DNA from: Actinoplanes sichuanensis
GTDB taxonomy: Bacteria; Actinomycetota; Actinomycetes; Mycobacteriales; Micromonosporaceae
Length of the DNA stretch: 64,000 nt
Assembly (NCBI RefSeq): GCF_033097365.1
Contig: NZ_AP028461.1
Coordinates: 1,736,001-1,800,000, forward strand
Reading direction: 5' to 3'
Part shown: piece after piece, positions 1 to 64,000 of the stretch
Layout: the number at the start of each line of letters is the position of its first letter
Position numbering within the stretch: the first letter of the stretch is position 1
Notes under the pieces: model-generated
Told to the model about the DNA's origin: nothing
The model's input: only the letters and a program-made list of their open reading frames with translations
The model's database searches: none
Made by a program: the position numbers and the translations under genes

Positions 1-249
1 GACGACGTGGCCGCGCTCAAGCAGGGCGACGGCGGGGCGATCTTCATCCACGGCAGTGCGGAGCTGGCCCGGCGGTTGTCCGACGCGGGCCTGATCGACC
101 GCTACCACCTGCTGGTCTTCCCGGTGCTGTTGGGTGCGGGCAAGAGCCTGTTCGGGCGGGTCGACCGGGACAAGCACATGCTGACGCTGCGCGAGTCGCA
201 GAGTTACGCCAACGGCATCCTGAAGCTGATCTACGACGTGCGGCGCTGA
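1..249 (+). CDS. Dihydrofolate reductase-family (RibD C-terminal-like) protein, 3' part
   Basis: C-terminal 82 codons of a gene that begins before the window; the frame is open from base 1 and ends with TGA at 247-249. The residues GGAIFIHGSAELARRL and the stretch FPVLLGAGKSLFG are the characteristic end of small RibD C-terminal-domain proteins, NADPH-binding reductases related to dihydrofolate reductase. In actinomycetes these stand-alone proteins (usually about 180-200 residues) have unknown substrates. The gene converges on the AraC-type regulator and the two share 19 bp at their 3' ends. Family assignment is good; substrate cannot be said. Confidence 0.8.
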   Translation, partial: DDVAALKQGDGGAIFIHGSAELARRLSDAGLIDRYHLLVFPVLLGAGKSLFGRVDRDKHMLTLRESQSYANGILKLIYDVRR

Positions 250-869
250 TCCCGCTCGTCGGCGAGTTCCAGGGCGATCGGGCCGCCGGCGCCCTCCCGT
301 AACTGCCGGACCGTGCGCCCGACATACGACCGCAGCGCCCGGGCCAGGTGCGGCTCGTCGAAGTAGTCCAGTTTGGTGATCACGTCGCCGGGCGGGGCGC
401 CGCCGGCCAGCAACTCGGCCGCGGTACGGGCCCGCTCGATCTGCCGGACCGCGCCCCTGGTCAGGCCGGTCGCGGCGCGGAACCGGCGCTCGACGGTACG
501 CCCGGACACATCCGGCTGCGCGCCGCGCAACACCTCGGCGACGAGCGGATCGCGGACCACGATCCCGGCCCGGACCAGCCGCTCGACGAGGGCTTCGGCG
601 TCGTCGGGGCCGGGTGTCTCCCAGCGGCCGCCGTCCAGCCGGAACGTCCGGCGGGAGGTGTCGGGCAGCTCGATGCCCCCATCGACGAGGGCGGCGGTGG
701 GCAGCGCCCGCAGTGAGGTGCCGACCGCGAACTCGATGCCGGTGAAGGTCGCGTCCTCCGGCACCGGGGCCGTGCCGGTCCGGGTCTCCGGGCCGGTGAC
801 GGCGGCGAACGACCGGCCGGCCCGCGCCCAGAACACCAGGCCCCAGTGCACCCCGGCGACCGAGGTCAT
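231..869 (-). CDS. AraC-family transcriptional regulator
   Basis: 212 residues if started at the ATG at 869, which has GAGGGG eight bases upstream; an upstream in-frame start at 953 has no such site. The last ~100 residues carry the AraC two-helix-turn-helix domain: VSGRTVERRFRAATGL is the first recognition region, and a Y-F-DEPHLARALRSYVG segment matches the second HTH. The N-terminal ~100 residues are a short sensor region with no motif I recognise. It converges with the DHFR-like gene, and such pairs are common in actinomycetes, but no operator or target is visible. Confidence 0.8.
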   Translation of the reverse strand: MTSVAGVHWGLVFWARAGRSFAAVTGPETRTGTAPVPEDATFTGIEFAVGTSLRALPTAALVDGGIELPDTSRRTFRLDGGRWETPGPDDAEALVERLVRAGIVVRDPLVAEVLRGAQPDVSGRTVERRFRAATGLTRGAVRQIERARTAAELLAGGAPPGDVITKLDYFDEPHLARALRSYVGRTVRQLREGAGGPIALELADERDQRRTS

Positions 870-968
870 CTCGGTGACCCCTCGGCTCGTGCTGGTCCAC
901 ACGCTGTCGACCCACGGCGAGTCGGATCGGCGTGACCCGAAGAGCAACCCCACGGACCGAAGGGTACG

Positions 969-1676
969 TCAGCCGACCGCCGTGCCGACCAGGGTGCCGA
1001 TGCCGTAGGTGACGGCCATGCCCGCCGCGCCGCCGACAACCAGCCGGGCCACCGCACGGCCGGGGCGGGCGCTGCCGAGGCGGGCACTCAGGTAGCCGGT
1101 GGCGGCCAGGGCGACGATGACCATCACGAACGTGGCGAGCACCCGGACATCGGGCGGCGGCAGCAGGATCGCACCCAGCGGCAGCAGCGAGCCGACGGTG
1201 AACGCCACCGCCGAGGCCGCGGCCGCCTGCCACGGGCTGGTCAACTCGTCCGGGTCGAGGTGTAGCTCCACGTCGGCGTGCGCGGCGAACGCGTCCCGGT
1301 CGGTGAGCTCCCGGGCCACCTGGCGGGCGGTCGCCGCGCTCAGGCCCTTGGCCCGGTACAGCTCGATCAGCTCTTCGAACTCCTCGTCCGGGAACTCGGC
1401 CAGCTCGGCCCGCTCCTTGTCCAGCAGGGCCCGCTCGGTGTCGCGCTGGCTGCTCACCGACACGTACTCACCCAGGGCCATCGACACCGCCCCGGCGACC
1501 AGCCCGGCCAGACCGGCGGTCGCGATCGGCCCGGTCGCGGTGGTCGCTCCGGCCACGCCGATCACCAGGCCGGCGGTCGACACGATGCCGTCGTTGGCGC
1601 CGAGAACTCCGGCTCGCAGCCAGTTGAGCCGCCCGGACACGGCCGCGTCGTGCGGCTCGCCAGGATGCAGGACCAC
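969..1676 (-). CDS. VIT1/CCC1-family membrane protein (iron/manganese transporter-like)
   Basis: 235 residues with a GTG start at 1676 preceded by GGAGGG. The N-terminus has the family hallmark GANDGIVSTAGL (about residues 26-37), then two membrane helices with SMALGEYVSVSSQRD, a charged cytoplasmic region (about 80-145, rich in E/D and therefore a plausible metal-binding section), and three C-terminal membrane helices. Plant and yeast relatives move Fe2+ or Mn2+ into vacuoles; bacterial members are presumed to export or sequester these ions. No metal-responsive operator is visible upstream. The flanking genes do not indicate a pathway. Confidence 0.85.
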   Translation of the reverse strand: MVLHPGEPHDAAVSGRLNWLRAGVLGANDGIVSTAGLVIGVAGATTATGPIATAGLAGLVAGAVSMALGEYVSVSSQRDTERALLDKERAELAEFPDEEFEELIELYRAKGLSAATARQVARELTDRDAFAAHADVELHLDPDELTSPWQAAAASAVAFTVGSLLPLGAILLPPPDVRVLATFVMVIVALAATGYLSARLGSARPGRAVARLVVGGAAGMAVTYGIGTLVGTAVG

Positions 1677-1797
1677 GATCCCTCCTCACCGGGCCGCGCG
1701 CCGAGTGCCGCTCGACGAACAGCGCCTCCTCGGCCGATCCACCGCCCGCCTGTTCAAGCGCGATGATCCGCGGTGGATTCCCGGATCCGGAAGGGTC

Positions 1798-2397
1798 TCA
1801 CGACCCGGCGACGGCCGTGATCGCCCCGTGCGGCCGGTGCGCCGGGTCGTCGGCTCGCAGCAGCCGCTCCACCTCGGTGAATCCGGCCGCGGTGAGTCGG
1901 TCGCTCAATTCACCGGGCGGCCATCGGTACGCCGTGGTCACCTTGTGGTCGAACGGGCCGAGCTCGTCACCGGTGAAGAAACCGAGCACCAGCTTGCCGC
2001 CCGGCGCGAGCAGACGGTGGAAGGAGGCGAGCACCCCGTCCAGGTCCGGCGGCGGCAGGTGGATCGTGGAATACCAGGCCAGGATGCCGGTGATCGAGGT
2101 GTCGGCGAACGGAAGGTCGGTCAGCGAGCCGAGCCGGTAGTCCCCGTCCGGATAGGTCGCCCGGGCATGCTCGACGAACTCCGGCGTCAGATCGACACCG
2201 ATCGCCTCGGCGCCGCGCGAGCGCAGGTGGGCGGTTATGTGGCCGGGCCCACAGCCCAGGTCGAGCACCGGGCCGGGGCGCCCGGTCAGGTGCCGGCCGA
2301 TCAGTGCGAGGTCGTCGGCGTGCACCTTGTCCTCGGCGCCGAACAGGTCGATGTAGAGGCCGGCGACCGAGCCGTACGCCTCGCGGACGTGATCCAT
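1798..2397 (-). CDS. Class I SAM-dependent methyltransferase
   Basis: 199 residues. The glycine-rich SAM-binding motif I, VLDLGCGPGHI, lies at residues 44-54, followed by an acidic residue in GVDLTPEFVEHA (motif II) and a later TGILAWYSTIHLP segment, the usual order in the UbiE/ubiquinone-type superfamily. The ATG overlaps the TGA of the upstream TetR gene by one base, so the two are co-translated. Co-transcription with a repressor whose operator lies by the flavoprotein promoter suggests a joint response, but the methyl acceptor is unknown. Confidence 0.8.
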   Translation of the reverse strand: MDHVREAYGSVAGLYIDLFGAEDKVHADDLALIGRHLTGRPGPVLDLGCGPGHITAHLRSRGAEAIGVDLTPEFVEHARATYPDGDYRLGSLTDLPFADTSITGILAWYSTIHLPPPDLDGVLASFHRLLAPGGKLVLGFFTGDELGPFDHKVTTAYRWPPGELSDRLTAAGFTEVERLLRADDPAHRPHGAITAVAGS

Positions 2398-2933
2398 CAG
2401 CGCAGAGCCCTCCGGGCCGTGGCGAGCAGGTGGTCGCGCAGCGTCTCGTCGTCGAGGGCGGCCAGTCGCGGGTCCGACCCGGCGATCATCAGGCCGCCGC
2501 TGACCAGGCTCACCGCGACCCGGGTGGTGTCGTCCGGGTCGGGGCCGGTGAGCAGGTCCTGCAGCTGTTCGATGACGCCGATCGCGGGATGCCGGCGGAC
2601 CAGCTGGTTGACCATCGGATCGAAGGTGAGGGCGGCCGCGATCCGGCGGTTGCGTACCACCAGGTCGATGATCCCGGTCAGGGCGGCCTTGCGGCGGGCG
2701 GCCGGGGTGCGGCGGAGCCGGGCGACCTCGGCGATCGGGGCCAGCTCCGCCAACGGCGGGCCGATGACGGCCAGGACGATCTCCTCCTTGGCCGGGAACT
2801 GGTGATAGACGGCCGCCTTCGTGACTCCCAACCGGTCGGCGATCATCTGCAGCGACGTGCCGGTCACGCCGTGCTCGGTGAACAGGTCCAGGGCCGCGGA
2901 CAGCAGTCGCTCCCGGGCACGTTTCTCGGCCAT
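2397..2933 (-). CDS. TetR-family transcriptional repressor
   Basis: 178 residues. The N-terminal HTH reads TSLQMIADRLGVTKAAVYHQF at about residues 26-46, a clear TetR signature, followed by a helical ligand/dimer domain. It is divergent from the flavoprotein gene with about 80 bp between them, and that gap holds two near-identical 14-18 bp inverted repeats, so it very likely represses both itself and the dehydrogenase. The downstream methyltransferase overlaps it by one base. The ligand may be a steroid-like or other hydrophobic compound if the dehydrogenase assignment is right; that is inference. Confidence 0.88.
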   Translation of the reverse strand: MAEKRARERLLSAALDLFTEHGVTGTSLQMIADRLGVTKAAVYHQFPAKEEIVLAVIGPPLAELAPIAEVARLRRTPAARRKAALTGIIDLVVRNRRIAAALTFDPMVNQLVRRHPAIGVIEQLQDLLTGPDPDDTTRVAVSLVSGGLMIAGSDPRLAALDDETLRDHLLATARRALR

Positions 2934-2961
2934 CGGATCACCCTATCGGCCCTTGCCTCAG

Positions 2962-3014
2962 GCTAGCCGCTCGGCTAGCTTTCCGACAACATCAAGATAG
3001 CCGTTCGGCTAGTC
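2962..3014. promoter_or_regulatory. Two TetR-type operators between tetR and the flavoprotein gene
   Basis: Site 1 (2962-2979) is GCTAGCCG-CT-CGGCTAGC, a perfect 8-bp inverted repeat. Site 2 (2998-3011) is TAGCCG-TT-CGGCTA. Their centres are 34 bp apart, about three helical turns, and they occupy almost the whole divergent promoter region. On the plus strand TTGCCT (2954-2959) and TAGCTT (2976-2981) could form a promoter overlapping site 1. Binding by the adjacent TetR protein is inferred from position. Confidence 0.75.
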
Positions 3015-3030
3015 GATGCGGAGGGGCGCC

Positions 3031-4635
3031 GTGTGGGATCGTGAAGTGGACGTGCTGGTCGTCGGCACCGGAGCGGCGGGTATGACGGCCGCCATCGCCG
3101 CCGCCGACAGCGGTGCCGAGGTGCTGATCGTGGAGAGCACCGCCAAGTGGGGCGGGACCACGGCGCTCAGCGGCGGCGGACTGTGGATGCCGACGCATCC
3201 GGCGATGGGCGGGACCGACTCGGTCGACAAGGCACTCACCTACATGGCGGCGGCCATCGGTGACGTCGGGCCGGCCAGTTCCCCCGAGCGTCGGCGGGCG
3301 TTCGTCGAGACGGTTCCCGAGGTGTACACGTTCCTCGAGAGACTCGGGGTGCGGTGGACGGTCGCCAAGGAGTACCCCGACTACTACCCGGACCGGCCGG
3401 GCGGCATGACCGGACGCGGAATCGAGGCCGAGCCCTTCGACACCCGGCGGCTCGGGGACTGGTTCGCCAGTTTCCGGGGGCGCGACAGCATCCCGGCTCC
3501 CCTCAAGACCGACGACGTGTGGCTGCTGTCCCGGGCCTGGTCCACGACCGGAGGTTTCCGGCGTGGGGCGAGATTCGTCTTCCGTACGATATGGGGGTTG
3601 GTCTCTGGGAAACGTCTCTTCGGGATCGGCGGCGCGCTGACCGCGAACCTGATGTCGGTGCTTCTCGAACAGGGCGTCGAGGTCCGGCTGAGCACACCGC
3701 TGACCGGGCTCGTCCGCGACGACGACGGCGTGGTGACCGGCGCGATCGTCGGCGACGGCACCCGCATCCGGGCGCGCCGCGGCGTGATCCTCGGCGGCGG
3801 CGGTTTCGCGCAGAACCCGCAATGGCGCAAGGAGCACCACGGGATCACCGGCTACAGCAGCGCCGCCGACGGTGACCTCGGCGATCCGATCCGCATCGCC
3901 CGGGAGGTCGGCGCGGAGGTCGCCCTGATGGATGACGCCTGGTGGGGCGCGTCGGTGCCGCTCGGCGACGGGCACCATCAGTTCGTGCTCTCCGAGCGGT
4001 CGATGCCGTACAGCATCGTCGTCGACCAGACCGGAGACCGGTTCACCAACGAGTCGGCCAGCTACATCGACTTCGGGCACGCGCTGCTGCAACGCGACAC
4101 CATTCCGGCGTGGCTGATCCTCGACACCAGGCACCGCCGGCGGTATCTGTTCAACGCTTTCCTGCAGGGCACCAAGAAGCTGCGGGCAGCGGGGATCGTC
4201 CGGTCGGCGGCGACCATCGAGGAACTCGCCGGGGTGCTCGACATCGAACCGGGGCGGCTGCGGGCCACCGTCGAGCGATTCAACGGGTTCGCCCGTCGAG
4301 GCGTCGACGAGGACTTCGGTCGGGGGCGCACGATCTACGACAACTACTACGGCGACCCGACCGTCAAACCGAACCCCAACCTCGGGACGATCGAGAAGGG
4401 GCCGTTCACCGCGGTGCAGCTCGTGCCCGGTGATCTCGGCACCAAGGGCGGGCTGCTCACCGACGCGGCGGGTCGTGTCCTCGACGTGTCCGGCGCGGTG
4501 ATTCCGGGCCTCTACGCGGCCGGTAACACGTCCGCGTCGGTCATGGGGCGGACCTATCCCGGGCCGGGATCGACGATCGCCCCGGCCGTGGTCTTCGGTT
4601 ACCTGGCCGGTCGCGACGCCGCGTCGAAGAGCTGA
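3031..4635 (+). CDS. FAD-dependent 3-ketosteroid 1-dehydrogenase-like oxidoreductase
   Basis: 534 residues from the GTG at 3031, preceded by GGAGGGG four bases upstream. An ATG at 3016 is in frame but abuts the operator and lacks a binding site. The N-terminus carries the FAD dinucleotide fold VDVLVVGTGAAGMTAAIAA. The C-terminus has GNTSASVMGRTYPGPGSTIA, where the Tyr-x-Gly-x-Gly matches the substrate tyrosine and glycine of KstD enzymes that introduce a 1,2 double bond into 3-ketosteroids. The length matches the family. It is controlled by the divergent TetR. No other steroid-degradation genes are present, so the substrate could be a different 3-keto compound. Confidence 0.8.
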   Translation: MWDREVDVLVVGTGAAGMTAAIAAADSGAEVLIVESTAKWGGTTALSGGGLWMPTHPAMGGTDSVDKALTYMAAAIGDVGPASSPERRRAFVETVPEVYTFLERLGVRWTVAKEYPDYYPDRPGGMTGRGIEAEPFDTRRLGDWFASFRGRDSIPAPLKTDDVWLLSRAWSTTGGFRRGARFVFRTIWGLVSGKRLFGIGGALTANLMSVLLEQGVEVRLSTPLTGLVRDDDGVVTGAIVGDGTRIRARRGVILGGGGFAQNPQWRKEHHGITGYSSAADGDLGDPIRIAREVGAEVALMDDAWWGASVPLGDGHHQFVLSERSMPYSIVVDQTGDRFTNESASYIDFGHALLQRDTIPAWLILDTRHRRRYLFNAFLQGTKKLRAAGIVRSAATIEELAGVLDIEPGRLRATVERFNGFARRGVDEDFGRGRTIYDNYYGDPTVKPNPNLGTIEKGPFTAVQLVPGDLGTKGGLLTDAAGRVLDVSGAVIPGLYAAGNTSASVMGRTYPGPGSTIAPAVVFGYLAGRDAASKS

Positions 4636-5003
4636 GCCGGCCGCCGGTCGCCGGCCAGCGCGGCGAAGGTCGCCAGCAAGGTGCCGATCAGGACGTCGAC
4701 CGCGATGACGAAGCTCCGGTCGGTGTCGGCCGGGGCCAGGACGACACCGATGATCACCGCCACCGCGGCGGCGATCACCATGCCGAGACGGGCGACCTGT
4801 CGAGTCGTCGGGCGGGTCGGGTCTCGGAGCATCGACACCACGATGGTCAGGGAGCCGGCCGAGCCCGCACCGCCGGTGATGATCATCGGGATGCCCAGGG
4901 CCTCGGCGCCCGATCCGATCGACGTGACGCCGGTCCACAGCAGCAGGCCGAAGATCACCACGGCGAGCGCGTGCAGGGCGATGGCGTTCCGCTTGTCCCG
5001 CAT
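4599..5003 (-). CDS. Small four-helix membrane protein, unknown function
   Basis: 134 residues from the ATG at 5003, which has AAAGGA seven bases upstream; a longer frame to 5132 starts in an Arg/Ala-rich stretch and is unlikely. Four hydrophobic segments are visible: ALHALAVVIFGLLLWTGV, IPMIITGGAGSAGSLTIVV, LGMVIAAAVAVIIGVVLA, and VIAVDVLIGTLLATFAAL, joined by short Arg/Asp-rich loops. Its 3' end overlaps the convergent dehydrogenase by 37 bp. I do not recognise a family. Confidence 0.65.
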   Translation of the reverse strand: MRDKRNAIALHALAVVIFGLLLWTGVTSIGSGAEALGIPMIITGGAGSAGSLTIVVSMLRDPTRPTTRQVARLGMVIAAAVAVIIGVVLAPADTDRSFVIAVDVLIGTLLATFAALAGDRRPAQLFDAASRPAR

Positions 5004-5046
5004 GAGCGGTCCTTTCGTCGCGAGGTCGCCGCGTCCAGTCCGCAGC

Positions 5047-5688
5047 CTACGCGCTGCGCTCGAGGCGGATCCAGCGACAGCTGTGGTCACCCCCGACGGG
5101 CGGCCCGGCCGGGGCGTAGCGGCCGTCCGCACCGTCGTGGTGGCCGTGCCCGATCCGGTAGCGGCCCGGGGGCACCGATGTGAGAGCGCCGATGTTGAGG
5201 AGTTCCGGCAGGTCCAGCTGATCCGGTGAGGAGCGGACCACCTCGGCGGCCGGGGCTGCGGCCCAGACCACGGCGACCCGGCCGGTCGGCAGATCGATCT
5301 CGCCGTCGTCGACCTCCCCGATCCGTGCGCCGGGTGTGGTGACGTGCCGGCGCGGGCCCTCGTGTTCGCGGCCGACCCAGGACCGCATGATCAGCAGGCC
5401 GTCGCCGGTCGTCGCGATCTCGGCGACACCGCCGCCGTCCATCTGCCAGACCAGTCCGCTGTGCCGGCCGTCCGGCCCGAACCGCAGCAGCCCGGCCTCC
5501 TCCTCGTCGTCGTCCGGAGAGAGGACGGCCTCGGCTCGCGCCAGATCACAGGCCGGGTCGAGCTGCCACTCGGCGTCGAAGACCGCGCCGGTCCAGTCGT
5601 CGAACGTCTCCGCCGCGCAGATCAGCAGCGGCCCACCCTCGTTGCCGATCCGGGCGACCCAGGAGAGCGAACCGGTGTTGTCGATCAC
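5047..5688 (-). CDS. Imm21-like putative immunity protein
   Basis: 213 residues, GTG start at 5688 with only a weak ribosome-binding site. The beginning LSWVARIGNEGGPLLICAAE with a following DW-G and a DPACDLARAEAV stretch resembles the Imm21 immunity family of actinomycete polymorphic-toxin systems, where a W-V-x-GGPL start and a D-Y-D-R-A-C block recur. The rest is acidic and beta-rich, ending with CRWIRLER. No toxin gene is adjacent, so this would be an orphan. The match is by eye and tentative; the alternative is an unassigned cytosolic protein. Confidence 0.45.
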   Translation of the reverse strand: MIDNTGSLSWVARIGNEGGPLLICAAETFDDWTGAVFDAEWQLDPACDLARAEAVLSPDDDEEEAGLLRFGPDGRHSGLVWQMDGGGVAEIATTGDGLLIMRSWVGREHEGPRRHVTTPGARIGEVDDGEIDLPTGRVAVVWAAAPAAEVVRSSPDQLDLPELLNIGALTSVPPGRYRIGHGHHDGADGRYAPAGPPVGGDHSCRWIRLERSA

Positions 5689-5772
5689 GCCGACACGCTA
5701 CCGCGGCGTCGAACCGGCCGGCCTCGGTGGCCAGAGTCGGGAGCGGGTTCTGCGGGCAGCTCCCAGGGCGGG

Positions 5773-6576
5773 TCAGCCCAGCTGTTTCGGGCCGAGGTAG
5801 CTGCCGCCGGTGGCGTCGATGACGTTGGCGGTCAGCCAGGCGCTGTCCGGGCCGGCCAGGAACGCGACGACGCCGGCGATGTCGGCCGGGGTGCCGACCC
5901 GCTCCAGGGCCTGACTGCCCGCGATCATCGCCTGGGCCTCCGGCCGGTCGAAGAAGAACGCGGTCTTGTCGGTACGGGTGGGGCCCGGTGCGACCGTGTT
6001 GACGGTGATGCCCCGCGAGCCGATCTGGTTGGCGACGTTGCGGGTGAGAGTCGCGATCGCGGCCTTGGTCATCGCGTAGGCCAACTCGCCCGGCAGCGCG
6101 ATCCGGGTGACGCCGGAGCCGATGTTGATGATCCGGCCGCCGTCGCCCATCAGCGGCAGCGCCTTCTGGATGAGGAAGAACGGCGCCCGCACGTTCACCG
6201 CGAAGAGCCTGTCGAACGCCTGCGGGCTCTCGCTGTCGATGCCGCCGTCGGAGTCGCTGATGGCGGCGTTGTTGACCAGGATGTCGAGTCGCGCCTGCCC
6301 GGTGCGGGCCCGCAGCTCGGCCTCGACGGCCCGGATCACGGTGTCGGCGTCACCGTCGACGCCCAGCTCGGCGCGGACCGGGAAGGCCCGGCCGCCGGCC
6401 GCCTCGATGGTGTCGACGGTGTCCTTGGCGGCCGCGTCGTTGCTCGCGTAGTGCACCGCGACCAGGGCGCCGTCGGCGGCGAGGCGCTCGCAGATGCCCC
6501 GGCCGATGCCCCGGGATCCGCCGGTGACCAGCGCGGTCCGACCGGCAAGCAAACTGTTTATCGTGTAAGCAGTCAT
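5773..6576 (-). CDS. Short-chain dehydrogenase/reductase (SDR)
   Basis: 267 residues from the ATG at 6576; the frame continues to a TTG at 6612 but the promoter falls inside that extension. It has the classical SDR elements: cofactor motif TGGSRGIGRG, the NNAA motif, an active-site Ser in NIGSGVT, and catalytic YAMTK. The end, FLAGPDSAWLTANVIDATGG, is typical of 3-oxoacyl-ACP reductase-like SDRs. A good -35/-10 pair places transcription at or next to the ATG, so the mRNA is probably leaderless. The divergent TetR gene and the palindromes over the promoter suggest it is the TetR target. The substrate is unknown. Confidence 0.85.
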   Translation of the reverse strand: MTAYTINSLLAGRTALVTGGSRGIGRGICERLAADGALVAVHYASNDAAAKDTVDTIEAAGGRAFPVRAELGVDGDADTVIRAVEAELRARTGQARLDILVNNAAISDSDGGIDSESPQAFDRLFAVNVRAPFFLIQKALPLMGDGGRIINIGSGVTRIALPGELAYAMTKAAIATLTRNVANQIGSRGITVNTVAPGPTRTDKTAFFFDRPEAQAMIAGSQALERVGTPADIAGVVAFLAGPDSAWLTANVIDATGGSYLGPKQLG

Positions 6577-6612
6577 GTTTATGTTATACACAGTTTCGCC
6601 GCGGAGCGTCAA
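6554..6612 (-). promoter_or_regulatory. SDR promoter with two TetR-type palindromes
   Basis: On the minus strand TTGACG (6612-6607), an 18-bp spacer and TATAAC (6588-6583) form a strong promoter; the expected start of transcription coincides with the SDR ATG at 6576. Palindrome A (6576-6590) is TGTTTA-TGT-TATACA, covering the -10. Palindrome B (6555-6571) is TGTTTA-TCGTG-TAAGCA, lying over the first codons. Both share the TGTTTA half-site, and the centres lie about 20 bp apart, consistent with two TetR dimers on nearly the same DNA face. Confidence 0.65.
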
Positions 6613-6632
6613 CCGAGATGTGAGGGATGTCG

Positions 6633-7310
6633 ATGAAAGCCATGGACCTGCTGTGGGGACGTGAGGCCAGGCGCAGCCGCGGACCCCGGCCGGTGCTCAC
6701 GGTCGCCCAGATCGCCGAGGCCGCCGTCGAGATCGCCGACGCCGAGGGGCTGCCCGCGGTGACCATGCAGCGGGTCGCGGCCCGGTTCGAGTTCACCGCC
6801 ATGTCGCTGTACCGGTACGTGCCCGGCCGTGCCGAACTGGTCGCGCTGATGATCGACAGCGCGCTGGGCGTGGCGCCCGAGGTCGGCACCGCGGACGGCT
6901 GGCGACCGGCGCTGCGCGAGTGGGCCGGCTGCCTGCGTGACGTGTTCCGGCGTCACCCGTGGATCGCCCAGGTCACCGTGCAGGCCCGCCCGATCGGGCC
7001 GAACGAGTTGAGCTGGCTGGAGCGGGCGGTCGCCGTCCTGGCCGGTGGTGGGCTCAGTGGGGGAGAGCGGGTGGACGCGGTCCTGGTCATCACCGGCCAC
7101 GTCCGCAATCAGGTCCAGGCCGAGGCCGGGATCGCCGCCGACGACGGGATCCATCTGGCCACGGCGCTGGCCGAGACGCTGCGCGAGCGGGCCGCCGACT
7201 TCCCGGCGCTGACCGAGGCGGCCGACGACGGCGCGTTCGGCCCGGATGACAACGACGGCTTCGGCTTCGGGCTGGAGTGCATCCTCGACGGGCTGGCCGA
7301 CCGCATGTAG
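6633..7310 (+). CDS. TetR-family regulator
   Basis: 225 residues from the ATG at 6633, where GAGGG lies six bases upstream; the ATG at 6627 is too close to that site. The HTH is LTVAQIAEAAVEIADAEGLP followed by VTMQRVAARFEFTAMSLYRYV, typical of the branch with a tetracycline-repressor-like C-terminal domain (W-R-ALREWAGCLRDVFRRHPW). It is divergent from the SDR gene, and the intervening palindromes are its probable operators. The downstream lipase is in the same direction but has its own palindrome-bearing leader. Confidence 0.85.
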   Translation: MKAMDLLWGREARRSRGPRPVLTVAQIAEAAVEIADAEGLPAVTMQRVAARFEFTAMSLYRYVPGRAELVALMIDSALGVAPEVGTADGWRPALREWAGCLRDVFRRHPWIAQVTVQARPIGPNELSWLERAVAVLAGGGLSGGERVDAVLVITGHVRNQVQAEAGIAADDGIHLATALAETLRERAADFPALTEAADDGAFGPDDNDGFGFGLECILDGLADRM

Positions 7311-7348
7311 CCGAGAAATGAAACCTCTGGGAACCCTCGGTTCGTCTG

Positions 7349-7364
7349 GTTACCGTCCGGTAAC
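7349..7364. promoter_or_regulatory. Inverted repeat GTTACCG-TC-CGGTAAC upstream of lipase
   Basis: A perfect 7-bp inverted repeat with a 2-bp centre lies 25 bp before the lipase ATG. The same heptamer arms, with a 13-bp gap, occur at 47990-48016 between the ROK repressor and a membrane-protein gene. It could be an operator or an mRNA hairpin near the ribosome-binding site GGAGG (7379-7383). No candidate binding protein is obvious. Confidence 0.45.
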
Positions 7365-7389
7365 ACAGCTGAGTTCCCGGAGGCCGTAC

Positions 7390-8700
7390 ATGTCCGTACG
7401 CACCCGTCTCTCCGTCGCTCTGATCGCTGCCGCGCTGATCGGCGTCGGTGGCCCCGCAAACGCCGCGGTCGTCTCCCGCGGTGTCACCGTTCCCGATTTC
7501 TACACACCGCCGGCGACGCTGCCGGCGGCCGACGGCGCCCTGATCCGCACCGAACCGTTGCCGCTCGCGCTGTCCCTGCCCGGCATCGACGGCCCGCTGC
7601 CCGGTCGGGCCACCCGGATCATGTACAAGTCCACCGACTCGGCGGGCAACCCGGTCGCCGTCACCGGCGCCTACCTGGAGCCGGCCGCCTCATATCGGGG
7701 CGCCCGTCCGCTCGTGGTCCTCGCCCCGGGCACGATGGGCCAGGGTGACCAGTGCTCCACCTCGCTGGCCCTGCAACGCGGGCTGGTCCTCGGCGCCGAC
7801 GACGGGCAGACCACGGTCTCGATCGGCTACGAGGTGCTGGCCGCCTACCGGCTGCTCGCCAAGGGCATCGCCGTGGTGCAGACCGACTACCCGGGACTCG
7901 GCACCACCGACCGGCTGCACACCTACGTCAACCGGGTCGACTCCGGGCACGCCGTGCTCGACGCCGCCCGTGCCGCCCGCGCCCTGCCCGGCACCTCGCT
8001 CACCCCGAACTCACCGATCGGGCTCTACGGCTACAGCCAGGGCGGCGGCGCGGTGGCGTCGGCGGCCGAGCTCCAGTCGACGTACGCGCCCGACGTCAAG
8101 GTGACCGCCACGTACGCCGGCGCGCCCCCGGCCGACCTGGCCGCCGTCACCAAGGCGATCGACGGCAGTGAGCTGCTCGGCGCGCTGGGCTGGTCGGTCA
8201 ACGGGTTCGCCCAGTCCGAGCCGGGCCTGCGGCCACTGCTCGACAGATACCTGAGCGCATCCGGAAAGGCCGTCCTGGCCGATCTGTCCACCATGTGCGT
8301 GGGTGACGCGATCTTCGCCTACGCGGGCCGCCGCAGCACCGCCTGGACCACCGGCGGGAAGTCGGTCACCGACATCATCAACGCCGAGCCGGTGCTGCAG
8401 GCGTACATCGGGAAGCAGTTGATCGGCACCCGGAAACCGGCCGGTGTGGTCCGGGTGGCGACCGGAGTCTTCGACAACCTGGTGCCGCACGGCCAGGCCC
8501 GTACCATGGCCGCGTCCTGGTGCCGCCTCGGCGGCTCGGTGGTCTACGCCCCGGTGACCCTGCCGTGGACGGTGAGTCCGCTGCTCAACCATTTCGGCCC
8601 GCTGCTCACCGACCAGGGCCCGGCGGTCGACTGGCTGTCCCAGCGCCTGGCCGGCGGCACGGTGAAGAGCAACTGCGGGGTCATGCCGCTGCTGCCCTGA
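7390..8700 (+). CDS. Secreted lipase (secretory lipase/LIP family)
   Basis: 436 residues from the ATG at 7390, with GGAGG six bases upstream. A Sec signal peptide is visible (MSVRTRLSVALIAAALIGVG, cleavage likely after ANA). The mature part has the oxyanion-side segment LVVLAPGTMGQGDQC, the nucleophile elbow GYSQGGGA with its active-site serine, and TYAGAPPADLAAV, all characteristic of the actinobacterial/fungal secretory lipase family (alpha/beta hydrolases acting extracellularly on esters). Four cysteines in the mature part may form disulfides. The gene's last 20 bp overlap the convergent histidine kinase. Confidence 0.88.
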   Translation: MSVRTRLSVALIAAALIGVGGPANAAVVSRGVTVPDFYTPPATLPAADGALIRTEPLPLALSLPGIDGPLPGRATRIMYKSTDSAGNPVAVTGAYLEPAASYRGARPLVVLAPGTMGQGDQCSTSLALQRGLVLGADDGQTTVSIGYEVLAAYRLLAKGIAVVQTDYPGLGTTDRLHTYVNRVDSGHAVLDAARAARALPGTSLTPNSPIGLYGYSQGGGAVASAAELQSTYAPDVKVTATYAGAPPADLAAVTKAIDGSELLGALGWSVNGFAQSEPGLRPLLDRYLSASGKAVLADLSTMCVGDAIFAYAGRRSTAWTTGGKSVTDIINAEPVLQAYIGKQLIGTRKPAGVVRVATGVFDNLVPHGQARTMAASWCRLGGSVVYAPVTLPWTVSPLLNHFGPLLTDQGPAVDWLSQRLAGGTVKSNCGVMPLLP

Positions 8701-11587
8701 CCGGCAGCGTGACGACGAACTCGGTTCCGCCCCGCGGGCGCGGCCGGGCGGTGATGGTGCCGTGATGCGCGGTCACGATGGCCTGCGTCACGGCCAGCCC
8801 GAGGCCGGTGCCCTTGATGCCCCGGCTGGTCGCCGTGCTGGCCCGGAAGAACCTGGTGAACAGCTTCGGGTACTGCTCGGCGGGGATGCCGATACCGGTG
8901 TCGGCGATCGTGATCGTCACCGTGTCGCCGTCGTCGCGGCTGGTCACCGTCACCGTGCCGCCGGCCGGGGTGTACTTGACCGCGTTCGACAGCAGGTTGT
9001 CCAGCACCTGCCGCAGCCGCCCGGCGTCGCCGTCGACGATCGGCACCGGGGCCAGGTCGGCGGTGATCGTGACGTTCGCGGTCGCCGCCGACGGCTGGTG
9101 CGCCTGCACCGCCTCGCGCAGCAGCCGAGCCACGGTGACCGGCCGCGGGTCGATGGTGTCGTGACCGGCGTCCAGTCGGGCCAGGTCGAGCAGGTCCTGG
9201 ACCAGGTTCAGCAGGTGGGCGCTGCTGCGTTCGATGACCTGCAGCTCACGCCGACCGGCCAGGGCCGGATCGTCGAGCAGCTCCTCGGTGTAGGCGGCGA
9301 TCACCCCGATCGGGTTGCGCAGCTCGTGACTGACCACCGCGACCAGTTCGTCCTTCATCCGGTCCAGCCGCTCCAGCTGTACGACGTGCTGCTCCCGCTG
9401 GTCGGCCAGCTCCCGGCGTTCGGTGATGTTCGTGCAGATGCCGTCCACGAACAGGCGGCCGTCGTCGTGCCGGCAGGTCGCCCGGGTCCACACCCAGCGG
9501 ACCACCCCGTCGAAGCCGATCACCCGGACCTCGACCTCGGCCGCTTGCCCGGTGCGGACGGTCTCGTGGAACCCGACGAACAGCGGCCGGTCCTCGGGAT
9601 GCACGCGGGCGGCGAGAACCTCGGCCATGTCGGCGTCGACGGGCAGCACCGAGCCGAACACACCGGTGCCGTTCGGGCTGGCGTAGACCGACTCGACCCG
9701 CCCGTCCGGATGCACCTGCACGGTCCACAGGTAGTCGTCGACGTGCTCGATCATCCGGTCCAGGTCACGGCGGGCGGCGGACAGGGCCAGCGTCAGATCC
9801 TCGGCGCGGCGGCGTTCCACGAACCGGCTCACCTGGGCGGCCACCACCCGCAGCATGTCCAGCACGTCCGGGTCGCACGGCGTCGGCTCGTCCAGGTAGA
9901 AGGCGATCACCCCGGCGCAGCGGCGGCCGCTGCGCACCGGCAGGCCGATCCCGGTGACCAGCCCGGCCCGTACCGCCTCCCGCAGCCTGCCGGGCTGGTC
10001 GGCCTCCTCGGCGATCCGGCTGCTCCACACCTCGGCGCCGCGTTTCCAGACCAGGCCGACCAGGCCCTGCCCGCGTTCGAAGGTGAGCGGGCCGGTGCCG
10101 GTGAACGCGGCCAGGTTCAGGCCGGGACGAGCCCAGGAGCTGACCCGCACCACGTGCTCGCGCTCCTCGTCGACCTCCCAGTACTCGGCGCACGCCCAGC
10201 CGAGCTGCTCCCCGACCGCGGCGACGGCCGCGGCGGCGGCCTGACCCGCGGTGGTCGCCTCGGCCAGCGCCGCCGCGGCCGCGTGCTGGCAGCGCAGCAG
10301 CCGGTCGGCCCGGTACGCGGCGGTGATGTCGTGCATGGCGGCGACCGCACCGGCCCGGCGGCCGTCCGCCAACTGGATCGGCCGGGCATTCGTCGTGTAC
10401 CGGGTCAGCGGGCGTCCCGGCGGGCGCACCACCAGCTGCTCACCGTGCACCTGCTCGCCGGCGAACGCGCGGGCCAGCGGCACCTCTGCGGGCTCGAGCG
10501 GGGTCCGACCGTCGGCCCCGTACAGCTGATAGGTCCGCGCCCAGTCCTCCGGGCCGAGCGGCTCCTCGGTGGCGTCGTGCGCCTCCCGCAGCGCCCGGTT
10601 GAACAGCCGCAGCCGCCCGTCGCTGCCGCAGGCCACCACCCCGGTGTCCAGGCTGTCGAGCAGCGCCTCCAGGAACGACCGCTCCTCGGCGAGCTTCTGC
10701 TGCTCGGCCCGGCGGTCGCTGATGTCGTGCACGAACGCGTGGAACATCGGCCGGTCCCCGGAGGTGTCCACGGACAGGCTCATCTCCACCGGGAACTCCC
10801 GCCCGCCCCGGTTCACGGCGGTCAGTTCGGTGCGCTGCCCGACCAGCACCGACGCACCGGTCTCGGCGACCCGCGCCAGGCCGAGCGTGTGCGCCTGCCG
10901 AAACGACTCCGGGATGATCAACTCGGCCAGCAGGCGACCCAGGGCCTCGGCCGTCGGGAAGTCGAACAGCAGCTCGGCGGCATGGTTCCAGGCGGTCACC
11001 CGGCCGGCGTGGTCCATCGAGATGAACGCGTCCGGGCAGGTGTCCAGGATCGCCTGGGTGCGGGCCGCGGCCAGCAGCAGCTGCCCCTGACTGACCCGCA
11101 GCGCGATCTCCGCCTCGGCCTCCTGCGCGAGATCACCGAGGACCGCGACGTCACGGTCGGTCCAGGCCCGCGGTTCGCCGTCGAACACACAGAACGACCC
11201 GAGGACGTGCCCGTCCGGGCCACGAAGCGGAAATCCGGCATAGGCGATCGCCTGATACTCACCGATCGCCGGATTTCCGGAGAGCCTCTCATCGGTACGG
11301 GCATCGCGTACCACCATCGGAGCGGAGTCCGCCACGACGTACTGGCAGAAGGAATAGGCGATCGGGGTCTGCCGGTTCTCGGCCAGTTCCCCGGTCAGCC
11401 CGCAGTGACTGGCGAAGACCTGCCGGTCCGGCTCGATCAGGGTGACCACACCGGCCGGAACATCGAGCAGGCGGGTCGCCAGCCGGGTGAGTCGATCCAG
11501 CCCGGTCACGACCGTGCCGTGCTCGAGCAGCCCGGTCGCGCGCAGAGCCCGCAGCCGCTCCGGATCCTCGATCACGTGAGCCGTCAC
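8681..11587 (-). CDS. Soluble multi-sensor histidine kinase (GAF-PAS-PAS-GAF-PAS-HisKA-HATPase)
   Basis: 968 residues without membrane helices. Sensor domains in order: an N-terminal GAF of the type that begins LDRLTRLATRLLDVPAGVVTLI (to ~170), PAS (~180-300), PAS (~305-430), a second GAF with WACAEYWEVDEE (~440-610), and PAS (~620-735). The phospho-accepting His is in VVSHELRNPIG at about residue 754; N-box DNLLSNAVKYTPAG (~863), DTGIGIP (~896) and GTGLGLAV follow. It has no receiver domain and no neighbouring response regulator, so it is an orphan sensor of an intracellular or diffusible signal. Confidence 0.9.
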   Translation of the reverse strand: MTAHVIEDPERLRALRATGLLEHGTVVTGLDRLTRLATRLLDVPAGVVTLIEPDRQVFASHCGLTGELAENRQTPIAYSFCQYVVADSAPMVVRDARTDERLSGNPAIGEYQAIAYAGFPLRGPDGHVLGSFCVFDGEPRAWTDRDVAVLGDLAQEAEAEIALRVSQGQLLLAAARTQAILDTCPDAFISMDHAGRVTAWNHAAELLFDFPTAEALGRLLAELIIPESFRQAHTLGLARVAETGASVLVGQRTELTAVNRGGREFPVEMSLSVDTSGDRPMFHAFVHDISDRRAEQQKLAEERSFLEALLDSLDTGVVACGSDGRLRLFNRALREAHDATEEPLGPEDWARTYQLYGADGRTPLEPAEVPLARAFAGEQVHGEQLVVRPPGRPLTRYTTNARPIQLADGRRAGAVAAMHDITAAYRADRLLRCQHAAAAALAEATTAGQAAAAAVAAVGEQLGWACAEYWEVDEEREHVVRVSSWARPGLNLAAFTGTGPLTFERGQGLVGLVWKRGAEVWSSRIAEEADQPGRLREAVRAGLVTGIGLPVRSGRRCAGVIAFYLDEPTPCDPDVLDMLRVVAAQVSRFVERRRAEDLTLALSAARRDLDRMIEHVDDYLWTVQVHPDGRVESVYASPNGTGVFGSVLPVDADMAEVLAARVHPEDRPLFVGFHETVRTGQAAEVEVRVIGFDGVVRWVWTRATCRHDDGRLFVDGICTNITERRELADQREQHVVQLERLDRMKDELVAVVSHELRNPIGVIAAYTEELLDDPALAGRRELQVIERSSAHLLNLVQDLLDLARLDAGHDTIDPRPVTVARLLREAVQAHQPSAATANVTITADLAPVPIVDGDAGRLRQVLDNLLSNAVKYTPAGGTVTVTSRDDGDTVTITIADTGIGIPAEQYPKLFTRFFRASTATSRGIKGTGLGLAVTQAIVTAHHGTITARPRPRGGTEFVVTLPVRAAAA

Positions 11588-11639
11588 ATGAAGTCACATC
11601 GGCCACTCTCGGCCACAGCTAAGCCGCCCGGGCGCGTGT

Positions 11640-11981
11640 TCACATCTGGAAGCTGTGTCGCCCCGGGTGGGTGGCGGGCAGTAGGCAGTCGTCGCCGCTC
11701 GGGCGGTCGGCGTGGTCGCAGGTGTCGAGATGGCACAGTTCGCGGCCATGCCGGTTCCAGCGGATCCACCACCAGCGGTCGCCGCCGTCGTCGGCGAGGA
11801 CGAACGCGGCGTGCATCTGTTCGTGGCCGGCGGCGAGTTCACAGGCGATGTGGTCGGACGGGGTGGTGCCGACGCGCTCGGTCAGCCCGTCCAGGTCGTC
11901 CAGCTCGGCCGTGGTGAGCGTGGTGGCGACGGCGCAGCGCGGCCACACCCAGGCCGCGGCGGTGGTGTCCTCGACGATCAC
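11640..11981 (-). CDS. Small Cys/His-rich protein, possible zinc site
   Basis: 113 residues from a GTG at 11981 with GAGAGG about ten bases upstream. The frame is open further upstream, so the start is uncertain (an ATG at 12056 is an alternative). It holds two similar blocks, CELAAGHEQMH and CLLPATHPGRH, each fitting C-x-L-x(2-3)-H-x3-H, plus a central WWWIRWN and further cysteines. Such C/H blocks are found in small actinobacterial proteins and suggest metal binding. No family function is known to me. It is divergent from the carbonic-anhydrase gene. Confidence 0.55.
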   Translation of the reverse strand: MIVEDTTAAAWVWPRCAVATTLTTAELDDLDGLTERVGTTPSDHIACELAAGHEQMHAAFVLADDGGDRWWWIRWNRHGRELCHLDTCDHADRPSGDDCLLPATHPGRHSFQM

Positions 11982-12123
11982 GCTGCTGATACCTCTCGCT
12001 GACGGTGTCGATGCTCCTGAGAGGGGCCCCCACCCAAGATCGGCAACCGTAAACATGTTTGTCAGTCTAGTTTCAGGATAGGCGGCGAGTGATCGGTCGG
12101 TAGACCGTACGTAAGATGCCTTC

Positions 12124-12756
12124 ATGATCGAGATCGGCGGCCACGTCCCGCAAGCCTCGCCCACCACCTGGATCGCGCCGGGTGCGATCGTCGCCGGCCG
12201 GGTCACCGTCGGCCCGGACAGCAGCGTCTGGTACCACACCGTCATCCGCGCCGACCTGGACGCGATCAGCATCGGCGCCGGCACGAATCTCCAGGACGGC
12301 GTGGTGGTGCACGCCGATCCGGGTCATCCGGCGAGCATCGGCGACCACGTCAGCGTCGGCCATCGCGCGGTCCTGCACGGCTGCGTCATCGAGGACGACG
12401 TCCTGATCGGCATGGGTGCGATCGTGATGAACGGCGCCCGCGTCGGTGCCCGTTCGATCATCGCCGCGGGCGCCCTGATCCCGGAGGGCGTGACGATTCC
12501 GGCCGGATCACTCGTGCTCGGCGCTCCGGGCAGGGTGCGCCGGGAGACCACCGCCGACGAGCACGCCGCGATCGCCGCCAACGCCCTGGTCTACGTCGAG
12601 TTGGCGAAGCAGCATCAGGCGGCGACCGACACGACCTCGCCTTCGACCTCGCCCTCGCCTTCGCCCTCGCCTTCGCCCTCGCCTTCGCCCTCGCCTTCGT
12701 CCTCGCCTTCGTCCTCGTCCTCGACCTCGTCCTCGTCCTCGGCCGAGGTCGAATAG
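12124..12756 (+). CDS. Gamma-carbonic-anhydrase-family protein with Ser-Pro tail
   Basis: 210 residues. Residues 1-163 form the left-handed beta-helix of gamma-carbonic-anhydrase/YrdA proteins, with hexapeptide repeats and the three expected zinc histidines in VVVHAD, VGHRAVLHG. The family usually stops near residue 170. Here a tail of about 45 residues made almost only of Ser, Pro and Thr (repeated SP) continues to the stop. That tail is encoded by a hexanucleotide repeat that also encodes the C-terminus of the convergent diguanylate cyclase (142-bp overlap). The helix should be able to bind metal; whether CO2 is the substrate is unknown. Confidence 0.85.
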   Translation: MIEIGGHVPQASPTTWIAPGAIVAGRVTVGPDSSVWYHTVIRADLDAISIGAGTNLQDGVVVHADPGHPASIGDHVSVGHRAVLHGCVIEDDVLIGMGAIVMNGARVGARSIIAAGALIPEGVTIPAGSLVLGAPGRVRRETTADEHAAIAANALVYVELAKQHQAATDTTSPSTSPSPSPSPSPSPSPSPSSSPSSSSSTSSSSSAEVE

Positions 12757-14153
12757 TCGGCGACGCGGTCCCGGCCCGCGGCTTTCGCCTGGTAGAGCCG
12801 CTGGTCGGCGATCAGCGGCAGCTGCCCGGGCTGCTCCGCGTCGGTCGGACAACAGGCCACGCCCACCGACACGGTGACGGTGATCGCGGTCGGCCCGACC
12901 GGCACCGGGACGTCCCGGACGGCGGCGTGAATCCGGTCGGCGACCGCCCGCGCCCGCTCAGGACCGGCCTCCGGCAGCAGTACGGCGAACTCCTCCCCGC
13001 CGTACCGGGCCAGGACCCCGGCGTCCACCGCCACGGCGAGCCGCCGGGCCACCTCGCGCAGCACCCGGTCGCCGCCGTCGTGGCCGTACGTGTCGTTGAC
13101 CCGTTTGAAGTGGTCGATGTCGAGCAACAGCACCGCGGCCGTCCCGCGGGTGCCGTTCAGGGCGTTCTGGAAGTGCCGGCGGGTGCGCAGCCCGGTCAGC
13201 TCGTCGGTGATCGCCATCCGCCGCTGCACCGCCACGAGCCCCGCCAACCGCCCGATGACCAGCAGGAACAGCACCCCGCACCCGGCACAGACGAGCGGGA
13301 CGTGCAGCGGTGCCCCGCGCAGGTACTGGACCAGCAACGCGGCCGGGGCCAGCAGCGAGGCGATCGCGAGCGCGGTGAGCCGGGCCGGACCGAGGTCCTG
13401 GGTGATCTGCGCGGCCGGGGCGTCCACATCGCGCAGCGACGGGTGCATGCCGATCATGCCGAGCAGCAGCGCGGACGCGCTCCACAGCAGGTAGGCCAGC
13501 GGCATCCAGCCGTCGTCGCCGTTCAACGCGGCGAGGGTGCTGATCGTGTCCGGGACGATGATCAGCACCAGGTAGCCGGTGAGCGCGCGGACCGCCACCG
13601 GCTTCGGGCCGGCGTCCAGTAGCAGGCGGGCGCCGAGTGCGGCCAGCAGCAGGTCGGTCAGCGGATACGCGGCGGAGACGACCCGTACCGCCAGATCGGT
13701 GCCGTCGCCGACGACCGGATCGATGACGTAGATCCAGGACAGCAGCGTGGCTGCGACCGTGAGGATCCCGGCGTCGATCAGGCCGGGCAGATCCCACCCG
13801 GGGGTACGCCGCCGCACGATCCGCAGCAGCACGAACGTCCCGATGGCGTTGGCGGCGAGCAGCACGGCGTCGGTGATGCTCGGCGTCCGGTGCCCGCCGA
13901 CCTCCATCACGCTCGGCGGCAGTACGGCCGCGGTCGCGACCATCAGCTGCCCCAGTACGAGCAGCCACGGCCACCGCGAGGCCGGGCGGTGTCGGCGGAT
14001 GCCGTACAGCATGGCGACGGTGCCGCCGGCCAGTGCCACCAGCGCCAGGACGCCGGTGACGGAGTCGGGCGCCGAGAGGATCAGGGCGACGGTGTACGCC
14101 GCGAGCACCAGCACGGCGAACGCGACGTAGACCGACCACGGGGTCCGCTTCAT
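12615..14153 (-). CDS. Membrane diguanylate cyclase (GGDEF) with acidic tail
   Basis: 512 residues from the ATG at 14153 (a GTG at 14219 is in frame; neither has a good ribosome-binding site). About eight to nine membrane helices fill residues 5-310. The GGDEF domain starts at DELTGLRTRRHF, with LLLDIDHFKRVNDTYGHDGGD and an intact GGEEF, so c-di-GMP synthesis is expected. The RxxD inhibitory site five residues before GGEEF is absent (AGVLARY), so product inhibition is not expected at that site. After GRDRVADY, where the domain normally ends, a roughly 45-residue Glu/Asp/Gly tail follows, encoded by the shared hexamer repeat. Confidence 0.88.
   Translation of the reverse strand: MKRTPWSVYVAFAVLVLAAYTVALILSAPDSVTGVLALVALAGGTVAMLYGIRRHRPASRWPWLLVLGQLMVATAAVLPPSVMEVGGHRTPSITDAVLLAANAIGTFVLLRIVRRRTPGWDLPGLIDAGILTVAATLLSWIYVIDPVVGDGTDLAVRVVSAAYPLTDLLLAALGARLLLDAGPKPVAVRALTGYLVLIIVPDTISTLAALNGDDGWMPLAYLLWSASALLLGMIGMHPSLRDVDAPAAQITQDLGPARLTALAIASLLAPAALLVQYLRGAPLHVPLVCAGCGVLFLLVIGRLAGLVAVQRRMAITDELTGLRTRRHFQNALNGTRGTAAVLLLDIDHFKRVNDTYGHDGGDRVLREVARRLAVAVDAGVLARYGGEEFAVLLPEAGPERARAVADRIHAAVRDVPVPVGPTAITVTVSVGVACCPTDAEQPGQLPLIADQRLYQAKAAGRDRVADYSTSAEDEDEVEDEDEGEDEGEGEGEGEGEGEGEGEVEGEVVSVAA
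12633..12743. repeat. Hexanucleotide repeat tract coding in both directions
   Basis: About 110 bp of degenerate 6-bp units (TCGCCY, with TCGTCC and TCGACC variants). On the plus strand it reads as Ser-Pro/Ser-Ser dipeptides; on the minus strand the same bases read as Glu-Gly/Glu-Asp dipeptides. Both convergent genes run through it and stop beyond it. Because the unit is two codons, gains or losses of units preserve both frames. Confidence 0.85.
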
Positions 14154-14217
14154 CGAGCTGACAGGTCGGCAGGTCGGGTGTCCTCCTGAGGCCCACGGGG
14201 TGAACCGCCGGAGCGTC

Positions 14218-14255
14218 ACCTGACCGGCCGGGCCCGCCGCCCGGACCGGTCAGGT
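14218..14255. terminator. Hairpin terminator after the protease gene
   Basis: ACCTGACCGG-CCGGGC pairs with GCCCGG-A-CCGGTCAGGT across a 5-base loop, with one bulged base. It lies 21 bp past the protease stop (minus strand), between that gene and the diguanylate cyclase. There is no T-run, as is common in high-GC actinomycetes. Confidence 0.6.
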
Positions 14256-14275
14256 AACGCCGCCGAGGAGGGACG

Positions 14276-15814
14276 TCAGCCGCGACGCCACTTCTGGTTG
14301 AGGGTTCCGGCGCAGTCCCAGAGCTGCACCCGGGCGCCCTCGGTGTCGTTCCAGTCCCGGATGTCGATGCACTTGTTCGCCTGCGGGTTGACCAGGTCAC
14401 CGGCGGCGCTGAGCACCCACTGCTGGGCCGGGTTGCCGCTGCACGTGACGATCTGCAGGATCACCCCGTTGGCGGTCGAGCCCCACGGCACGTCGAGGCA
14501 CTTGTTGTTGCCGGTGCGCAGGGTGCCGCCGACCGCCTCCCAGCGCTGTGCCGCCGAGCCGTTGCAGTTCCACATCTGGACCAGCACACCGTCGGCGAAG
14601 TCACCGTTCGGCACGTCGAGGCACTTGTTGTTCCAGTTGCTGATCACGGCGCCGCCACCGCCGCCGCCCGAGGTGGTCAGCGACAGGCCGTACACCGAAA
14701 GGATCTCGTTGACCGGCTGGAACCACATGGTGCCGCCGGAGGTGCAGTCACCCGAGCCACCGGAGGTGACGCCCTGTGCCTGGTTGCCGGAGATCCACGA
14801 CCCGCCGGAGTCGCCGGGCTGCGCGCACGCGTTGCTGCGGCTCAGTCCGGAGACCGCGCCCTGCGCGTAGTTGATCGTCTCGTTCTTGCCCAGCAGGGTG
14901 CCGCAGCGCCAGCCGGTGGTCCGTCCGGAGCGGCAGATCGAGCTGCCGATCGCGGCCTCCTGCGAACCGGCGACCAGTACGTTCCCGCCGGAGTAGTTGT
15001 TGACCCACGGCTGGGAGACCCAGTTGCCGTTGGTACGCACCCAGGCGTAGTCGTTTCCGGGGAAGGACGAGCCGGCGAACGTGCCCTGCGCGACGTTGTT
15101 GAAGCCGAGGGTGGGGCTGCCGGTCCCGCCGCAGTGTCCGGCCGTGACGAAACCGCCGGCCACCGAGAACCCGACCGAGCACAGCGTGTTGCCGTTGATC
15201 ACGTACTGGTCGCCGCCGCGGGTGTCGTACATCGGCTGCGGGCGGGCCGCCGTGGTGGTCCGGACGGTGACTCCGGTCGCGCCACCGGCCTCGGCGAACT
15301 TCCGGGCCTGGGCCTCGGTGCCGGGCGCGGCGGTGATGACGACGCTGTTCGAGGCCGGATCGACGTACCAGCCGTGCACGCTGTCGGGGGCGGCGCCGCC
15401 GCGCTCGTCGAGCTTGGACCGGGTCGCGGCGAGGTCGCTCTCACCGCGTTCGACCAGCTTCGGGACGGCACCCTCGGCGCGGACCGCGGTGGCGTCGGCG
15501 GCGCTGGTGACGGCCACGGTCAAGCGGGTGGCGCCGGCCGGGATCCAGGCGCCGGCGAACCGTTTGCCGAGCTGGGCCCGCAGCCGTTTCTCGACGACCG
15601 GGGCGGCGGCCTCGACGGTCAGCCGCTCGGCGATCTCGTCGGCGTCGAGGCCGAGATCGCGTTGCATGGCGGCGATCATGCCGGGGGAGAGTGCCGGGGT
15701 GCCGGCGGCGGGTTGCGGCGCTGGTGGCGCGGCGAATCCAGCGGCGTAGCCGGGGGTCGGACTCAGGGTGGCGGCCAGGAGGAGCGCGGCGCCGAGCAGT
15801 GCGGGACGGTGCAT
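14276..15814 (-). CDS. Secreted S1 serine protease (alpha-lytic/streptogrisin type) with ricin-type lectin domain
   Basis: 512 residues from the ATG at 15814 with AAAGGA six bases upstream. In order: Sec signal peptide (to about GYA), an alpha-lytic-type pro-domain (~35-190) that assists folding, the chymotrypsin-fold protease with catalytic His in TAGHCGG, Asp in GNDYAWV and Ser in PGDSGGSW, a Gly linker, and a C-terminal RICIN beta-trefoil of three repeats ending QRWE, QQWV, QKWR, which should bind sugars. The enzyme is exported, self-processed and probably targeted to polysaccharide. The leader carries a GAGAGCGCTCTC palindrome. Confidence 0.92.
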   Translation of the reverse strand: MHRPALLGAALLLAATLSPTPGYAAGFAAPPAPQPAAGTPALSPGMIAAMQRDLGLDADEIAERLTVEAAAPVVEKRLRAQLGKRFAGAWIPAGATRLTVAVTSAADATAVRAEGAVPKLVERGESDLAATRSKLDERGGAAPDSVHGWYVDPASNSVVITAAPGTEAQARKFAEAGGATGVTVRTTTAARPQPMYDTRGGDQYVINGNTLCSVGFSVAGGFVTAGHCGGTGSPTLGFNNVAQGTFAGSSFPGNDYAWVRTNGNWVSQPWVNNYSGGNVLVAGSQEAAIGSSICRSGRTTGWRCGTLLGKNETINYAQGAVSGLSRSNACAQPGDSGGSWISGNQAQGVTSGGSGDCTSGGTMWFQPVNEILSVYGLSLTTSGGGGGGAVISNWNNKCLDVPNGDFADGVLVQMWNCNGSAAQRWEAVGGTLRTGNNKCLDVPWGSTANGVILQIVTCSGNPAQQWVLSAAGDLVNPQANKCIDIRDWNDTEGARVQLWDCAGTLNQKWRRG

Positions 15815-16130
15815 GGTTCGTCCTTTCTTGCACACACTTGACGGGGGGAAGAGAGCGCTCTCACCGGCAGAGTCTCGTGATGGTTAAGGTAACTGTCAAC
15901 AAGGTTCAACAAAATATGTCGATGCCTTAGGGCGGGTCTGTTGCCAGGTGTTCGACGATGCGCGAGGCTGTCATCTGGAACATGTTCGTTTCAGTTAGTT
16001 TTCCACGCAAGTCCTTGACAGAAAAAGTTCGATGATGCGTGAATGTGTTCCACCGCGAGTCACCCTGCGGTCACCCCCGACGAGACATCACCGCGGCCAG
16101 CAGCCGCTTCTCTCGCAAGGAGTTCACGCA
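15815..16130. promoter_or_regulatory. 316-bp divergent region between protease and sugar-importer genes
   Basis: No gene is seen. At 15851-15862 lies GAGAGCGCTCTC, a perfect 12-bp palindrome whose GAGCGCTC core resembles LacI-family (CebR-like) sugar-repressor operators of actinomycetes. It is 37 bp upstream of the protease ATG. At 15978-15987 is GAACATGTTC, a perfect 10-bp palindrome. At 16015-16020 is TTGACA, a possible -35 for the importer operon, but no convincing -10 follows. AAGGAG at 16118-16123 is the importer's ribosome-binding site. Confidence 0.55.
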
Positions 16131-17216
16131 ATGAGTGTTCGGTCGAACAGGTGGCGGCCTGCGGCCGCCGTGCTCGGTGCTGCCATGGTGCTGGCCGGAG
16201 CGGGCGCCTGCGCCAAGTCCGAGGAGAGCCCGGCCGGCAGTGCCGCGGGCCCGGCGCCGGCTGCCTCGCAGGTCGTCCAGTCGGCCGCCCCCGGCGCCGC
16301 CACCTGCACCATCGACCAGTACGGCGGCACGAAGGTCGATCTCAAGACGGCCAAGGTCGGCTTCTCCCAGTCGGAGAAGGAGGCCAACCCGTTCCGGATC
16401 GCCGAGACTCGGTCCATCGAGGACGAAGCCGCCAGGCTGGGTATCACCAACCTCACAACAGCGAACGCGAACTCACAGTTCAACAAGCAGATCAGCGACG
16501 TCGAGCAGATGATCGACTCGGGCGTGCAGCTGCTGATCATCGCACCGCTCAACTCCGACGGCTGGGACTCGGTCTTCGCCAAGGCGTCGGCCAAGAAGGT
16601 CCCGATCGTCACGATCGACCGCAAGATCAACGCCACCGCCTGCAAGGACTACCTGACCTTCATCGGCTCCGACTTCGCCGAGCAGGGCAAGCGCGCCGCC
16701 GACGAGATGGCCAAGGCGCTGGGCAACAAGGGCGAGGTCGCGATCCTGCTCGGCGCGCCCGGCAACAACGTGACGACCCTGCGGACCAGCGGTTTCAAGG
16801 ACCAGATCGCCAAGGTCGCCCCGGATATCAAGGTCACCTTCGAGCAGACCGGCAACTTCTCCCGCGAGGAGGGCCAGAAGGTCGCCGAGCAGTTGCTCCA
16901 GTCCAACCCCGACATCAACGGCATCTACGGCGAGAACGACGAGATGGCCCTCGGCGCGGTCACCGCGCTCAAGGGCGCGGGCAAGAAGGCCGGCGACGTC
17001 AAGATCGTGTCGATCGACGGCACCGAGGGCGCGGTCCAGGGCATCGTCGACGGCTGGATCTCCGCGGTCATCGAGTCCAACCCGCGCTTCGGCCCGCTGG
17101 CCTTCGAGACCGCGACCAAGTTCTTCGGCGGCGAGGCGGTCGGCCAGGACATCATCATCGCCGACCGGGCCTACGACACCACCAACGCCAAGACCGACAT
17201 CGGCAGCGCCTACTGA
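16131..17216 (+). CDS. Sugar ABC transporter substrate-binding protein (YtfQ-like)
   Basis: 361 residues from the ATG at 16131 with AAGGAG seven bases upstream. The N-terminus is an export signal with a lipobox-like GAGAC, after which a Ser/Pro/Ala linker leads to a periplasmic-binding fold of the ribose/galactofuranose class: VGFSQSEKEANPFR, QLLIIAPLNSDGWD, VTIDRKIN, GAPGNNVTTLRTSGF, YGENDEMALGA, SIDGTEGA. The ASEAEN-like start and the gene order ATPase, permease, permease match E. coli ytfQ-ytfR-ytfT-yjfF, a galactofuranose importer; arabinose is another candidate. A hairpin follows the gene. Confidence 0.88.
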   Translation: MSVRSNRWRPAAAVLGAAMVLAGAGACAKSEESPAGSAAGPAPAASQVVQSAAPGAATCTIDQYGGTKVDLKTAKVGFSQSEKEANPFRIAETRSIEDEAARLGITNLTTANANSQFNKQISDVEQMIDSGVQLLIIAPLNSDGWDSVFAKASAKKVPIVTIDRKINATACKDYLTFIGSDFAEQGKRAADEMAKALGNKGEVAILLGAPGNNVTTLRTSGFKDQIAKVAPDIKVTFEQTGNFSREEGQKVAEQLLQSNPDINGIYGENDEMALGAVTALKGAGKKAGDVKIVSIDGTEGAVQGIVDGWISAVIESNPRFGPLAFETATKFFGGEAVGQDIIIADRAYDTTNAKTDIGSAY

Positions 17217-17221
17217 TCGCG

Positions 17222-17253
17222 AGGGCGTCCGGCATCGCGCCGGGCGCCCTTTC
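17222..17253 (+). terminator. Attenuating hairpin between binding protein and ATPase
   Basis: AGGGCGTCCGGC pairs with GCCGGGCGCCCT across the loop ATCGC (17222-17250; one mismatch in twelve), followed by TTTCCC. It sits inside the operon, so it probably acts as a partial terminator or 3' stabiliser that leaves more binding-protein mRNA than ATPase/permease mRNA. Confidence 0.65.
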
Positions 17254-17275
17254 CCAACCCCATTGAGAGGTACGC

Positions 17276-18805
17276 GTGACGCTGCTCGAAGTCACCGGCG
17301 TGTCCAAGAGTTTCCCCGGGGTCCGCGCGCTCGACGACGTGTCCTTCACCCTGCGGCCCGGCGAGGTGCACGCCCTCGTCGGTGAGAACGGCGCCGGCAA
17401 GTCCACCCTGATCAAGGTGCTGACCGGCGTCTACCAGCCGGACGCGGGCTCGCTGCGCTACCAGGGTCGGCCGGTGTCGTTCGCCGCTCCGATGGACGCC
17501 CAGCGCGCCGGGATCTCCACGATCTATCAGGAGGTCAACCTCATCCCGCTGATGAGTGTGGCCCAGAACCTGTTCCTCGGCCGGGAACCCCGTGACTCCC
17601 TCGGCCTGATCGACCGCCGCCGGATGGAACGCGAGGCCCGCGACGTCCTCGCCGACTACGGCGTCACCACCGACGTACGCCGCCGGCTCGGCACCCTGGC
17701 ACTCGGCGCGCAGCAGATGGTCGCCCTGGCCCGGGCCGTGATGATCGAGGCGAAGGTCGTCATCATGGACGAGCCGACCTCCTCACTCGAACCGCGTGAG
17801 GTGCAGACGCTGTTCTCGGTGATCCGCCGGCTGCACGGCCAGGGCATCGGCATCGTCTACGTGTCGCACCGGATGGACGAGCTCTACGAGATCTGCGACT
17901 CGGTCACCATCCTGCGCGACGGCCGGCTGGTCCACACCGGAAAGCTCGCCGACCTGGAACGCATCGAACTCGTGTCGATGATGCTCGGCCGGGAGATGTC
18001 GCCGACCCGGCGGCAGGGCTTCACCGCGTTCGCCGGTGACCACGACACCGACGGCGACGCCCGGCCGGTCCTCCGGGTCACCGGGCTGACCAGCCGGACC
18101 AGGCTGCACGACATCAGCTTCGACGTGCGGCCCGGCGAGGTCGTCGGGCTGGGCGGGCTGCTCGGTGCCGGGCGCAGCGAGACGATCAAGGCGATCGGTG
18201 GGGCGTACCCGATCGACTCCGGAACCGTCGAGGTCGACGGCACCGACTTGAAACGGCCGACCACCGTCCAGGCCGTCGCCGCGGGCATCGCCGTGCAGCC
18301 GGAGGACCGCAAGGCCGAGGGCATCGTGGCCGGCCTGTCGGTCCGCGACAACATCGCCCTGGCCGTGCTGCCACGCATGTCGCGCCTCGGCATCGTCTCG
18401 GACGCCAGGATCGACCGGATCGTCGAGCGGTACATGACCCGGCTGCGGATCAAGGCGTCCGGCCCGGACCAACTGGTCGGCAACCTGTCCGGCGGCAACC
18501 AGCAGAAGGTGCTGCTCGCCCGCCTGCTCGCCACCGACCCCAAGATCCTGCTGCTAGACGAGCCCACCCGCGGCATCGATGTCGGCGCCAAGGCCGAGGT
18601 GCAGAGCCTGATCGACGAACTGGCCGGGGAGGGCCTGGGCGTCGTCCTGGTCTCCTCCGACGCCGAAGAACTGGTCGAGGGCTCGGACCGGGTGGTGGTA
18701 CTGCGCGACGGCGTGGTCGTCGGCCACCTCACCGGCGACCAGGTGACCACCGAAGACCTGATGGCCGGCATCGCCGCGGCAGCACCCTCCGAGGAACACT
18801 CATGA
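17276..18805 (+). CDS. Sugar ABC transporter ATP-binding protein (YtfR-like, double ATPase)
   Basis: 509 residues, GTG start at 17276 with GAGAGG five bases upstream. It has two fused ABC domains, as in RbsA/MglA: the first with Walker A GENGAGKST, signature-region TLALGAQQMVALARA and Walker B VIMDEPTSSL; the second with the degenerate Walker A GLLGAGRSE and a good signature NLSGGNQQKVLLARLL with LLLDEPTRGIDVG. It powers sugar import with the two permeases that follow. Its stop overlaps the next start (ATGA). Confidence 0.92.
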   Translation: MTLLEVTGVSKSFPGVRALDDVSFTLRPGEVHALVGENGAGKSTLIKVLTGVYQPDAGSLRYQGRPVSFAAPMDAQRAGISTIYQEVNLIPLMSVAQNLFLGREPRDSLGLIDRRRMEREARDVLADYGVTTDVRRRLGTLALGAQQMVALARAVMIEAKVVIMDEPTSSLEPREVQTLFSVIRRLHGQGIGIVYVSHRMDELYEICDSVTILRDGRLVHTGKLADLERIELVSMMLGREMSPTRRQGFTAFAGDHDTDGDARPVLRVTGLTSRTRLHDISFDVRPGEVVGLGGLLGAGRSETIKAIGGAYPIDSGTVEVDGTDLKRPTTVQAVAAGIAVQPEDRKAEGIVAGLSVRDNIALAVLPRMSRLGIVSDARIDRIVERYMTRLRIKASGPDQLVGNLSGGNQQKVLLARLLATDPKILLLDEPTRGIDVGAKAEVQSLIDELAGEGLGVVLVSSDAEELVEGSDRVVVLRDGVVVGHLTGDQVTTEDLMAGIAAAAPSEEHS

Positions 18806-19758
18806 CCACGTCGACTCTTTCCGCCCGGCGCACCGACGTCCGGTCCTGGCTGCCCGAATACGGCGTCTACCTCGCCGTCGGGCTGCTCGTTCTCTACAAC
18901 GTCTTCTTCACCCCGTACTTCCTCACCCTCAGCAACCTGCGGATCCAGCTGATCCAGGTCGCCCCGATCGTGATCGTCGCGCTCGGGATGGCGCTGGTCA
19001 TCGGTACCGAGGGCATCGACCTGTCGGTCGGGTCGGTGATGGCGCTGGCCGCCGCGCTGATCCCGCTCTATCTGGGGTACGGGGTGGTCGCCGCGATCGG
19101 GGTGTCACTGGCCGCCGGGATCGCGGTCGGCCTGATCAACGGCGTACTCGTGGCCCGGGTCGGGTTGCAGCCGATCGTCGCCACGCTGGCCGTGTTCGTC
19201 GGCGGTCGCGGCCTGGCCGTGGTGATCTCCGACGGGCAGCTCAAGGACATCCGCAACCCCGAGCTGCTCTACCTCGGTTCGGGGGACCTACTCGGCATCC
19301 CGGTGCTGGTGTGGATCGCCGCCGTCCTCGTCGCGATCGTCGCGTTCGTGCTGCGCCGCACCGTGTTCGGCCGCCGGCTGCTGGCCGTCGGCGGTAACCG
19401 GCGGGCCACCGAACTGGCCGGACTGCCGGTCAAACGGGTGCTGATCACCGTCTACGTGGTCTGCGCGGTTCTCGCCTCGATCGCCGGTCTGCTGTCGGTG
19501 GCCCGGATCCAGTCCAGCGACGCCTCCGCGGTGGGCCTGCTCATCGAACTGTCCGCGATCACCGCGGTCGTCGTCGGCGGCACCCCGCTCACCGGCGGAA
19601 AGGTCCGGATCCTCGGCACCGTCGCGGGCGCCCTGCTGATGCAGCTCGTGATCGCCACCATGATCAAGCACGATCTGGGGCCGTCGACGGCCGAGATGGC
19701 CCAGGCGGTCATCATCCTCGTCGCCGTCTACGTGGCCCGGGAGAGGAAGACCCGATGA
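18802..19758 (+). CDS. Sugar ABC transporter permease 1 (YtfT-like)
   Basis: 318 residues with about eight membrane helices. The conserved permease loop is recognisable as TEGIDLSVGSVMALAAALI (about residues 70-88), and the C-terminal GGTPLTGGKVRILGTVAGALL is typical of the RbsC/YtfT family. Coupled to the ATPase gene by an ATGA overlap and to the next permease by another ATGA. Sugar transporters with two different permease genes belong to the YtfT/YjfF type. Confidence 0.9.
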   Translation: MTTSTLSARRTDVRSWLPEYGVYLAVGLLVLYNVFFTPYFLTLSNLRIQLIQVAPIVIVALGMALVIGTEGIDLSVGSVMALAAALIPLYLGYGVVAAIGVSLAAGIAVGLINGVLVARVGLQPIVATLAVFVGGRGLAVVISDGQLKDIRNPELLYLGSGDLLGIPVLVWIAAVLVAIVAFVLRRTVFGRRLLAVGGNRRATELAGLPVKRVLITVYVVCAVLASIAGLLSVARIQSSDASAVGLLIELSAITAVVVGGTPLTGGKVRILGTVAGALLMQLVIATMIKHDLGPSTAEMAQAVIILVAVYVARERKTR

Positions 19759-20768
19759 CCCCGGCCCTGCTCGAGGGGAGCCCGGCCATGAGTGCCACCG
19801 ACACCGCCCGCAGCGAGCGCACCGACCGGATCGTCGGTGTCGTCCAGCGGCAGGGGGCGTTCGCCGTGCTGGTCACGGTGGTGGTGTTCGCGCTCGCGGT
19901 GTTCCCCGACTTCCGCAGCCTCGACAACGCCGGGACGATCCTGGTCGCCGCGGCGCCGCCGATGCTGATCGCGCTCGGCATGACCTTCGTGATCCTCACC
20001 GGCGGCATCGACCTGTCGGTCGGGTCGCTCTACGTGCTCGGCGGGGTGCTCGCCGCCTGGGCCTCACGGTACGGACTGGTCGCGGCGGTGCTCGTGCCGC
20101 TGGCCGTGTGCGCGACGATCGGGCTGGTCAACGGGCTGCTCATCGCCTACACCCGGATGGCACCGTTCATCGTCACGCTGGCGGCGCTGCTCGGCGCCCG
20201 GGGACTGATGCGCGCGCTCAGCGACGAGGGGTCGACCACCTACGTGGTGCAGAGCGACGCGTTCGGCACGCTCGGCACCGGCTCCCTGCTCGGCCTCGGC
20301 TACCAGGTGTGGCTGGCCGTGGTCCTGGTGCTGATCGGGATGCTGGTGCTCGCCCGGACCGGGTTCGGGCAGTCGGTGTACGCGATCGGCGGGAGTGAGG
20401 ACGCCTCAGCCCTGATGGGGGTGGGCGTACGCCGTACCAAAGTCTGGGTTTATGTCCTTTCCGGATTGCTCGCCGGCCTGGCCGGGGCCATCAACGCCGC
20501 CAAATTGGGATCCGGGGTGACCGTTCTCGGCGCGGGCATGGAACTGGACGCGATCGCCGCCGTGGTGATCGGCGGAACGCTGCTGACCGGCGGAGCCGGA
20601 AGCATCGCCGGAACCGTCGCCGGAGTGCTGCTGCTCGGTGTCATCCAGAACATGATCAACCAGGTCGGTGATCTGAACAGCAATTGGCAGCAGGTGATCA
20701 GCGGCGTCTTCCTCGCCGTCGTGGTCGTCGTTCAGACCGTCCTCGATCGTCTCCGCCGCGCCTCCTAG
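19755..20768 (+). CDS. Sugar ABC transporter permease 2 (YjfF-like)
   Basis: 337 residues from the ATG at 19755, which overlaps the previous stop and has GAGAGGA eight bases upstream; a second ATG at 19788, after GAGGGGAG, is also possible. Membrane helices alternate with the family motifs LTGGIDLSVGSLYVLGGVL and IGGTLLTGGAGSIAGTVAG. It forms the heterodimeric channel with the first permease. It ends the importer operon; no sugar-catabolic gene follows before the convergent TetR gene. Confidence 0.9.
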   Translation: MTPALLEGSPAMSATDTARSERTDRIVGVVQRQGAFAVLVTVVVFALAVFPDFRSLDNAGTILVAAAPPMLIALGMTFVILTGGIDLSVGSLYVLGGVLAAWASRYGLVAAVLVPLAVCATIGLVNGLLIAYTRMAPFIVTLAALLGARGLMRALSDEGSTTYVVQSDAFGTLGTGSLLGLGYQVWLAVVLVLIGMLVLARTGFGQSVYAIGGSEDASALMGVGVRRTKVWVYVLSGLLAGLAGAINAAKLGSGVTVLGAGMELDAIAAVVIGGTLLTGGAGSIAGTVAGVLLLGVIQNMINQVGDLNSNWQQVISGVFLAVVVVVQTVLDRLRRAS

Positions 20769-20843
20769 GAGTTCCCCGTGCGCCGCTTCCTCCCGGTTCT
20801 GACCATGGCCGCGCCCGGCGGCAACGCGCGGCTCAACTCGTGC

Positions 20844-21482
20844 TCAGACCGGCTCCGGCGTCACGGCGACGCCCGCCAGCATCGACACGGCGATCCGGGT
20901 CAGATGATCGGCCAGCTCCTCGGCCGGCTCGGTGAAATCCTGCACCACCCACTCGATGATCAGCTCGGTGGCCCCGGCGACCAGAGCCAGCACGGCCCGC
21001 TCGAACAACCGCAGGTCAGCCGGCTCACCGCCGGACCGCAGAATCAGATCACCGAGGAGTACGGCCTCCTCGCGCAGCAGGCCACGCCGGCGCAACTCCA
21101 TCCGCGGCGCGTTGATGTAGATCACCCGGGCCCGCTCCGGATGCTCCCGCAGCAACCTGGTCAGCGTGTGCATCACCGGCGTGACCAGCTCCTCCACCGT
21201 CCCGCTGGGCGGCCCGGCCGCCACCAGGGCGTCGAGCAGCCACGCGTTCTGCGCGGTGTGCACCCGGAAGAGCAGATCGGCCCGGTCGGTGAAATGGTGG
21301 TAAAAGTAGCGCTTCGACACCTTCGCCTCGGCGCAGACGTCGGCGACCGTCACCTCGTCGAAGTCACGGGTGGCGAACAGATGCACGGCCGCGGCGACGA
21401 TCTTGTCGTACCGCTCGGACTCCCGCTGCTCACGGGATCGGCCCGCATACAGCTCCCGGCCCGCGGTCGGCGAAATGTTCAC
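20844..21482 (-). CDS. TetR-family regulator
   Basis: 212 residues from the GTG at 21482. An open frame continues upstream into Arg-rich sequence antisense to the next gene and is unlikely to be coding. The HTH is FDEVTVADVCAEAKVSKRYF followed by YHHF, then an all-helical C-terminal domain. Its start is only 17 bp from the divergent ATG at 21500, and no ribosome-binding site is seen, so a leaderless mRNA is likely. Divergence suggests it regulates the metallopeptidase-like gene; it is unlikely to control the sugar importer, on which it converges. Confidence 0.82.
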   Translation of the reverse strand: MNISPTAGRELYAGRSREQRESERYDKIVAAAVHLFATRDFDEVTVADVCAEAKVSKRYFYHHFTDRADLLFRVHTAQNAWLLDALVAAGPPSGTVEELVTPVMHTLTRLLREHPERARVIYINAPRMELRRRGLLREEAVLLGDLILRSGGEPADLRLFERAVLALVAGATELIIEWVVQDFTEPAEELADHLTRIAVSMLAGVAVTPEPV

Positions 21483-21499
21483 GCTAACAGGGTAGCCGC

Positions 21500-22036
21500 A
21501 TGAACCGCCTCGCCGAGCCCACCTGGCACGTCCGACATGTCGACGCCTGGGGACTGCCGGTGTTCGGCCCCGATGACGTCGTCTCCCGTGTCCGGGAACG
21601 AGTGGGTGTGCTGGTCCGGCTCCGTTCACACCAGGTGATGCCGGAACTCGTCCGGCAGGGCGTGCACGTGATCGTCGTCCCCGATACGGCGCGCTGTCCC
21701 GTCGTCGCCTCTCCGCTGCTGGTGTCGACCGAGGGTCGGTTCGTCAGGCGGTTCGGGCACGTCCTGCTGCGGGTGGCGCTGCGCCGCCTCGACCCCGCCC
21801 TCGACGACGAACTCGCCGCCGCCCACCGGGCCGCCCGTCGTCTCGGGCTGTGGCTCAACACCAGCGCGGCCGGCCACGTCGACGAGTACTTCGCGCACGG
21901 CCTGGAGACCTACTTCGGCGCCGGCGACATCGGGCCGATCGGCGGGGACGGCGTGCACAACCACATCAACACCCGGGCCGCCCTGAAAATCTACGACCGG
22001 CCGCTGTTCCGGCTGTTCGAGCGCCTCTACGGGTAG
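21500..22036 (+). CDS. Degenerate anthrax-lethal-factor-type (ATLF) metallopeptidase-like protein
   Basis: 178 residues. The layout resembles the short catalytic domain of ATLF/Pro-Pro-endopeptidase-type zinc peptidases: an HVIVVPD strand, a helix at 81-98 where HExxH is expected, the segment AARRLGLWLN, then VDEYFAHGLETYF (127-139) containing the usual third-ligand Glu (E129), and a closing NTRAALKIYDRPLF. At the active site it reads FVRRFGH (81-87): the first zinc His and the catalytic Glu are both Arg, and only the second His (87) remains. It is therefore predicted to be inactive as a peptidase. The family assignment is by eye and moderately sure. Confidence 0.55.
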   Translation: MNRLAEPTWHVRHVDAWGLPVFGPDDVVSRVRERVGVLVRLRSHQVMPELVRQGVHVIVVPDTARCPVVASPLLVSTEGRFVRRFGHVLLRVALRRLDPALDDELAAAHRAARRLGLWLNTSAAGHVDEYFAHGLETYFGAGDIGPIGGDGVHNHINTRAALKIYDRPLFRLFERLYG

Positions 22037-22156
22037 ACGTCGAGGCGTGGGCAGCGCCGCCGTCCCTCGTCGCCATGCACCCGGGGGCCGGGGACCACTT
22101 TTCCTCAACTCGGTTTCCGTCCGGCCGATGCGCAACGCCGGAACGAAGGAGACTGC

Positions 22157-23680
22157 ATGCGAGCCGCACTGGTCACGGTGTATGCCGCCGCGACCCTGGT
22201 CGCGGCGACCTACGCGGTGCTGTCCTGGCGACGGCGTCACCGGACGCCGCTGGCGCCGTCACTGGCGCTGATCACCGCCGGGGCCGCGCTGTGGTCGCTG
22301 GCCCAGGCGGTCGCCGTCGGAGCCGACGCGGCGCCCGTCGCGATCGGGGCCACCTACGTCATGTTCCCCGGCGTCGCCATGGTCGTGGGCGGATTCCTGT
22401 GGCACTCCACGGTCTTCACCGGCCGGCGAGTCGAACTGCTGCGCCGGCGGCGGGCCGTGCTCTGGGTCCATCCGGTGCTCCTCACCGCCGCCGTGATCAC
22501 CGACCCGTGGCACCACCTGTTCTTCACCTCCGCGGCGGTGGACCCGGTCGAGGGCGTCATCGTCCACTTCGGGCCGCTGTACTGGCTGCACACCGCGTAC
22601 TGCTACGCGATGATCGGCATCGGGACGGTCCGGTCGGTGGGCGCCATGCGCCGAGCGGTCCGCGGGCACCGCCGGGTGTTCGTGGTCTTCCTGGCCGGCG
22701 CGCTCGCCCCGCTGGGCGGCAACATGCTCACCATCTTCGCCGACCTCGGCGCCCGGCAGGTCGACCTCACCCCGGTCCTGTTCCTGATCACCGCGTCGAT
22801 GTGGTTCTGGGCGGACCGCTCCGGCACGCCCGCGCGCCGGATGCCGGTCGCGTACGAGCAGGTCATCGCCGCGATCACGGACGCCGTGATGGTGCTCGAC
22901 CAGGATGGCCGGGTCCTCGACGTCAACCCGGCCGCCGCCGAGATGCTCGCCGTGGAGGGCCACGTGCCGGAAGGCGACGTGGTCGGCCGGATGTGGTTCG
23001 AGGTGGTCGGCCCGGACCTCACCGCGGCCTTTGCCGGCGGCGCCGAACAGCAAACCCTGACCAGCGGAAACGGCACCATGTACGACGTTCGCGTGGTCCG
23101 CATGCGTACGGCCGACGGCAGCACGCCCGGCGCGGTCGTCGTGGTCCGGGACGTCACCGAACTGGAACGCCTCCGCGCCGAACTCACCGACCAGGCGGTA
23201 CGCGACGGCCTGACCGGTGTGTACAACCGCCGCCACCTGACCGTGGTGCTACGCGAACAGGCCGACCGGCTCGCGGTGGTCATGCTCGACGTCGACCACT
23301 TCAAGAACATCAACGACACGTACGGCCACGCCGTCGGCGACGAGGTGCTGATCCGGCTGGCACAGCAGTTGACGGTGGCGGTCGGCGACACCGGCACGGT
23401 GGCCCGATACGGCGGCGAGGAGTTCGCCGTCATCCTTCCCGGAGTCGGCGCGGACACCGCCGCCGAACTGGCCGAACAATGGCGCCGATGCTGCGAGCTG
23501 GCCACCCTGGACACGCCGAGGGGCCCGCTGCGGGTCACCTTCAGCGCCGGGGTCGCCGAGCTTCTGCCCGGGACCGGGGTCGAGCCTCTGCTGCGGCGGG
23601 CCGACCGTGCGCTCTACACGGCCAAGAAGCAGGGCCGCAACCAGGTCGTCACCGACAGCTCACTGGCCCTGCACCACTGA
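22157..23680 (+). CDS. Membrane PAS-GGDEF diguanylate cyclase
   Basis: 507 residues, ATG with AAGGAG six bases upstream. Residues 1-225 form seven membrane helices of the histidine-kinase N-terminal 7TM sensor type. A PAS domain follows (about 235-350; VIAAITDAVMVLDQDGRVLDV) and then a GGDEF domain (RDGLTGVYNRRHL, VMLDVDHFKNINDTYGHAVGD, intact GGEEF). There is no RxxD inhibitory site five residues before GGEEF and no EAL domain. It should make c-di-GMP in response to a membrane or PAS-bound signal. It is the second such cyclase in the window. Confidence 0.92.
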   Translation: MRAALVTVYAAATLVAATYAVLSWRRRHRTPLAPSLALITAGAALWSLAQAVAVGADAAPVAIGATYVMFPGVAMVVGGFLWHSTVFTGRRVELLRRRRAVLWVHPVLLTAAVITDPWHHLFFTSAAVDPVEGVIVHFGPLYWLHTAYCYAMIGIGTVRSVGAMRRAVRGHRRVFVVFLAGALAPLGGNMLTIFADLGARQVDLTPVLFLITASMWFWADRSGTPARRMPVAYEQVIAAITDAVMVLDQDGRVLDVNPAAAEMLAVEGHVPEGDVVGRMWFEVVGPDLTAAFAGGAEQQTLTSGNGTMYDVRVVRMRTADGSTPGAVVVVRDVTELERLRAELTDQAVRDGLTGVYNRRHLTVVLREQADRLAVVMLDVDHFKNINDTYGHAVGDEVLIRLAQQLTVAVGDTGTVARYGGEEFAVILPGVGADTAAELAEQWRRCCELATLDTPRGPLRVTFSAGVAELLPGTGVEPLLRRADRALYTAKKQGRNQVVTDSSLALHH

Positions 23681-23692
23681 CCGCCCGGCCGG

Positions 23693-23746
23693 GGTCGGTC
23701 TTCCCGGCCACTCGTGCCCGGTCGGTCTTCCCGGCCACTCGTGCCC
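23693..23746. repeat. 27-bp tandem repeat, two copies
   Basis: Two perfect copies (23693-23719, 23720-23746) of a unit beginning GGTCGGTCTTCCCGGCCACT, followed by a partial third start (GGTCGGTC). It lies just after the diguanylate cyclase stop, in the 276-bp gap (23681-23956) before the next gene; nothing else is seen there. The period is a multiple of three. Confidence 0.85.
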
Positions 23747-23956
23747 GGTCGGTCGTCTGGCTGTCGTCGGTCTCGCTCGCTGGTCGTGCGCGGTCGGTCT
23801 CGAACCGGCTTCGCATCCGGAAGCCCGCCGTCGGCCGTGTCCACCGGTCGGTGGACAACCGGGCTCAGCGGCTCGGTCGTCCCGGCGCGGCACCCCTTCC
23901 CGACAGCATTGATGCATCGCCGCCGGAATCGGGGGCCGCCACCGAGGGGGACTGTG

Positions 23957-24841
23957 ATGCAGCACGACGGGAAACACGCCAACGGGCTCGGCGAGATGAT
24001 CCGTGGACTGGTCTGGGACCTGGGGCTGCCGCTCGTCACCTACTACGGGCTGCACGCGGCCGGTGCCTCCGACACCGCGGCTCTGCTGGCCGGTACCGCG
24101 GGCGCCGCCCTACGCATGGGGTGGGTGGCGGTACGAAGTCGGGCACTCAGCCCGTTCTCGATGGTCATGGCCGCGGTCTTCGGAGTCGGGCTGCTCTTCA
24201 CCGTCCTCACCGGCGACCCACGGTTCCTGATCATCAAGCACTCGGCGATGGCCGCCGCGATCGGCCTGGCGTTCCTGGTCACCGGACTGCACGGCGGACG
24301 ACCGCTGACTCTGGCCGCACAGCAGACCTTCATGCCCGGCAAATCCGGCGAACTGGCCCAGGCCTACGCCACCAACCCGGACGTCCGCCACGGCCACCGT
24401 CTCGCCTCCCTGGTATGGGGCGGCGGCCTGCTCGCCGAGGCCGTGATCCGAGTCGCCCTGGTCTACCTCCTCCCGATCGAGGTGATGGTCGGCGTGTCCA
24501 CCGGCCTGACCGTGGTGACATTCGCCCTGCTGATCGCCTGGAACGCCCGCTACCTGGCCACCCATCGCCCCACCCAGGCCGTCGGTCCGGTCCCGCCGGT
24601 CGGTCGGGTCCCGGCCGTAGCCCGGGATTCGGGCGCTGTTTCGGCTCAGTCCGCCGCACTGACTCAGGCCACCGGTTCGGCTCAGGCCACCGGTTCGGCT
24701 CAGGCCACCGGTCCGGTGCCGGGCGCCAGCCTGGCCGGCAATCTGGTTCCGGTAGTCGGTTCGGCTCAGCCTCTCGGTCTGGTTTCGGCCGTCGCTCCTG
24801 CACCAGCGGCAACCGCTGTACCCGGCCACGCCCTCGTCTGA
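23957..24841 (+). CDS. VC0807-family-like membrane protein with repeat-bearing tail
   Basis: 294 residues from the ATG at 23957 with GAGGGGG upstream. Residues 10-205 hold six membrane helices in the pattern of VC0807-like proteins (LVWDLGLPLVTYYGLHAAG, FTVLTGDPRFLIIKHSAMAAAIGLAFL, a P-G-K-A-x-A-Y cytoplasmic loop). The function of this family is unknown. Residues ~207-294 are a low-complexity Ala/Val/Pro/Gly/Gln tail without membrane segments, including three perfect six-residue repeats (QATGSA) that come from an 18-bp DNA repeat. The tail is unlike its relatives and may be a recent extension. Confidence 0.7.
   Translation: MQHDGKHANGLGEMIRGLVWDLGLPLVTYYGLHAAGASDTAALLAGTAGAALRMGWVAVRSRALSPFSMVMAAVFGVGLLFTVLTGDPRFLIIKHSAMAAAIGLAFLVTGLHGGRPLTLAAQQTFMPGKSGELAQAYATNPDVRHGHRLASLVWGGGLLAEAVIRVALVYLLPIEVMVGVSTGLTVVTFALLIAWNARYLATHRPTQAVGPVPPVGRVPAVARDSGAVSAQSAALTQATGSAQATGSAQATGPVPGASLAGNLVPVVGSAQPLGLVSAVAPAPAATAVPGHALV
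24663..24716 (+). repeat. 18-bp tandem repeat inside the VC0807-like gene
   Basis: Three copies (24663-24680, 24681-24698, 24699-24716) of CTCAGGCCACCGGTTCGG, the last with one change, in the 3' part of the gene. They encode repeated Gln-Ala-Thr-Gly-Ser-Ala and leave the frame intact. Confidence 0.85.
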
Positions 24842-25122
24842 CCGGCCACGCAGCTCCTGGCTCCGGCAAGCTCCCACTCGGAGCGAGCCGGAGCCTTCGC
24901 GTGTGGTGACTCCAACGCTGACGCCGACCACCCGGAAGCGAATTTCGGTGTCGACCTCGTTCAACGGATCTCGGCTGCGGCCCGAGAGCCCCGTCGGCCG
25001 GCCGCTCACATCCGCGGAGGGCTCGCGTGCCGCGGGGGCCTGCGTGCCGCGGGGGCCTGCGTGCGGCAGAAGGTCCGCGTGCCGCAGAGGCCCGCGCCGG
25101 AAGTACGTCCGGGATTTTGTTG
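24842..25122. repeat. Intergenic region with 17-18 bp repeats
   Basis: The gap between the VC0807-like gene and the convergent exporter permease is 333 bp. At 25025-25093 four units of 17-18 bp follow each other; the first two are identical (GCGTGCCGCGGGGGCCT) and the last two diverged. No coding frame with a start site is convincing. The rest, to 25166, is the terminator. Confidence 0.7.
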
Positions 25123-25166
25123 GGCTCTCCCTGCTGTCCCAACTGCGTGAGACAGCAGGGAGAGCC
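25123..25166. terminator. Strong intrinsic hairpin, exporter operon end
   Basis: GGCTCTCCCTGCTGTC (25123-25138) is a perfect 16-bp inverted repeat of GACAGCAGGGAGAGCC (25151-25166), with a 12-base loop. It starts 8 bp beyond the permease stop on the minus strand. Without a T-run it resembles I-shaped actinobacterial terminators; it may work from both sides because the genes converge here. Confidence 0.8.
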
Positions 25167-25174
25167 GCACGGCG

Positions 25175-27421
25175 CTATTCGCTGCGGAGGTTGCCTGGTC
25201 GGGTCAGGCGCAGCAGAGTGGGCAGCGCAGCGGCCGTAGTTCCGAGGACGACCAGCGCGGCCATCCCGGATGTCGTGCCGATTCCGAACCAGTCCACGGT
25301 GACCGGCGCCTCCACCGCCGCCATCAGCACCGAGGACAGCCCGCTGCCGAAACCGATCGCAAGTGTCATGCCGAGCAGCACCGGGACCGCGGCCTGCACC
25401 AGCACCGACCCGGAGAGCGTGCGTCGTCTCGTGCCGAACGCGACCAGCACGGCTAGAACCTGCCGCCGCTCCCGCATCTGCTCGGCCACGTTGACCACCA
25501 GACTGGCCCCGATCAGGGCGAGCATCGCGATCGTGCCCGCCAGCAGACCCTGCCGGATGGTCCGCAACGCGTTGGCCACGGCGTCGTTGCCGGGGCCGTT
25601 CACCAGCGCCTGCGGATCCAGCCGGGCCGCCGTGTTGCGCAGCCGGTCGACCGCATCCGGAGTCTGGTTGTCGAGGGTCAACGTGTACCGGGCTTCGCCG
25701 GCCGGGAAGGCGTCTCCCGCCGCCGCCGGAGTGATCAGCATGAGCGGTCCATAGTCCAGCAGCGTGTCGAATGCCGTCACGTCCCGGGTGGACGCGGGCG
25801 CCGTCCACTGCCCGCCGCCCTCGATCGTGAAGACTCCACTGTTGGCGATGTTGATGGCGTAGGCGTCACCGTCGACACAACCGGGCACCTCGGCATATCC
25901 GGCGAGGGCCGCGCAGCTGCCGATCCGAATCTCGGTCTCGACCCCGGCCTGGGCCGCCCGTGCCAGGCGCACCGGCTCGACACTCCGGACACCGGCGGTC
26001 GACTGAAGCGCCTCGGTCCACGTGCTGACCGGTAGGTCCGAATTCGGCATGACCTGGTGCCGCGACGTGCTGGAGGCTGTCTGACCAGGGCCGCCGACCT
26101 GCGCTTCGATGCCAGTGACCAGGCCTTGCAACGCGATCACCCCGGCCACCGAGACCGCGATTCCGGACACCGCGCGCACCGCGGTGCCGCTGTCCAGCTG
26201 AAGTCGGCGCACCGCCAGCTCCCATGCGACGCCGCCGCCACCGAGTCGGTGCACTACCGCGTCGACCAGCCACGGCAGCAGCAGTGCCAGGCCGATCAGC
26301 AACAGAGCGACCCCCGTGGCCGCCTGGAACTCGAGCGAACCCGACGACTCACCGAGGCCGTCCTTGAGCGGCCAGAGCAGGAAGATGCCGGCCGCGGGCA
26401 GGAGCAGCCGCCACCACAGCCGCCGCCGGATGGTGACGCTGAGCCGGACCACTCCGAGCGGCTCCACCACGACCCGTCGCATCGCCGAGAGCGTCACCAG
26501 CACGGCCACGGCCGGCACACCCAGTGCGATCAGCACGACCAGCACTGGTACCGGGCGCATGTCGGACAGGAAGAAGCTCAGTGGCCCGGTCGCATACCGA
26601 TTGGCCAGCAGTGCCGCTACGACCGCGAGAACCGCGCCGACCAGCAGACCGAGCACGGCCCCCGCGAGCGTCTCCCCGGCTGCGATCCGGCGGGTCATGC
26701 CGGCGTCCGAGCCGACCAGGCGCAACGCGGCCAGCCGCTTGTCGCGGGCCTCTCCGCCGAACCGGACCGCGCTGGCCATGAACACGATCACCGGCGTCAG
26801 CAGCACGACCATGCCGACCGCGGTGAGCAGCACCATCATCGGCGACACCCCCTCGGCCTCGAAGGAATGCCCGAACGCGTCGATCCGGTGACCGGTCTCC
26901 TCGGTGAGAGTGTCAGTGCCCAGGTAGAAGGCGAGATCGGCGGGACCGGTCAAGCCCTCGTCGCTGATCGTCCCGACGATTTCGGCGTCCCATCGCTCGG
27001 CCAGCACCGGATTGGCGGCGATGAGCTGCCGCAGAGCGGGGGAGACCACCATCTCGCCGGGTTTCGGCAGAGCGGTGATGCCGGGCGGGATCGGTGGCCG
27101 GGTGCCCTCCGGCTGCAGCATCCGCCCGTGGATGGCGTCATCGCGGAAGGTGGTCGTGGCGATGCCGAGCAGCAGCGTGTCGTCGCCCCGCGCGACCTCA
27201 CGTTCGCTGTCGATCGCTTCGGTGCGGGCCTCCTCGCGGGCGCTGCTCGCCTCCAGCGCGGACGGCAGGGCGGCTATGCACAGCAGCAGGGCGACACCGA
27301 CTCCGGTGCCGGCCGCGATCAACGCGAGCCGGGCCCAACCCGCTCGGCCGCCGGCGACGCTCATCCGGGCACCCAGCCCGAGCTCGAAGATCCACCGGCG
27401 GAACCGGCCACGGCTGGTCAC
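25175..27421 (-). CDS. FtsX-like ABC transporter permease
   Basis: 748 residues with about ten membrane helices: one near residue 30-50, a large extracytoplasmic region (55-200), three helices forming the first FtsX domain (~200-310), two to four central helices, a second extracytoplasmic domain (~470-620) and three C-terminal helices of the second FtsX domain (GLLAGTIAMLALIGASLVVN...). This is the MacB/LolE-like layout of exporters of peptides, lipids or drugs. The GTG start overlaps the ATPase stop (GTGA), so ATPase and permease are co-translated. The substrate is unknown. Confidence 0.85.
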   Translation of the reverse strand: MTSRGRFRRWIFELGLGARMSVAGGRAGWARLALIAAGTGVGVALLLCIAALPSALEASSAREEARTEAIDSEREVARGDDTLLLGIATTTFRDDAIHGRMLQPEGTRPPIPPGITALPKPGEMVVSPALRQLIAANPVLAERWDAEIVGTISDEGLTGPADLAFYLGTDTLTEETGHRIDAFGHSFEAEGVSPMMVLLTAVGMVVLLTPVIVFMASAVRFGGEARDKRLAALRLVGSDAGMTRRIAAGETLAGAVLGLLVGAVLAVVAALLANRYATGPLSFFLSDMRPVPVLVVLIALGVPAVAVLVTLSAMRRVVVEPLGVVRLSVTIRRRLWWRLLLPAAGIFLLWPLKDGLGESSGSLEFQAATGVALLLIGLALLLPWLVDAVVHRLGGGGVAWELAVRRLQLDSGTAVRAVSGIAVSVAGVIALQGLVTGIEAQVGGPGQTASSTSRHQVMPNSDLPVSTWTEALQSTAGVRSVEPVRLARAAQAGVETEIRIGSCAALAGYAEVPGCVDGDAYAINIANSGVFTIEGGGQWTAPASTRDVTAFDTLLDYGPLMLITPAAAGDAFPAGEARYTLTLDNQTPDAVDRLRNTAARLDPQALVNGPGNDAVANALRTIRQGLLAGTIAMLALIGASLVVNVAEQMRERRQVLAVLVAFGTRRRTLSGSVLVQAAVPVLLGMTLAIGFGSGLSSVLMAAVEAPVTVDWFGIGTTSGMAALVVLGTTAAALPTLLRLTRPGNLRSE

Positions 27422-28101
27422 TGCGCATACTCCTGCTCGCGGACCCGGCCGTCACGCACCACGGCCTCCCGGTCGGAATACGCCGCGACCCGGGGCTCGT
27501 GGGTGACGAGCACGACCGCGGCGCCGGTGTCACGCGCGGCGGCGATGAACAGCTTCATCACCAGCTCGCCGTTGAGCGAGTCGAGCGCGCCGGTCGGCTC
27601 GTCGGCGAACACCACTCGGGGACGGCTGACCAGCGCCCGGGCCACGGCGACTCGCTGGCCCTGGCCGCCGGAGACCTGACCGGGACGTTTACCGGCCACC
27701 TCACCGACCTCCAGGCGCTCCAGCCAGTCGGTGGCGGTGCGATGCGCCTCCCGCCGGCCGGCACCGGACAGTCGCAGCGGAAGCGCCACGTTTTCCACAC
27801 AGGTCAACTCCGGCACGAGCTGCCCGAACTGGAAGACGAATCCGAACTCCCCACGCCGCAGGGCGCTCCGCTCGCTGTCGGACATCGCGGTCAGGTCGCG
27901 GCCGTCATAACCGACCCGGCCGGACTCGGGCTGAAGGATGCCGGCCAGGCAGTGCAGCAGGGTCGACTTGCCGGAGCCGGACGGGCCCATCAGCGCGACC
28001 ACCTCACCCGGCCAGACGTGCAGAGAGGCGTCGTCGAGCGCCTTGGTCTCGCCGAAGTTGAGCCGCAGATTCTCGGCGACCAGCAGCGGTTGATCGGTCA
28101 T
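27418..28101 (-). CDS. ABC transporter ATP-binding protein (MacB/LolD type)
   Basis: 227 residues from the ATG at 28101 with GGGAGA six bases upstream; the GTG at 28125, which overlaps the PadR stop, lacks a binding site but is an alternative. It has Walker A GPSGSGKST, Q-loop FGFVFQFGQ, signature VSGGQGQRVAVARALV, Walker B VVFADEPTGALDS and the switch His in VLVTHEP, typical of exporters that partner FtsX-like permeases. It is the middle gene of a PadR-ATPase-permease operon, a common arrangement for PadR-controlled efflux. Confidence 0.9.
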   Translation of the reverse strand: MTDQPLLVAENLRLNFGETKALDDASLHVWPGEVVALMGPSGSGKSTLLHCLAGILQPESGRVGYDGRDLTAMSDSERSALRRGEFGFVFQFGQLVPELTCVENVALPLRLSGAGRREAHRTATDWLERLEVGEVAGKRPGQVSGGQGQRVAVARALVSRPRVVFADEPTGALDSLNGELVMKLFIAAARDTGAAVVLVTHEPRVAAYSDREAVVRDGRVREQEYAQ

Positions 28102-28121
28102 CGGGGGATCTCCCTGGGGAT

Positions 28122-28643
28122 TCACGGGCGGACGCGGGCGGCCAGACGGTCCAGGCGGGCGGCGGTCAGCTCCAGCCAGCGCAGGTCGGCCTCGAGGTGG
28201 AACAGGGCGTGATCGCAGATCAGCTCGTCGGCGAGGTCGCCGTCGCTTTTACGCCGGGTCAGCTCCCGCATCATCCGCAGGTGCTCGGCCCGCTGGGAGT
28301 CGAGCACCTCGTTGGCGTCGCGGCCGGTCAGTAGGGCCAGCACGACCTTGGTGTAGAGGGTGCTCTGCAGATACGGCTCCGGCTTCTCCGGACGGCCGAT
28401 CCACTCCGCCACGTCGGTGACGCCGGCATGGGTGATCGCGTAACGCTTGCGGTCGGGGCCGTCGCCCGGCTCGGACTCGACCTCGACCAGGCCGTTCTTC
28501 AGCAGCCGGGCCATGGTCGAGTAGACCTGCCCGTAGTGCAGTGCCCGGTCACGGCCGAAGGTGTCGTCATAGGTGCGCTTCAGGTCGTAGCCGTGGCGTG
28601 GCCCGTTTTCCAACAGACCCAGCAAGGCGAAGGTGACTGACAT
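28122..28643 (-). CDS. PadR-family transcriptional regulator
   Basis: 173 residues from the ATG at 28643. The winged helix is unmistakable: FALLGLLENGPRHGYDLKR, then HYGQVYSTMARLLKNGLVEVE and the wing DRKRYAIT, followed by a long C-terminal helical region with repeated Arg/Glu (about 90-173) for dimerisation. It heads the exporter operon and its own leader holds three TGTATA-type half-sites, so it probably autorepresses and controls efflux in response to the exported compound. Confidence 0.9.
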   Translation of the reverse strand: MSVTFALLGLLENGPRHGYDLKRTYDDTFGRDRALHYGQVYSTMARLLKNGLVEVESEPGDGPDRKRYAITHAGVTDVAEWIGRPEKPEPYLQSTLYTKVVLALLTGRDANEVLDSQRAEHLRMMRELTRRKSDGDLADELICDHALFHLEADLRWLELTAARLDRLAARVRP

Positions 28644-28653
28644 GTGCGCTACT

Positions 28654-28683
28654 ATACACACCATGTATAAACATGATGTATAC
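28654..28683 (-). promoter_or_regulatory. PadR operator region
   Basis: Just upstream of the PadR ATG, TATACA (28654-28659) and TGTATA (28665-28670) form a perfect inverted repeat with a 5-bp centre, and a further TGTATA follows at 28677-28682. The AT-rich block contrasts with its GC-rich surroundings and contains the likely -10. PadR operators are usually ATGT/ACAT dyads, which fits. Confidence 0.65.
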
Positions 28684-28688
28684 CCAGC

Positions 28689-29228
28689 TCAGCGCTGTTC
28701 CTTCTCCCGGACCGGCAGCGAGGGCAGGCCGCGTTCGGCGCGGGCCCGATCGGTCAGTTCCTGGATGAGCGCGGTCTTCGCTCGTGCGTAGTCGCCGGGA
28801 TGCGTGCCCGCCTTCGCCAGGTTCCGCTTCAATTCGGCGTATCGTGCGGCCTCCCGCGGATGGGCTCGCAGATAGTCACGCAGGATTCGCTGATTGCGGG
28901 TCGGCCAGCTGTCCTCGGCCACCACGTGCAGGATGTGGGTCCGCCGGCCCCGCGCGAAGCGCACGTAGAGCAGGCGGTCGGTCATGCCGTTGGCGTGCCG
29001 CTGATAGCCGAGCTCGGCCAATGCGGGCGCGCGCCGGTCCACCTCGTCGAAGTCGGCCGCGGCGGCCATCAGGTCGATCGTCGGCTTGGCCGCCAAACCG
29101 GGGACGGCCGTCGAGCCGATGTGCTCGATCGCGGCCACGACGCCGTGCAGCACCGGGCGCAGCTCGGTGATCGCGGCAGCCGCCATGTCCGGCCACGCCG
29201 GGTCGTAATCGATCACTTCGATGCTCAT
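28689..29228 (-). CDS. GrpB-family (UPF0157) nucleotidyltransferase-like protein
   Basis: 179 residues. EVIDYDPAWPDMAAAAI at the start and IEHIGSTAVPGLAAKPTIDLM in the middle are the diagnostic GrpB blocks; the GS and downstream D-x-D-like acidic residues belong to a nucleotidyltransferase fold. Conserved HILHVV and LRDYLRAHPREAARYAELK follow. The biological role of GrpB proteins is unknown. The gene lies upstream of the PadR promoter and is transcribed in the same direction; no functional link is evident. Confidence 0.88.
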   Translation of the reverse strand: MSIEVIDYDPAWPDMAAAAITELRPVLHGVVAAIEHIGSTAVPGLAAKPTIDLMAAAADFDEVDRRAPALAELGYQRHANGMTDRLLYVRFARGRRTHILHVVAEDSWPTRNQRILRDYLRAHPREAARYAELKRNLAKAGTHPGDYARAKTALIQELTDRARAERGLPSLPVREKEQR

Positions 29229-29439
29229 GGAGGCATTGTCCGGCGATCCGCCGGCCGTGCCGCCACACCGGCGGCCGATGCTGTGCCGGGCGCGAAGCGC
29301 GATTGATCAGGCGAGGAGGGGTACGGATGAGTGGCCGGAGCGGACCGAGAGGGGGGACAGATCGAGCCGGGACCGAAGGACATGCGGGCAGGTCAGCCCG
29401 AGTGGACGTGCGAGCGGGTCAGCCCGAATGGACGTAAAA

Positions 29440-29552
29440 GCAGGTCGGACCGCTGGAGGCGGCACAGGTGGGACCGGGGATCTGCCAGCAGGTCGGACCG
29501 TTGGAGGTGGCACAGGTGGGACCGGGGACCTGCCAGCAGGTCGGACCGCTGG
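29440..29552. repeat. 48-bp tandem repeat after the siderophore ATPase gene
   Basis: Two full copies (29440-29487, 29488-29535) and the first ~17 bp of a third, each beginning GCAGGTCGGACCG. They lie in the 337-bp gap 29229-29565 just past the ATPase stop. On the minus strand a frame starting with TTG at 29569, which overlaps that stop (TTGA), runs through the repeats to 29393 and would encode 58 residues with a 16-residue repeat (QRSDLLAG-type). Whether it is translated is unclear; nothing else is seen in the gap. Confidence 0.75.
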
Positions 29553-29565
29553 ACGTGCGAGTGGG

Positions 29566-30378
29566 TCAAGCCCGAGCCGGATGGACGTGGTGGCGGCCGA
29601 TCGGGAGCATCAGGGGCTTGCCGGAGACGGGGTCCGTGATCACCCGACTGTCCAGGCCGAAGACCGCCCGTACGCAAGCCTCGGTCAGGACCTCGCCCGG
29701 CGTGCCCGCCGCGTGCAGGCCTCCGCCGGCCAGCGCGATCAGGTGGTCCGCGTAGCGGGCCGCCATGTTCAGGTCGTGCAGGACCATCACGATCGTGGTG
29801 CCACGGTTGGTGTTCAGGTCGGTGAGCAGGTCGAGGACCTCGATCTGGTGGCTGACGTCGAGGAAGGTGGTGGGCTCGTCGAGTAGCAGCACATCGGTTT
29901 GCTGAGCGAGAGCCATCGCGATCCACACGCGCTGGCGCTGTCCGCCGGAGAGTTCGTCGACGGAGCGGTCGGCCAGGTCGGCGGTGTGGGTGGCGTCGAG
30001 GGCCGCCGCCACCGCCCGGTCGTCGTCGCGGCTCCAGCGGGACAGGAGTCGCTGGTGTGGGTTACGGCCGCGGCCGACCAGGTCGGCGACGGTGATGCCT
30101 TCGGGGGCGATGGGTGACTGGGGGAGCAGGCCGAGAGTGCGTGCGAGTTCCTTGGCCGGCATCCGGTGGACCTCACGGCCGTCCAGGAGGACGTGGCCGG
30201 CGCGTGGTGCGAGCAGCCGTGACATCGAGCGGAGCAGCGTCGACTTGCCGCAGGCGTTCGCGCCGACGATGGCGGTGATGCGGCCGGGCGGTACGAGCAG
30301 GTCGAGGGACTCGATGACCTGACGATCGGCGTATCCGACCGTCAGGCGCTCCACCGTGAGCGTGTGGTCGCTGGTCAC
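29566..30378 (-). CDS. Iron-siderophore ABC transporter ATP-binding protein (FecE/FepC type)
   Basis: 270 residues, GTG start at 30378 with GGAGG six bases upstream. Walker A is GANACGKST, signature LSGGQRQRVWIAMALAQQTD, Walker B LLLDEPTTFLD, switch His VLHDLNMAARYADH, all typical of ferric-siderophore and haem importers. It belongs to the iron-box operon of binding protein, two permeases and this ATPase. Unusually, a repeat-encoded frame separates it from the permease gene, and its start overlaps that frame's stop by GTGA. Confidence 0.92.
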   Translation of the reverse strand: MTSDHTLTVERLTVGYADRQVIESLDLLVPPGRITAIVGANACGKSTLLRSMSRLLAPRAGHVLLDGREVHRMPAKELARTLGLLPQSPIAPEGITVADLVGRGRNPHQRLLSRWSRDDDRAVAAALDATHTADLADRSVDELSGGQRQRVWIAMALAQQTDVLLLDEPTTFLDVSHQIEVLDLLTDLNTNRGTTIVMVLHDLNMAARYADHLIALAGGGLHAAGTPGEVLTEACVRAVFGLDSRVITDPVSGKPLMLPIGRHHVHPARA

Positions 30379-30740
30379 AGGAGGCCTCCGGCGGATTCGG
30401 TGCGGGCGACCTCCGACGAGGCCGCCGCGGCGGGCGACGTGGCCCGGCGAGTGAATAGAGCGGCCGACCGACCTGGGGATCGGGGGCGGCGAGTGAGCAG
30501 GGCGGTCGACTGGCCGGAAGGTTGGGGTCGGCGAGTGAGCAGGGCGGTCGACTGGCCGGAAGGTTGGGGTCGGCGAGTGAGCAGGGCGGTCGACTGGCCG
30601 GAAGGTTGGGGTCGGCGAGTGAGCAGGGCGGTCGACCAGCCAGAAGGCACGGGTCGGCGAGTGAAGGCGATGCTCGGCCGGTGGGAGGGAACAGCCCGGT
30701 AGGTGAAAGGGCGACCCGCGGCGGAGAGGAGCACGTTCAC
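30375..30740 (-). CDS. Putative repeat protein translationally coupled inside the siderophore operon
   Basis: 121 codons. The GTG at 30740 overlaps the TGA of the upstream permease (GTGA), and the stop at 30377-30375 overlaps the GTG of the downstream ATPase (again GTGA). The middle consists of a 14-residue repeat (TALLTRRPQPSGQS and variants) in about five copies, from a 42-bp DNA repeat. The product is basic, Pro/Ser/Thr/Arg-rich, with no signal peptide or known domain. Two perfect 4-base couplings argue for translation, at least to carry ribosomes from permease to ATPase. The composition could equally reflect non-functional repeat DNA kept in frame. Confidence 0.45.
   Translation of the reverse strand: MNVLLSAAGRPFTYRAVPSHRPSIAFTRRPVPSGWSTALLTRRPQPSGQSTALLTRRPQPSGQSTALLTRRPQPSGQSTALLTRRPRSPGRSAALFTRRATSPAAAASSEVARTESAGGLL
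30447..30698. repeat. 42-bp tandem repeat, about six units
   Basis: Units begin with GCGAGTGA at 30447, 30489, 30531, 30573, 30615 and 30657, exactly 42 bp apart. The units from 30489, 30531 and 30573 are nearly identical; the outer ones are diverged, as in an array that grows in the middle. There are no unique spacers. It fills most of the gap between siderophore permease and ATPase genes. Confidence 0.92.
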
Positions 30741-31771
30741 AGGGAGCCGCCGGCGCGGTTGGTGCGGATCAAAAGGAAGATCAGGTACGGGGCGCCGAGC
30801 ACCCCGGTGATGACCCCGACCGGAAAGCGGGTGTCGAAAGCGAACTGCCCCAGGAAGTCCGCCGCCAGGACGAGCAGGGCCCCGACCAGGGCTGCCGGCA
30901 GGAGGAACGAGCCGCCCGGCCCGACCAGACGGGCGGCGATCGGTCCGGCCAGGAAGGCCACGAACGCGATCGGGCCGGTGGCCGACGTGGCGAAGGCGAT
31001 CAGACCGACCGCGGCGACGATGGCGATCAGGCGGGTTCGTTCCAGCCGGGTGCCGAGGGCCGCCGCCGTGTCGTCACCCAGTTGGAGCATGGTCAGGTTG
31101 CGGCCCTGGCCGAGGAGCACCGGCCCGAAGACGGCCAGTGCGAACAGGACCGGGACGACCTCGTCCCAGGTGGACCCGTTGAGACTGCCGTTGAGCCACC
31201 GGGTGGCCGCCTGGAGATCCCACTGCCCGGCCTGGTCGAGGATGTAGGACGTGGCGCTGTTGAGCATGGCCGCGATGCCGATGCCGATCAGGACGAGCCG
31301 GGTTCCGGCCACGCCGTCCTTGAACGACAGGACGTAGATGACGATGGCCACCCCGAGTGCGGCGACGATCGCGAAGACCGAGACCTCGCCGTCGCTGAGG
31401 TCGAGCACGATGATGCCGAACGAGGCCGCCGCTCCCGCCGCCGAGCTGATGCCGATGATGTCGGGGCTGGCCAGCGGATTGCGGAGCATCGTTTGGAAGG
31501 TCACCCCGCCGAGCCCGAAACACAGGCCGGTGAGCAGAGCGAGCACGGCCCGGGGCAGGCGCAGTTCCCCGACCGTGAACGACGCGCCGGGCACCGTCTC
31601 GCCGAGGATGACGGCGAGCACGTCGGCGGGTGGGTAGAAGGTCTGGCCGACCATCAGCGATACGGCGAAGATCGCGGACACCGCCACGGCCAGAACGGTC
31701 AGCACCGCCTGCCGCCGTCGCGCCCGCCGGACCCGGCCGCGGGTGACGGCCTCGAGGGTCGTGGTGCTCAC
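30737..31771 (-). CDS. Iron-siderophore ABC permease 2 (FecD/FepG type)
   Basis: 344 residues with about nine to ten membrane helices. The FecCD-family hallmarks are present: RLPRAVLALLTGLCFGLGG, TMLRNPLASPDIIGISSAAG and the late ATSATGPIAFVAFLAGPIA with FPVGVITGVLGAPYLIFLL. The GTG at 31771 overlaps the stop of permease 1 (GTGA). It pairs with permease 1 to form the channel for ferric siderophore entry. Confidence 0.92.
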   Translation of the reverse strand: MSTTTLEAVTRGRVRRARRRQAVLTVLAVAVSAIFAVSLMVGQTFYPPADVLAVILGETVPGASFTVGELRLPRAVLALLTGLCFGLGGVTFQTMLRNPLASPDIIGISSAAGAAASFGIIVLDLSDGEVSVFAIVAALGVAIVIYVLSFKDGVAGTRLVLIGIGIAAMLNSATSYILDQAGQWDLQAATRWLNGSLNGSTWDEVVPVLFALAVFGPVLLGQGRNLTMLQLGDDTAAALGTRLERTRLIAIVAAVGLIAFATSATGPIAFVAFLAGPIAARLVGPGGSFLLPAALVGALLVLAADFLGQFAFDTRFPVGVITGVLGAPYLIFLLIRTNRAGGSL

Positions 31772-32811
31772 AGCTCACGTACTTTCTGACGGCGGACGAT
31801 GTAGATGAAGAACGGCGCCCCGACCAGCGCGGTGATGATGCCGGCGGCGATCTCGTCGGGCCGGTTCACGACACGGCCGAGCACGTCGGCGGCGGTCAGC
31901 AGGGCGGCACCGGCCAGGGCGACGTACGGCAGCAGCCACCGATGGTCGAGCCCGACGAGCAGCCGGCACATGTGCGGGACGATCAGCCCGACGAACGCGA
32001 TCGGCCCGGCGACCGCGGTGGCCGCGCCGCACAGGACGACCGCGCCGAGGGCCGCGACCCCGCGGATCAGGGCGACCCGTTCACCGAGGCCGGCCGCGAG
32101 TTCGTCGCCGAGGGCCAGCGAGTTCAGCGGGCGGGCGCAGAGCAGGCAGACGATCAGCCCGGCGGTCAGGAACGGCAGGACCGTGGTGATGCTCTCCCAG
32201 CCGACGCCGCCGACTCCGCCGACCTGCCAGGACTGGAAGTTCTCGGCGATGTCGCCGCGCGGCAGCACCACCGCGACGACCAGGGAGGCGAGCGCGGCCG
32301 AGGTGGCCGCGCCGGCGAGAGCGATCTTGAGTGGGGTGGCGCCGCCGCGGCCGAGCGACCCGACCCCGTAGACGAACAGGGTGGAGACGGCGGCCCCGGC
32401 GATCGCGACCCAGATGTACTGGGTGGCGGTGGTCAGGCCGAACGTCACCATGGCGACCGCGATCGCCAGCATGGCGCCCATGTTGACGCCGAGGATGCCC
32501 GGGTCGGCGAGCGGATTGCGGGTGACGCCCTGCATGACCGCGCCGGACAGGGCGAGGGCGGCGCCGACGAGCACGGCGAGGACCGTACGCGGGATGCGTT
32601 TGACCACCGCCGCCTGGTTGAGCGTCTCGTCGGTCCCGCCGAACGCGGCGGTGATGTCGGCCCAGCCGACGATGCGGGAGCCGAAGGCGACCGAGGCGAG
32701 CATCACCAGGAGCAGCAGCGCGACGACGACGAGGAGCCAGGCCAGGCGCACCCGGGCCGGGCGCCGCACGGTGGCGACGTCCGGCCCGGACGGGATTTCC
32801 GTCTGCGTCAT
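31768..32811 (-). CDS. Iron-siderophore ABC permease 1 (FecC/FepD type)
   Basis: 347 residues. An N-terminal cytoplasmic stretch precedes the first helix (ARVRLAWLLVVVALLLLVML); the family blocks RIPRTVLAVLVGAALALSGA, VTRNPLADPGILGVNMGA and VAGPIAFVGLIVPHMCRLLVG (EAA-like ATPase contact) follow. The ATG overlaps the stop of the binding-protein gene by one base, so the operon is coupled throughout. It is regulated by the iron box upstream of the binding protein. Confidence 0.92.
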   Translation of the reverse strand: MTQTEIPSGPDVATVRRPARVRLAWLLVVVALLLLVMLASVAFGSRIVGWADITAAFGGTDETLNQAAVVKRIPRTVLAVLVGAALALSGAVMQGVTRNPLADPGILGVNMGAMLAIAVAMVTFGLTTATQYIWVAIAGAAVSTLFVYGVGSLGRGGATPLKIALAGAATSAALASLVVAVVLPRGDIAENFQSWQVGGVGGVGWESITTVLPFLTAGLIVCLLCARPLNSLALGDELAAGLGERVALIRGVAALGAVVLCGAATAVAGPIAFVGLIVPHMCRLLVGLDHRWLLPYVALAGAALLTAADVLGRVVNRPDEIAAGIITALVGAPFFIYIVRRQKVREL

Positions 32812-33848
32812 CAGAGCTTGTCGGCGGCCTTGCCGAGCAGGTCGACGTAGTCCTTGAGCACGAACGAGACGGCCAGCGGCGTCGGGTTGGCGGCGGTGGC
32901 GACCGGGGTGCTGCCGGGCAGCGACACGAACGAGCCGCGGGCGATGGCCGGGACCTTCGACAGCAGCGGGTCCTTCTGCAGGGCGCCCAGCATGGTGCCC
33001 TCGGCGTCGCCGTAGGTGACGATGATGTCGACGTCGCTGAGGTTCTGCACCTGCTCGGCGCTCTGCGTGAGACTGAACTCCGAGGTGGTGGCGGACGCCT
33101 TCTCGATGCTGGCCGGGTGCTTCATGCCGAGGTCGGTGAAGAACTGGGCGCGGGTGTCGTGCGTCGTGTAGAAGCTGATCTTGCTGAGGTCGGTCGGGTC
33201 GATGTGGGTCAGGAACATCACCGACTTGCCGGCCAGCTTCGGGTAACGCGCGGCCTCGTCCGTCATCTGCTTCTCGATGGTGGCGATCAGCGCGTCACCC
33301 TCGGTGGCCAGGCCGAGCGCTTTGCTCTCCAGTCGGATGCTCTCGCGCCACGACGTCGACCAGGCGGTCTTCGGGTACGCGACGACCGGTGCGATCTTGC
33401 TGAGGGTGTCGTAGTCCTGCTGGGTGAGCCCGGAGTAGGCGGCCAGGATGACGTCGGGCTTGGTGTTGGCGACACCTTCGAAGTCGATGCCGTCGGTCTC
33501 GTCGAACAGCACCGGGGTCGACGCGCCGAGTTCCTTGAGCTTGGCGGCGTCCCAGGGGAGCAGACCGTCGCCGTCCTCGTCGCCGAAGTTGGCCTTGGCG
33601 TAACCGACCGGGACGATGCCAAGGGCCAGCGGCACCTCGTGGTTGGCCCAGTTGACGGTGGCGACCCGCTCGGGCTTCTTCTCGATGGTGGTGCTGCCGA
33701 ACGCGTGGGTGATGGTGACCGGGAACGCGGCCGAGGCGGCGCCCGACGAAGCCGGTGCGGCCTTGTCGTCGGCGGACTCACCGCAAGCGGTGAGCGCGAG
33801 AGCGGTGGTTACGGCGATGATCCCGGCGAGGAATCGGGTGGCGCGCAT
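32811..33848 (-). CDS. Iron-siderophore substrate-binding lipoprotein (FepB/FecB type)
   Basis: 345 residues from the ATG at 33848. A lipoprotein signal ends in ALALTAC (Cys about residue 23), followed by a Ser/Ala linker and a class III binding fold: ITHAFGSTTIEKKPERVATVNW, KPDVILAAYSGLTQQDYDTLSKIAPVVAYP, and GDAEGTMLGALQKDPLLSKVPAIARGSFVSLP. It is the first gene of the importer operon, directly downstream of the iron box, so it is repressed when iron is plentiful. The siderophore (hydroxamate or other) cannot be told. Confidence 0.92.
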   Translation of the reverse strand: MRATRFLAGIIAVTTALALTACGESADDKAAPASSGAASAAFPVTITHAFGSTTIEKKPERVATVNWANHEVPLALGIVPVGYAKANFGDEDGDGLLPWDAAKLKELGASTPVLFDETDGIDFEGVANTKPDVILAAYSGLTQQDYDTLSKIAPVVAYPKTAWSTSWRESIRLESKALGLATEGDALIATIEKQMTDEAARYPKLAGKSVMFLTHIDPTDLSKISFYTTHDTRAQFFTDLGMKHPASIEKASATTSEFSLTQSAEQVQNLSDVDIIVTYGDAEGTMLGALQKDPLLSKVPAIARGSFVSLPGSTPVATAANPTPLAVSFVLKDYVDLLGKAADKL

Positions 33849-33873
33849 GCGAGGGGAACTCCACTTCACGGGG

Positions 33874-33892
33874 TAAGGAATGCCTAACCTAA
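33874..33892 (-). promoter_or_regulatory. Iron box (DtxR/IdeR/DmdR-type operator)
   Basis: On the minus strand the 19 bases read TTAGGTTAGGCATTCCTTA, matching the actinobacterial iron box consensus TTAGGTTAGGCTCACCTAA at 15 of 19 positions. It lies 26 bp upstream of the siderophore-binding-protein ATG, the usual place for repression by an iron-loaded DtxR-family protein. Confidence 0.9.
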
Positions 33893-33999
33893 CACCATGG
33901 TGGTGGCGTCGCATGATCAACCCGGCGCGGCGGTGCTGCTCAGAGCGGTACGCCGCCACGGCCGCTGCGCGGCCGCCGCGGCGGAGAAGGCCGGCCGGG

Positions 34000-34860
34000 C
34001 TACCCGGTGAACCGGCCGAGACGACGCCGTTCGGCCTCCATCAGTGCCACCTCGTCGACGCCTGCCACGACGATCCGTGGGTCGGGGGTGAAGTCCAGGT
34101 CGGCCGAGCGGTCCTTGTAGTCGACCGCGCCGAGGATGACCTTCATCGTGTTCAGTCGCGCGAGTTGCTTGTCGTTGGACCGGATGATCACCCACGGGGC
34201 GGGGCGGGTATCCGTACGTCTGAGCATCTCGTATTTGAAGTTGGTGAAGTCGTCCCATCGATCCTGAGCCTGGAGATCGATCTCGCTGAGTTTCCACTGG
34301 CGCAGCGGATCGGTGCGGCGCCGCTCGAACCGCCGGGCCTGCTCCGCCCTGGTGACGCTGAAGTAGAGCTTGACCAGGATGGTTCCCTGCCTGGTCAGGT
34401 CCTTTTCGAAGCCGGTGACGCCGCGCAGGAAGTTGTGGTACTCGTCGGCGGTGCAGAAGTCGAAGACCCGCTCCACCATCGCGCGGTTGTACCAGCTCCG
34501 GTCGAACAGGACGAGCTCGCCGCCGGTCGGGAACGCGGCCACGTAGCGCTGGAAATACCACTGTGAACGTTGTTCGGCGGTGGGCCGGCCGAGCGCGACC
34601 ACCCGGCAGTGTCGCTCGTTCATGTAGCGCGCGACCCGGCGGATGGCCCCGCCCTTGCCGGACGCGTCGCGCCCCTCGAAGAGCACGATCATCCGCAGGT
34701 TCTGCGCCTCCAGATGCTGCTGGAGTTTGAGCAGCTCGACCTGCCAGGGTCGGAGCATCCCCTCGGCGTCGAGGCGGCGCCGGAGCCGGTTGATCTCGAG
34801 CTTCGCCTGTTCGTATGCAGCGGCCAGATCCGGCGGCGCCGGTGGTGTCGTCTCGGCCAA
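34000..34860 (-). CDS. ppk2: Polyphosphate kinase 2 (PPK2)
   Basis: 286 residues. The start is a TTG at 34860 preceded by GGAGGAGG at six bases. PPK2 motifs: Walker A FEGRDASGKGGAI, then GRPTAEQRSQWYFQRYV, Walker B/lid LVLFDRSWYNRAMVERV, and the C-terminal block RRTDPLRQWKLSEIDLQA. PPK2 enzymes transfer phosphate between polyphosphate and nucleotides, usually to make ATP/GTP from di- or mono-phosphates. Length and motifs fit a one-domain PPK2, probably class I. It is monocistronic and divergent from the LuxR regulator. Confidence 0.93.
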   Translation of the reverse strand: MAETTPPAPPDLAAAYEQAKLEINRLRRRLDAEGMLRPWQVELLKLQQHLEAQNLRMIVLFEGRDASGKGGAIRRVARYMNERHCRVVALGRPTAEQRSQWYFQRYVAAFPTGGELVLFDRSWYNRAMVERVFDFCTADEYHNFLRGVTGFEKDLTRQGTILVKLYFSVTRAEQARRFERRRTDPLRQWKLSEIDLQAQDRWDDFTNFKYEMLRRTDTRPAPWVIIRSNDKQLARLNTMKVILGAVDYKDRSADLDFTPDPRIVVAGVDEVALMEAERRRLGRFTG

Positions 34861-35150
34861 GGTGGGCCTCCTCCAGCGTGCCGTCGGGACATGGCACTCC
34901 CAGAATGGCCAGGCCGGACCGGGTGCGCGTCATCCCTGCCGAGTGATCCGGTCCGTTCCGGCGGAGGTCGCGCCCTCATCCGTGGCGGATGAACTGTGCG
35001 CCGCATCTGCAACTTGCACGCAGGGGAAACGAGCTTCTTCGGCGAAACGCGCGAATACCGGCGGTTGCCGCCCATGCGCGCACTGTGATTCGGTGTGGCC
35101 CGGGGGCAGGGAAGATCGTCGATCACCTGTGCGGGGGTCTGGGGGGCTTC
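34861..35150. promoter_or_regulatory. 290-bp divergent region between ppk2 and the LuxR regulator gene
   Basis: Contains the PPK2 ribosome-binding site and a TGCAA-C-TTGCA palindrome (35008-35018). A G-run just before 35151 serves as the ribosome-binding site of the regulator. No gene is convincing here. Confidence 0.4.
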
Positions 35151-37646
35151 ATGAGAGAACAGACGGACCGGCGCGTCGTGGCGCCGTTACCGAGTCTGCC
35201 GGCGGGCGCGAGCCGGCGTGCCCGGCTGATCGCGGCACTGGACACCGGGGTCCAGCGGGCGGTCACGCTGATCTGCGCCGGGCCGGGCTGGGGCAAGACC
35301 GCATCGGCCGCCACCTGGGCGGCCGAACGGGCGGCCGGATGGCTGACCCTGGACGCGCGGCACAACGACCCGGACCACTTCCAGGCCGATCTGGATCTGG
35401 CCCTGCATGACGAACCGGGCGTGCTGATCCTCGACGATCTTCAGGCGATCACCGACCAGCGGGTCCTCGGCATCCTCGCCGGCCTGGTCCACCGCCGTTC
35501 CGAGCGGCTGCGGTTCGTGCTGATCAGCCGCCGCCGACCGGACCTCGCGCTGCACCGGCTGCGGATCAGTGGCGACCTCACCGAGATCGGGTCGGCCGAC
35601 CTCGGTTTCCAGTTGGACGAGGCGGCCGAGCTGCTCCAGACTCGCGGCCGCACGATGAGCCGGCACGATCTGGCCGAGGTGGTCCGCCGGACCGAGGGCT
35701 GGCCGGCCGGGCTCCGGCTGATCCTGGACACTCCGGATCCGGCCGCGGCCGACGAGATCGTCGAGGAGTACCTGATCCGTGAGGTGCTGCCCGGCCTGGA
35801 CGACCGGGCCCGGGAGTTCCTGATGCGGACCAGCATCCCGAACCGGATCTGCGGGCATCTCGCCGACGCGCTCACCGGTGACCACGACGGCCACCGGATG
35901 CTGGAACACCTGGTCCAGCGCAACCTGTTCGTGGAACGCTGCGGTGACGACCGCTGGTTCCGCTACCACCCGCTGTTCCGGTCGGCGCTGCGCCGACGCC
36001 TGGCCCGGCGCCGGCCCGCCGAGCCGGCGCGGCTACACCGCGCCACGGCCGCCTGGCACGTGAAGAACGGCAGCGTGCTCACCGCGATCACGCACGCCGC
36101 GGAATCCGGCGATTGGGACATGACCGCGCGGTACGCCGTCCGCCGCGGCCTGCCCCTGTTCACCTCGGCCGACCGCCCCCAGTTCGTCGAGGCGCTCCGC
36201 CGCATCCCGCTGGAGCGGCTGTCCGACTCGGCCGAACTGGCCGTCTGCGGGGCGGTCCTGGTCTACGCGCACGGCGACCACGCGGCCATGCCCCGTGCCG
36301 TGGCCACCGCCGAGGCGTTGCTCGCCGGCCGTGACGAGGCGGCCCGCACCGAGGTCGGCGCGGCGCTCGCCGTGCTCCGGGCCACCTCGGTGGTGCGCTG
36401 GCGCGGCGACATGAACCACCTGGTCGAGACCAGCACCGCCACGCTGAACGACCTGGCCCGGCGTACCTTCGACGAGTTGCCGGCACTGACCCAGTACCGG
36501 GCCATGATGCTCAACTGCAAGGGCGCCGGACTGCTCTGGACCGGCCGCCTCGACCATGCCGACCGCTACCTGTGGGCCGCCACCAGTTCCGCCCGCACCG
36601 CCGACGTGCCGCTCTTCGAGATCAACTCGCTGGCGCTGCTGGCCCAACTCGCCTTCGTGCAGGGTGCGTTGCGCGAGTCGGAGCGGCACGCCGACGCGGC
36701 CGACCAGGTCGCCCGGCGGCTCGACGTGCAGTACCGGATGGCGATGGGCCCGGCGTATCTGGCCCGGGCGCTGGTGGAGTCGGAGCGTGGCCGCGACGCC
36801 GAGGCCGAGGAACAGCTGCGCGGGGCGCTGCACGCGATCGGCGAGCGACCCGAGGTGGCCCAGTCGGTGCTGGCCGGGCTGGTCCGGGTCCGCCTGCTCA
36901 CCGACCGGGGGGAGACGGCCGCGGCCGGGGCCGTACTGTCCCGGATCGCCGCCGAGATCGGCCCGCCGGTGTCCGCGCCCCTGCTCAACCGGCTGCTCGC
37001 CCTGGCCGACGCGGAGATCCGGCTGATGCTCGGCGACTCCGGCGTGGTGCTGGCCCGCTACCGGGCCCGGGCCGGGCTGCTGCCCGCGGAACAACTCTGT
37101 CTGGCCCGCGCCTACCAGGCCACCGGAAACCAGGCCGCCGCCGAGACGCTGCTCGGCCGGGTCCGGGCGGGCTCCGACCGGGTCTCCGCGGTCGGCGCCT
37201 GGATCCTCACCGCGCTCGCCGCCGACGCCCAGGGCCGCAGCTCGGTGGCGAGCGAGGCGCTGGCCCGCGCGCTCGCGATCGCCGAACCGGAGCGGATCCG
37301 CCGCCCGTTCCGCACCTACGACGCCCAGCGGGTGCTGGTCCTGGCCGAGCGCCGGCAGTGGCTGACCGAGCTGCGCGGACCGGCCGGTGGTGGCGGCACG
37401 GTGCTCGCCGAGATCACCGGCGAGATCCCGGTGCTGCCGGGGGTGCCCGCGGCCGGGCCGCTCAGTGAGCGTGAGGTCGACGTGCTCCAGTACCTGCCGA
37501 CCGTGCTGACCGCCGCCGAGATCGCCGCCAACCTCGGCATCTCGGTCAACACGGTGAAGGCCCACATGCGGTCGATCTATCGCAAGTACGGTGTCGGCCG
37601 CCGCCGGGAAGCCGTGATCGCCGCACGTCAGGCCGGCCTGATCTGA
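35151..37646 (+). CDS. MalT-like (LAL-type) LuxR-family ATPase regulator
   Basis: 831 residues from the ATG at 35151 (G-rich ribosome-binding site); an ATG at 34989 is in frame but would add 54 unlikely residues. Walker A is CAGPGWGKTAS (about 42-52), Walker B VLILDDLQAI (91-100), followed by a winged-helix part, a long helical TPR-like region (~370-740) and a C-terminal LuxR HTH (LSEREVDVLQYLPTVLTAAE then IAANLGISVNTVKAHMRSIY). MalT-type proteins bind ATP and an inducer, oligomerise and activate transcription. The LysR gene overlaps its stop by one base. Confidence 0.9.
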   Translation: MREQTDRRVVAPLPSLPAGASRRARLIAALDTGVQRAVTLICAGPGWGKTASAATWAAERAAGWLTLDARHNDPDHFQADLDLALHDEPGVLILDDLQAITDQRVLGILAGLVHRRSERLRFVLISRRRPDLALHRLRISGDLTEIGSADLGFQLDEAAELLQTRGRTMSRHDLAEVVRRTEGWPAGLRLILDTPDPAAADEIVEEYLIREVLPGLDDRAREFLMRTSIPNRICGHLADALTGDHDGHRMLEHLVQRNLFVERCGDDRWFRYHPLFRSALRRRLARRRPAEPARLHRATAAWHVKNGSVLTAITHAAESGDWDMTARYAVRRGLPLFTSADRPQFVEALRRIPLERLSDSAELAVCGAVLVYAHGDHAAMPRAVATAEALLAGRDEAARTEVGAALAVLRATSVVRWRGDMNHLVETSTATLNDLARRTFDELPALTQYRAMMLNCKGAGLLWTGRLDHADRYLWAATSSARTADVPLFEINSLALLAQLAFVQGALRESERHADAADQVARRLDVQYRMAMGPAYLARALVESERGRDAEAEEQLRGALHAIGERPEVAQSVLAGLVRVRLLTDRGETAAAGAVLSRIAAEIGPPVSAPLLNRLLALADAEIRLMLGDSGVVLARYRARAGLLPAEQLCLARAYQATGNQAAAETLLGRVRAGSDRVSAVGAWILTALAADAQGRSSVASEALARALAIAEPERIRRPFRTYDAQRVLVLAERRQWLTELRGPAGGGGTVLAEITGEIPVLPGVPAAGPLSEREVDVLQYLPTVLTAAEIAANLGISVNTVKAHMRSIYRKYGVGRRREAVIAARQAGLI

Positions 37647-38515
37647 TGCGGCCGGCCACCGGCGGCGGCGGGACCGACGTGCTCGACCGCAACGAGATCG
37701 AGGTACTGCTGACCCTCGCCGAACAGCTGCACGTGGGGCGTACCGCGGAACGCCTGCACCTGCCCAGCGCCCGCGTCACCCGGATCATCCAGCGCCTGGA
37801 ACGCCGGATCGGGGCGAGCCTGTTCGTCCGCAACAGCCGGGTCGTCGGGCTCACCCCGGTCGGCGCGCGGCTCGTCGGCGACCTCGCCCCGCACGTGGCC
37901 GGGATCGAGGCCGCCGTGCGCCGGGCCGTCGAGGCGAGCCGCGGGATCCGGGGCACCCTGCGGGCCGGGTTCGCCGGCGCGGTCGCCGGGCGGCTGCTGC
38001 TGGGTGCGGTCGCGACGTTCAACGACAGGCATCCCGGTTGTACGGTCCACGTGCACGAGACGCGCATCGCCGACGCCGCCCACGGCCTGGACTTCCTCAT
38101 CACCGCCCCACCGGTGGACGGCATGCGGGTCGGCCCGGTGCTCCTCGCCGAGCCGTGGGTGCTGGCGGTCGCCCGCGGCCATCCGCTCGCCGCCCGGGCC
38201 GAGGTCACCCGGGACGTGCTGATCAACCATCCGGTGATCCGGCTGCGCGACGGCGCCGTCGAGGAGTCCCGGATCTACCGGCCACCGGCGGGCTCGATGC
38301 GGCGCGGGCCGGAGGCGGGCACCTTCCCGGAGGCGCTGGCCCTGGTCGCCGCCGGGCGGGGTGTCTTCCCGGTCGGCGAGCAGGCGGCCCGCTTCTCCCC
38401 GCGCCCCGACGTCGTCCTGGTGCCGATGCCCGACCTCCCGCCGGTGCGGTGGGCGACGGTGTGGCCGGCCGGTGGTGAGTCGGCACTCCTGCGGGCCTTC
38501 CTCGATCTGGCATAG
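37646..38515 (+). CDS. LysR-family transcriptional regulator
   Basis: 289 residues; the ATG overlaps the preceding TGA (TGATG), and a GTG at 37679 is a possible shorter start. The N-terminal winged HTH reads EIEVLLTLAEQLHVGRTAER with PSARVTRIIQRLERRIG and LFVRNSRVVGLTPVG. An effector-binding domain follows from about residue 100 (GTLRAGFAG...). Translational coupling of a LysR gene to a MalT-like regulator is unusual and suggests that the two proteins respond to related signals. No divergent target gene is adjacent. Confidence 0.85.
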   Translation: MRPATGGGGTDVLDRNEIEVLLTLAEQLHVGRTAERLHLPSARVTRIIQRLERRIGASLFVRNSRVVGLTPVGARLVGDLAPHVAGIEAAVRRAVEASRGIRGTLRAGFAGAVAGRLLLGAVATFNDRHPGCTVHVHETRIADAAHGLDFLITAPPVDGMRVGPVLLAEPWVLAVARGHPLAARAEVTRDVLINHPVIRLRDGAVEESRIYRPPAGSMRRGPEAGTFPEALALVAAGRGVFPVGEQAARFSPRPDVVLVPMPDLPPVRWATVWPAGGESALLRAFLDLA

Positions 38516-38556
38516 GGTCGGAACCGGACATATACCGAAAGAGTGAGGGGATCGTC

Positions 38557-38766
38557 GTGACGCACCACGTGTACCGGCTCACCGAAGTGGTCGGCAGCAG
38601 CCCGGAAAGCGTCGATGACGCCATCCGGACCGCCGTGCGGAAGGCCTCCGCCACGGTCCGCAACATCGAGTGGTTCGAGGCGAAGGAGATCCGCGGTCAG
38701 GTCGTCGACGGCGAGGTCGCCCACTACCAGGTGCTGGTCAAGCTCGGCTTCCGCGTCGACGACTGA
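38557..38766 (+). CDS. Dodecin-family flavin-binding protein
   Basis: 69 residues, GTG start with GAGGGG six bases upstream. The sequence VYRLTEVVGSSPESVDDAIR, then VRNIEWFEAKEIRGQVVDGE and HYQVLVKLGFRV, is a complete dodecin: a beta-alpha-beta-beta unit that forms a hollow dodecamer binding riboflavin/FMN or CoA, with the conserved Trp that stacks on the flavin. It probably buffers free flavin. It stands alone, convergent with the alpha/beta hydrolase. Confidence 0.93.
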   Translation: MTHHVYRLTEVVGSSPESVDDAIRTAVRKASATVRNIEWFEAKEIRGQVVDGEVAHYQVLVKLGFRVDD

Positions 38767-38771
38767 CCCGC

Positions 38772-39347
38772 TCAGCGCAGCGTGTGCAGGATCGCCGCGA
38801 ACCCGGCCGGGTCCCGCAGATGCGGGAAGGCCTCGGCGCCCAGGTGGGTCGACCGGGGGAGGGCCTCGGTGAGCCAGTCACGGTAGGCGGTGGCCAGGGC
38901 CGGATCCCGACGGGGTACGGCGAACTGCCGATACACCTCCGGAACGTCGTCCAGGGGCGCCGGCCCGGCGCTGCCGACCGTGACCACCCGCTGCGTGCTG
39001 TACCGGGCCGCGAACCGCTCGGACAGGTAGGCCGCCTCGGCGTGCGCGATCAGGATCGGGGCGCGCCGCAGGTCCAGCCGGTGCACGAGCATCGCCAGGT
39101 CGTGGGCCAGATCGTCGACGTCACAGTGGTCGCGCGCCGCCGACTCGCCGTGCCCGGGCAGGTCGACGGCCACGGCGGTGATGTCGTCGGCGAGCTCGGC
39201 GGCCATCGGCCACCACATGGTGCGGTCGTAGTGGAGCCCGTGCAGCAGCACGACCGGCCGGCCGGAACGGCCCCATCGGTCGTAGACGAGCCGGTCTCGC
39301 GGTGTGCCGTAGGAATGGGAGGTACGCCGAGGGGGTCGAGGGTGCAC
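38772..39347 (-). CDS. Alpha/beta-hydrolase-fold protein lacking the nucleophile serine
   Basis: 191 residues from a GTG at 39347 (weak binding site, so the start is uncertain). The fold is clear: LVYDRWGRSGRPVVLLHGLHYDRTMW, AVDLPGHGES, and a C-terminal FPHLRDPAGFAAIL with the usual His. At the nucleophile elbow, where GHSxG is expected, it reads AHAEA (101-105), so the catalytic Ser is Ala. It is also short, without a cap domain. A non-catalytic role or a decayed enzyme is likely. It converges on the dodecin gene with a 5-bp gap. Confidence 0.7.
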   Translation of the reverse strand: MHPRPPRRTSHSYGTPRDRLVYDRWGRSGRPVVLLHGLHYDRTMWWPMAAELADDITAVAVDLPGHGESAARDHCDVDDLAHDLAMLVHRLDLRRAPILIAHAEAAYLSERFAARYSTQRVVTVGSAGPAPLDDVPEVYRQFAVPRRDPALATAYRDWLTEALPRSTHLGAEAFPHLRDPAGFAAILHTLR

Positions 39348-39411
39348 GATGGTCGGTCTTCCTGATCGGCAGGCGCAACGGGGGGGAGTGGCGGGCGGAC
39401 GGACCCGTCTC

Positions 39412-39750
39412 CTACACCCGCAGCACACCCAGCCGACTCAGCACCACACCGGGCACCGCCGAGGCGGGAATCAGAAGATCGACTTCACCGCGGTGGTACG
39501 GCACGGCCGCCACCGTCACACTCCGGGCCCGCTGATTGAGCCGCGGAGTCCAGTCGTTGCCGTGCTGATGCTCGTCCTCGGCGACGACCGCGGCCCCGTG
39601 CTGCTGATCAGCACTGGCCACAGCCGTCGGCGCGCCACCCCGGTGATGCGGGGCGGCCGCCGAGAACAGCGAACTGGCCGCCAGCAGGAGCACCGCCATG
39701 ACCACGACCGCGAACGCCCCCCGGACTGTCGGGTGTGGGCGCACGGTCAC
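39412..39750 (-). CDS. Small exported or membrane-anchored protein, unknown
   Basis: 112 residues, GTG start at 39750. One hydrophobic segment (AFAVVVMAVLLLAASSLFSA, residues 12-31) is a signal peptide or anchor; after it comes a His-rich stretch with HH, QQH, EHQH and HG that may bind metal, and then a short segment ending VVLSRLGVLRV. No family recognised. It lies between YccF and the hydrolase on the same strand. Confidence 0.5.
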   Translation of the reverse strand: MTVRPHPTVRGAFAVVVMAVLLLAASSLFSAAAPHHRGGAPTAVASADQQHGAAVVAEDEHQHGNDWTPRLNQRARSVTVAAVPYHRGEVDLLIPASAVPGVVLSRLGVLRV

Positions 39751-39769
39751 CGCCCCAGAATACCTACCC

Positions 39770-40147
39770 TCAGTCGAGGTCGACGATCTCCCGGCCGAGG
39801 GGCCACAGGGCGGCCGGGACGAGCTTGAAGTTGGCGATGCCGAACGGGATGCCGATGATCGTCACGCACTGGGCGACGCCCGCGGTGATGTGGGCCAGGG
39901 CGATCCACCAGCCGAACAGGACGAGCCAGAGGATGTTGGCGATGCCGGAGCCGACACCGGCGTCCCGGCGGTCGACGATGGTCCGGCCGAAGGGCCACAG
40001 CGAGTACACCGCGAGGCGCATCGACGCGACACCGAACGGGATGGTCACGATGAGGGCGAAACAGATGAGAGCCGCGAAGCCGTAGCCGATCGCGAGCAGG
40101 AAGCCGCTGCCGAAGATGAACCAGAGGACGTTGAGGATCAGGCGCAC
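39770..40147 (-). CDS. YccF-domain membrane protein
   Basis: 125 residues from the GTG at 40147. It shows the two related YccF halves: LNVLWFIFGSGFLLAIGYGF followed by TIPFGVASMRLAVYSLWPFG, and NILWLVLFGWWIALAHITAG followed by IGIPFGIANFKLVPAALWPL. Each half ends in IPFG-x-A and LWP-FG/LG, so the protein is a tandem duplication spanning the membrane. The family's function is unknown. It is immediately downstream of the decayed kinase. Confidence 0.88.
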   Translation of the reverse strand: MRLILNVLWFIFGSGFLLAIGYGFAALICFALIVTIPFGVASMRLAVYSLWPFGRTIVDRRDAGVGSGIANILWLVLFGWWIALAHITAGVAQCVTIIGIPFGIANFKLVPAALWPLGREIVDLD

Positions 40148-40151
40148 GAGT

Positions 40152-41061
40152 TCATGATGACCTACCCGCGCCAAGCGTCACCCGCGAGAGCGCCGGCAGC
40201 ATGATCACGAACGTGGTGCCCGCGCCGGGCGCCGATTCGACGCTGATCTGCCCACCCGCGTCGGTGACGATGCCGTAGACCGTGGAGAGCCCGAGCCCGG
40301 TGCCCCGATCCACCGGTTTCGTGGTGAAGAACGGTTCGAACAGCCGCTCCTTGACCTCGGCGGTCATGCCGGTGCCGGTGTCGCGCACGGTGAGCCGGCC
40401 GAACGTCTCCACCAGATCGGTCTCGATGATCACGTCGCCGCCGTCCGGCATCGCGTCGCGGGCGTTGATGACGAGGTCCCGGCGCGGTCGGCGGCGTCGC
40501 GGATGCGGGTCAGGTCGCGGGCGCCGGCCGGGGTGACCTCGTCGGCCATCATGTCGGCGTAGTTGACGATGATCGCCAGCAGGTTGTTGAAGTCGTGCGC
40601 GACTCCACCGGCGAGCTGGCCGAGGCTTTCCATCCGTTCGGCACGGATCCGTCGCTGCTTCTCGGTGACGTCACGCTCGGTGGCGGCGACGGCGACGATC
40701 GCACCGGTGGCGTCACGGATCGGCGCCACCGCCATCGACACGGTCACCGAGCTGCCGTCGCGACGGATCCGCCGGACCTCGTCGAGGTGCAACCGCCGAC
40801 CGGCGGCCAGCTCGGCCAGTGAACGGTCGAGCAGGTCACGTCGTTCCGGCGGCAGGATCCGGCTGAAGTCGCCGCCGACGATCTCCTCGAGGCGCCGATC
40901 GCGAGGACCGCGCCCGGGCCGGCCGAGACCGCGGCGAGCGCCGGGCCGAGGGCGAGCATGCCGAAGGTGAGCATCCGGGGCGGTGTCGCGGCCGACAGCA
41001 TCGCCAGCACGGTGACCAGTGTGAGCCAGACGATGACGTACAACCGGGAACCGCTTACCAC
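40152..41061 (-). pseudogene. Decayed membrane PAS histidine kinase (two internal deletions/frameshifts)
   Basis: Three pieces in three different frames on the minus strand. Piece 1 (41061 to ~40900) encodes two membrane helices (LYVIVWLTLVTVLAMLSAA, TFGMLALGPALAAVSAGPGA). Piece 2 (~40900 to ~40485) encodes the end of a PAS/PAC domain (EIVGGDFSRILPPERRD; RRIRRDGSSVTVSMAVAPIR) and the HisKA box [16 protein letters not shown]. Piece 3 (~40480 to 40152) encodes the kinase end from [12 protein letters not shown] through DTGTGM and [12 protein letters not shown]. Between pieces 1 and 2 the rest of the membrane domain and the PAS core are missing; between 2 and 3 about 70 residues linking HisKA to the ATPase N-box are missing. 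Confidence 0.75.
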
Positions 41062-41065
41062 CTTT

Positions 41066-42127
41066 TCAGCCTATAGGTACTGATTCGCGGAGGCGTCCGA
41101 TCAGCGCGTCACCGACCCGGGCGGTCTCCCGCCGGTACGGCGTGTCGGACAACACGAAATGGCTGATCCCCAGATCGGCGTAGCGCCGCAGGGCCGCCGC
41201 CACATCGTCGGCCGAACCGACCAGCCAGGTCGTGCCGGCGCCGCCACCGCCGTACCGCCCGGGGGCGGTGTAGAGACACGTGTCCAGGACGTCGCCGCGT
41301 TCGGCCAGGTCGAGCAGCCGCTGCTGGCCGACCGCCGGCCGGCGCAGCGGATCGGTGACGTGCTGCCCGGCCATCTCGGCGACCTTCGCCTCGGCGTCGC
41401 GCCACGCCTCCTCGCGCGTGTCACGCACCAGCGTGGTGATCCGCAGCCCGAACTCCAGCGGCGGCAGATCCCGGTCCAGCTCGTCGGTCAGCCCGCGCAG
41501 TCGGTCGACACGCTCGGCGATGCCGTCGAGCGGCTCACCCCAGAACAACTGCACGTCGGCCTCGGTCGCCGCGACCCTCTCGGCGGCGGGGGAGGCGCCA
41601 CCGAAATAGAGGCGGGGACCACCGTGGTACGGCCGGAGCGCCACGGTCGAGCCGGTCACCCGGAAGTAGTCGCCCTGGTACGTCACGTTCTCCTCGGTCC
41701 ACAGCCGTCGCACCAGCCGCATGAACTCGCGCGTCCGTGCGTACCGCTGCGCCTGATCGCCCTCGAGGTCGCCGTAGGCGGCGAGGTCGTCCCGCCCGCT
41801 GACGATGTTGATCAGCAGCCGCCCGCCGCTGAGGTGGTCGAGGGTGGCCGCCGCGCTCGCGAAGTGCGCCGGCTGCCAGTAGCCCGGACGGATCGCCGCG
41901 AGCGGCCGGAACGTGCGGGTCCGCGCGGCGATCGCGGTGGCCACGGTGAACGTGTCGGGCCGTCCCCAGCCGGTGCCGATCAGCGCGCCCGCCCAGCCGT
42001 GCTCCTCGGCGGTGCGGGCCAGGTCGACACTGTGGTCGAGGGTTCCGTATCCGGCGGCCGTGTCGTCCCCGCGATGCCCCGGCTCGACGGTGTTCGGGAT
42101 GTACCACAGGAAGGTTCGGGTCATCAT
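41066..42127 (-). CDS. FMNH2-dependent alkanesulfonate monooxygenase-like (SsuD-type, LLM class)
   Basis: 353 residues. A luciferase-like TIM-barrel flavoprotein: WYIPNTVEPGH, then DHSVDLARTAEEHGWAGALIG and SGRLLINIVSGRDDLAAYGD (catalytic and sulfonate-binding region of SsuD relatives), ending in a SADDVAAALRRYADLGISHFVLSDTPY block. SsuD releases sulfite and an aldehyde from alkanesulfonates using FMNH2 and O2. The start overlaps the stop of the second monooxygenase (ATGATGA). It is the last gene of the organosulfur operon, and the operon's flavin reductase would supply FMNH2. Confidence 0.88.
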   Translation of the reverse strand: MMTRTFLWYIPNTVEPGHRGDDTAAGYGTLDHSVDLARTAEEHGWAGALIGTGWGRPDTFTVATAIAARTRTFRPLAAIRPGYWQPAHFASAAATLDHLSGGRLLINIVSGRDDLAAYGDLEGDQAQRYARTREFMRLVRRLWTEENVTYQGDYFRVTGSTVALRPYHGGPRLYFGGASPAAERVAATEADVQLFWGEPLDGIAERVDRLRGLTDELDRDLPPLEFGLRITTLVRDTREEAWRDAEAKVAEMAGQHVTDPLRRPAVGQQRLLDLAERGDVLDTCLYTAPGRYGGGGAGTTWLVGSADDVAAALRRYADLGISHFVLSDTPYRRETARVGDALIGRLRESVPIG

Positions 42128-43455
42128 GCCTCCTGGAGGGCGAGCAGGCGGTTCGCGGGCCGCGGCAGGCCGTAGTGTTCGCGCAGCGTGCGGCCGGTGT
42201 ACTCGGTGCGGAACAGGCCACGCTCCTGCAGGATCGGCACCACCTCGGCGGCGAACGCCTCGATGCCGGACGGCAGCACCGCGGGCATGATGTTGAAGCC
42301 GTCGGCCGCGCCGTTCTCGAAATAGTGCTGGATGGTGTCGGCGACCTGGACGGGTGTGCCGGTGAAGGTGCGGTGCCCACGGCCGCCGCCGAGCCTGCCG
42401 ATCAGCTGGCGGACCGTCAGGTTGTCACGCCGGGCCCAGTCGACGATCAGGGTGCGGCGGCTCTTGTGACCCTCGAGCTCGTCCTCCCGCGGCAGGTCGA
42501 CCGGCAGCGGCTGATCCAGCGCGAGCCGTGCCGGGTCGACCCCGAGCACGTCGGCCAGGGTGGCCACCGCGAACTCGGGCGCGATCAGCCGTTCCAGTTC
42601 GGCCTCCAGTTCCCGTGCCTCGGCCGGTGTGTCGCCGATGACCGGCACGATGCCGGGCAGGACGACCACATGGTCCGGGTTGCGTCCGGCCGCCACCACC
42701 CGGCGTTTCAGATCGGCGTAGAAGGCCTGGCTCTCGGCCAGCGTCGGCTGCGCCACGAAGATCGCCTCGGCCCATCTGGCGGCGAACTCCTTACCGTTCT
42801 CCGACGACCCGGCCTGCACCAGCAGCGGATGGCCCTGCGGGGAGCGGGGCACGTTGAGCGGTCCGTCGACCTGGAAGAACTCGCCGCGGTGACCGATCGC
42901 GCGGACCCGGTCGCGGACCGCGTGCACCCCGGCCACCTTGTCGGCGATCACCGCGTCGTCGGCCCAGCTGTCCCACAGTTTCGTGGACACCTCGAGGAAC
43001 TCGTCGGCCCGCTGGTAGCGCGTCCGGTGTCGGGGCTGCTCGTCGAGGCCGAAGTTGCGGGCGGCCGCCTCACCCGCGGTGGTGACGATGTTCCAACCGG
43101 CCCGACCGCCGGACAGGTGATCCAGCGAGGCGAACCGGCGGGCCAGGTTGTACGGCTCGTTGTACGACGTGGACGCGGTCGCGATCAGCCCGATCCGGGT
43201 GGTGGTCGCGGCCAGCGAGGCCAGCAGCAGGGTCGGTTCCAGTTTCCCGGCCGGGCGGCGGCCGGGGTCACTCCACAGCACCGGGCTGTCGGCCAGGAAC
43301 ACCGAGTCGAACCTGGCGTCCTCGGCCACCCGGGCCAGGTGCTGATGGGCCGCGAGCGACAGGTTGGCGTGCGGATCCGACTCGGGTAGCCGCCAGGACG
43401 CCTCGTGGTGCCCGGTGTCGTGCAGGAACAGGTTGAAGTGCAGTTGCCGGGTCAC
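42124..43455 (-). CDS. NtaA/SnaA/DmoA-family FMN-dependent monooxygenase (LLM class)
   Basis: 443 residues from the GTG at 43455, with GGAG nine bases upstream; a frame opening at 43488 lacks a site. It starts QLHFNLFLHDTGHHEASWRL, the family signature, and has FDSVFLADSPVLW, SGRAGWNIVTTAGEAAARNF, QAGSSENGKEFAARWAEAIF and TPVQVADTIQHYFENGAADG. Members oxidise nitrilotriacetate, pristinamycin, dimethyl sulfide or dibenzothiophene sulfone using FMNH2. In a sulfonate importer operon a C-S bond-cleaving role is likely; the exact substrate is unknown. Confidence 0.88.
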   Translation of the reverse strand: MTRQLHFNLFLHDTGHHEASWRLPESDPHANLSLAAHQHLARVAEDARFDSVFLADSPVLWSDPGRRPAGKLEPTLLLASLAATTTRIGLIATASTSYNEPYNLARRFASLDHLSGGRAGWNIVTTAGEAAARNFGLDEQPRHRTRYQRADEFLEVSTKLWDSWADDAVIADKVAGVHAVRDRVRAIGHRGEFFQVDGPLNVPRSPQGHPLLVQAGSSENGKEFAARWAEAIFVAQPTLAESQAFYADLKRRVVAAGRNPDHVVVLPGIVPVIGDTPAEARELEAELERLIAPEFAVATLADVLGVDPARLALDQPLPVDLPREDELEGHKSRRTLIVDWARRDNLTVRQLIGRLGGGRGHRTFTGTPVQVADTIQHYFENGAADGFNIMPAVLPSGIEAFAAEVVPILQERGLFRTEYTGRTLREHYGLPRPANRLLALQEA

Positions 43456-43506
43456 GGTGTGATCAGCTCCAAGGTATCGGCGAGGCACGGCGGGAGATGC
43501 GGGGTC

Positions 43507-44241
43507 CTACTCATCGGCGGTGACCCCCAACCGGTCCAGCAGCAGGCTGCGCAGCCGCGCGAACCCGGCGTCGGATCGGTTCCGGTTCGCCAGCTCCACC
43601 CGCACGTCGGTGTCGACCACACCGGCGTCGAGCAGGATCACCCGGTCGGCGAGCACGATCGCCTCGTCCACGTCGTGGGTGACCAGCAGCACCGCCGGGC
43701 GGTGGGTCTCGCATAGCTTGCGCAGCAGGGCGTGCATGCGGATCCGGGTGAGGGCGTCCAGCGCGCCGAACGGCTCGTCGGCGAGCAGCAGTTGCGGTTC
43801 GCGGACCAGCGAGCGCGCCAGGGCGGCTCGCTGTTGCTCACCCCCGGAGAGTTGGTACGGCCACGCGCGCTCCCGCCCGGCCAGTCCCACCTCGGCCAAC
43901 GCCTGCCGCCCACGGTCACCGGCGTCCGCGCCCCGCAGCCCGAACACCACGTTGTCGAGGATCCGTTTCCAGGGCAGCAGCCGGGAGTCCTGGAACACCA
44001 CCGACACCGACGGCGGCACCTCGATCCGGCCGTACCCGTCGACGTCCCGATCGAGCCCGGCCAGCGCCCGCAGCAGGGTGCTCTTGCCGGTCCCGGACCG
44101 CCCGATCAGGGCCACGAACTCACCCGGGGCGATGTCCAGGTCGAGTCCGTTGAGGACCCCACCGTCTTTGTTGAAGCTGCGGTGCAGGTTGCGGACCCGG
44201 ACCGCGGGTTCGGTGGTCAGCCCTCCAGCGTCTGCCGCCAC
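43507..44241 (-). CDS. Sulfonate/nitrate-type ABC transporter ATP-binding protein (SsuB/TauB type)
   Basis: 244 residues, GTG start at 44241 inside the permease gene's last 25 bp. Walker A is GRSGTGKST, Q-loop VVFQDSRLLPWKRILDNV (the SRLLPW block typifies SsuB/TauB/NrtD ATPases), signature LSGGEQQRAALARSLV, Walker B LLLADEPFGALDALTR, switch VTHDVDEAI. It energises import of organosulfur compounds with the SsuC-type permease. The start is uncertain by a few codons because a GGAGGG lies just inside the coding region. Confidence 0.9.
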   Translation of the reverse strand: MAADAGGLTTEPAVRVRNLHRSFNKDGGVLNGLDLDIAPGEFVALIGRSGTGKSTLLRALAGLDRDVDGYGRIEVPPSVSVVFQDSRLLPWKRILDNVVFGLRGADAGDRGRQALAEVGLAGRERAWPYQLSGGEQQRAALARSLVREPQLLLADEPFGALDALTRIRMHALLRKLCETHRPAVLLVTHDVDEAIVLADRVILLDAGVVDTDVRVELANRNRSDAGFARLRSLLLDRLGVTADE

Positions 44242-45059
44242 GACAGCACCCTCCTCGCGGTGAGACGGACGGCGCTGTCGGCGCAGTAGCCGAAGACGCC
44301 GTAGATGACCAGGCCGACCACGATCACGTCGGTCTGGCCGTACTGCTCGGCCAGGGTGATCATGTGGCCGATGCCGGCGACCGCGTTGTACTGCTCGACG
44401 ACGACCAGCCCGAGCAGCGACGACGTGACCGCGAACCGCATGCCGAGCAGGAACCCGGGCAACGCGCCGGGCAGGACCACGTGCCGGACGAACTCGCCGC
44501 GGCTGATCCCGATGGTCTCGGCCAGCTCCGCGTACCGGCCGTCGATACTGCGCAGCCCGTTGTGCGTGTGGATGTAGATCGGGACCAGGCTGATCAGCGC
44601 GATCGTGATGATCTTCATTTCCTGGCCGATGCCGAACCAGGCGATGAACAGCGGGATCACCGCGAGCGTCGGCACCGACCGCTTGATCTGGATCGGGCCG
44701 TCGATCAGCGACTCACCGAAGCGGGACAGGCCGGAGACGACCGCCAGCACCGCGCCGGTGACCACACCGAGGGTCAGGCCGATCGCCGAGCGTTCCAGCG
44801 ACGACAGGATGTTGCCGAGCAGGTCGTGGTGGACCCACTGGTCCTCGAAGGCGATCACCACGTCCCACGGCGCGGACAGGATCGCCGGTTTGATCACGCC
44901 GGACGCGGAACCGGCCGCCCAGACGGCCAGGGCCAGGACCGGGCCGATCCAGAAGGCGAAACGGATCCGGCGGCCGGGACCCAATCTGCGGCGTACGACC
45001 CGCGAGTCCGCCCGGGACCGCTCGGCCGCCGGTGCGACGGGGTGGACTGTCGTGGTCAT
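44217..45059 (-). CDS. Sulfonate-type ABC transporter permease (SsuC type)
   Basis: 280 residues, ATG start overlapping the binding-protein stop (ATGA). A basic N-terminus precedes six membrane helices; the ATPase-contact EAA loop reads AELAETIGISRGEFVRHVVLPGALPGFLLG. The family also includes taurine and nitrate permeases. It lies within the coupled operon binding protein-permease-ATPase-monooxygenases. Confidence 0.92.
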   Translation of the reverse strand: MTTTVHPVAPAAERSRADSRVVRRRLGPGRRIRFAFWIGPVLALAVWAAGSASGVIKPAILSAPWDVVIAFEDQWVHHDLLGNILSSLERSAIGLTLGVVTGAVLAVVSGLSRFGESLIDGPIQIKRSVPTLAVIPLFIAWFGIGQEMKIITIALISLVPIYIHTHNGLRSIDGRYAELAETIGISRGEFVRHVVLPGALPGFLLGMRFAVTSSLLGLVVVEQYNAVAGIGHMITLAEQYGQTDVIVVGLVIYGVFGYCADSAVRLTARRVLSWRQTLEG

Positions 45060-46120
45060 GCCGCGTCACCGCTCACGACCTGGGCGCCCGCGGCATCCGC
45101 CTGCACCTTCTCGAAGCGACGGTCGACGAGCGTGTGCACGTCCAGCCTGTCGTGTCTCTGTTCGGTGGCGAGCAGGTCGGCGGTCTCCTGCAGGCGGGTG
45201 ATGGCGGCGTCCCAGTTCGCCGGGATGCCCTTGGTGCCGCTGATCTCGACGACCGCCCTCGCGTCGGCCTCACTGAGCCCCTGGGTGTCCTGGTAGTACG
45301 CCTTCGCGTACTCGGCCTGGTGGTCGTTGGCCCAGAGCAGGGCCCGGGTCCGCACCGCGACGTACGCCTTCAGCGCGGCCGCCTTGTTCGCGTCCTCGAC
45401 CGCCGAGGTGAGGCAGTACAGGGTGGCCGCGTCGTCGCGGATGCCGGTGAAGATCGAGCTCGCGCCCGGGTACTTGGCCTCGTACAGCTTGATGTTCTGC
45501 GCGCCGATCGGGGCGACGTCGACCGCCTTGCTGCCGAGCGCGGTCACATACGAGTCGCCGGTGCTGGTCAGCTCGACCAGCTGGACGTCGGACTGGGACA
45601 GCCCGGCCTTCTGCAGTACCCGCAGGACCAGGGCACCCTGTGCCTGCCCGGCGCTGTAGGCGATCTTCTTCCCGCGCAGGTCGGCCGGCGACGAGACGCT
45701 CACCCCGGGAGCGACGCCCAGCTTGTAGATCGGGTGCTCGAGCGGGTCGACGGTGACCGACTGGAACACGATCTTCGTGGAGGTGCCGGTCCACGCCGCG
45801 AACAGCGACGGGATGTCGGCCACCGAGCTGCAGTCCAGTTTGTCGGCCCGGAACGCCTGGATGCTCTGCGGACCGCCGCTGATGTTGGCCCACTCGATCT
45901 GCACACCCGCGGCGGACAGGTCCTTCTCCAGCCCGGCCGCGCCCACGATGGCCTGGATCTGCGGGTCGCCGAGGCGCAGCACGGTGCCGCCCGGTACCTG
46001 ATCCGGCAGTGCGGCGGCCAGGTCGAGTTTCGTGACGGCCTGCTCCTCCGAACACCCGGCGGCGAGCGCGAGGGCGGCGGCCAGCGCGGCCATCGCCGTA
46101 CCCCTATGGTATTTGATCAT
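45056..46120 (-). CDS. Sulfonate-type ABC transporter substrate-binding lipoprotein (SsuA-like)
   Basis: 354 residues. A lipoprotein signal ends LALAAGC at about residue 23. The mature NMT1/SsuA-like fold shows LRLGDPQIQAIVGAAGLEKDL, VQIEWANISGGPQSIQAFRA, DLRGKKIAYSAGQAQGALVL and EANKAA-like helices near the end. Compared with textbook SsuA the spacing is the same. It captures an aliphatic or aromatic sulfonate outside the membrane. It follows the flavin reductase gene by 24 bp. Confidence 0.9.
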   Translation of the reverse strand: MIKYHRGTAMAALAAALALAAGCSEEQAVTKLDLAAALPDQVPGGTVLRLGDPQIQAIVGAAGLEKDLSAAGVQIEWANISGGPQSIQAFRADKLDCSSVADIPSLFAAWTGTSTKIVFQSVTVDPLEHPIYKLGVAPGVSVSSPADLRGKKIAYSAGQAQGALVLRVLQKAGLSQSDVQLVELTSTGDSYVTALGSKAVDVAPIGAQNIKLYEAKYPGASSIFTGIRDDAATLYCLTSAVEDANKAAALKAYVAVRTRALLWANDHQAEYAKAYYQDTQGLSEADARAVVEISGTKGIPANWDAAITRLQETADLLATEQRHDRLDVHTLVDRRFEKVQADAAGAQVVSGDAA

Positions 46121-46144
46121 GATTTTTCCTTCTTTTCGGGGGCG

Positions 46145-46630
46145 TCAGAGGGTGTGGAAAGCGCCGTCGTGGTACAGCAGCGGGGCACTGAGATCGGCCA
46201 GCTTGATCTCCTCGACCCGGCCGATGACCAGGTGTGCGGCGCCCGCCGGATGCCGGTGCTCGATGACGACGCGCAGCCAGGCCGCGGCGCCGTCCAGCAC
46301 CGGCTCGCCGGTCGGCAGCCGCCGCCAGCGGGTGGGCGCGCCGAACCGGTCGATGCCGCTGGTCGCGAACGTGCGGGCCAGCTCGGTGTGTCCGGCGCCC
46401 AGCAGGTGCACCACGGCGGTCCCGGCGTCGCGCAGATGCGGCCAGGCCGAGGCGGTGGCCAGGACGCTGAACGAGAGCAGCGGCGGCTCGGCGGACAGTG
46501 AGGCCAGCGAGGTGACGGTGACACCGGCGGCGCCGCGGCCCGCGTCGGCGGTGACGACCGCGACCCCGGCGGCGTGGCGCCGGAAGGCCTTGCGGAAGAG
46601 GTCGGCTTCGGCGGAGACAGTGATGGTCAT
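46145..46630 (-). CDS. Flavin reductase (FMN reductase of two-component monooxygenases)
   Basis: 161 residues. FRKAFRRHAAGVAVVTADAG with the block GVTVTSLASLSAEPPLLSFSV and a C-terminal HLVIGRVEEIKL identify a flavin-reductase-domain (split-barrel) protein that reduces FMN with NAD(P)H and passes it to LLM-type monooxygenases. It is the first gene of the operon; the two monooxygenases at the other end are the evident clients. The promoter with flanking half-sites lies directly upstream. Confidence 0.92.
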   Translation of the reverse strand: MTITVSAEADLFRKAFRRHAAGVAVVTADAGRGAAGVTVTSLASLSAEPPLLSFSVLATASAWPHLRDAGTAVVHLLGAGHTELARTFATSGIDRFGAPTRWRRLPTGEPVLDGAAAWLRVVIEHRHPAGAAHLVIGRVEEIKLADLSAPLLYHDGAFHTL

Positions 46631-46651
46631 GGTGGGCTCCCGTCCTGCGGC

Positions 46652-46707
46652 TTAATTCATACTATGCAGCTAGGATTAGAAGGCAAGCATGCATCGTGAT
46701 GAATTAA
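46652..46707 (-). promoter_or_regulatory. Promoter of the organosulfur operon with flanking half-sites
   Basis: On the minus strand TTGCCT (46686-46681), a 16-bp spacer and TAGTAT (46664-46659) form the promoter. It is bracketed by a perfect 9-bp inverted repeat: TTAATTCAT (plus strand, 46652-46660) and ATGAATTAA (46699-46707), 38 bp apart. One arm overlaps the -10 edge and the other lies upstream of the -35. This could be bound by a dimer of dimers or by looping; the adjacent ROK repressor is the nearest candidate. Confidence 0.65.
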
Positions 46708-46718
46708 ATACGCGCAGT

Positions 46719-47948
46719 TCAGGACGCTTTGAGGCGCGCCTGGAGATCGAGCGGAGACGCGTAGATCTGGTCGAGAGCGACCGCGCCACCGGACACCCCG
46801 AGCACCGCGCCGGGAAAACTCGACGGGCACACCACCCGCTCCACGACGGCACCCGCCGACGACCACGCCGCGATCTCGGCCCGCAGCGTCGCCAGTGACT
46901 CGGGCAGCTGGTTCGCGCCCGCCTCGGCGACGATCAGCACCTCCGGGTCGAACAGGTCCAGCAGCAGCGCCGCCGCCCGGCCCACCAGCCGGGCTCGTTC
47001 CAGCAGCAGCTCGACGGCGCCCGTACTCCCCGCCGCGGCCGCCGCCACCAGCGCCGGGATCTCCGGCCGGTCGATCAGGCCGTCGGCCATCGCCCGCCGG
47101 ATCAGCACCCGCTCCGACACCGCCGCCTGCAGACAGCCGACCCGCCCGCACGAGCACGCCTCCCGGCAGCCCTCCACCGGCAGATGCGCCACCGCCCCCG
47201 ACGCCGACCGCGGACCCTGGTGGACGATCCCACCGGTCGCGAACGCCACATCCACCACGTTGCCCGCGAACAGGTGCACGGCGCTCTCCCGGGCCCGGCC
47301 GGCGACCCGGCCGAACAGCAGCTCTCCACGCAGCAGCGCCCGTGAGTTGCTGTCCGCCCGCACCGGCAGCCCGGTCGCCTCGCCCAGCGCCGCCGCGACC
47401 GGCACGTCCCGCCAACCGAGCGCCGGATGCTCGACGATCGTGCCGTTGGGGGAGTCCACCCAGCCGCCGGTCGCCACACCCAGCCCGAGGATCCGCCCCC
47501 GGGCTCCGGGCCGCCGCCGGATCGCCGCGACCCGGGCCGCGACGGCCCCGATCACGCTCACCGGATCGGTGCTGCCGTGCGGCTCCTGGATCTGCGCGAC
47601 GATCCGGCCGCGCAGATCCATCAGGGACACCGTGATCCGCGGAACCGCGATGTGCACGCCGATCACCGCCGGGCCGTCGGCCGCCAGATCCAGCGGCACG
47701 TGCGGCCGCCCGATCCCCGGTGGTCCGGCCGCCTCCGGCACCTCGCGCACCAGCCCGCGCTCCATCAGCGACCCGACCACCCCGGACACCGACGCCGCCG
47801 ACAGCCGGGTCACGCGGGCCACCGAACTGCGGGCGATCGGCCCGTGGTCGAGAACGGCACGCAGCACCGCACCGGCCGAGTCACGGGGCCGGCGCGACTC
47901 GGCCGGCGGCAGGTCACCGCGCCGGGTCGGGCGCCGGCCGTCGATCAT
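46719..47948 (-). CDS. ROK-family transcriptional repressor
   Basis: 409 residues. The N-terminal MarR-like winged HTH (VLRAVLDHGPIARSSVARVT, then LSAASVSGVVGSLMERGLV) is followed by the ROK sugar-kinase-like domain with ATPase-type GLGVATGGWVDSPNG, and the zinc-site block CREACSCGRVGC. Sugar-kinase residues are only partly kept, as usual for NagC-type repressors. Its stop lies 88 bp before the flavin reductase start, and it is transcribed toward the sulfur operon, so it could be co-transcribed with it and control it. ROK repressors generally bind sugars, but members beside LLM-monooxygenase clusters may sense other ligands. Confidence 0.88.
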   Translation of the reverse strand: MIDGRRPTRRGDLPPAESRRPRDSAGAVLRAVLDHGPIARSSVARVTRLSAASVSGVVGSLMERGLVREVPEAAGPPGIGRPHVPLDLAADGPAVIGVHIAVPRITVSLMDLRGRIVAQIQEPHGSTDPVSVIGAVAARVAAIRRRPGARGRILGLGVATGGWVDSPNGTIVEHPALGWRDVPVAAALGEATGLPVRADSNSRALLRGELLFGRVAGRARESAVHLFAGNVVDVAFATGGIVHQGPRSASGAVAHLPVEGCREACSCGRVGCLQAAVSERVLIRRAMADGLIDRPEIPALVAAAAAGSTGAVELLLERARLVGRAAALLLDLFDPEVLIVAEAGANQLPESLATLRAEIAAWSSAGAVVERVVCPSSFPGAVLGVSGGAVALDQIYASPLDLQARLKAS

Positions 47949-47989
47949 CCGACCAGCGTAGATCCCGGTTCTCGTCGATGTCGCTTCCG

Positions 47990-48016
47990 GTTACCGGTCG
48001 TTTCACGGTCGGTAAC
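47990..48016. promoter_or_regulatory. Inverted repeat GTTACCG-N13-CGGTAAC upstream of the ROK gene
   Basis: Perfect 7-bp arms at 47990-47996 and 48010-48016, in the 115-bp divergent gap between the ROK gene and the four-helix membrane protein. The arms equal those at 7349-7364 before the lipase, with a longer gap. It may be the ROK autoregulatory operator. Confidence 0.4.
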
Positions 48017-48063
48017 AACCGCCGGGGCTGTCACGTACCGTCGGGCCGGTTCGTCCCTGTGCC

Positions 48064-48489
48064 ATGAGCATCACGATCTTCACCAAGCGCCTGATCGCCG
48101 CCGCCCTGGCCGTCTCGGCGGCGGTCCTCGGCGTGTGGGCGGCGGCCTTCCCGCTGTCCTTCTACGACGACTTCCCGCTCCCCGGTCGGCACTGGGTGTC
48201 GGCGCTCGGCCCGTACAACGAGCACCTGACCCGCGACGTGGGCGGGCTGTTCCTGGCCCTACTGGTGCTGAGCGTCTGGGCGTTGCGCCGCCCGACCCCG
48301 GCCGCGCTGCGGGTGACCGGCGGCGCCTGGACCGTCTTCACCGCTGAGCACTTCCTCTGGCACGTCTTCCACCTGGGCGTCTTCCCGCCCGCCGACCGCA
48401 TCGGCAACGTGGTCGCGCTGGCCGCGATGCTGCTGCTCGCGATCCTGCTGCTGCTCCCCGACCGCCCGCCGGCTGCCGGTGGGGCCTGA
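48064..48489 (+). CDS. Four-helix membrane protein, unknown function
   Basis: 141 residues. Hydrophobic segments: LIAAALAVSAAVLGVWAAAF, GGLFLALLVLSVWAL, an amphipathic FTAEHFLWHVFHLGVF, and VVALAAMLLLAILLLL. Between the first and second lies SFYDDFPLPGRHWVSALGPYNEHLTRD, exposed and aromatic-rich. Similar small proteins are common in actinomycetes without known role. No operon partner is clear. Confidence 0.6.
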   Translation: MSITIFTKRLIAAALAVSAAVLGVWAAAFPLSFYDDFPLPGRHWVSALGPYNEHLTRDVGGLFLALLVLSVWALRRPTPAALRVTGGAWTVFTAEHFLWHVFHLGVFPPADRIGNVVALAAMLLLAILLLLPDRPPAAGGA

Positions 48490-48540
48490 TCGGGAGGTCC
48501 GGGCGCCGTTCGTGCCCGAGGTGCTTCCATGCCGCGGCTT

Positions 48541-48577
48541 GTCAGGTTTAGCCTGACGATGTCAGGGCTTGCCTGAC
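48541..48577. promoter_or_regulatory. Tandem 17-bp palindromic operators before the zinc-finger/HTH gene
   Basis: Copy 1 (48541-48557) is GTCAGGTTTAGCCTGAC; copy 2 (48561-48577) is GTCAGGGCTTGCCTGAC. Each has perfect GTCAGG/CCTGAC arms around a 5-bp centre, and the copies begin 20 bp apart, about two helical turns. They lie 19 bp before the ATG at 48596, with the binding site GGGAGG between. Autoregulation by the gene product, which has an HTH, is the simplest reading. Confidence 0.75.
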
Positions 48578-48595
48578 AGGTTTTCGGGAGGTGTG

Positions 48596-48964
48596 ATGAC
48601 CGACGTCAAGCTCAACTGTTCGTTCTGCGCCAAGCCCGCCGAGGCGGTCGAGAAGCTGATCGCCGGGCCGGGCGTCTACATCTGCAACGAGTGCGTCGGC
48701 CTCTGCAACGACGTGCTCGGCATCGAGCAGCAGCGTGCGCCGGACGAGCCGTCCACGCCGCTGCCGGTGTGGGAGGAGTCGATGACCGACGAGCAGATCC
48801 TCGAGGTGCTGCCCCGCATCGCCGCGGTCGGTGTGCAGACCGAGGCGAGCCTCCAGCGACTGGTCACCATCCTGCGCGAACGGCGGGTGACCTGGGCCCG
48901 GATCGGCGCCGCGCTGCAGATCACCCGCCAGTCGGCATGGGAGCGGTTCTCCGGCGAGGAGTAG
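48596..48964 (+). CDS. ClpX-type C4 zinc-finger protein with C-terminal HTH
   Basis: 122 residues from the ATG at 48596 (GGGAGG four bases upstream); an upstream in-frame ATG at 48569 falls inside the operators. Residues 8-40 hold a C4 zinc finger like the N-terminus of ClpX ([20 protein letters not shown] followed by [10 protein letters not shown]), but no AAA+ domain follows. The C-terminal ~50 residues ([20 protein letters not shown] then [13 protein letters not shown]) look like a helix-turn-helix. It is therefore a probable small DNA-binding regulator whose zinc finger may mediate dimerisation or a Clp-adaptor contact. Two tandem palindromes precede it. Confidence 0.8.
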
Positions 48965-49024
48965 TGGGATTTTGCACTCCCCGTGCCACTTGTTTGGCGG
49001 ATGGTGGTTTCCTAGCGTCGGGGC

Positions 49025-50092
49025 ATGACTCCCTCCTGGACTTTCGCCGTCGGCCGTGACGATCTCGGGCGCACCACGGTCGCCGACGGCCCGGCGCCGG
49101 AACTCGCCGACGGGGAGGCCCTGTTACGGGTCGACCGGGTGGGGATCACCGCCAACAACGTCACCTATGCGGTCCTCGGCGAGACGATGCGGTATTGGGA
49201 GTTCTTCCCGGCCGGGCCACGCGGGCTCGGCGCCGAGTGGGGACTGCCTCCGCTGTGGGGCTTCGCCGAGGTGGTCGCCTCGACGGTGCGGGGTGTCGAG
49301 CCGGGGCAGCGGGTCTACGGCTACCTGCCACCGGCCGGGCACCTGGTCGTCCGGCCGGAACGGGTCGACGCCGGCGGTTTCCGGGACGGCAGCGTGCACC
49401 GGGCCGAGCTGCCGTCACCGTACAACGCCTATCGCCTGACCACCGGCGACGCCGCCTACCAGGCCGCTCGGGAGGACCTGCTGATCCTGTTCCGGCCGCT
49501 GTTCTTCACCTCCTTCATGCTCGCCGACCAGGTCGCCGACAACGACTTCTACGGCGCGCGGACCCTGGTGCTGTCCTCGGCGTCGAGCAAGACCGCCTAT
49601 GCCGCCGCGTTCGAACTGCACGGCCGGGGACCTCGCCTGGTCGGGCTCACCTCACCCGGCAACGTCGCCTTCACCGAGTCGCTGGGCTGCTACGACACGG
49701 TCCTTCCGTACGACCGGATCGTCGATCTCGACCTGGACCCGACCGTCTACCTGGACCTGTCCGGAGCGCCCGGTGTCCGGGCCGCCCTGCGTGAGTGCCT
49801 CGGTGACCGGCTGATCCGGGACATCGCGGTCGGTCTCACCACCGGTATTCCCAACGCGGACGCCGCCGGTGAGGTGTTCTTCGCCCCGAACCAGATGCGC
49901 AAACGCCGTCGGGACTGGGGTCGCGACGGCCTGGACCAGCGGTTCGCCGATGCTTGGCAGCGGTTCGCCGCGGTCGCCGCCGGTTGGGTCGACGTGCACG
50001 CCGGAGCCGGGCCGGAGGACCTCCGCCAGGCGTGGCTGGAGGTCCTCGCGGGCCGGACGCCGCCGCGGGTCGGGCACGTGGTGCAGCTCTGA
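49025..50092 (+). CDS. DUF2855-family protein (MDR-like)
   Basis: 355 residues. The sequence has the general medium-chain-dehydrogenase-like order: VDRVGITANNVTYAVLGETM and WEFFPAGPRGLGAEWGLPPL near the N-terminus, WGFAEVVAST, GQRVYGYLPPAGHLVV, then LVLSSASSKTAYAAAFEL where the cofactor-binding region would be. These match DUF2855, a family of unknown function related to quinone reductases but without the canonical GxGxxG motif. It is 60 bp downstream of the zinc-finger gene in the same direction and converges on the chemoreceptor. Confidence 0.85.
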   Translation: MTPSWTFAVGRDDLGRTTVADGPAPELADGEALLRVDRVGITANNVTYAVLGETMRYWEFFPAGPRGLGAEWGLPPLWGFAEVVASTVRGVEPGQRVYGYLPPAGHLVVRPERVDAGGFRDGSVHRAELPSPYNAYRLTTGDAAYQAAREDLLILFRPLFFTSFMLADQVADNDFYGARTLVLSSASSKTAYAAAFELHGRGPRLVGLTSPGNVAFTESLGCYDTVLPYDRIVDLDLDPTVYLDLSGAPGVRAALRECLGDRLIRDIAVGLTTGIPNADAAGEVFFAPNQMRKRRRDWGRDGLDQRFADAWQRFAAVAAGWVDVHAGAGPEDLRQAWLEVLAGRTPPRVGHVVQL

Positions 50093-50112
50093 CCCCGATC
50101 CGGCGAGCGCCG

Positions 50113-51726
50113 TCAGAGGGTGAAACCGGAGACCAGTTCGCGCAGCTCGTTGCTGGTGCGGCTGAGGTTGCCGGCGTTCTCCCGGGCCTTGGTGGCGACC
50201 GTCGTGGTGGCGCCGACCGCGCCCGCGACCCCGGCGATGTTCCCGGCGATGTCGGCGCTGGCGTCCGCGACCTCGGCCACGTTACGGGTCATCTCGCTGG
50301 TGGTGGCGGTCTGCTCCTCGACGGCCGCGGCGATCAGGGTCTGGAAGTCGCTGATCCGGGTGACCACGTCGCCGATCTGACTGATCGCGCCGACCGCGTT
50401 GTGCGAGTCCATCTGGATCGCCTGGACCAGCCGGGAGATCTCGTCGGTGGCCCGGGCCGTCTCCTGAGAGAGTTCCTTGACCTCGCCGGCCACCACCGCG
50501 AAGCCCTTGCCCAGTTCACCGGCGCGGGCCGCCTCGATGGTGGCGTTCAGGGCGAGCAGGTTGGTCTGCTCGGCGATCTTGGTGATCATCGCGACGACGG
50601 TGCTGATCTCGGCTGACGAGTCGCCGAGTTTGGACACGGTCTGGTTGGTCTGGTCGACCACGGCGACCGCTTCACCGGCGACCCGGGCCGCCGCGCCGGC
50701 GTTGCGGGCGATCTCGTCGATCGCCTGGCTCATCTCGGCGCTGCCGGCCTGCAGGGTCTGCACGTTGCCGGAGACGTGACCGGCGGACGACGCGACCGTC
50801 GCGGCCTGGGCGTCCATCTCGGTGCTGGCGTCGGCGATCTGCTCGGACACCGCCGACAACTCCTGCGAGGCGGTGGCGACCGCGCCGGCGTGCCCGGCGA
50901 TCGCCGAGACGGTCTCCCGCAGCGATGCGGCGGTCTCGTTGACGGCATCGCCCAGCCGGCCCAGCTCGTCGCGGCGGTTCAGGTCGACGCTGACGGTCAG
51001 GTCACGGTCGGCCAGGCGCCGCAGCGCCGCGACCATGGTGGCCAGCGGGCCGACCACGGACCGGGTGACCCAGAACCCCATCAGCACCGCGACCAGCACG
51101 GCCAGCGCGAGCGCGACGCCGAGCATGGCGAGGGCTGCGGCGCGGACCTCGTCGACCTCGGCGCGCAGTGCCGCGGCCCGGGAGTTCACCGACTCGTCCA
51201 GGGCGGCGGTGATCTCCAGGACCTTGCCGTACGCCTCGGAGGCCTCTCCGCCGTTGACGCTCTTCATGGTCTTGGCGAGGGCGGCCCGGTCGTCCGCCGA
51301 CAGCCACTCGTCGAGCTTGTCGTCCCAGCCGAAGAAGTCGTCCCAGGCCGGTTTCAGCTCGTCGAACCGGGCTCGTTCGGCGTCGGTCATGCTGCTGGTG
51401 TCGGTCGCCTTCAGGCCGTCGTAGAGGGCCTTCTTCGACTTGAGTTCACCCTGCCGGTTGTAGCCGTCGGGGCCGGTGGCGTACTCGTACCCGAACGCCG
51501 CGACGTCGGAGATCCACAGCCCCTGCCAGCCGGTCACGTCGGCGGCGTTGTACTTGGCGTCCTGAATGGCGTCGCGGAGCTGCTCCATGCCGCCGAGCTT
51601 CTGCTCGGCGGCGGCCTGCTGCCGCAATCCCCACCAGCCGACACCCGCGGACGTGACGATGAGGGCGGTCAGAGAGCAGTACGAAACGGCGAGGCGCGTG
51701 CCGACACTGATGTCACCGAGACGCAT
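50113..51726 (-). CDS. Methyl-accepting chemotaxis protein
   Basis: 537 residues. N-terminal membrane helix (about 10-32), a ~165-residue helical sensing domain outside the membrane (four-helix-bundle type), a second helix (~197-219), HAMP ([20 protein letters not shown]), and a cytoplasmic signalling domain whose tip contains [20 protein letters not shown] and [20 protein letters not shown], the CheA/CheW-binding hairpin. It implies flagellar or related chemotaxis; spores of Actinoplanes-type genera are motile. No che genes are nearby. Confidence 0.93.
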
Positions 51727-51787
51727 CGGAAGTCTTCTCCTAATGAATGTGTGTACCTCCTTCTCGGCGGGGGCCTGATCGACCTGA

Positions 51788-51817
51788 GTGAAAGGCGCCG
51801 CGAACGGCGCCTTTCAC
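51788..51817 (-). terminator. Intrinsic terminator of the mannanase gene
   Basis: GTGAAAGGCGCC (51788-51799) is a perfect 12-bp inverted repeat of GGCGCCTTTCAC (51806-51817), loop GCGAAC. It lies 3 bp past the mannanase stop and before the chemoreceptor gene on the same strand, so it should separate the two transcripts. Confidence 0.85.
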
Positions 51818-51819
51818 GC

Positions 51820-53196
51820 TCACGCTGCGGCGCAGGTCACAGTCGGGTTGTTGTTGGTTGCGCCGCGGGAGGCGGTGAAGCCCCAGCTGGTCTCGGTGCC
51901 GGCGGCGAGCTTGCCGTTGTAGGAGGCGTTGCGGGCGGTGACCGCCGTCCCGGAGGTGGTGACGGTGGCGTTCCACGTGTTGGTGAACTGCTGCCCGTTG
52001 GGCCAGGTCCAGGTGACGGTCCAGCTGTTGATCGCGCTGCTGCCCGCCTTGACGGTGACGTTGCCCTGGAAACCTCCGGTCCACGAGTTGGTGACCGCGT
52101 AGGTGGCGGTGCAGCCGCCGGCCGGCGGGTTCGACGGCGACGGTGACGGCGGGTTCGACGGGGACGGCGGCTGCGACGACGACTGGCTCGGTGACGGGTT
52201 GACGCCGCCGAAGACCGTGGCCTCCTTCGAGGTGGCCTTGATGCCGTTGGCGCCGTTGAAGAGCCGCTGGCCCCAGCTGGTCAGCTGGGCCGGGTCGAAG
52301 TTGGTGACCAGGTCGAGGTATTCGACGCCGCCGCCGTTGCCGGACCACGACCAGCCCAGGTAGCCGATGCCGAGCTGCTGGCTGGTGGCCAGGATGGTGT
52401 CCTCGTCCGGGTTGCCGTCGGAGTGGTTGTGCCCGAACTCGCCGACCACGATCGGCAGGCCGGCCGACTGGAAGCGGCCCAGGTAGTCGTTGATCTCCGC
52501 GGCGGTGTCGAACACGCCGTACATGTGGATGGAGAAGACGGTGTTGCGGTTGGGGTCGGCGGCGAACACCGAGGCGGCGTTGTCGCGCATGATGAACTGC
52601 CAGTCCTGGCCCCAGTTCGGCGCGTCGACCATGATCTGGTGCTGGAACCCGGCGGCCCGCAGTCGGCTGATCGCGGACTTGGTGTCGGCGGTCCAGCTGG
52701 TCGAGGCGGTGCCGTTGCCGTACGGCTCGTTGCCGATGTTGAGGATGACGAAGTTCTCCTGGCCGGTCAGGGCGCTCTTGACGGAGATCCAGTAGTCGAC
52801 GGCCTGGGCCAGGGTGGCGGCGCCGGACTGCTCGCCGTAACCGGTGGTGTCGTGTACCTCGAGCACGCAGATCAGCCGGTTGGCCTTGCACTGGGTGATC
52901 ACGTTGCCGACGTCGGCGGCCGAGTTGGCGGTCCAGCGCTGGCCGCTGGCGAGCACCACCCGGACGGTGTTGGCGCCGAGGGCCTTGATGTCGGCCAGTG
53001 ACTTGCCGGTCTGGCTCGCGTACCAGGTGTGGGCGTGGTTGACGCCGCGCATCAGGAACGTGTTGCCGTTGGCGTCGAGGATGCGGGTGCCGGAGACGGT
53101 GAACCCGGCGGCGGCCTGTGCCGGCTGGGCGAGGGTGAGGACCGCCGCGGCGGCGGTCAGGACGGCCGCGAGGCCGCCCCACCATTTGGCTTTCAT
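51820..53196 (-). CDS. Secreted endo-beta-1,4-mannanase (GH5) with CBM2
   Basis: 458 residues, ATG with GGGAGGA seven bases upstream. Sec signal peptide to about AQAA; GH5 catalytic domain (~32-335) of the bacterial mannanase subgroup (GH5_8): FTVSGTRILDANGNTFLMRG followed by VNHAHTWYASQ, NIGNEPYG (acid/base Glu), DAPNWGQDW, FSIHMYGVFD and VVGEFGHNHSDG (nucleophile Glu). A Pro-Ser linker and a C-terminal CBM2 (CTATYAVTNSWTGGFQGNVT onwards) follow. The HAHTWY block separates it from GH5 cellulases. It is divergent from an oligosaccharide-type importer with matching palindromes in both promoters. Confidence 0.9.
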   Translation of the reverse strand: MKAKWWGGLAAVLTAAAAVLTLAQPAQAAAGFTVSGTRILDANGNTFLMRGVNHAHTWYASQTGKSLADIKALGANTVRVVLASGQRWTANSAADVGNVITQCKANRLICVLEVHDTTGYGEQSGAATLAQAVDYWISVKSALTGQENFVILNIGNEPYGNGTASTSWTADTKSAISRLRAAGFQHQIMVDAPNWGQDWQFIMRDNAASVFAADPNRNTVFSIHMYGVFDTAAEINDYLGRFQSAGLPIVVGEFGHNHSDGNPDEDTILATSQQLGIGYLGWSWSGNGGGVEYLDLVTNFDPAQLTSWGQRLFNGANGIKATSKEATVFGGVNPSPSQSSSQPPSPSNPPSPSPSNPPAGGCTATYAVTNSWTGGFQGNVTVKAGSSAINSWTVTWTWPNGQQFTNTWNATVTTSGTAVTARNASYNGKLAAGTETSWGFTASRGATNNNPTVTCAAA

Positions 53197-53256
53197 GGGG
53201 ATTCCTCCCTGTCCGGCGGGGGACGCGACGGACAGATGTCGGGGACGGTCGTCGAG

Positions 53257-53355
53257 AATCTAAAAGGACTTAACTAAGCCGGTCAAGGGGCGGAAGGCTA
53301 ATGATCTTCGATGAGAACCCGCGCTTGACATCGCAAACTTAAGCCGCTTAATAAT
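53257..53355. promoter_or_regulatory. Divergent mannanase/importer promoters with related palindromes
   Basis: Minus-strand promoter: TTGACC (53286-53281), 18 bp, TAGATT (53262-53257); its spacer contains CTTA-AC-TAAG (53269-53278). Plus-strand promoter: TTGACA (53325-53330), 18 bp, TAATAA (53349-53354); TTAAGC-C-GCTTAA (53339-53351) covers the spacer and -10. Both palindromes use the half-site GCTTA(A)/(T)TAAGC in different orientations. This layout suggests one repressor silencing both units until mannan fragments appear. Confidence 0.7.
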
Positions 53356-53401
53356 GAGCCACATCGAAGTTGATCCCTGCCTTGGAACGAGGAACCCGCC
53401 G

Positions 53402-55069
53402 ATGAAGAAGACCGTCGCGGCGGCCGCCGCGGTGATGCTCGCTCTCGCCGGATGCTCCAGCTCCGGCGACGAAGGTAAGCCGGACGCCGCGAACAGCTCG
53501 ATCACCATCTTCAACGGCGCCAACGGCACCATCGTGGAGAACTGGAATCCGTTCTCGCCGACGCAGCTGCAGCCCACCAACGGGACCATGCACGAGGCCC
53601 TGTTCTGGTACAACGTGGCCAGTGAGGCGCCGCCGCAGCCGATGCTCGGCACCGCCTACCAGTGGAATGCCGACGGCACCGAGTTGACCGTCACCACCCG
53701 CGAGGGCGTCACCTGGAACGACGGGAAGCCGTTCAGTGCCAAGGACGTGGCGTTCACCTTCGACCTGATCCGGCGCACCAAGGCGATCAACGCGACCGGC
53801 CTGGACCTGAAGTCCTCGGTGGCCAAGGACGACAAGACCGCGGTCCTGACCTTCGGCACCAAGTCGTTCACCGATGAGGCGTCGATCATCGGCCACACCC
53901 CGATCGTCCCCGAGCACGTCTGGAGCACGATCGACGACCCGGCGAAGACGATCAACCCGAACCCGGTCGGCACCGGCCCGTACAAACTGAAGTCGTTCTC
54001 CTCCCAGAGTTATGTGCTGGAGAAGAACCCGAACTACTGGCAGCCGGGCAAACCGCAGATCCAGAACGTCCGCTACATCTCGCTGGCCACCGCCGACGCC
54101 GCCAGCGCGGCGCTCACCGCCGGCCAGGTCGACTGGATGAGCTCCTTCCTGCCCGGCCTGGAGCAACTGCTGAAGAACCACAAGGACCTGTCGTACGTGA
54201 ACACGCCGGTCCTCACCGCCTCGATCTTCACGTGTTCCAGCACCGCCTACGGATGCTCCGGCCCGCAGACCGACACCGCCGTGCGCCAGGCCATCTACCA
54301 CGCGATCAACCGCGACCAGCTCAACAAACTCGCCGGTGGTGGCTACGCGGCGGTCGCCTCGCCGACACTGCTGCTGCCCGAACGGGACAAGAAGTGGATC
54401 GCCGATCCGGCCCAGGTGACCGTGCCCGGCACACCCGACGTGGCGCAGGCGAACCAGATCCTCGACGCGGCGGGCTGGGTCAAGGGTGGCGACGGCATCC
54501 GCAGCAAGGACGGGCAGCGCCTGTCCCTGACCATCCAGACGGTCACCGGGTGGAGCGACTTCATCTCCCTCAACGACGCGATGGGTCAGCAGCTCAAGGA
54601 GGTCGGCATCGAGCTCAAGCCGACCCAGCTGTCCTGGAACGAGTGGAACAACAACCAGGTGCAGGGCCGCTACCAGCTCTCCCTCGACTCGATCGGGCTC
54701 GGCGCCAACTCCAACCCGTACCACACGTACCAGGCCAAATACGCCACGGTCACCACCGCCAAGGTCGGTGAGGCGGCCCAGACCAGCGGCAACTTCGCCC
54801 GCTACAGCAACGCCACGGTGGACGCCGCGCTCGACATCGCCGGTGGCACCAACGACGAGGCGGCGCAGAAGGAGCAGTACGCGATCATCCAGAAGGAGAT
54901 CGTGCGGGACCTGCCGTACATCCCGATCTACGTGAACTCACTGCTCACCGAGTTCAACACCAGCCGCGCGACCGGCTGGCCGACCAACGACAACAAGTAC
55001 GCGCTGCCCGCCTCCTGGAAGATCTGGGACAACGGCATCGTCCTGGCCAACCTCCAGCCCGCGAAGTAG
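53402..55069 (+). CDS. ABC transporter substrate-binding lipoprotein, family 5 (peptide/oligosaccharide)
   Basis: 555 residues from the ATG at 53402 with GAGG nine bases upstream. A lipoprotein signal (MKKTVAAAAAVMLALAGC) leads to the family 5 fold: FSPTQLQPTNGTMHEALFWY, WNADGTELTVTTREGVTWND then GKPFSAKDVAFTFD, and VRQAIYHAINRDQL. Family 5 proteins bind peptides, nickel or, in Thermotoga-type systems, cello- and manno-oligosaccharides. Given the divergent mannanase, mannan oligosaccharides are the likely ligand (inference). Confidence 0.9.
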   Translation: MKKTVAAAAAVMLALAGCSSSGDEGKPDAANSSITIFNGANGTIVENWNPFSPTQLQPTNGTMHEALFWYNVASEAPPQPMLGTAYQWNADGTELTVTTREGVTWNDGKPFSAKDVAFTFDLIRRTKAINATGLDLKSSVAKDDKTAVLTFGTKSFTDEASIIGHTPIVPEHVWSTIDDPAKTINPNPVGTGPYKLKSFSSQSYVLEKNPNYWQPGKPQIQNVRYISLATADAASAALTAGQVDWMSSFLPGLEQLLKNHKDLSYVNTPVLTASIFTCSSTAYGCSGPQTDTAVRQAIYHAINRDQLNKLAGGGYAAVASPTLLLPERDKKWIADPAQVTVPGTPDVAQANQILDAAGWVKGGDGIRSKDGQRLSLTIQTVTGWSDFISLNDAMGQQLKEVGIELKPTQLSWNEWNNNQVQGRYQLSLDSIGLGANSNPYHTYQAKYATVTTAKVGEAAQTSGNFARYSNATVDAALDIAGGTNDEAAQKEQYAIIQKEIVRDLPYIPIYVNSLLTEFNTSRATGWPTNDNKYALPASWKIWDNGIVLANLQPAK

Positions 55070-55073
55070 CCCG

Positions 55074-56063
55074 GTGCGTCACCTGACCCGCAAGCTCGGG
55101 TTCTACGTGGTCGCCCTGTGGGCGGCGCTGACCGTCAACTTCGCGATCCCGCGGATGATGCCGGGCGACCCCGTGGAGATCATGCTGTCCAAGATGGGCC
55201 AGAAGGGCCCGGTGACCGCGGAGACCCGCAAGGCCATCGAGGCGCTGCTCGGCGCCGACTCCAGCCGGTCGATCCTGGCCCAGTACGGCGACTACCTGGC
55301 CGGGCTGGCCCGCGGTGACCTGGGCGTCTCGTTGGTGTTCTTCCCGGCGCCGGTCAGCACGATCATCGGGCAGACGCTGCCCTGGACGATCGGACTGATC
55401 GGCCTGGCCACCGTCATCTCGTTCGTCACCGGCGTCGGTCTGGGCACGGTCGCCGGCTGGAAACGCGGATCGTGGACCGACAACCTGATCCCGGTCACCA
55501 CGATGTTCCAGTCGGTGCCGTACTTCTGGCTCGCCCTGATCCTGCTCTTCCTGCTGGGCAGCGTGTATCCGGTGTTCCCGCTCAACGGCGGCTACGACGT
55601 CTACACCGTCACACCCGGCTGGAACGGGCCGTTCCTCGGCTCGGTCCTCTACTACGGCACCCTGCCCGCGCTCACCATCATCATCTCGTCGATCGGCGGC
55701 TGGATGCTCGGCATGCGCAACATGATGGTCTCCACGCTCTCCGAGGACTACATGATCACCGCCGAGGCCAAAGGCCTGAGACCCAGGAAGATCATGATTC
55801 GGTACGCTGCACGCAACGCGATCCTGCCGTCGGTGTCCGGGTTCGCCATCTCGCTGGGTTTCGTGGTCGCCGGGTCGATCGTCACCGAGGCGGTCTTCTC
55901 CTACCCGGGTATCGGGTCGGCCCTGCTGCAGGCGGTCGGCGGCAACGACTACGCCCTCATGCAGGGCATCTTCCTGATCATCACGCTGTCCGTGCTGGGC
56001 GCGAACCTGCTCGTCGACCTGCTCTACTCGGTCGTCGACCCGCGGATCCGGACCGGCTCGTGA
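55074..56063 (+). CDS. ABC transporter permease (DppB/OppB type)
   Basis: 329 residues, GTG start four bases after the binding-protein stop. Six membrane helices; the first segment FYVVALWAALTVNFAIPRMM followed by PGDP is the OppB signature, and the ATPase-contact loop reads ITAEAKGLRPRKIMIRYAAR. It forms a heterodimeric channel with the next permease. The stop overlaps the next GTG (GTGA). Confidence 0.92.
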   Translation: MRHLTRKLGFYVVALWAALTVNFAIPRMMPGDPVEIMLSKMGQKGPVTAETRKAIEALLGADSSRSILAQYGDYLAGLARGDLGVSLVFFPAPVSTIIGQTLPWTIGLIGLATVISFVTGVGLGTVAGWKRGSWTDNLIPVTTMFQSVPYFWLALILLFLLGSVYPVFPLNGGYDVYTVTPGWNGPFLGSVLYYGTLPALTIIISSIGGWMLGMRNMMVSTLSEDYMITAEAKGLRPRKIMIRYAARNAILPSVSGFAISLGFVVAGSIVTEAVFSYPGIGSALLQAVGGNDYALMQGIFLIITLSVLGANLLVDLLYSVVDPRIRTGS

Positions 56064-56934
56064 CCGGCAAACTCGCCGCCGGCCTGGCCATCGCGGTGCC
56101 GATCGCGCTGTTCGGCCTGCTCGGCCCACTGGTCGTGCAGGACCCGCTGCGCGTCGACGACATCGGCCTCACCCCGCCCAGCGCCGAGCACCTGCTCGGT
56201 ACCACCCAGACCGGGCAGGACGTGCTCGCTCAGCTGGCGTACTCCACCCGCGGCTCGCTGATCGTCGGCGCCGTCGTCGGGGTGCTCACCCTGCTGCTGT
56301 CCGGCTTCTTCGGAATCGTCGGCGCCTACGCGGGTGGCTGGCTGGACGAGTCGTTCTCCCTGTTCATCAACGTCATGCTGGTCATCCCGGGGCTGCCGGT
56401 GGTGATCGTGATCTCGGCCTACATGCCGGACCGGAGCCTGTTGCTCGTCTCGATCGTCCTCGCCATCACCAGCTGGGCCGGGTCGGCGCGGGTGCTGCGC
56501 GGGTCCACCCTCAGCCTGCGCGGCCGCGACTACGTGCTGGCCAGCCGGGTCGCCGGGGAGAGACGGTGGCGGATCCTGCTGGTCGAGATCCTGCCCAACC
56601 TGATCCCGCTGCTCGCCTCACAGGTGGTGTTCGCGGTCATCTTCGCGATCCTCGGCGAGGCCGGGCTGTCGTATCTCGGGCTCGGCGCCAGCGGCACGTT
56701 CACCTGGGGGACCATGCTGTACTACGCGCAGAACGGGCTCGCCCTGCGGCTCGGCGCCTGGTGGTGGTTCGTACCGCCCGGGTTGCTCCTGGCTCTTTTC
56801 GGCGCCGCCCTCGCGCTGATCAACTTCTCGATCGACGAGACGATCAATCCCAAGCTGCGGAACCAGACCCGGGCCGCGCGTCGTGGCTGGCGGATGTCGC
56901 GGGAGCAACTGCGTCAGGCCCGGGAGGCGACGCT

Positions 56935-56938
<4 letters not shown>
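56060..56938 (+). CDS. ABC transporter permease (DppC/OppC type)
   Basis: 292 residues from the GTG at 56060, which overlaps the previous stop. The frame stays open far upstream, but that part is antiregister to the first permease and not coding. It shows LTPPSAEHLLGTTQTGQDVL (the OppC G-T-D-x-x-G-R-D-like block), an EAA loop YVLASRVAGERRWRILLVEI, and WGTMLYYAQNGLALRLGAWW. Six membrane helices. Coupled to the ATPase gene by a GTGA overlap. Confidence 0.9.
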
Positions 56939-57845
<907 letters not shown>

Positions 57846-57849
<4 letters not shown>

Positions 57850-58652
57850 CCCGGCTGGAGGCCCGTGGCCTGGTCAAGGAGTACCGGTCACGGTCGACCC
57901 GGTTGCGGGCCGTCGACGACGTCGGGTTCACCCTCGACCACGGCCGGACCGTCGCGCTGGTCGGGCAGAGCGGCAGCGGCAAGTCGACGATCGCCAAACT
58001 GCTGCTCCAGCTGGAACGCCCGACCGCCGGCGAGATCCTGCTCGACGGGCAGCCGGTCGCCCGCCGCGGCGCCGGGCTGGTCCGCTACCGGCGACTGGTC
58101 CAGATGGTGTTCCAGGATCCGTTCGCGTCGCTCAACCCGCATCACGACGTCGCCCACCACCTGGCCCGTCCGTTGCGCCTGCACCACCCCGAGCTCAGTC
58201 GTGCCGACATCGACGCCCGGATCCGTCAGCTGCTCGAACGCGTCCAGCTCGACCCCGGACTGGCCGGTCGCCGCCCGCACGAGCTCTCCGGCGGCCAGCG
58301 GCAGCGGGTCGCCATCGCCCGGGCGCTGGCCCCGGCGCCGGGCATCCTGATCGCCGACGAACCGGTCTCGATGCTCGACGTTTCGATCCGGCTCGGTGTG
58401 CTCAATCTGCTGGCCACCCTGCAGCGCGAGGAGGACCTCGGTGTCCTCTACATCACCCACGACCTGGCCACGGCCCGGCACTTCTCGGACGACATCCTGG
58501 TCATGTACCGCGGGCGGATCGTCGAGCGCGGACCCGCCGACGAGGTGATCCTCAACCCGAGACACGAGTACACCCGGCTGCTGGCCGATGCCACCCCGAG
58601 CCCGTCCCGTCGTTTCGGCCCGGCCGGGTCGCTCGGCCCTCAGGACGCCTGA
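57846..58652 (+). CDS. ABC transporter ATP-binding protein (DppF/OppF type)
   Basis: 268 residues, GTG overlapping the DppD stop. Walker A GQSGSGKST, Q-loop QMVFQDPFASLNPHHDV, signature LSGGQRQRVAIARALAPAPG, Walker B LIADEPVSMLDVS, switch ITHDLATARHF, and the C-terminal oligopeptide-type extension NPRHEYTRLLADATP. The central loop is normal, in contrast with its DppD partner. It is the last gene of the importer; its 3' end overlaps the convergent XRE gene by 13 bp. Confidence 0.92.
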
Positions 58653-58906
58653 CTGATCAGGGTGTCGGCGAGCCAGACGTCGGCCAGATCGCTGAGCGGG
58701 ATGTCGAGGGCCTGGCTGAGGCAGACGACCGTGCCGAACGCCGGTGCGGGCAGCCGGCCCGTCTCGATCTTGCGTAGGGTCTCCGGCGAGATGCCGGCCG
58801 CCAGAGCCACCTCGACCAGACTGCGTGCGCCTCGCGCGGCCCGGAGCGCGGCCCCGAGACGCCGGCCCGCGGCGATCTGTTCGGCGGTGAGCGGTTGGCG
58901 AACCAT
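58640..58906 (-). CDS. XRE-family HTH regulator
   Basis: 88 residues from the ATG at 58906. The lambda-Cro-type HTH spans LGAALRAARGARSLVEVALA then AGISPETLRKIETGRLPAPA, leaving only a short C-terminal helix. It is divergent from the methionine aminopeptidase gene, and the 64-bp gap holds a palindrome, so this small repressor probably controls that gene and itself. Confidence 0.85.
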   Translation of the reverse strand: MVRQPLTAEQIAAGRRLGAALRAARGARSLVEVALAAGISPETLRKIETGRLPAPAFGTVVCLSQALDIPLSDLADVWLADTLISQAS

Positions 58907-58934
58907 GCCCGCAGGATAGCCGCTCCAACTGCGT

Positions 58935-58948
58935 GGTATAAAAATACC
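58935..58948. promoter_or_regulatory. Palindrome GGTAT-AAAA-ATACC between XRE and methionine aminopeptidase genes
   Basis: A perfect 5-bp inverted repeat with an A4 centre that includes the only TATAAA in the gap, i.e. the probable -10 region. XRE-family proteins typically bind short palindromes of this size; binding would block either promoter. Confidence 0.6.
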
Positions 58949-58970
58949 GCACAGGGAGAGGGAGGCTGTC

Positions 58971-59738
58971 GTGATCGAGCTCAAGTCCGCCGAAGAGATC
59001 GGCCGGATGGCGGTGGCCGGGCAGTTCGTCGGCGAACTGCTCGCCGAGCTGCGCGGGGTCGCCGCGGTCGGTGTCAACCTGATGGACATCGAGCACCACG
59101 CCCGCAGCCGGATCAAGGAGCGCGGCGCCGAGTCCTGCTACTGGGACTACGCACCGTCGTTCGGCCGCGGCCCGTTCCGTAACGTGCTCTGCCTGTCGGT
59201 CAACGACGCCGTCCTGCACGGCCTGCCGCACGACTACGTGCTGCGCGACGGCGACCTGGTCAGCATCGACATGGCGGTCGGCATCGACGGCTGGGTCGCC
59301 GACTCGGCGCTCTCGGTCATCGTCGGCACCCCCGACCCGGCCGACCTGAAGCTGATCGAGGCCACCGAAGTCGCCCTCGAGGCGGGCATCGCGGCGGCCC
59401 GGCCCGGCGGCCGTCTCGGCGACGTGTCGGCGGCGATCGGCGAGGTCGCGCGCTCCTACGGCTACGGCGTCAACGGCGAGTTCGGCGGCCACGGCATCGG
59501 CCGCACCATGCACGAGGACCCGCACGTCCCGAACAGCGGCCGGGCCCGCCGTGGCATGCGCCTCGACCCGGGTCTCACGATCGCCATCGAGCCGTGGTTC
59601 TGCCGATCCACTGACAAGATCAAGTTCGACAAGGACGGCTGGACGATCCGCTCCGCCGACGGCTCCCGCACCGCCCACTCCGAACACACCGTCGCCATCA
59701 CCGCCGCCGGCCCGCAGGTCCTCACCCGCCGCCCCTGA
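58971..59738 (+). CDS. map: Type I methionine aminopeptidase
   Basis: 255 residues, GTG start after GGGAGAGGGAGG. The pita-bread fold is complete: NLMDIEHHARSRIKERGAES, CLSVNDAVLHGLP (substrate His), DGDLVSIDMAVGIDGWVADS with the two metal Asp residues, GHGIGRTMHEDPHVPN with the metal His, IAIEPW and HSEHTVAIT with metal Glu residues. It removes N-terminal methionine from new proteins. Being under a private XRE repressor and away from secY/infA suggests a secondary, conditionally expressed copy. Confidence 0.92.
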   Translation: MIELKSAEEIGRMAVAGQFVGELLAELRGVAAVGVNLMDIEHHARSRIKERGAESCYWDYAPSFGRGPFRNVLCLSVNDAVLHGLPHDYVLRDGDLVSIDMAVGIDGWVADSALSVIVGTPDPADLKLIEATEVALEAGIAAARPGGRLGDVSAAIGEVARSYGYGVNGEFGGHGIGRTMHEDPHVPNSGRARRGMRLDPGLTIAIEPWFCRSTDKIKFDKDGWTIRSADGSRTAHSEHTVAITAAGPQVLTRRP

Positions 59739-59748
59739 AAGGACTTCA

Positions 59749-59811
59749 CCGGCGAACCGCTCCGGCCCGGCGCCGGTCAGCCGGCTCGACATGCCGGCGA
59801 ACCGCTCCGGC
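59749..59811. repeat. 18-bp direct repeat before the EEP-family gene
   Basis: CCGGCGAACCGCTCCGGC occurs perfectly at 59749-59766 and 59794-59811, 45 bp apart. The second copy ends 16 bp before the next GTG start. It may be a pair of binding sites or a duplication; each copy can fold on itself (CCGG...CCGG). Confidence 0.7.
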
Positions 59812-59826
59812 GTTAGGTTGGGCGCA

Positions 59827-60633
59827 GTGAACGACGACGCGGCGACCCGGCACACGATCCGGGTGATGACCTGGAACCTCTGGTGGCGGTTCGGGCCGGA
59901 CCGGGCGGCCCGGCAAGCCGGCATCCGGGCGGTCCTGACCGAGTCGCGTCCGGATGTGCTGGCGTTGCAGGAGACCTGGCCCGGCCAGGCCGACGAGCTG
60001 GCCGACACCCTGGGTATGCACGCCGTGTTCGCCGGACCCTCCTACCCGGCCGCACCCGCCGACCAGGAGTTCGAACTGGGCATCGCCGTGCTCACCCGAT
60101 GGCCGATTCTGGACAGTGCCGCCCGCGTGCTCCCGGCCCGGCACCGCCGGTGGGATCCGGTGGCGCTGACCGTGCGCACCGCTCATCCGGCCGGTCCGCT
60201 GCCGGTGGTCGCGGCCTGTCTGGAGCACGCCGTTCCGTACACCGACGACCGGGTCGCGCAGGGTGCCGCCCTCGCCGAGATGGCCACTGATCCGTCGCTC
60301 GACGGGCCGACACCGGTCCTGCTGCTCGGCGATCTGAACGCCGCCGTCGACTCCCCGGTGCTCCGGCCGATCCGGGACGTGCTGGTCGACGCCTGGACGG
60401 CCGGTGACGGCGACCCCGACGCGATCACACTGCCGTCGACCCACCCGTACGCTCCGATGGAAGCCGGCCCGCAGCTGATCGACCGCCGGATCGACCACGT
60501 CTTCTTCCGCGCCGGACGCGAGAACCAGCAGGTCGCGGTCGATGCGGTGCGGCTCGCCGGCGGCGAGCCGGTGGGCGGCGTACACCCTTCCGATCATCGG
60601 GCCGTCGCCGTGGACCTGCGCTGGCACGGCTGA
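59827..60633 (+). CDS. Endonuclease/exonuclease/phosphatase (EEP) family hydrolase
   Basis: 268 residues from the GTG at 59827. EEP active-site blocks in order: VMTWNLWWRFG (Asn), DVLALQETW (metal Glu), GIAVLTRWPI, LLLGDLNAAVDSP (catalytic Asp/Asn), RRIDHVFFR, and PSDHRAVAVDL (Asp-His). The fold serves nucleases, phosphoinositide phosphatases and sphingomyelinases; no signal peptide is seen, so it is cytosolic and the substrate is unknown. It converges on the MerR-HEAT gene. Confidence 0.88.
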   Translation: MNDDAATRHTIRVMTWNLWWRFGPDRAARQAGIRAVLTESRPDVLALQETWPGQADELADTLGMHAVFAGPSYPAAPADQEFELGIAVLTRWPILDSAARVLPARHRRWDPVALTVRTAHPAGPLPVVAACLEHAVPYTDDRVAQGAALAEMATDPSLDGPTPVLLLGDLNAAVDSPVLRPIRDVLVDAWTAGDGDPDAITLPSTHPYAPMEAGPQLIDRRIDHVFFRAGRENQQVAVDAVRLAGGEPVGGVHPSDHRAVAVDLRWHG

Positions 60634-60640
60634 CGGTCGG

Positions 60641-61621
60641 TCAGCGCATTCCCAGGATGTACGCGGCGGTCAGCGCGACACCACGGTCGTCATCCCGGGA
60701 CAGTTCCGTCAGCGCCCGGGTGGCGGTGTCGCCGGGGATGTCGGCGAGAGCCTGGGTGACACGGCGACGTACCGACGCGTCACCGGGCGAGAGGCAGCCG
60801 ACCAGCCCGGCCGCGATGGTCTCGGCCAGGGTAGGGTCGGCAGACAATACGCCCAGGGCATCGGCGGCGTCGACGTCGTTCACCTCGTGTACGACCATGT
60901 CGATCAGGATCGGGACCGTCTCGGCGACTCCACGGGGACCCAGCGTCAGGGCCGCGTGCCGCCGGACCGCGACGTCGGTACTGCCCAGGGCCTCGTGCAG
61001 AAGCGCGGTCGCCGTTTCGGAGGGGATCTCGGCGAGCGTCCGCACGGCACGTTGGCGAACCTCGGCCAGTGGCGAGCGCAGGCCGTCGGCCAGCAGCTCC
61101 GGCCCGGCGTCCCCCGACTGGGCCAGCGCCCACCGAAGGGCGCCGGCGACGTTCGGGTCCGACTCGTTCAGGGCCGCCTCGACCAGGGCCTGCACCGGTG
61201 CCGTGTCGGTGGCGAGGGCCGCGCGCTGCCGGTCCTCCGGCCGGTCCGAGCCGAGCGCGTGCAGCAGCGCGACGACCTGGAGGACGTCCGGCCAGCCGGC
61301 CGGTTCCGCGGTCACGATCCGCTGGAGTCGGGTGAGCAGCTCGGTCTCCCGAGCGATGCGCTCCCGGGTCCGGCGGATCAGATCCTCGACCAGGCCGGAC
61401 GGGGTGAACGCGGGATCCTCGAGCGCCCGCCCGACGTCCCGCAGCGACAGCCCCAGCGACCGCAGGCTCTCGATGTGGAAGATCCGCCGGATGTCCTCCC
61501 CGGTGTACTCCCGATAGCCGGCATGACTGCGCCCGGTCGGCCGGAGCAGACCGAGCGACTCGTAGTGGCGCAGCATCCGGGCACTCACCCCGGACCGCTG
61601 CGCCATCTCACCGATCAGCAC
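60641..61621 (-). CDS. MerR-family regulator fused to HEAT-like repeats
   Basis: 326 residues, GTG start at 61621. The MerR winged HTH (LIGEMAQRSGVSARMLRHYE then SLGLLRPTGRSHAGYREYTG) and its dimerisation helix cover residues 1-100. From about 110 to the end come HEAT/armadillo-like helical repeats (VRQRAVRTLAEIPSETATAL; VRRHAALTLGPRGVAETVPI; VRRRVTQALADIPGDTATRA), an unusual effector domain for MerR. It is co-transcribed with the HEAT protein upstream. Its ribosome-binding site and first codons lie in a 56-bp tandem duplication, and a short frame overlaps its start. Confidence 0.88.
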   Translation of the reverse strand: MLIGEMAQRSGVSARMLRHYESLGLLRPTGRSHAGYREYTGEDIRRIFHIESLRSLGLSLRDVGRALEDPAFTPSGLVEDLIRRTRERIARETELLTRLQRIVTAEPAGWPDVLQVVALLHALGSDRPEDRQRAALATDTAPVQALVEAALNESDPNVAGALRWALAQSGDAGPELLADGLRSPLAEVRQRAVRTLAEIPSETATALLHEALGSTDVAVRRHAALTLGPRGVAETVPILIDMVVHEVNDVDAADALGVLSADPTLAETIAAGLVGCLSPGDASVRRRVTQALADIPGDTATRALTELSRDDDRGVALTAAYILGMR

Positions 61622-61709
61622 GTCTCCGTCACTTCTCCTGCGCGTCCGGGCCGTTGCGCCGCCTCACCGATCAGCACGTCTCCGTCACTTCTCCTGCGCG
61701 TCCGGGCCG
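61607..61709. repeat. 56-bp tandem duplication over the HEAT/MerR gene junction
   Basis: A perfect 47-bp block occurs at 61607-61653 and 61663-61709, offset by 56 bp; the 9 bp between blocks also resemble the sequence next to copy 1. Read on the minus strand, each copy contains the end of the HEAT gene (Gln-Glu-Lys-stop), AGGAGA, GGAGAC and GTGCTGATCGGTGAG, the first codons of the MerR gene. So stop, binding site and start have all been copied. Confidence 0.92.
61615..61677 (-). CDS. Putative leader peptide created by the duplication
   Basis: The duplicated GTG at 61677 opens a 20-codon frame (VLIGEAAQRPGRAGEVTETC) ending with TGA at 61617-61615, which overlaps the MerR start (GTG at 61621) by 7 bases. 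It begins with the same five residues as MerR and has the same ribosome-binding site. If translated, terminating ribosomes would be delivered onto the MerR start. Translation is inferred only from these signals. Confidence 0.4.
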   Translation of the reverse strand: MLIGEAAQRPGRAGEVTETC

Positions 61710-62329
61710 AGCGCCACGATGCGGATCGCCTCGTCGACGGCGAGCTCGAACCCGGCGTCCGGGTCGTCCAGCAGCCGCCGGGTGGCGACCGCGTGCCCGG
61801 CGACGTGCGGGTCGGTGCTCGTCTTCGCGGCCTCCAGGGCCGGGACGATTGTCGCACCGAGCCCGATCAGCGCCCGGCTCAGACTGAGCCGGGTCGCCCG
61901 GTCACCCCGCCCGAGCTGCGACATGAGCACCTCGGCCAGCATCGGTTTCTCGTCCTCGGGCACCAGCACGACCGCGGTCCGCCACGCGGTCCGGGCCACC
62001 TCGTCGTCACCGTCGGTCAGCAGCTCCCGGGTGATCGCCGGCCACGCCGCCCGGTCCCCGACCTTCGACAGCGTGTGCAGCGCCTGACTACGTGCCCGCG
62101 GATTCGCCGACCGAACCTGCTCGACCAGCCGTGGCACCGTCACCGCCGCCGGATGCCGGGTGATCGCCCAGGTGAGCATGTCCCGCACGTAGAAGTCCGG
62201 CTCCACCGCGCACCTGCCGATGAGCCCGTCGACATACCCCGGGTCCGGCGCGGTGCCGATGGCCATCACGGCCTGCAACCGCACCGACGAACTGGTGTTC
62301 TCCAACCCCTGGAGAGCCTGCATGATCAC
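61685..62329 (-). CDS. HEAT-repeat protein
   Basis: 214 residues from the GTG at 62329, which has GGAGG eight bases upstream; ATG 62323 and GTG 62344 are alternatives. The protein is a solenoid of about five HEAT-like helical pairs (VRLQAVMAIGTAPDPGYVDG; ARSQALHTLSKVGDRAAWPA; ATRLSLSRALIGLGATIVPA). It resembles the repeat half of the MerR-HEAT protein encoded next, so the two may pair or one may derive from the other. A MerR-type dyad lies directly upstream, indicating control by the operon's own regulator. Function unknown. Confidence 0.78.
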   Translation of the reverse strand: MIMQALQGLENTSSSVRLQAVMAIGTAPDPGYVDGLIGRCAVEPDFYVRDMLTWAITRHPAAVTVPRLVEQVRSANPRARSQALHTLSKVGDRAAWPAITRELLTDGDDEVARTAWRTAVVLVPEDEKPMLAEVLMSQLGRGDRATRLSLSRALIGLGATIVPALEAAKTSTDPHVAGHAVATRRLLDDPDAGFELAVDEAIRIVALGPDAQEK

Positions 62330-62357
62330 CGAGATCACCTCCACGACCCAGTGAAGG

Positions 62358-62380
62358 CCTTACCACAGTGTCAAGGTCAA
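62358..62380 (-). promoter_or_regulatory. MerR-type operator/promoter of the HEAT operon
   Basis: A 9-1-9 dyad (CCTTACCAC-A-GTGTCAAGG on the plus strand, 62358-62376, two mismatches) overlaps TTGACC (minus, 62380-62375). A -10-like TTCACT lies 19 bp downstream at 62355-62350. The long 19-bp spacer with a dyad in it is the hallmark of MerR-activated promoters, so the MerR-HEAT protein probably activates its own operon. Confidence 0.55.
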
Positions 62381-62420
62381 GGCCGATTCTCCTCGGCTCT
62401 CCGGGCCGGCCGCCGATGCC

Positions 62421-63008
62421 GTGTCCGTGACGCCGCCGCGACTTTCTCCCCTCGCCCGTCGGGTGGCCGTCGGCGCCGGAGTCCTCGCCGTTGCGGGGAT
62501 CGCCGCCGCCGTCGTGTTCGAAGTCGTGGGTGCCGACCGATCGGCTGTCCCGCCGTTCGTGGTGGCACAGACTCCCGAATCCGAGCTGGTCATCACCACT
62601 GTCAAGATCATGAGAGGGCTGGGTGCGTCCCAGACTCTGACCGGCGCCGATGGCACCCGCGTCGAGATCGCCGCCCGCCTCGACCCGGACCGGCCGCCGC
62701 TGGACATCGGCCCGGAGCGCACCCTGTTCTTCACCGTGCGCCTGAAGAACACCGGCCCCGTCCGGGCCTCGGCTGAACTCGCCCCGGGAACGAGACTGCT
62801 CGACGGCTCCGGCGGTTCCTACCCGGCCGACCTCTCGCGCTCGGTCCCGATCGACCCCACCCTGGCCGACGATTGGCAGCTGGAGCCGGGTGACCAGGCC
62901 GACCTGGCCCTCGTCGTCCCGGTCCGCACGGACACGAAGCCGTTCCTGCTGTCGATCGTGCATCCGATGGGCGGCACTCCCCGCGCCGAGTGGGTCTTCC
63001 CCAGCTAG
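62421..63008 (+). CDS. Single-pass exported protein with Ig-like domain, unknown
   Basis: 195 residues, GTG start. A short basic N-terminus and one membrane helix (VAVGAGVLAVAGIAAAVVFE, residues 15-34) anchor an outer domain (50-195) whose alternating strands (LFFTVRLKNTGPVRASAELA; GDQADLALVVPVRTDTKPFL) resemble DUF4352/telokin-like beta-sandwiches. Such proteins often help assemble cell-envelope complexes. It is divergent from the HEAT operon with a 90-bp gap. Confidence 0.6.
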   Translation: MSVTPPRLSPLARRVAVGAGVLAVAGIAAAVVFEVVGADRSAVPPFVVAQTPESELVITTVKIMRGLGASQTLTGADGTRVEIAARLDPDRPPLDIGPERTLFFTVRLKNTGPVRASAELAPGTRLLDGSGGSYPADLSRSVPIDPTLADDWQLEPGDQADLALVVPVRTDTKPFLLSIVHPMGGTPRAEWVFPS

Positions 63009-63041
63009 GGAGTTCCGAATGTCGGGTGGTGGTCCGAACGC

Positions 63042-63608
63042 CTACACCGGCGCGGTGTAGCGGGAATCGCGTGCCTGCAGCAGGGCGGCCGCGACGGTGC
63101 CGTAGAGACTGAGGCCGGAGCCGACTCCGGCGATCAGGGCGACCGTGGCGGCGGAGGCGCCGAGGGCGTACGCGACGAAGCCGGCCAGGCCGAGCAGGGT
63201 CATCGCGGCGCCCAGCCAGTGGAAGAGGGGGAGGCGCCAGGCCCACGCCAGGGCGAAGAAGTGGGTGCCGACCACCACGGCCACCCAGGCGATCCCGGTC
63301 TCCGGGCGCTGCAGCACCTGATTGATCACATACAGGCCGCCGAACAGGGCGATCACCTCGACGGCGACGATCACCTGATAGCGCCGGTCGGCGAAGCCGG
63401 CGCCCTCGGGTGACGTGGTCCGGCCGGTACGCGCGGTCCGGAGCAGCGCGACCACCAGGACCGCCGCGATCACGGCGCCCGCGGCGCGGATCACCAGGGG
63501 CCACGGCGCCGGCAACCCGCTGCTGTTCACCATCATGAACACCGTGCCGAACGAGATCGCGATGAGCGATCCGATCACCATGCCATCAGGCCGTCGAGTC
63601 CCCGTCAT
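63042..63608 (-). CDS. Six-helix membrane protein, unknown function
   Basis: 188 residues. Hydrophobic segments: VIGSLIAISFGTVFMMVN, LVIRAAGAVIAAVLVVALL, VIVAVEVIALFGGLYVINQV, IAWVAVVVGTHFFALAWAW, LGAAMTLLGLAGFVAYALG and ATVALIAGVGSGLSLYGTVA, typical of small conserved membrane proteins of actinomycetes. A perfect 8-bp hairpin (CTACACCG-GCG-CGGTGTAG, 63042-63060) includes its stop codon and may terminate transcription. Confidence 0.68.
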   Translation of the reverse strand: MTGTRRPDGMVIGSLIAISFGTVFMMVNSSGLPAPWPLVIRAAGAVIAAVLVVALLRTARTGRTTSPEGAGFADRRYQVIVAVEVIALFGGLYVINQVLQRPETGIAWVAVVVGTHFFALAWAWRLPLFHWLGAAMTLLGLAGFVAYALGASAATVALIAGVGSGLSLYGTVAAALLQARDSRYTAPV

Positions 63609-63632
63609 GGACGATGATCCTATCGATGCCCA

Positions 63633-64000
63633 TCAGCGGCGCAGGTGGGACTGCAGGACCAGGGCGGCGGCGCCGGTGGCCGAGGCGGTGGCGGCGGCCA
63701 GTGAGACGGTGACCGTCACTGATCGGCGCCACGTCTTGGTGTCGGCGGGGGCGACCCGGCGCATGATCGCCGGACCGTAGACGAAGGACGCCGCGGCGAA
63801 ACCGGGGCCGGTCAGCACCACCAGGTCCACGTCCAGGAGGTTCACCACCGATTCGGCGGCGGCTGCCACGTACCGCGCGGAATTCTGCAGCAGGGCCAGG
63901 CAATGGGGTGCACCGGCCCGCGCGGCCCGGGCCACCGCGGCGAAGTCGGCGGCGACGCCGCGGCCGGTCGCGTCGCCCAGGCCCGTCTCGGCCAGCGCGG
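63633..64000 (-). CDS. ROK-family protein, C-terminal part
   Basis: The frame is open to the window edge, giving about 122 residues of a gene that starts beyond base 64000. The sequence ALAETGLGDATGRGVAADFA, then SVVNLLDVDLVVLTGPGFAA and TASATGAAALVLQSHL, is the end of the ROK sugar-kinase/NagC domain. Whether it is a kinase or a repressor depends on the missing N-terminus. A GTG at 63935 in this frame would give a truncated protein and is not the start. Confidence 0.75.
   Translation of the reverse strand, partial: ALAETGLGDATGRGVAADFAAVARAARAGAPHCLALLQNSARYVAAAAESVVNLLDVDLVVLTGPGFAAASFVYGPAIMRRVAPADTKTWRRSVTVTVSLAAATASATGAAALVLQSHLRR

Follow-up and report, generated by a model that had tools for sequence, protein, structure and literature searches.

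Among described systems, those closest to the locus studied here are the repeat regions found between genes of mycobacteria. In the excerpts of the published descriptions, MIRU repeats of 40-100 bp occur at 41 sites of the M. tuberculosis H37Rv genome (PMC2734929), and an internal MIRU frame is joined to the neighbour gene by a −4 spacing (PMC12548453, section 11); the excerpt of the latter account also says that MIRUs appear mobile. The rnc-fpg1 repeat region (ETR-F / VNTR3239) was given in the excerpted report as 358 bp in H37Rv and as 6-54 bp in the listed mycobacteria outside that complex, and fpg1 mRNA was higher with longer repeats among M. tuberculosis strains (PMC2734929, section 18 for the mRNA). 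The repeat region of senX3-regX3 was reported, in the part of the article at hand, to drive regX3 by itself (PMC4213456). In a literature search over titles and abstract openings, none of the matches listed described repeats at coupled gene junctions, whether in Actinoplanes or elsewhere outside the mycobacteria.

The window analysed here is a 64,000-nt stretch of DNA from the soil actinobacterium Actinoplanes sichuanensis (NZ_AP028461.1), and all coordinates given for this genome are positions within it. An operon read on the minus strand shows the complete gene order of a FecCD/FecE-type ABC transporter, with a binding protein, two permeases and an ATPase (Table 1), whose substrate, judging from the gene families, would be an iron-siderophore. 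The second permease and the ATPase are separated by a 362-nt insert. A sequence-only reading of this region had described the insert as a 121-codon frame overlapping both the permease and the ATPase by GTGA, with TCACAGG on the plus strand at both junctions, and the ORF coordinates and the sequence agree with it on these points. It had also placed 42-bp repeats between the two genes; the array is real (95% matches), but at 183 nt it makes up only about half of the insert, and no tandem repeat was called by TRF in the remaining half. Overall, its observation was confirmed and its interpretation partly supported. Further tandem repeats, with 26-bp and 48-bp units, lie at 29373-29553 just past the 3′ end of the ATPase gene, so this gene is flanked by arrays on both sides.

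Table 1. Features of the transporter operon and of the insert (positions within the window).
Feature	Position	Strand	Evidence
Substrate-binding protein, first operon gene as read here	32811..33959	-	Pfam PF01497 E 1.5e-27
FecCD-type permease, first	31768..32811	-	Pfam PF01032 E 6.8e-88
FecCD-type permease, second, C-terminus RTNRAGGSL*	30737..31771	-	Pfam PF01032 E 2.3e-74; ORF
Junction copy, upstream: protein end kept, GGCGG (30747-30751) replaces the Shine-Dalgarno GGAGG	30737..30766	-	Orthologue comparison; 23/30 nt equal to downstream copy
121-codon open frame of the insert, GTGA overlap at each end, judged non-coding	30375..30740	-	ORF, composition, homologue search
Tandem array, 42 bp x 4.4 copies	30482..30664	.	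TRF score 317; repeat search (family D1)
Junction copy, downstream: protein drifted (RTESAGGLL*), GGAGG kept (30385-30389), 6 nt before ATPase GTG	30375..30404	-	Sequence reading; match to upstream copy
FecE-type ABC ATPase	29566..30378	-	Pfam PF00005 E 8.8e-31; 94% identical to A. utahensis orthologue

The insert resembles the MIRUs in that repeats lie between operon genes and in that its 42-bp unit falls within the published 40-100 bp range; its frame with GTGA at both ends recalls the −4 spacing of MIRUs, a likeness of layout only, drawn from the excerpted descriptions. However, it is not dispersed. When 40 of the 175 candidates in its own genome were scored, one full copy and two weak matches, 31 and 42 nt long, were found, and the full insert DNA was found in none of the 66 other genomes of the genus (10 candidates scored per genome). 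Short partial matches were present in 37 of these 66 genomes, the longest among the matches listed being 93 nt. A dispersed repeat family was rejected on the single full copy, and we do not call the insert a MIRU because the layout is shared but the dispersal is not. The likeness to rnc-fpg1 consists in a lineage-specific repeat region between genes, whereas the excerpted text on that region (PMC2734929) mentions neither a start-stop overlap at both ends nor a duplicated junction. Arrays of the same kind are common in Actinoplanes: counting those with a period of at least 15 and a score of at least 90, 36 distinct arrays lay in 400 kb sampled from the A. sichuanensis genome, or 9.0 per 100 kb (about one every 11 kb), and two relatives gave 11.0 and 8.5 per 100 kb (200 kb each). 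What sets the array of the insert apart from the other minisatellites is its precise location at a conserved overlap of two genes, with apparent copies of this junction on either side.

Among the genomes of the genus, taken in its wide sense, those named here as A. utahensis, A. xinjiangensis, A. italicus, Symbioplanes lichenis and Actinoplanes sp. RD1 are identical to the records of these names over a 1600-nt core. To compare this junction across the genus, 67 genomes were examined, 24 of which, A. sichuanensis included, held a close permease orthologue (E 1e-120 or better); one genome has two, giving 24 other orthologous places. The results showed a plain start-stop overlap at 21 of these 24 places (GTGA at 20, ATGA at one) and the insert at none, which bears out the statement of the sequence-only reading that permease and ATPase normally abut. 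In-frame additions to the ATPase N-terminus were seen in A. xinjiangensis (36 nt) and A. italicus (108 nt, a 36-bp repeat). The A. italicus repeat (L058) lies at 6039-6156, and the permease of the same operon carries a 30-bp tandem duplication at 5847-5904. In Symbioplanes lichenis (L042/L059), a 35-bp tandem duplication of the junction has produced a 12-codon frame that overlaps both neighbours by GTGA, and Actinoplanes sp. RD1, a close relative with a 97% identical permease, has a plain junction. The S. lichenis junction is thus like that of A. sichuanensis in yielding, from a duplicated junction, a small frame bounded by GTGA on either side, but it differs in spanning only 35 bp, in keeping GGAGG in both copies and in having no array. 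On a tree of permease DNA, the nearest relative of A. sichuanensis is A. utahensis (SH-aLRT 90, below the 95 mark), and since A. utahensis has a plain junction, the insert probably arose on the own branch of A. sichuanensis. The terminal branch of A. sichuanensis on this tree (30737-31771) measures 0.17, more than twice the 0.069 of its nearest relative. Two further records stood out. One titled Vibrio cholerae strain 35D (L095) has a permease 71% identical to that of A. sichuanensis and a coupled ATPase, and is possibly a mislabelled or mixed contig. The permease of Pseudonocardia humida (L052) falls inside the Actinoplanes-Micromonospora set and its match is present on two contigs (L052, L053), which may reflect transfer or contamination.

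The 30 nt ending at each GTGA of the A. sichuanensis locus are equal at 23 positions (19 of the 26 before the GTGA), and none of the other offsets among the 337 tried along the insert matches as well as this 19/26, the next best reaching 16. The binomial p of this match is 1e-4; its level was reached by none of 20,000 shuffles, and among 65 control 30-mers that end in YTGTGA (from 400 kb) the highest count was 15, below the 19 seen here. When the Shine-Dalgarno region is set aside, the match comes to 14 of 20 nt (p 2e-3). It therefore appears, as had been proposed from the sequence, that an original GTGA junction was duplicated around the insert, although the likely duplication, at about 30 nt, is larger than the 7 nt named at first. 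Apart from a change of GGA to GGC, the upstream copy equals the end of the A. xinjiangensis permease, and the downstream copy retains the GGAGG in front of the ATPase start.

To relate this codon to coupling, 140 loci were compared, of which 138 gave a permease match; once 16 below 60% identity had been discarded and 21 duplicates combined with their counterparts, 101 remained. Pattern searches restricted to GGA or GGC had supplied twelve of these (10 coupled, 2 not), and seven of the 90 coupled loci have in-frame differences at the ATPase start. The codon completing GGAGG was GGA in 88/90 coupled orthologues, GGG in 2/90 and GGC in 0/90, and among the 11 uncoupled permeases, A. sichuanensis included, it was GGC in seven and GGA in four (L014, L042, L114, L162). 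With kinship ignored, GGC was associated with the uncoupled state at a Fisher p of 6e-7, or 5e-6 without A. sichuanensis. A kinship-aware test on six independent well-supported pairs found two to three in agreement, none in disagreement and three to four equal (sign test p 0.25-0.5). GGAGG was missing in six of the seven permeases without a visible downstream ATPase. Across 394 genomes of the class, the GGC form occurred in three, namely A. sichuanensis and two without an ATPase within the approximately 1500 bases examined, and the GGA form in 13, comprising 11 that are directly coupled, one with a gap and one in which no ATPase was seen; the other ATPase-less permeases were inspected over about 5 kb downstream. 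These results suggest that the start of the 121-codon frame has been released from selection, a release that is suggested rather than proven because the kinship-aware test has too few pairs for significance.

In composition and distribution, the 121-codon frame is unlike a gene. Its GC content by codon position is flat (0.69/0.73/0.75) and unlike that of the four operon genes (0.61-0.75 / 0.47-0.51 / 0.88-0.95), and the frame is absent from all 24 orthologous places in the genus. On its strand, each of the three frames runs for 120 codons or more without a stop; in a first-order Markov model of the insert sequence, a 119-codon frame stayed open in 49% of 20,000 trials, or in 66% when the repeat was counted once (72 codons left). 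That it nevertheless encodes a functional small repeat protein, as the sequence-only reading had suggested, is very unlikely. Although 121 open codons with a start and a stop overlapping the neighbours would agree with such a protein, and four of five other frames of this layout (the fifth, of 35 aa, being the exception) are gene-like in composition, no Pfam match was found for the frame, no homologue was detected at E 0.001 among 8000 scored candidates and none of the 66 other genus genomes held a full-length copy, and the small protein was rejected. The double overlap was likewise rejected as a rare sign, since spanning frames of this layout were found in 4 of 17 gaps of the A. sichuanensis genome in which a start overlaps the upstream stop and in 1 of 8 such gaps of two relatives (rough gene caller, 800 kb sampled from three genomes). 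The divisibility of the period by three is weak as evidence of selection, being found in 27 of 49 intergenic arrays (that of A. sichuanensis included) and in 23 of 24 coding ones, as summed over four samples with a rough gene caller and with arrays at sample edges excluded; the intergenic set is probably mixed because the gene caller misses genes. An alternative upstream start of the ATPase was considered and rejected: its frame is open through the insert, yet no ATG, GTG or TTG precedes 30378 in that frame.

A different role for the frame would be that of a translated relay, in which ribosomes that have finished the permease initiate again at the first GTGA, translate all 121 codons and arrive at the second GTGA, where the ATPase starts; the peptide would have no function of its own, and the repeat number could change with the relay intact. 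The overlaps are exact and in frame at both ends, the period is divisible by three, and the excerpted MIRU account describes frames coupled by −4 spacing to the gene at the insertion site (PMC12548453); against this, the first start lacks the GGAGG of 88/90 coupled orthologues (a difference that is not significant after kinship), a frame open by chance is expected at the rates modelled above, and the full GGAGG belongs to the ATPase itself. We therefore regard the relay as unlikely. The insert may also be a tunable spacer between the translation of permease and ATPase, as first proposed from the sequence; here too the missing GGAGG counts against it, the remaining two coupled orthologues having GGG, and selection is not needed to explain the stop-free frame. 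Considerably less probable than the relay is a regulatory spacer with a promoter or an RNA element for separate expression of the ATPase, for which the published excerpts provide precedents in the MIRU-bearing senX3-regX3 intergenic region, able to drive regX3 alone (PMC4213456), and in the rise of fpg1 mRNA with repeat length (PMC2734929). However, no sigma-70-like promoter or terminator was found in 29300-31000 and no Rfam match in 29200-34500, and the folding is no stronger than that of shuffles (z −0.56), so that no candidate of any of these kinds was obtained. An assembly artefact is scarcely credible: tandem arrays are prone to misassembly, but the genome is a single 12.1-Mb contig, the units of the array differ from one another and the flanks lie outside the array.

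Taken together, we consider it probable that the insert arose as a minisatellite specific to this lineage, which expanded within a start-stop junction that had been duplicated, and that the ATPase starts from its own retained site. Initially, some 30 nt of the permease end, with the Shine-Dalgarno sequence and the GTGA embedded in it, would have been duplicated; the sequence between the two copies would then have expanded, with amplification of the 42-bp unit; and the copies would finally have divided their old roles, the upstream one serving as the protein end and the downstream one as the ribosome-binding site. Neutral growth of the repeat with such a division of roles is the most likely account of the insert, and from this division it follows that the ATPase is most likely initiated at its own GGAGG, on what would be a shared transcript, and not by ribosomes terminating on the permease. 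The 121-codon frame would be a by-product of GC-rich sequence and of a period divisible by three. A comparable step is seen in the 35-bp junction duplication of S. lichenis beside the plain junction of Actinoplanes sp. RD1. Several points weigh against this account, namely the loss of significance of the codon test on correction for kinship, the GGA retained by four uncoupled permeases, the 14 of 20 nt that support the duplication once the Shine-Dalgarno region is left aside, and the length of the insert, which at 362 = 3n − 1 puts the frame exactly on the downstream TGA, a 1-in-3 chance. Reinitiation at a start-stop overlap may not require a Shine-Dalgarno sequence, and for this reason the 121-codon frame could still be translated.

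More generally, and only tentatively, start-stop junctions in which the final codons of one gene contain the Shine-Dalgarno sequence of the next might be recurrent birthplaces of minisatellites, at which the copies split their roles and the bridging frame is a side product, maybe a relay. The departures seen at this junction in the genus are the insert of A. sichuanensis, the duplication of S. lichenis and the in-frame lengthening of the ATPase in A. xinjiangensis and A. italicus. If this idea is true, coupled genes could be separated harmlessly, because one junction copy keeps the protein end and the other keeps the ribosome-binding site. For the annotation of GC-rich genomes, overlaps at both ends do little to show that an open frame is a gene, and the GGAGG in the last permease codons may serve as a simple sequence handle for judging coupling. 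The A. sichuanensis locus would represent a clear natural example of how overlapping operon genes part, in which the junction is duplicated and each copy keeps one job.
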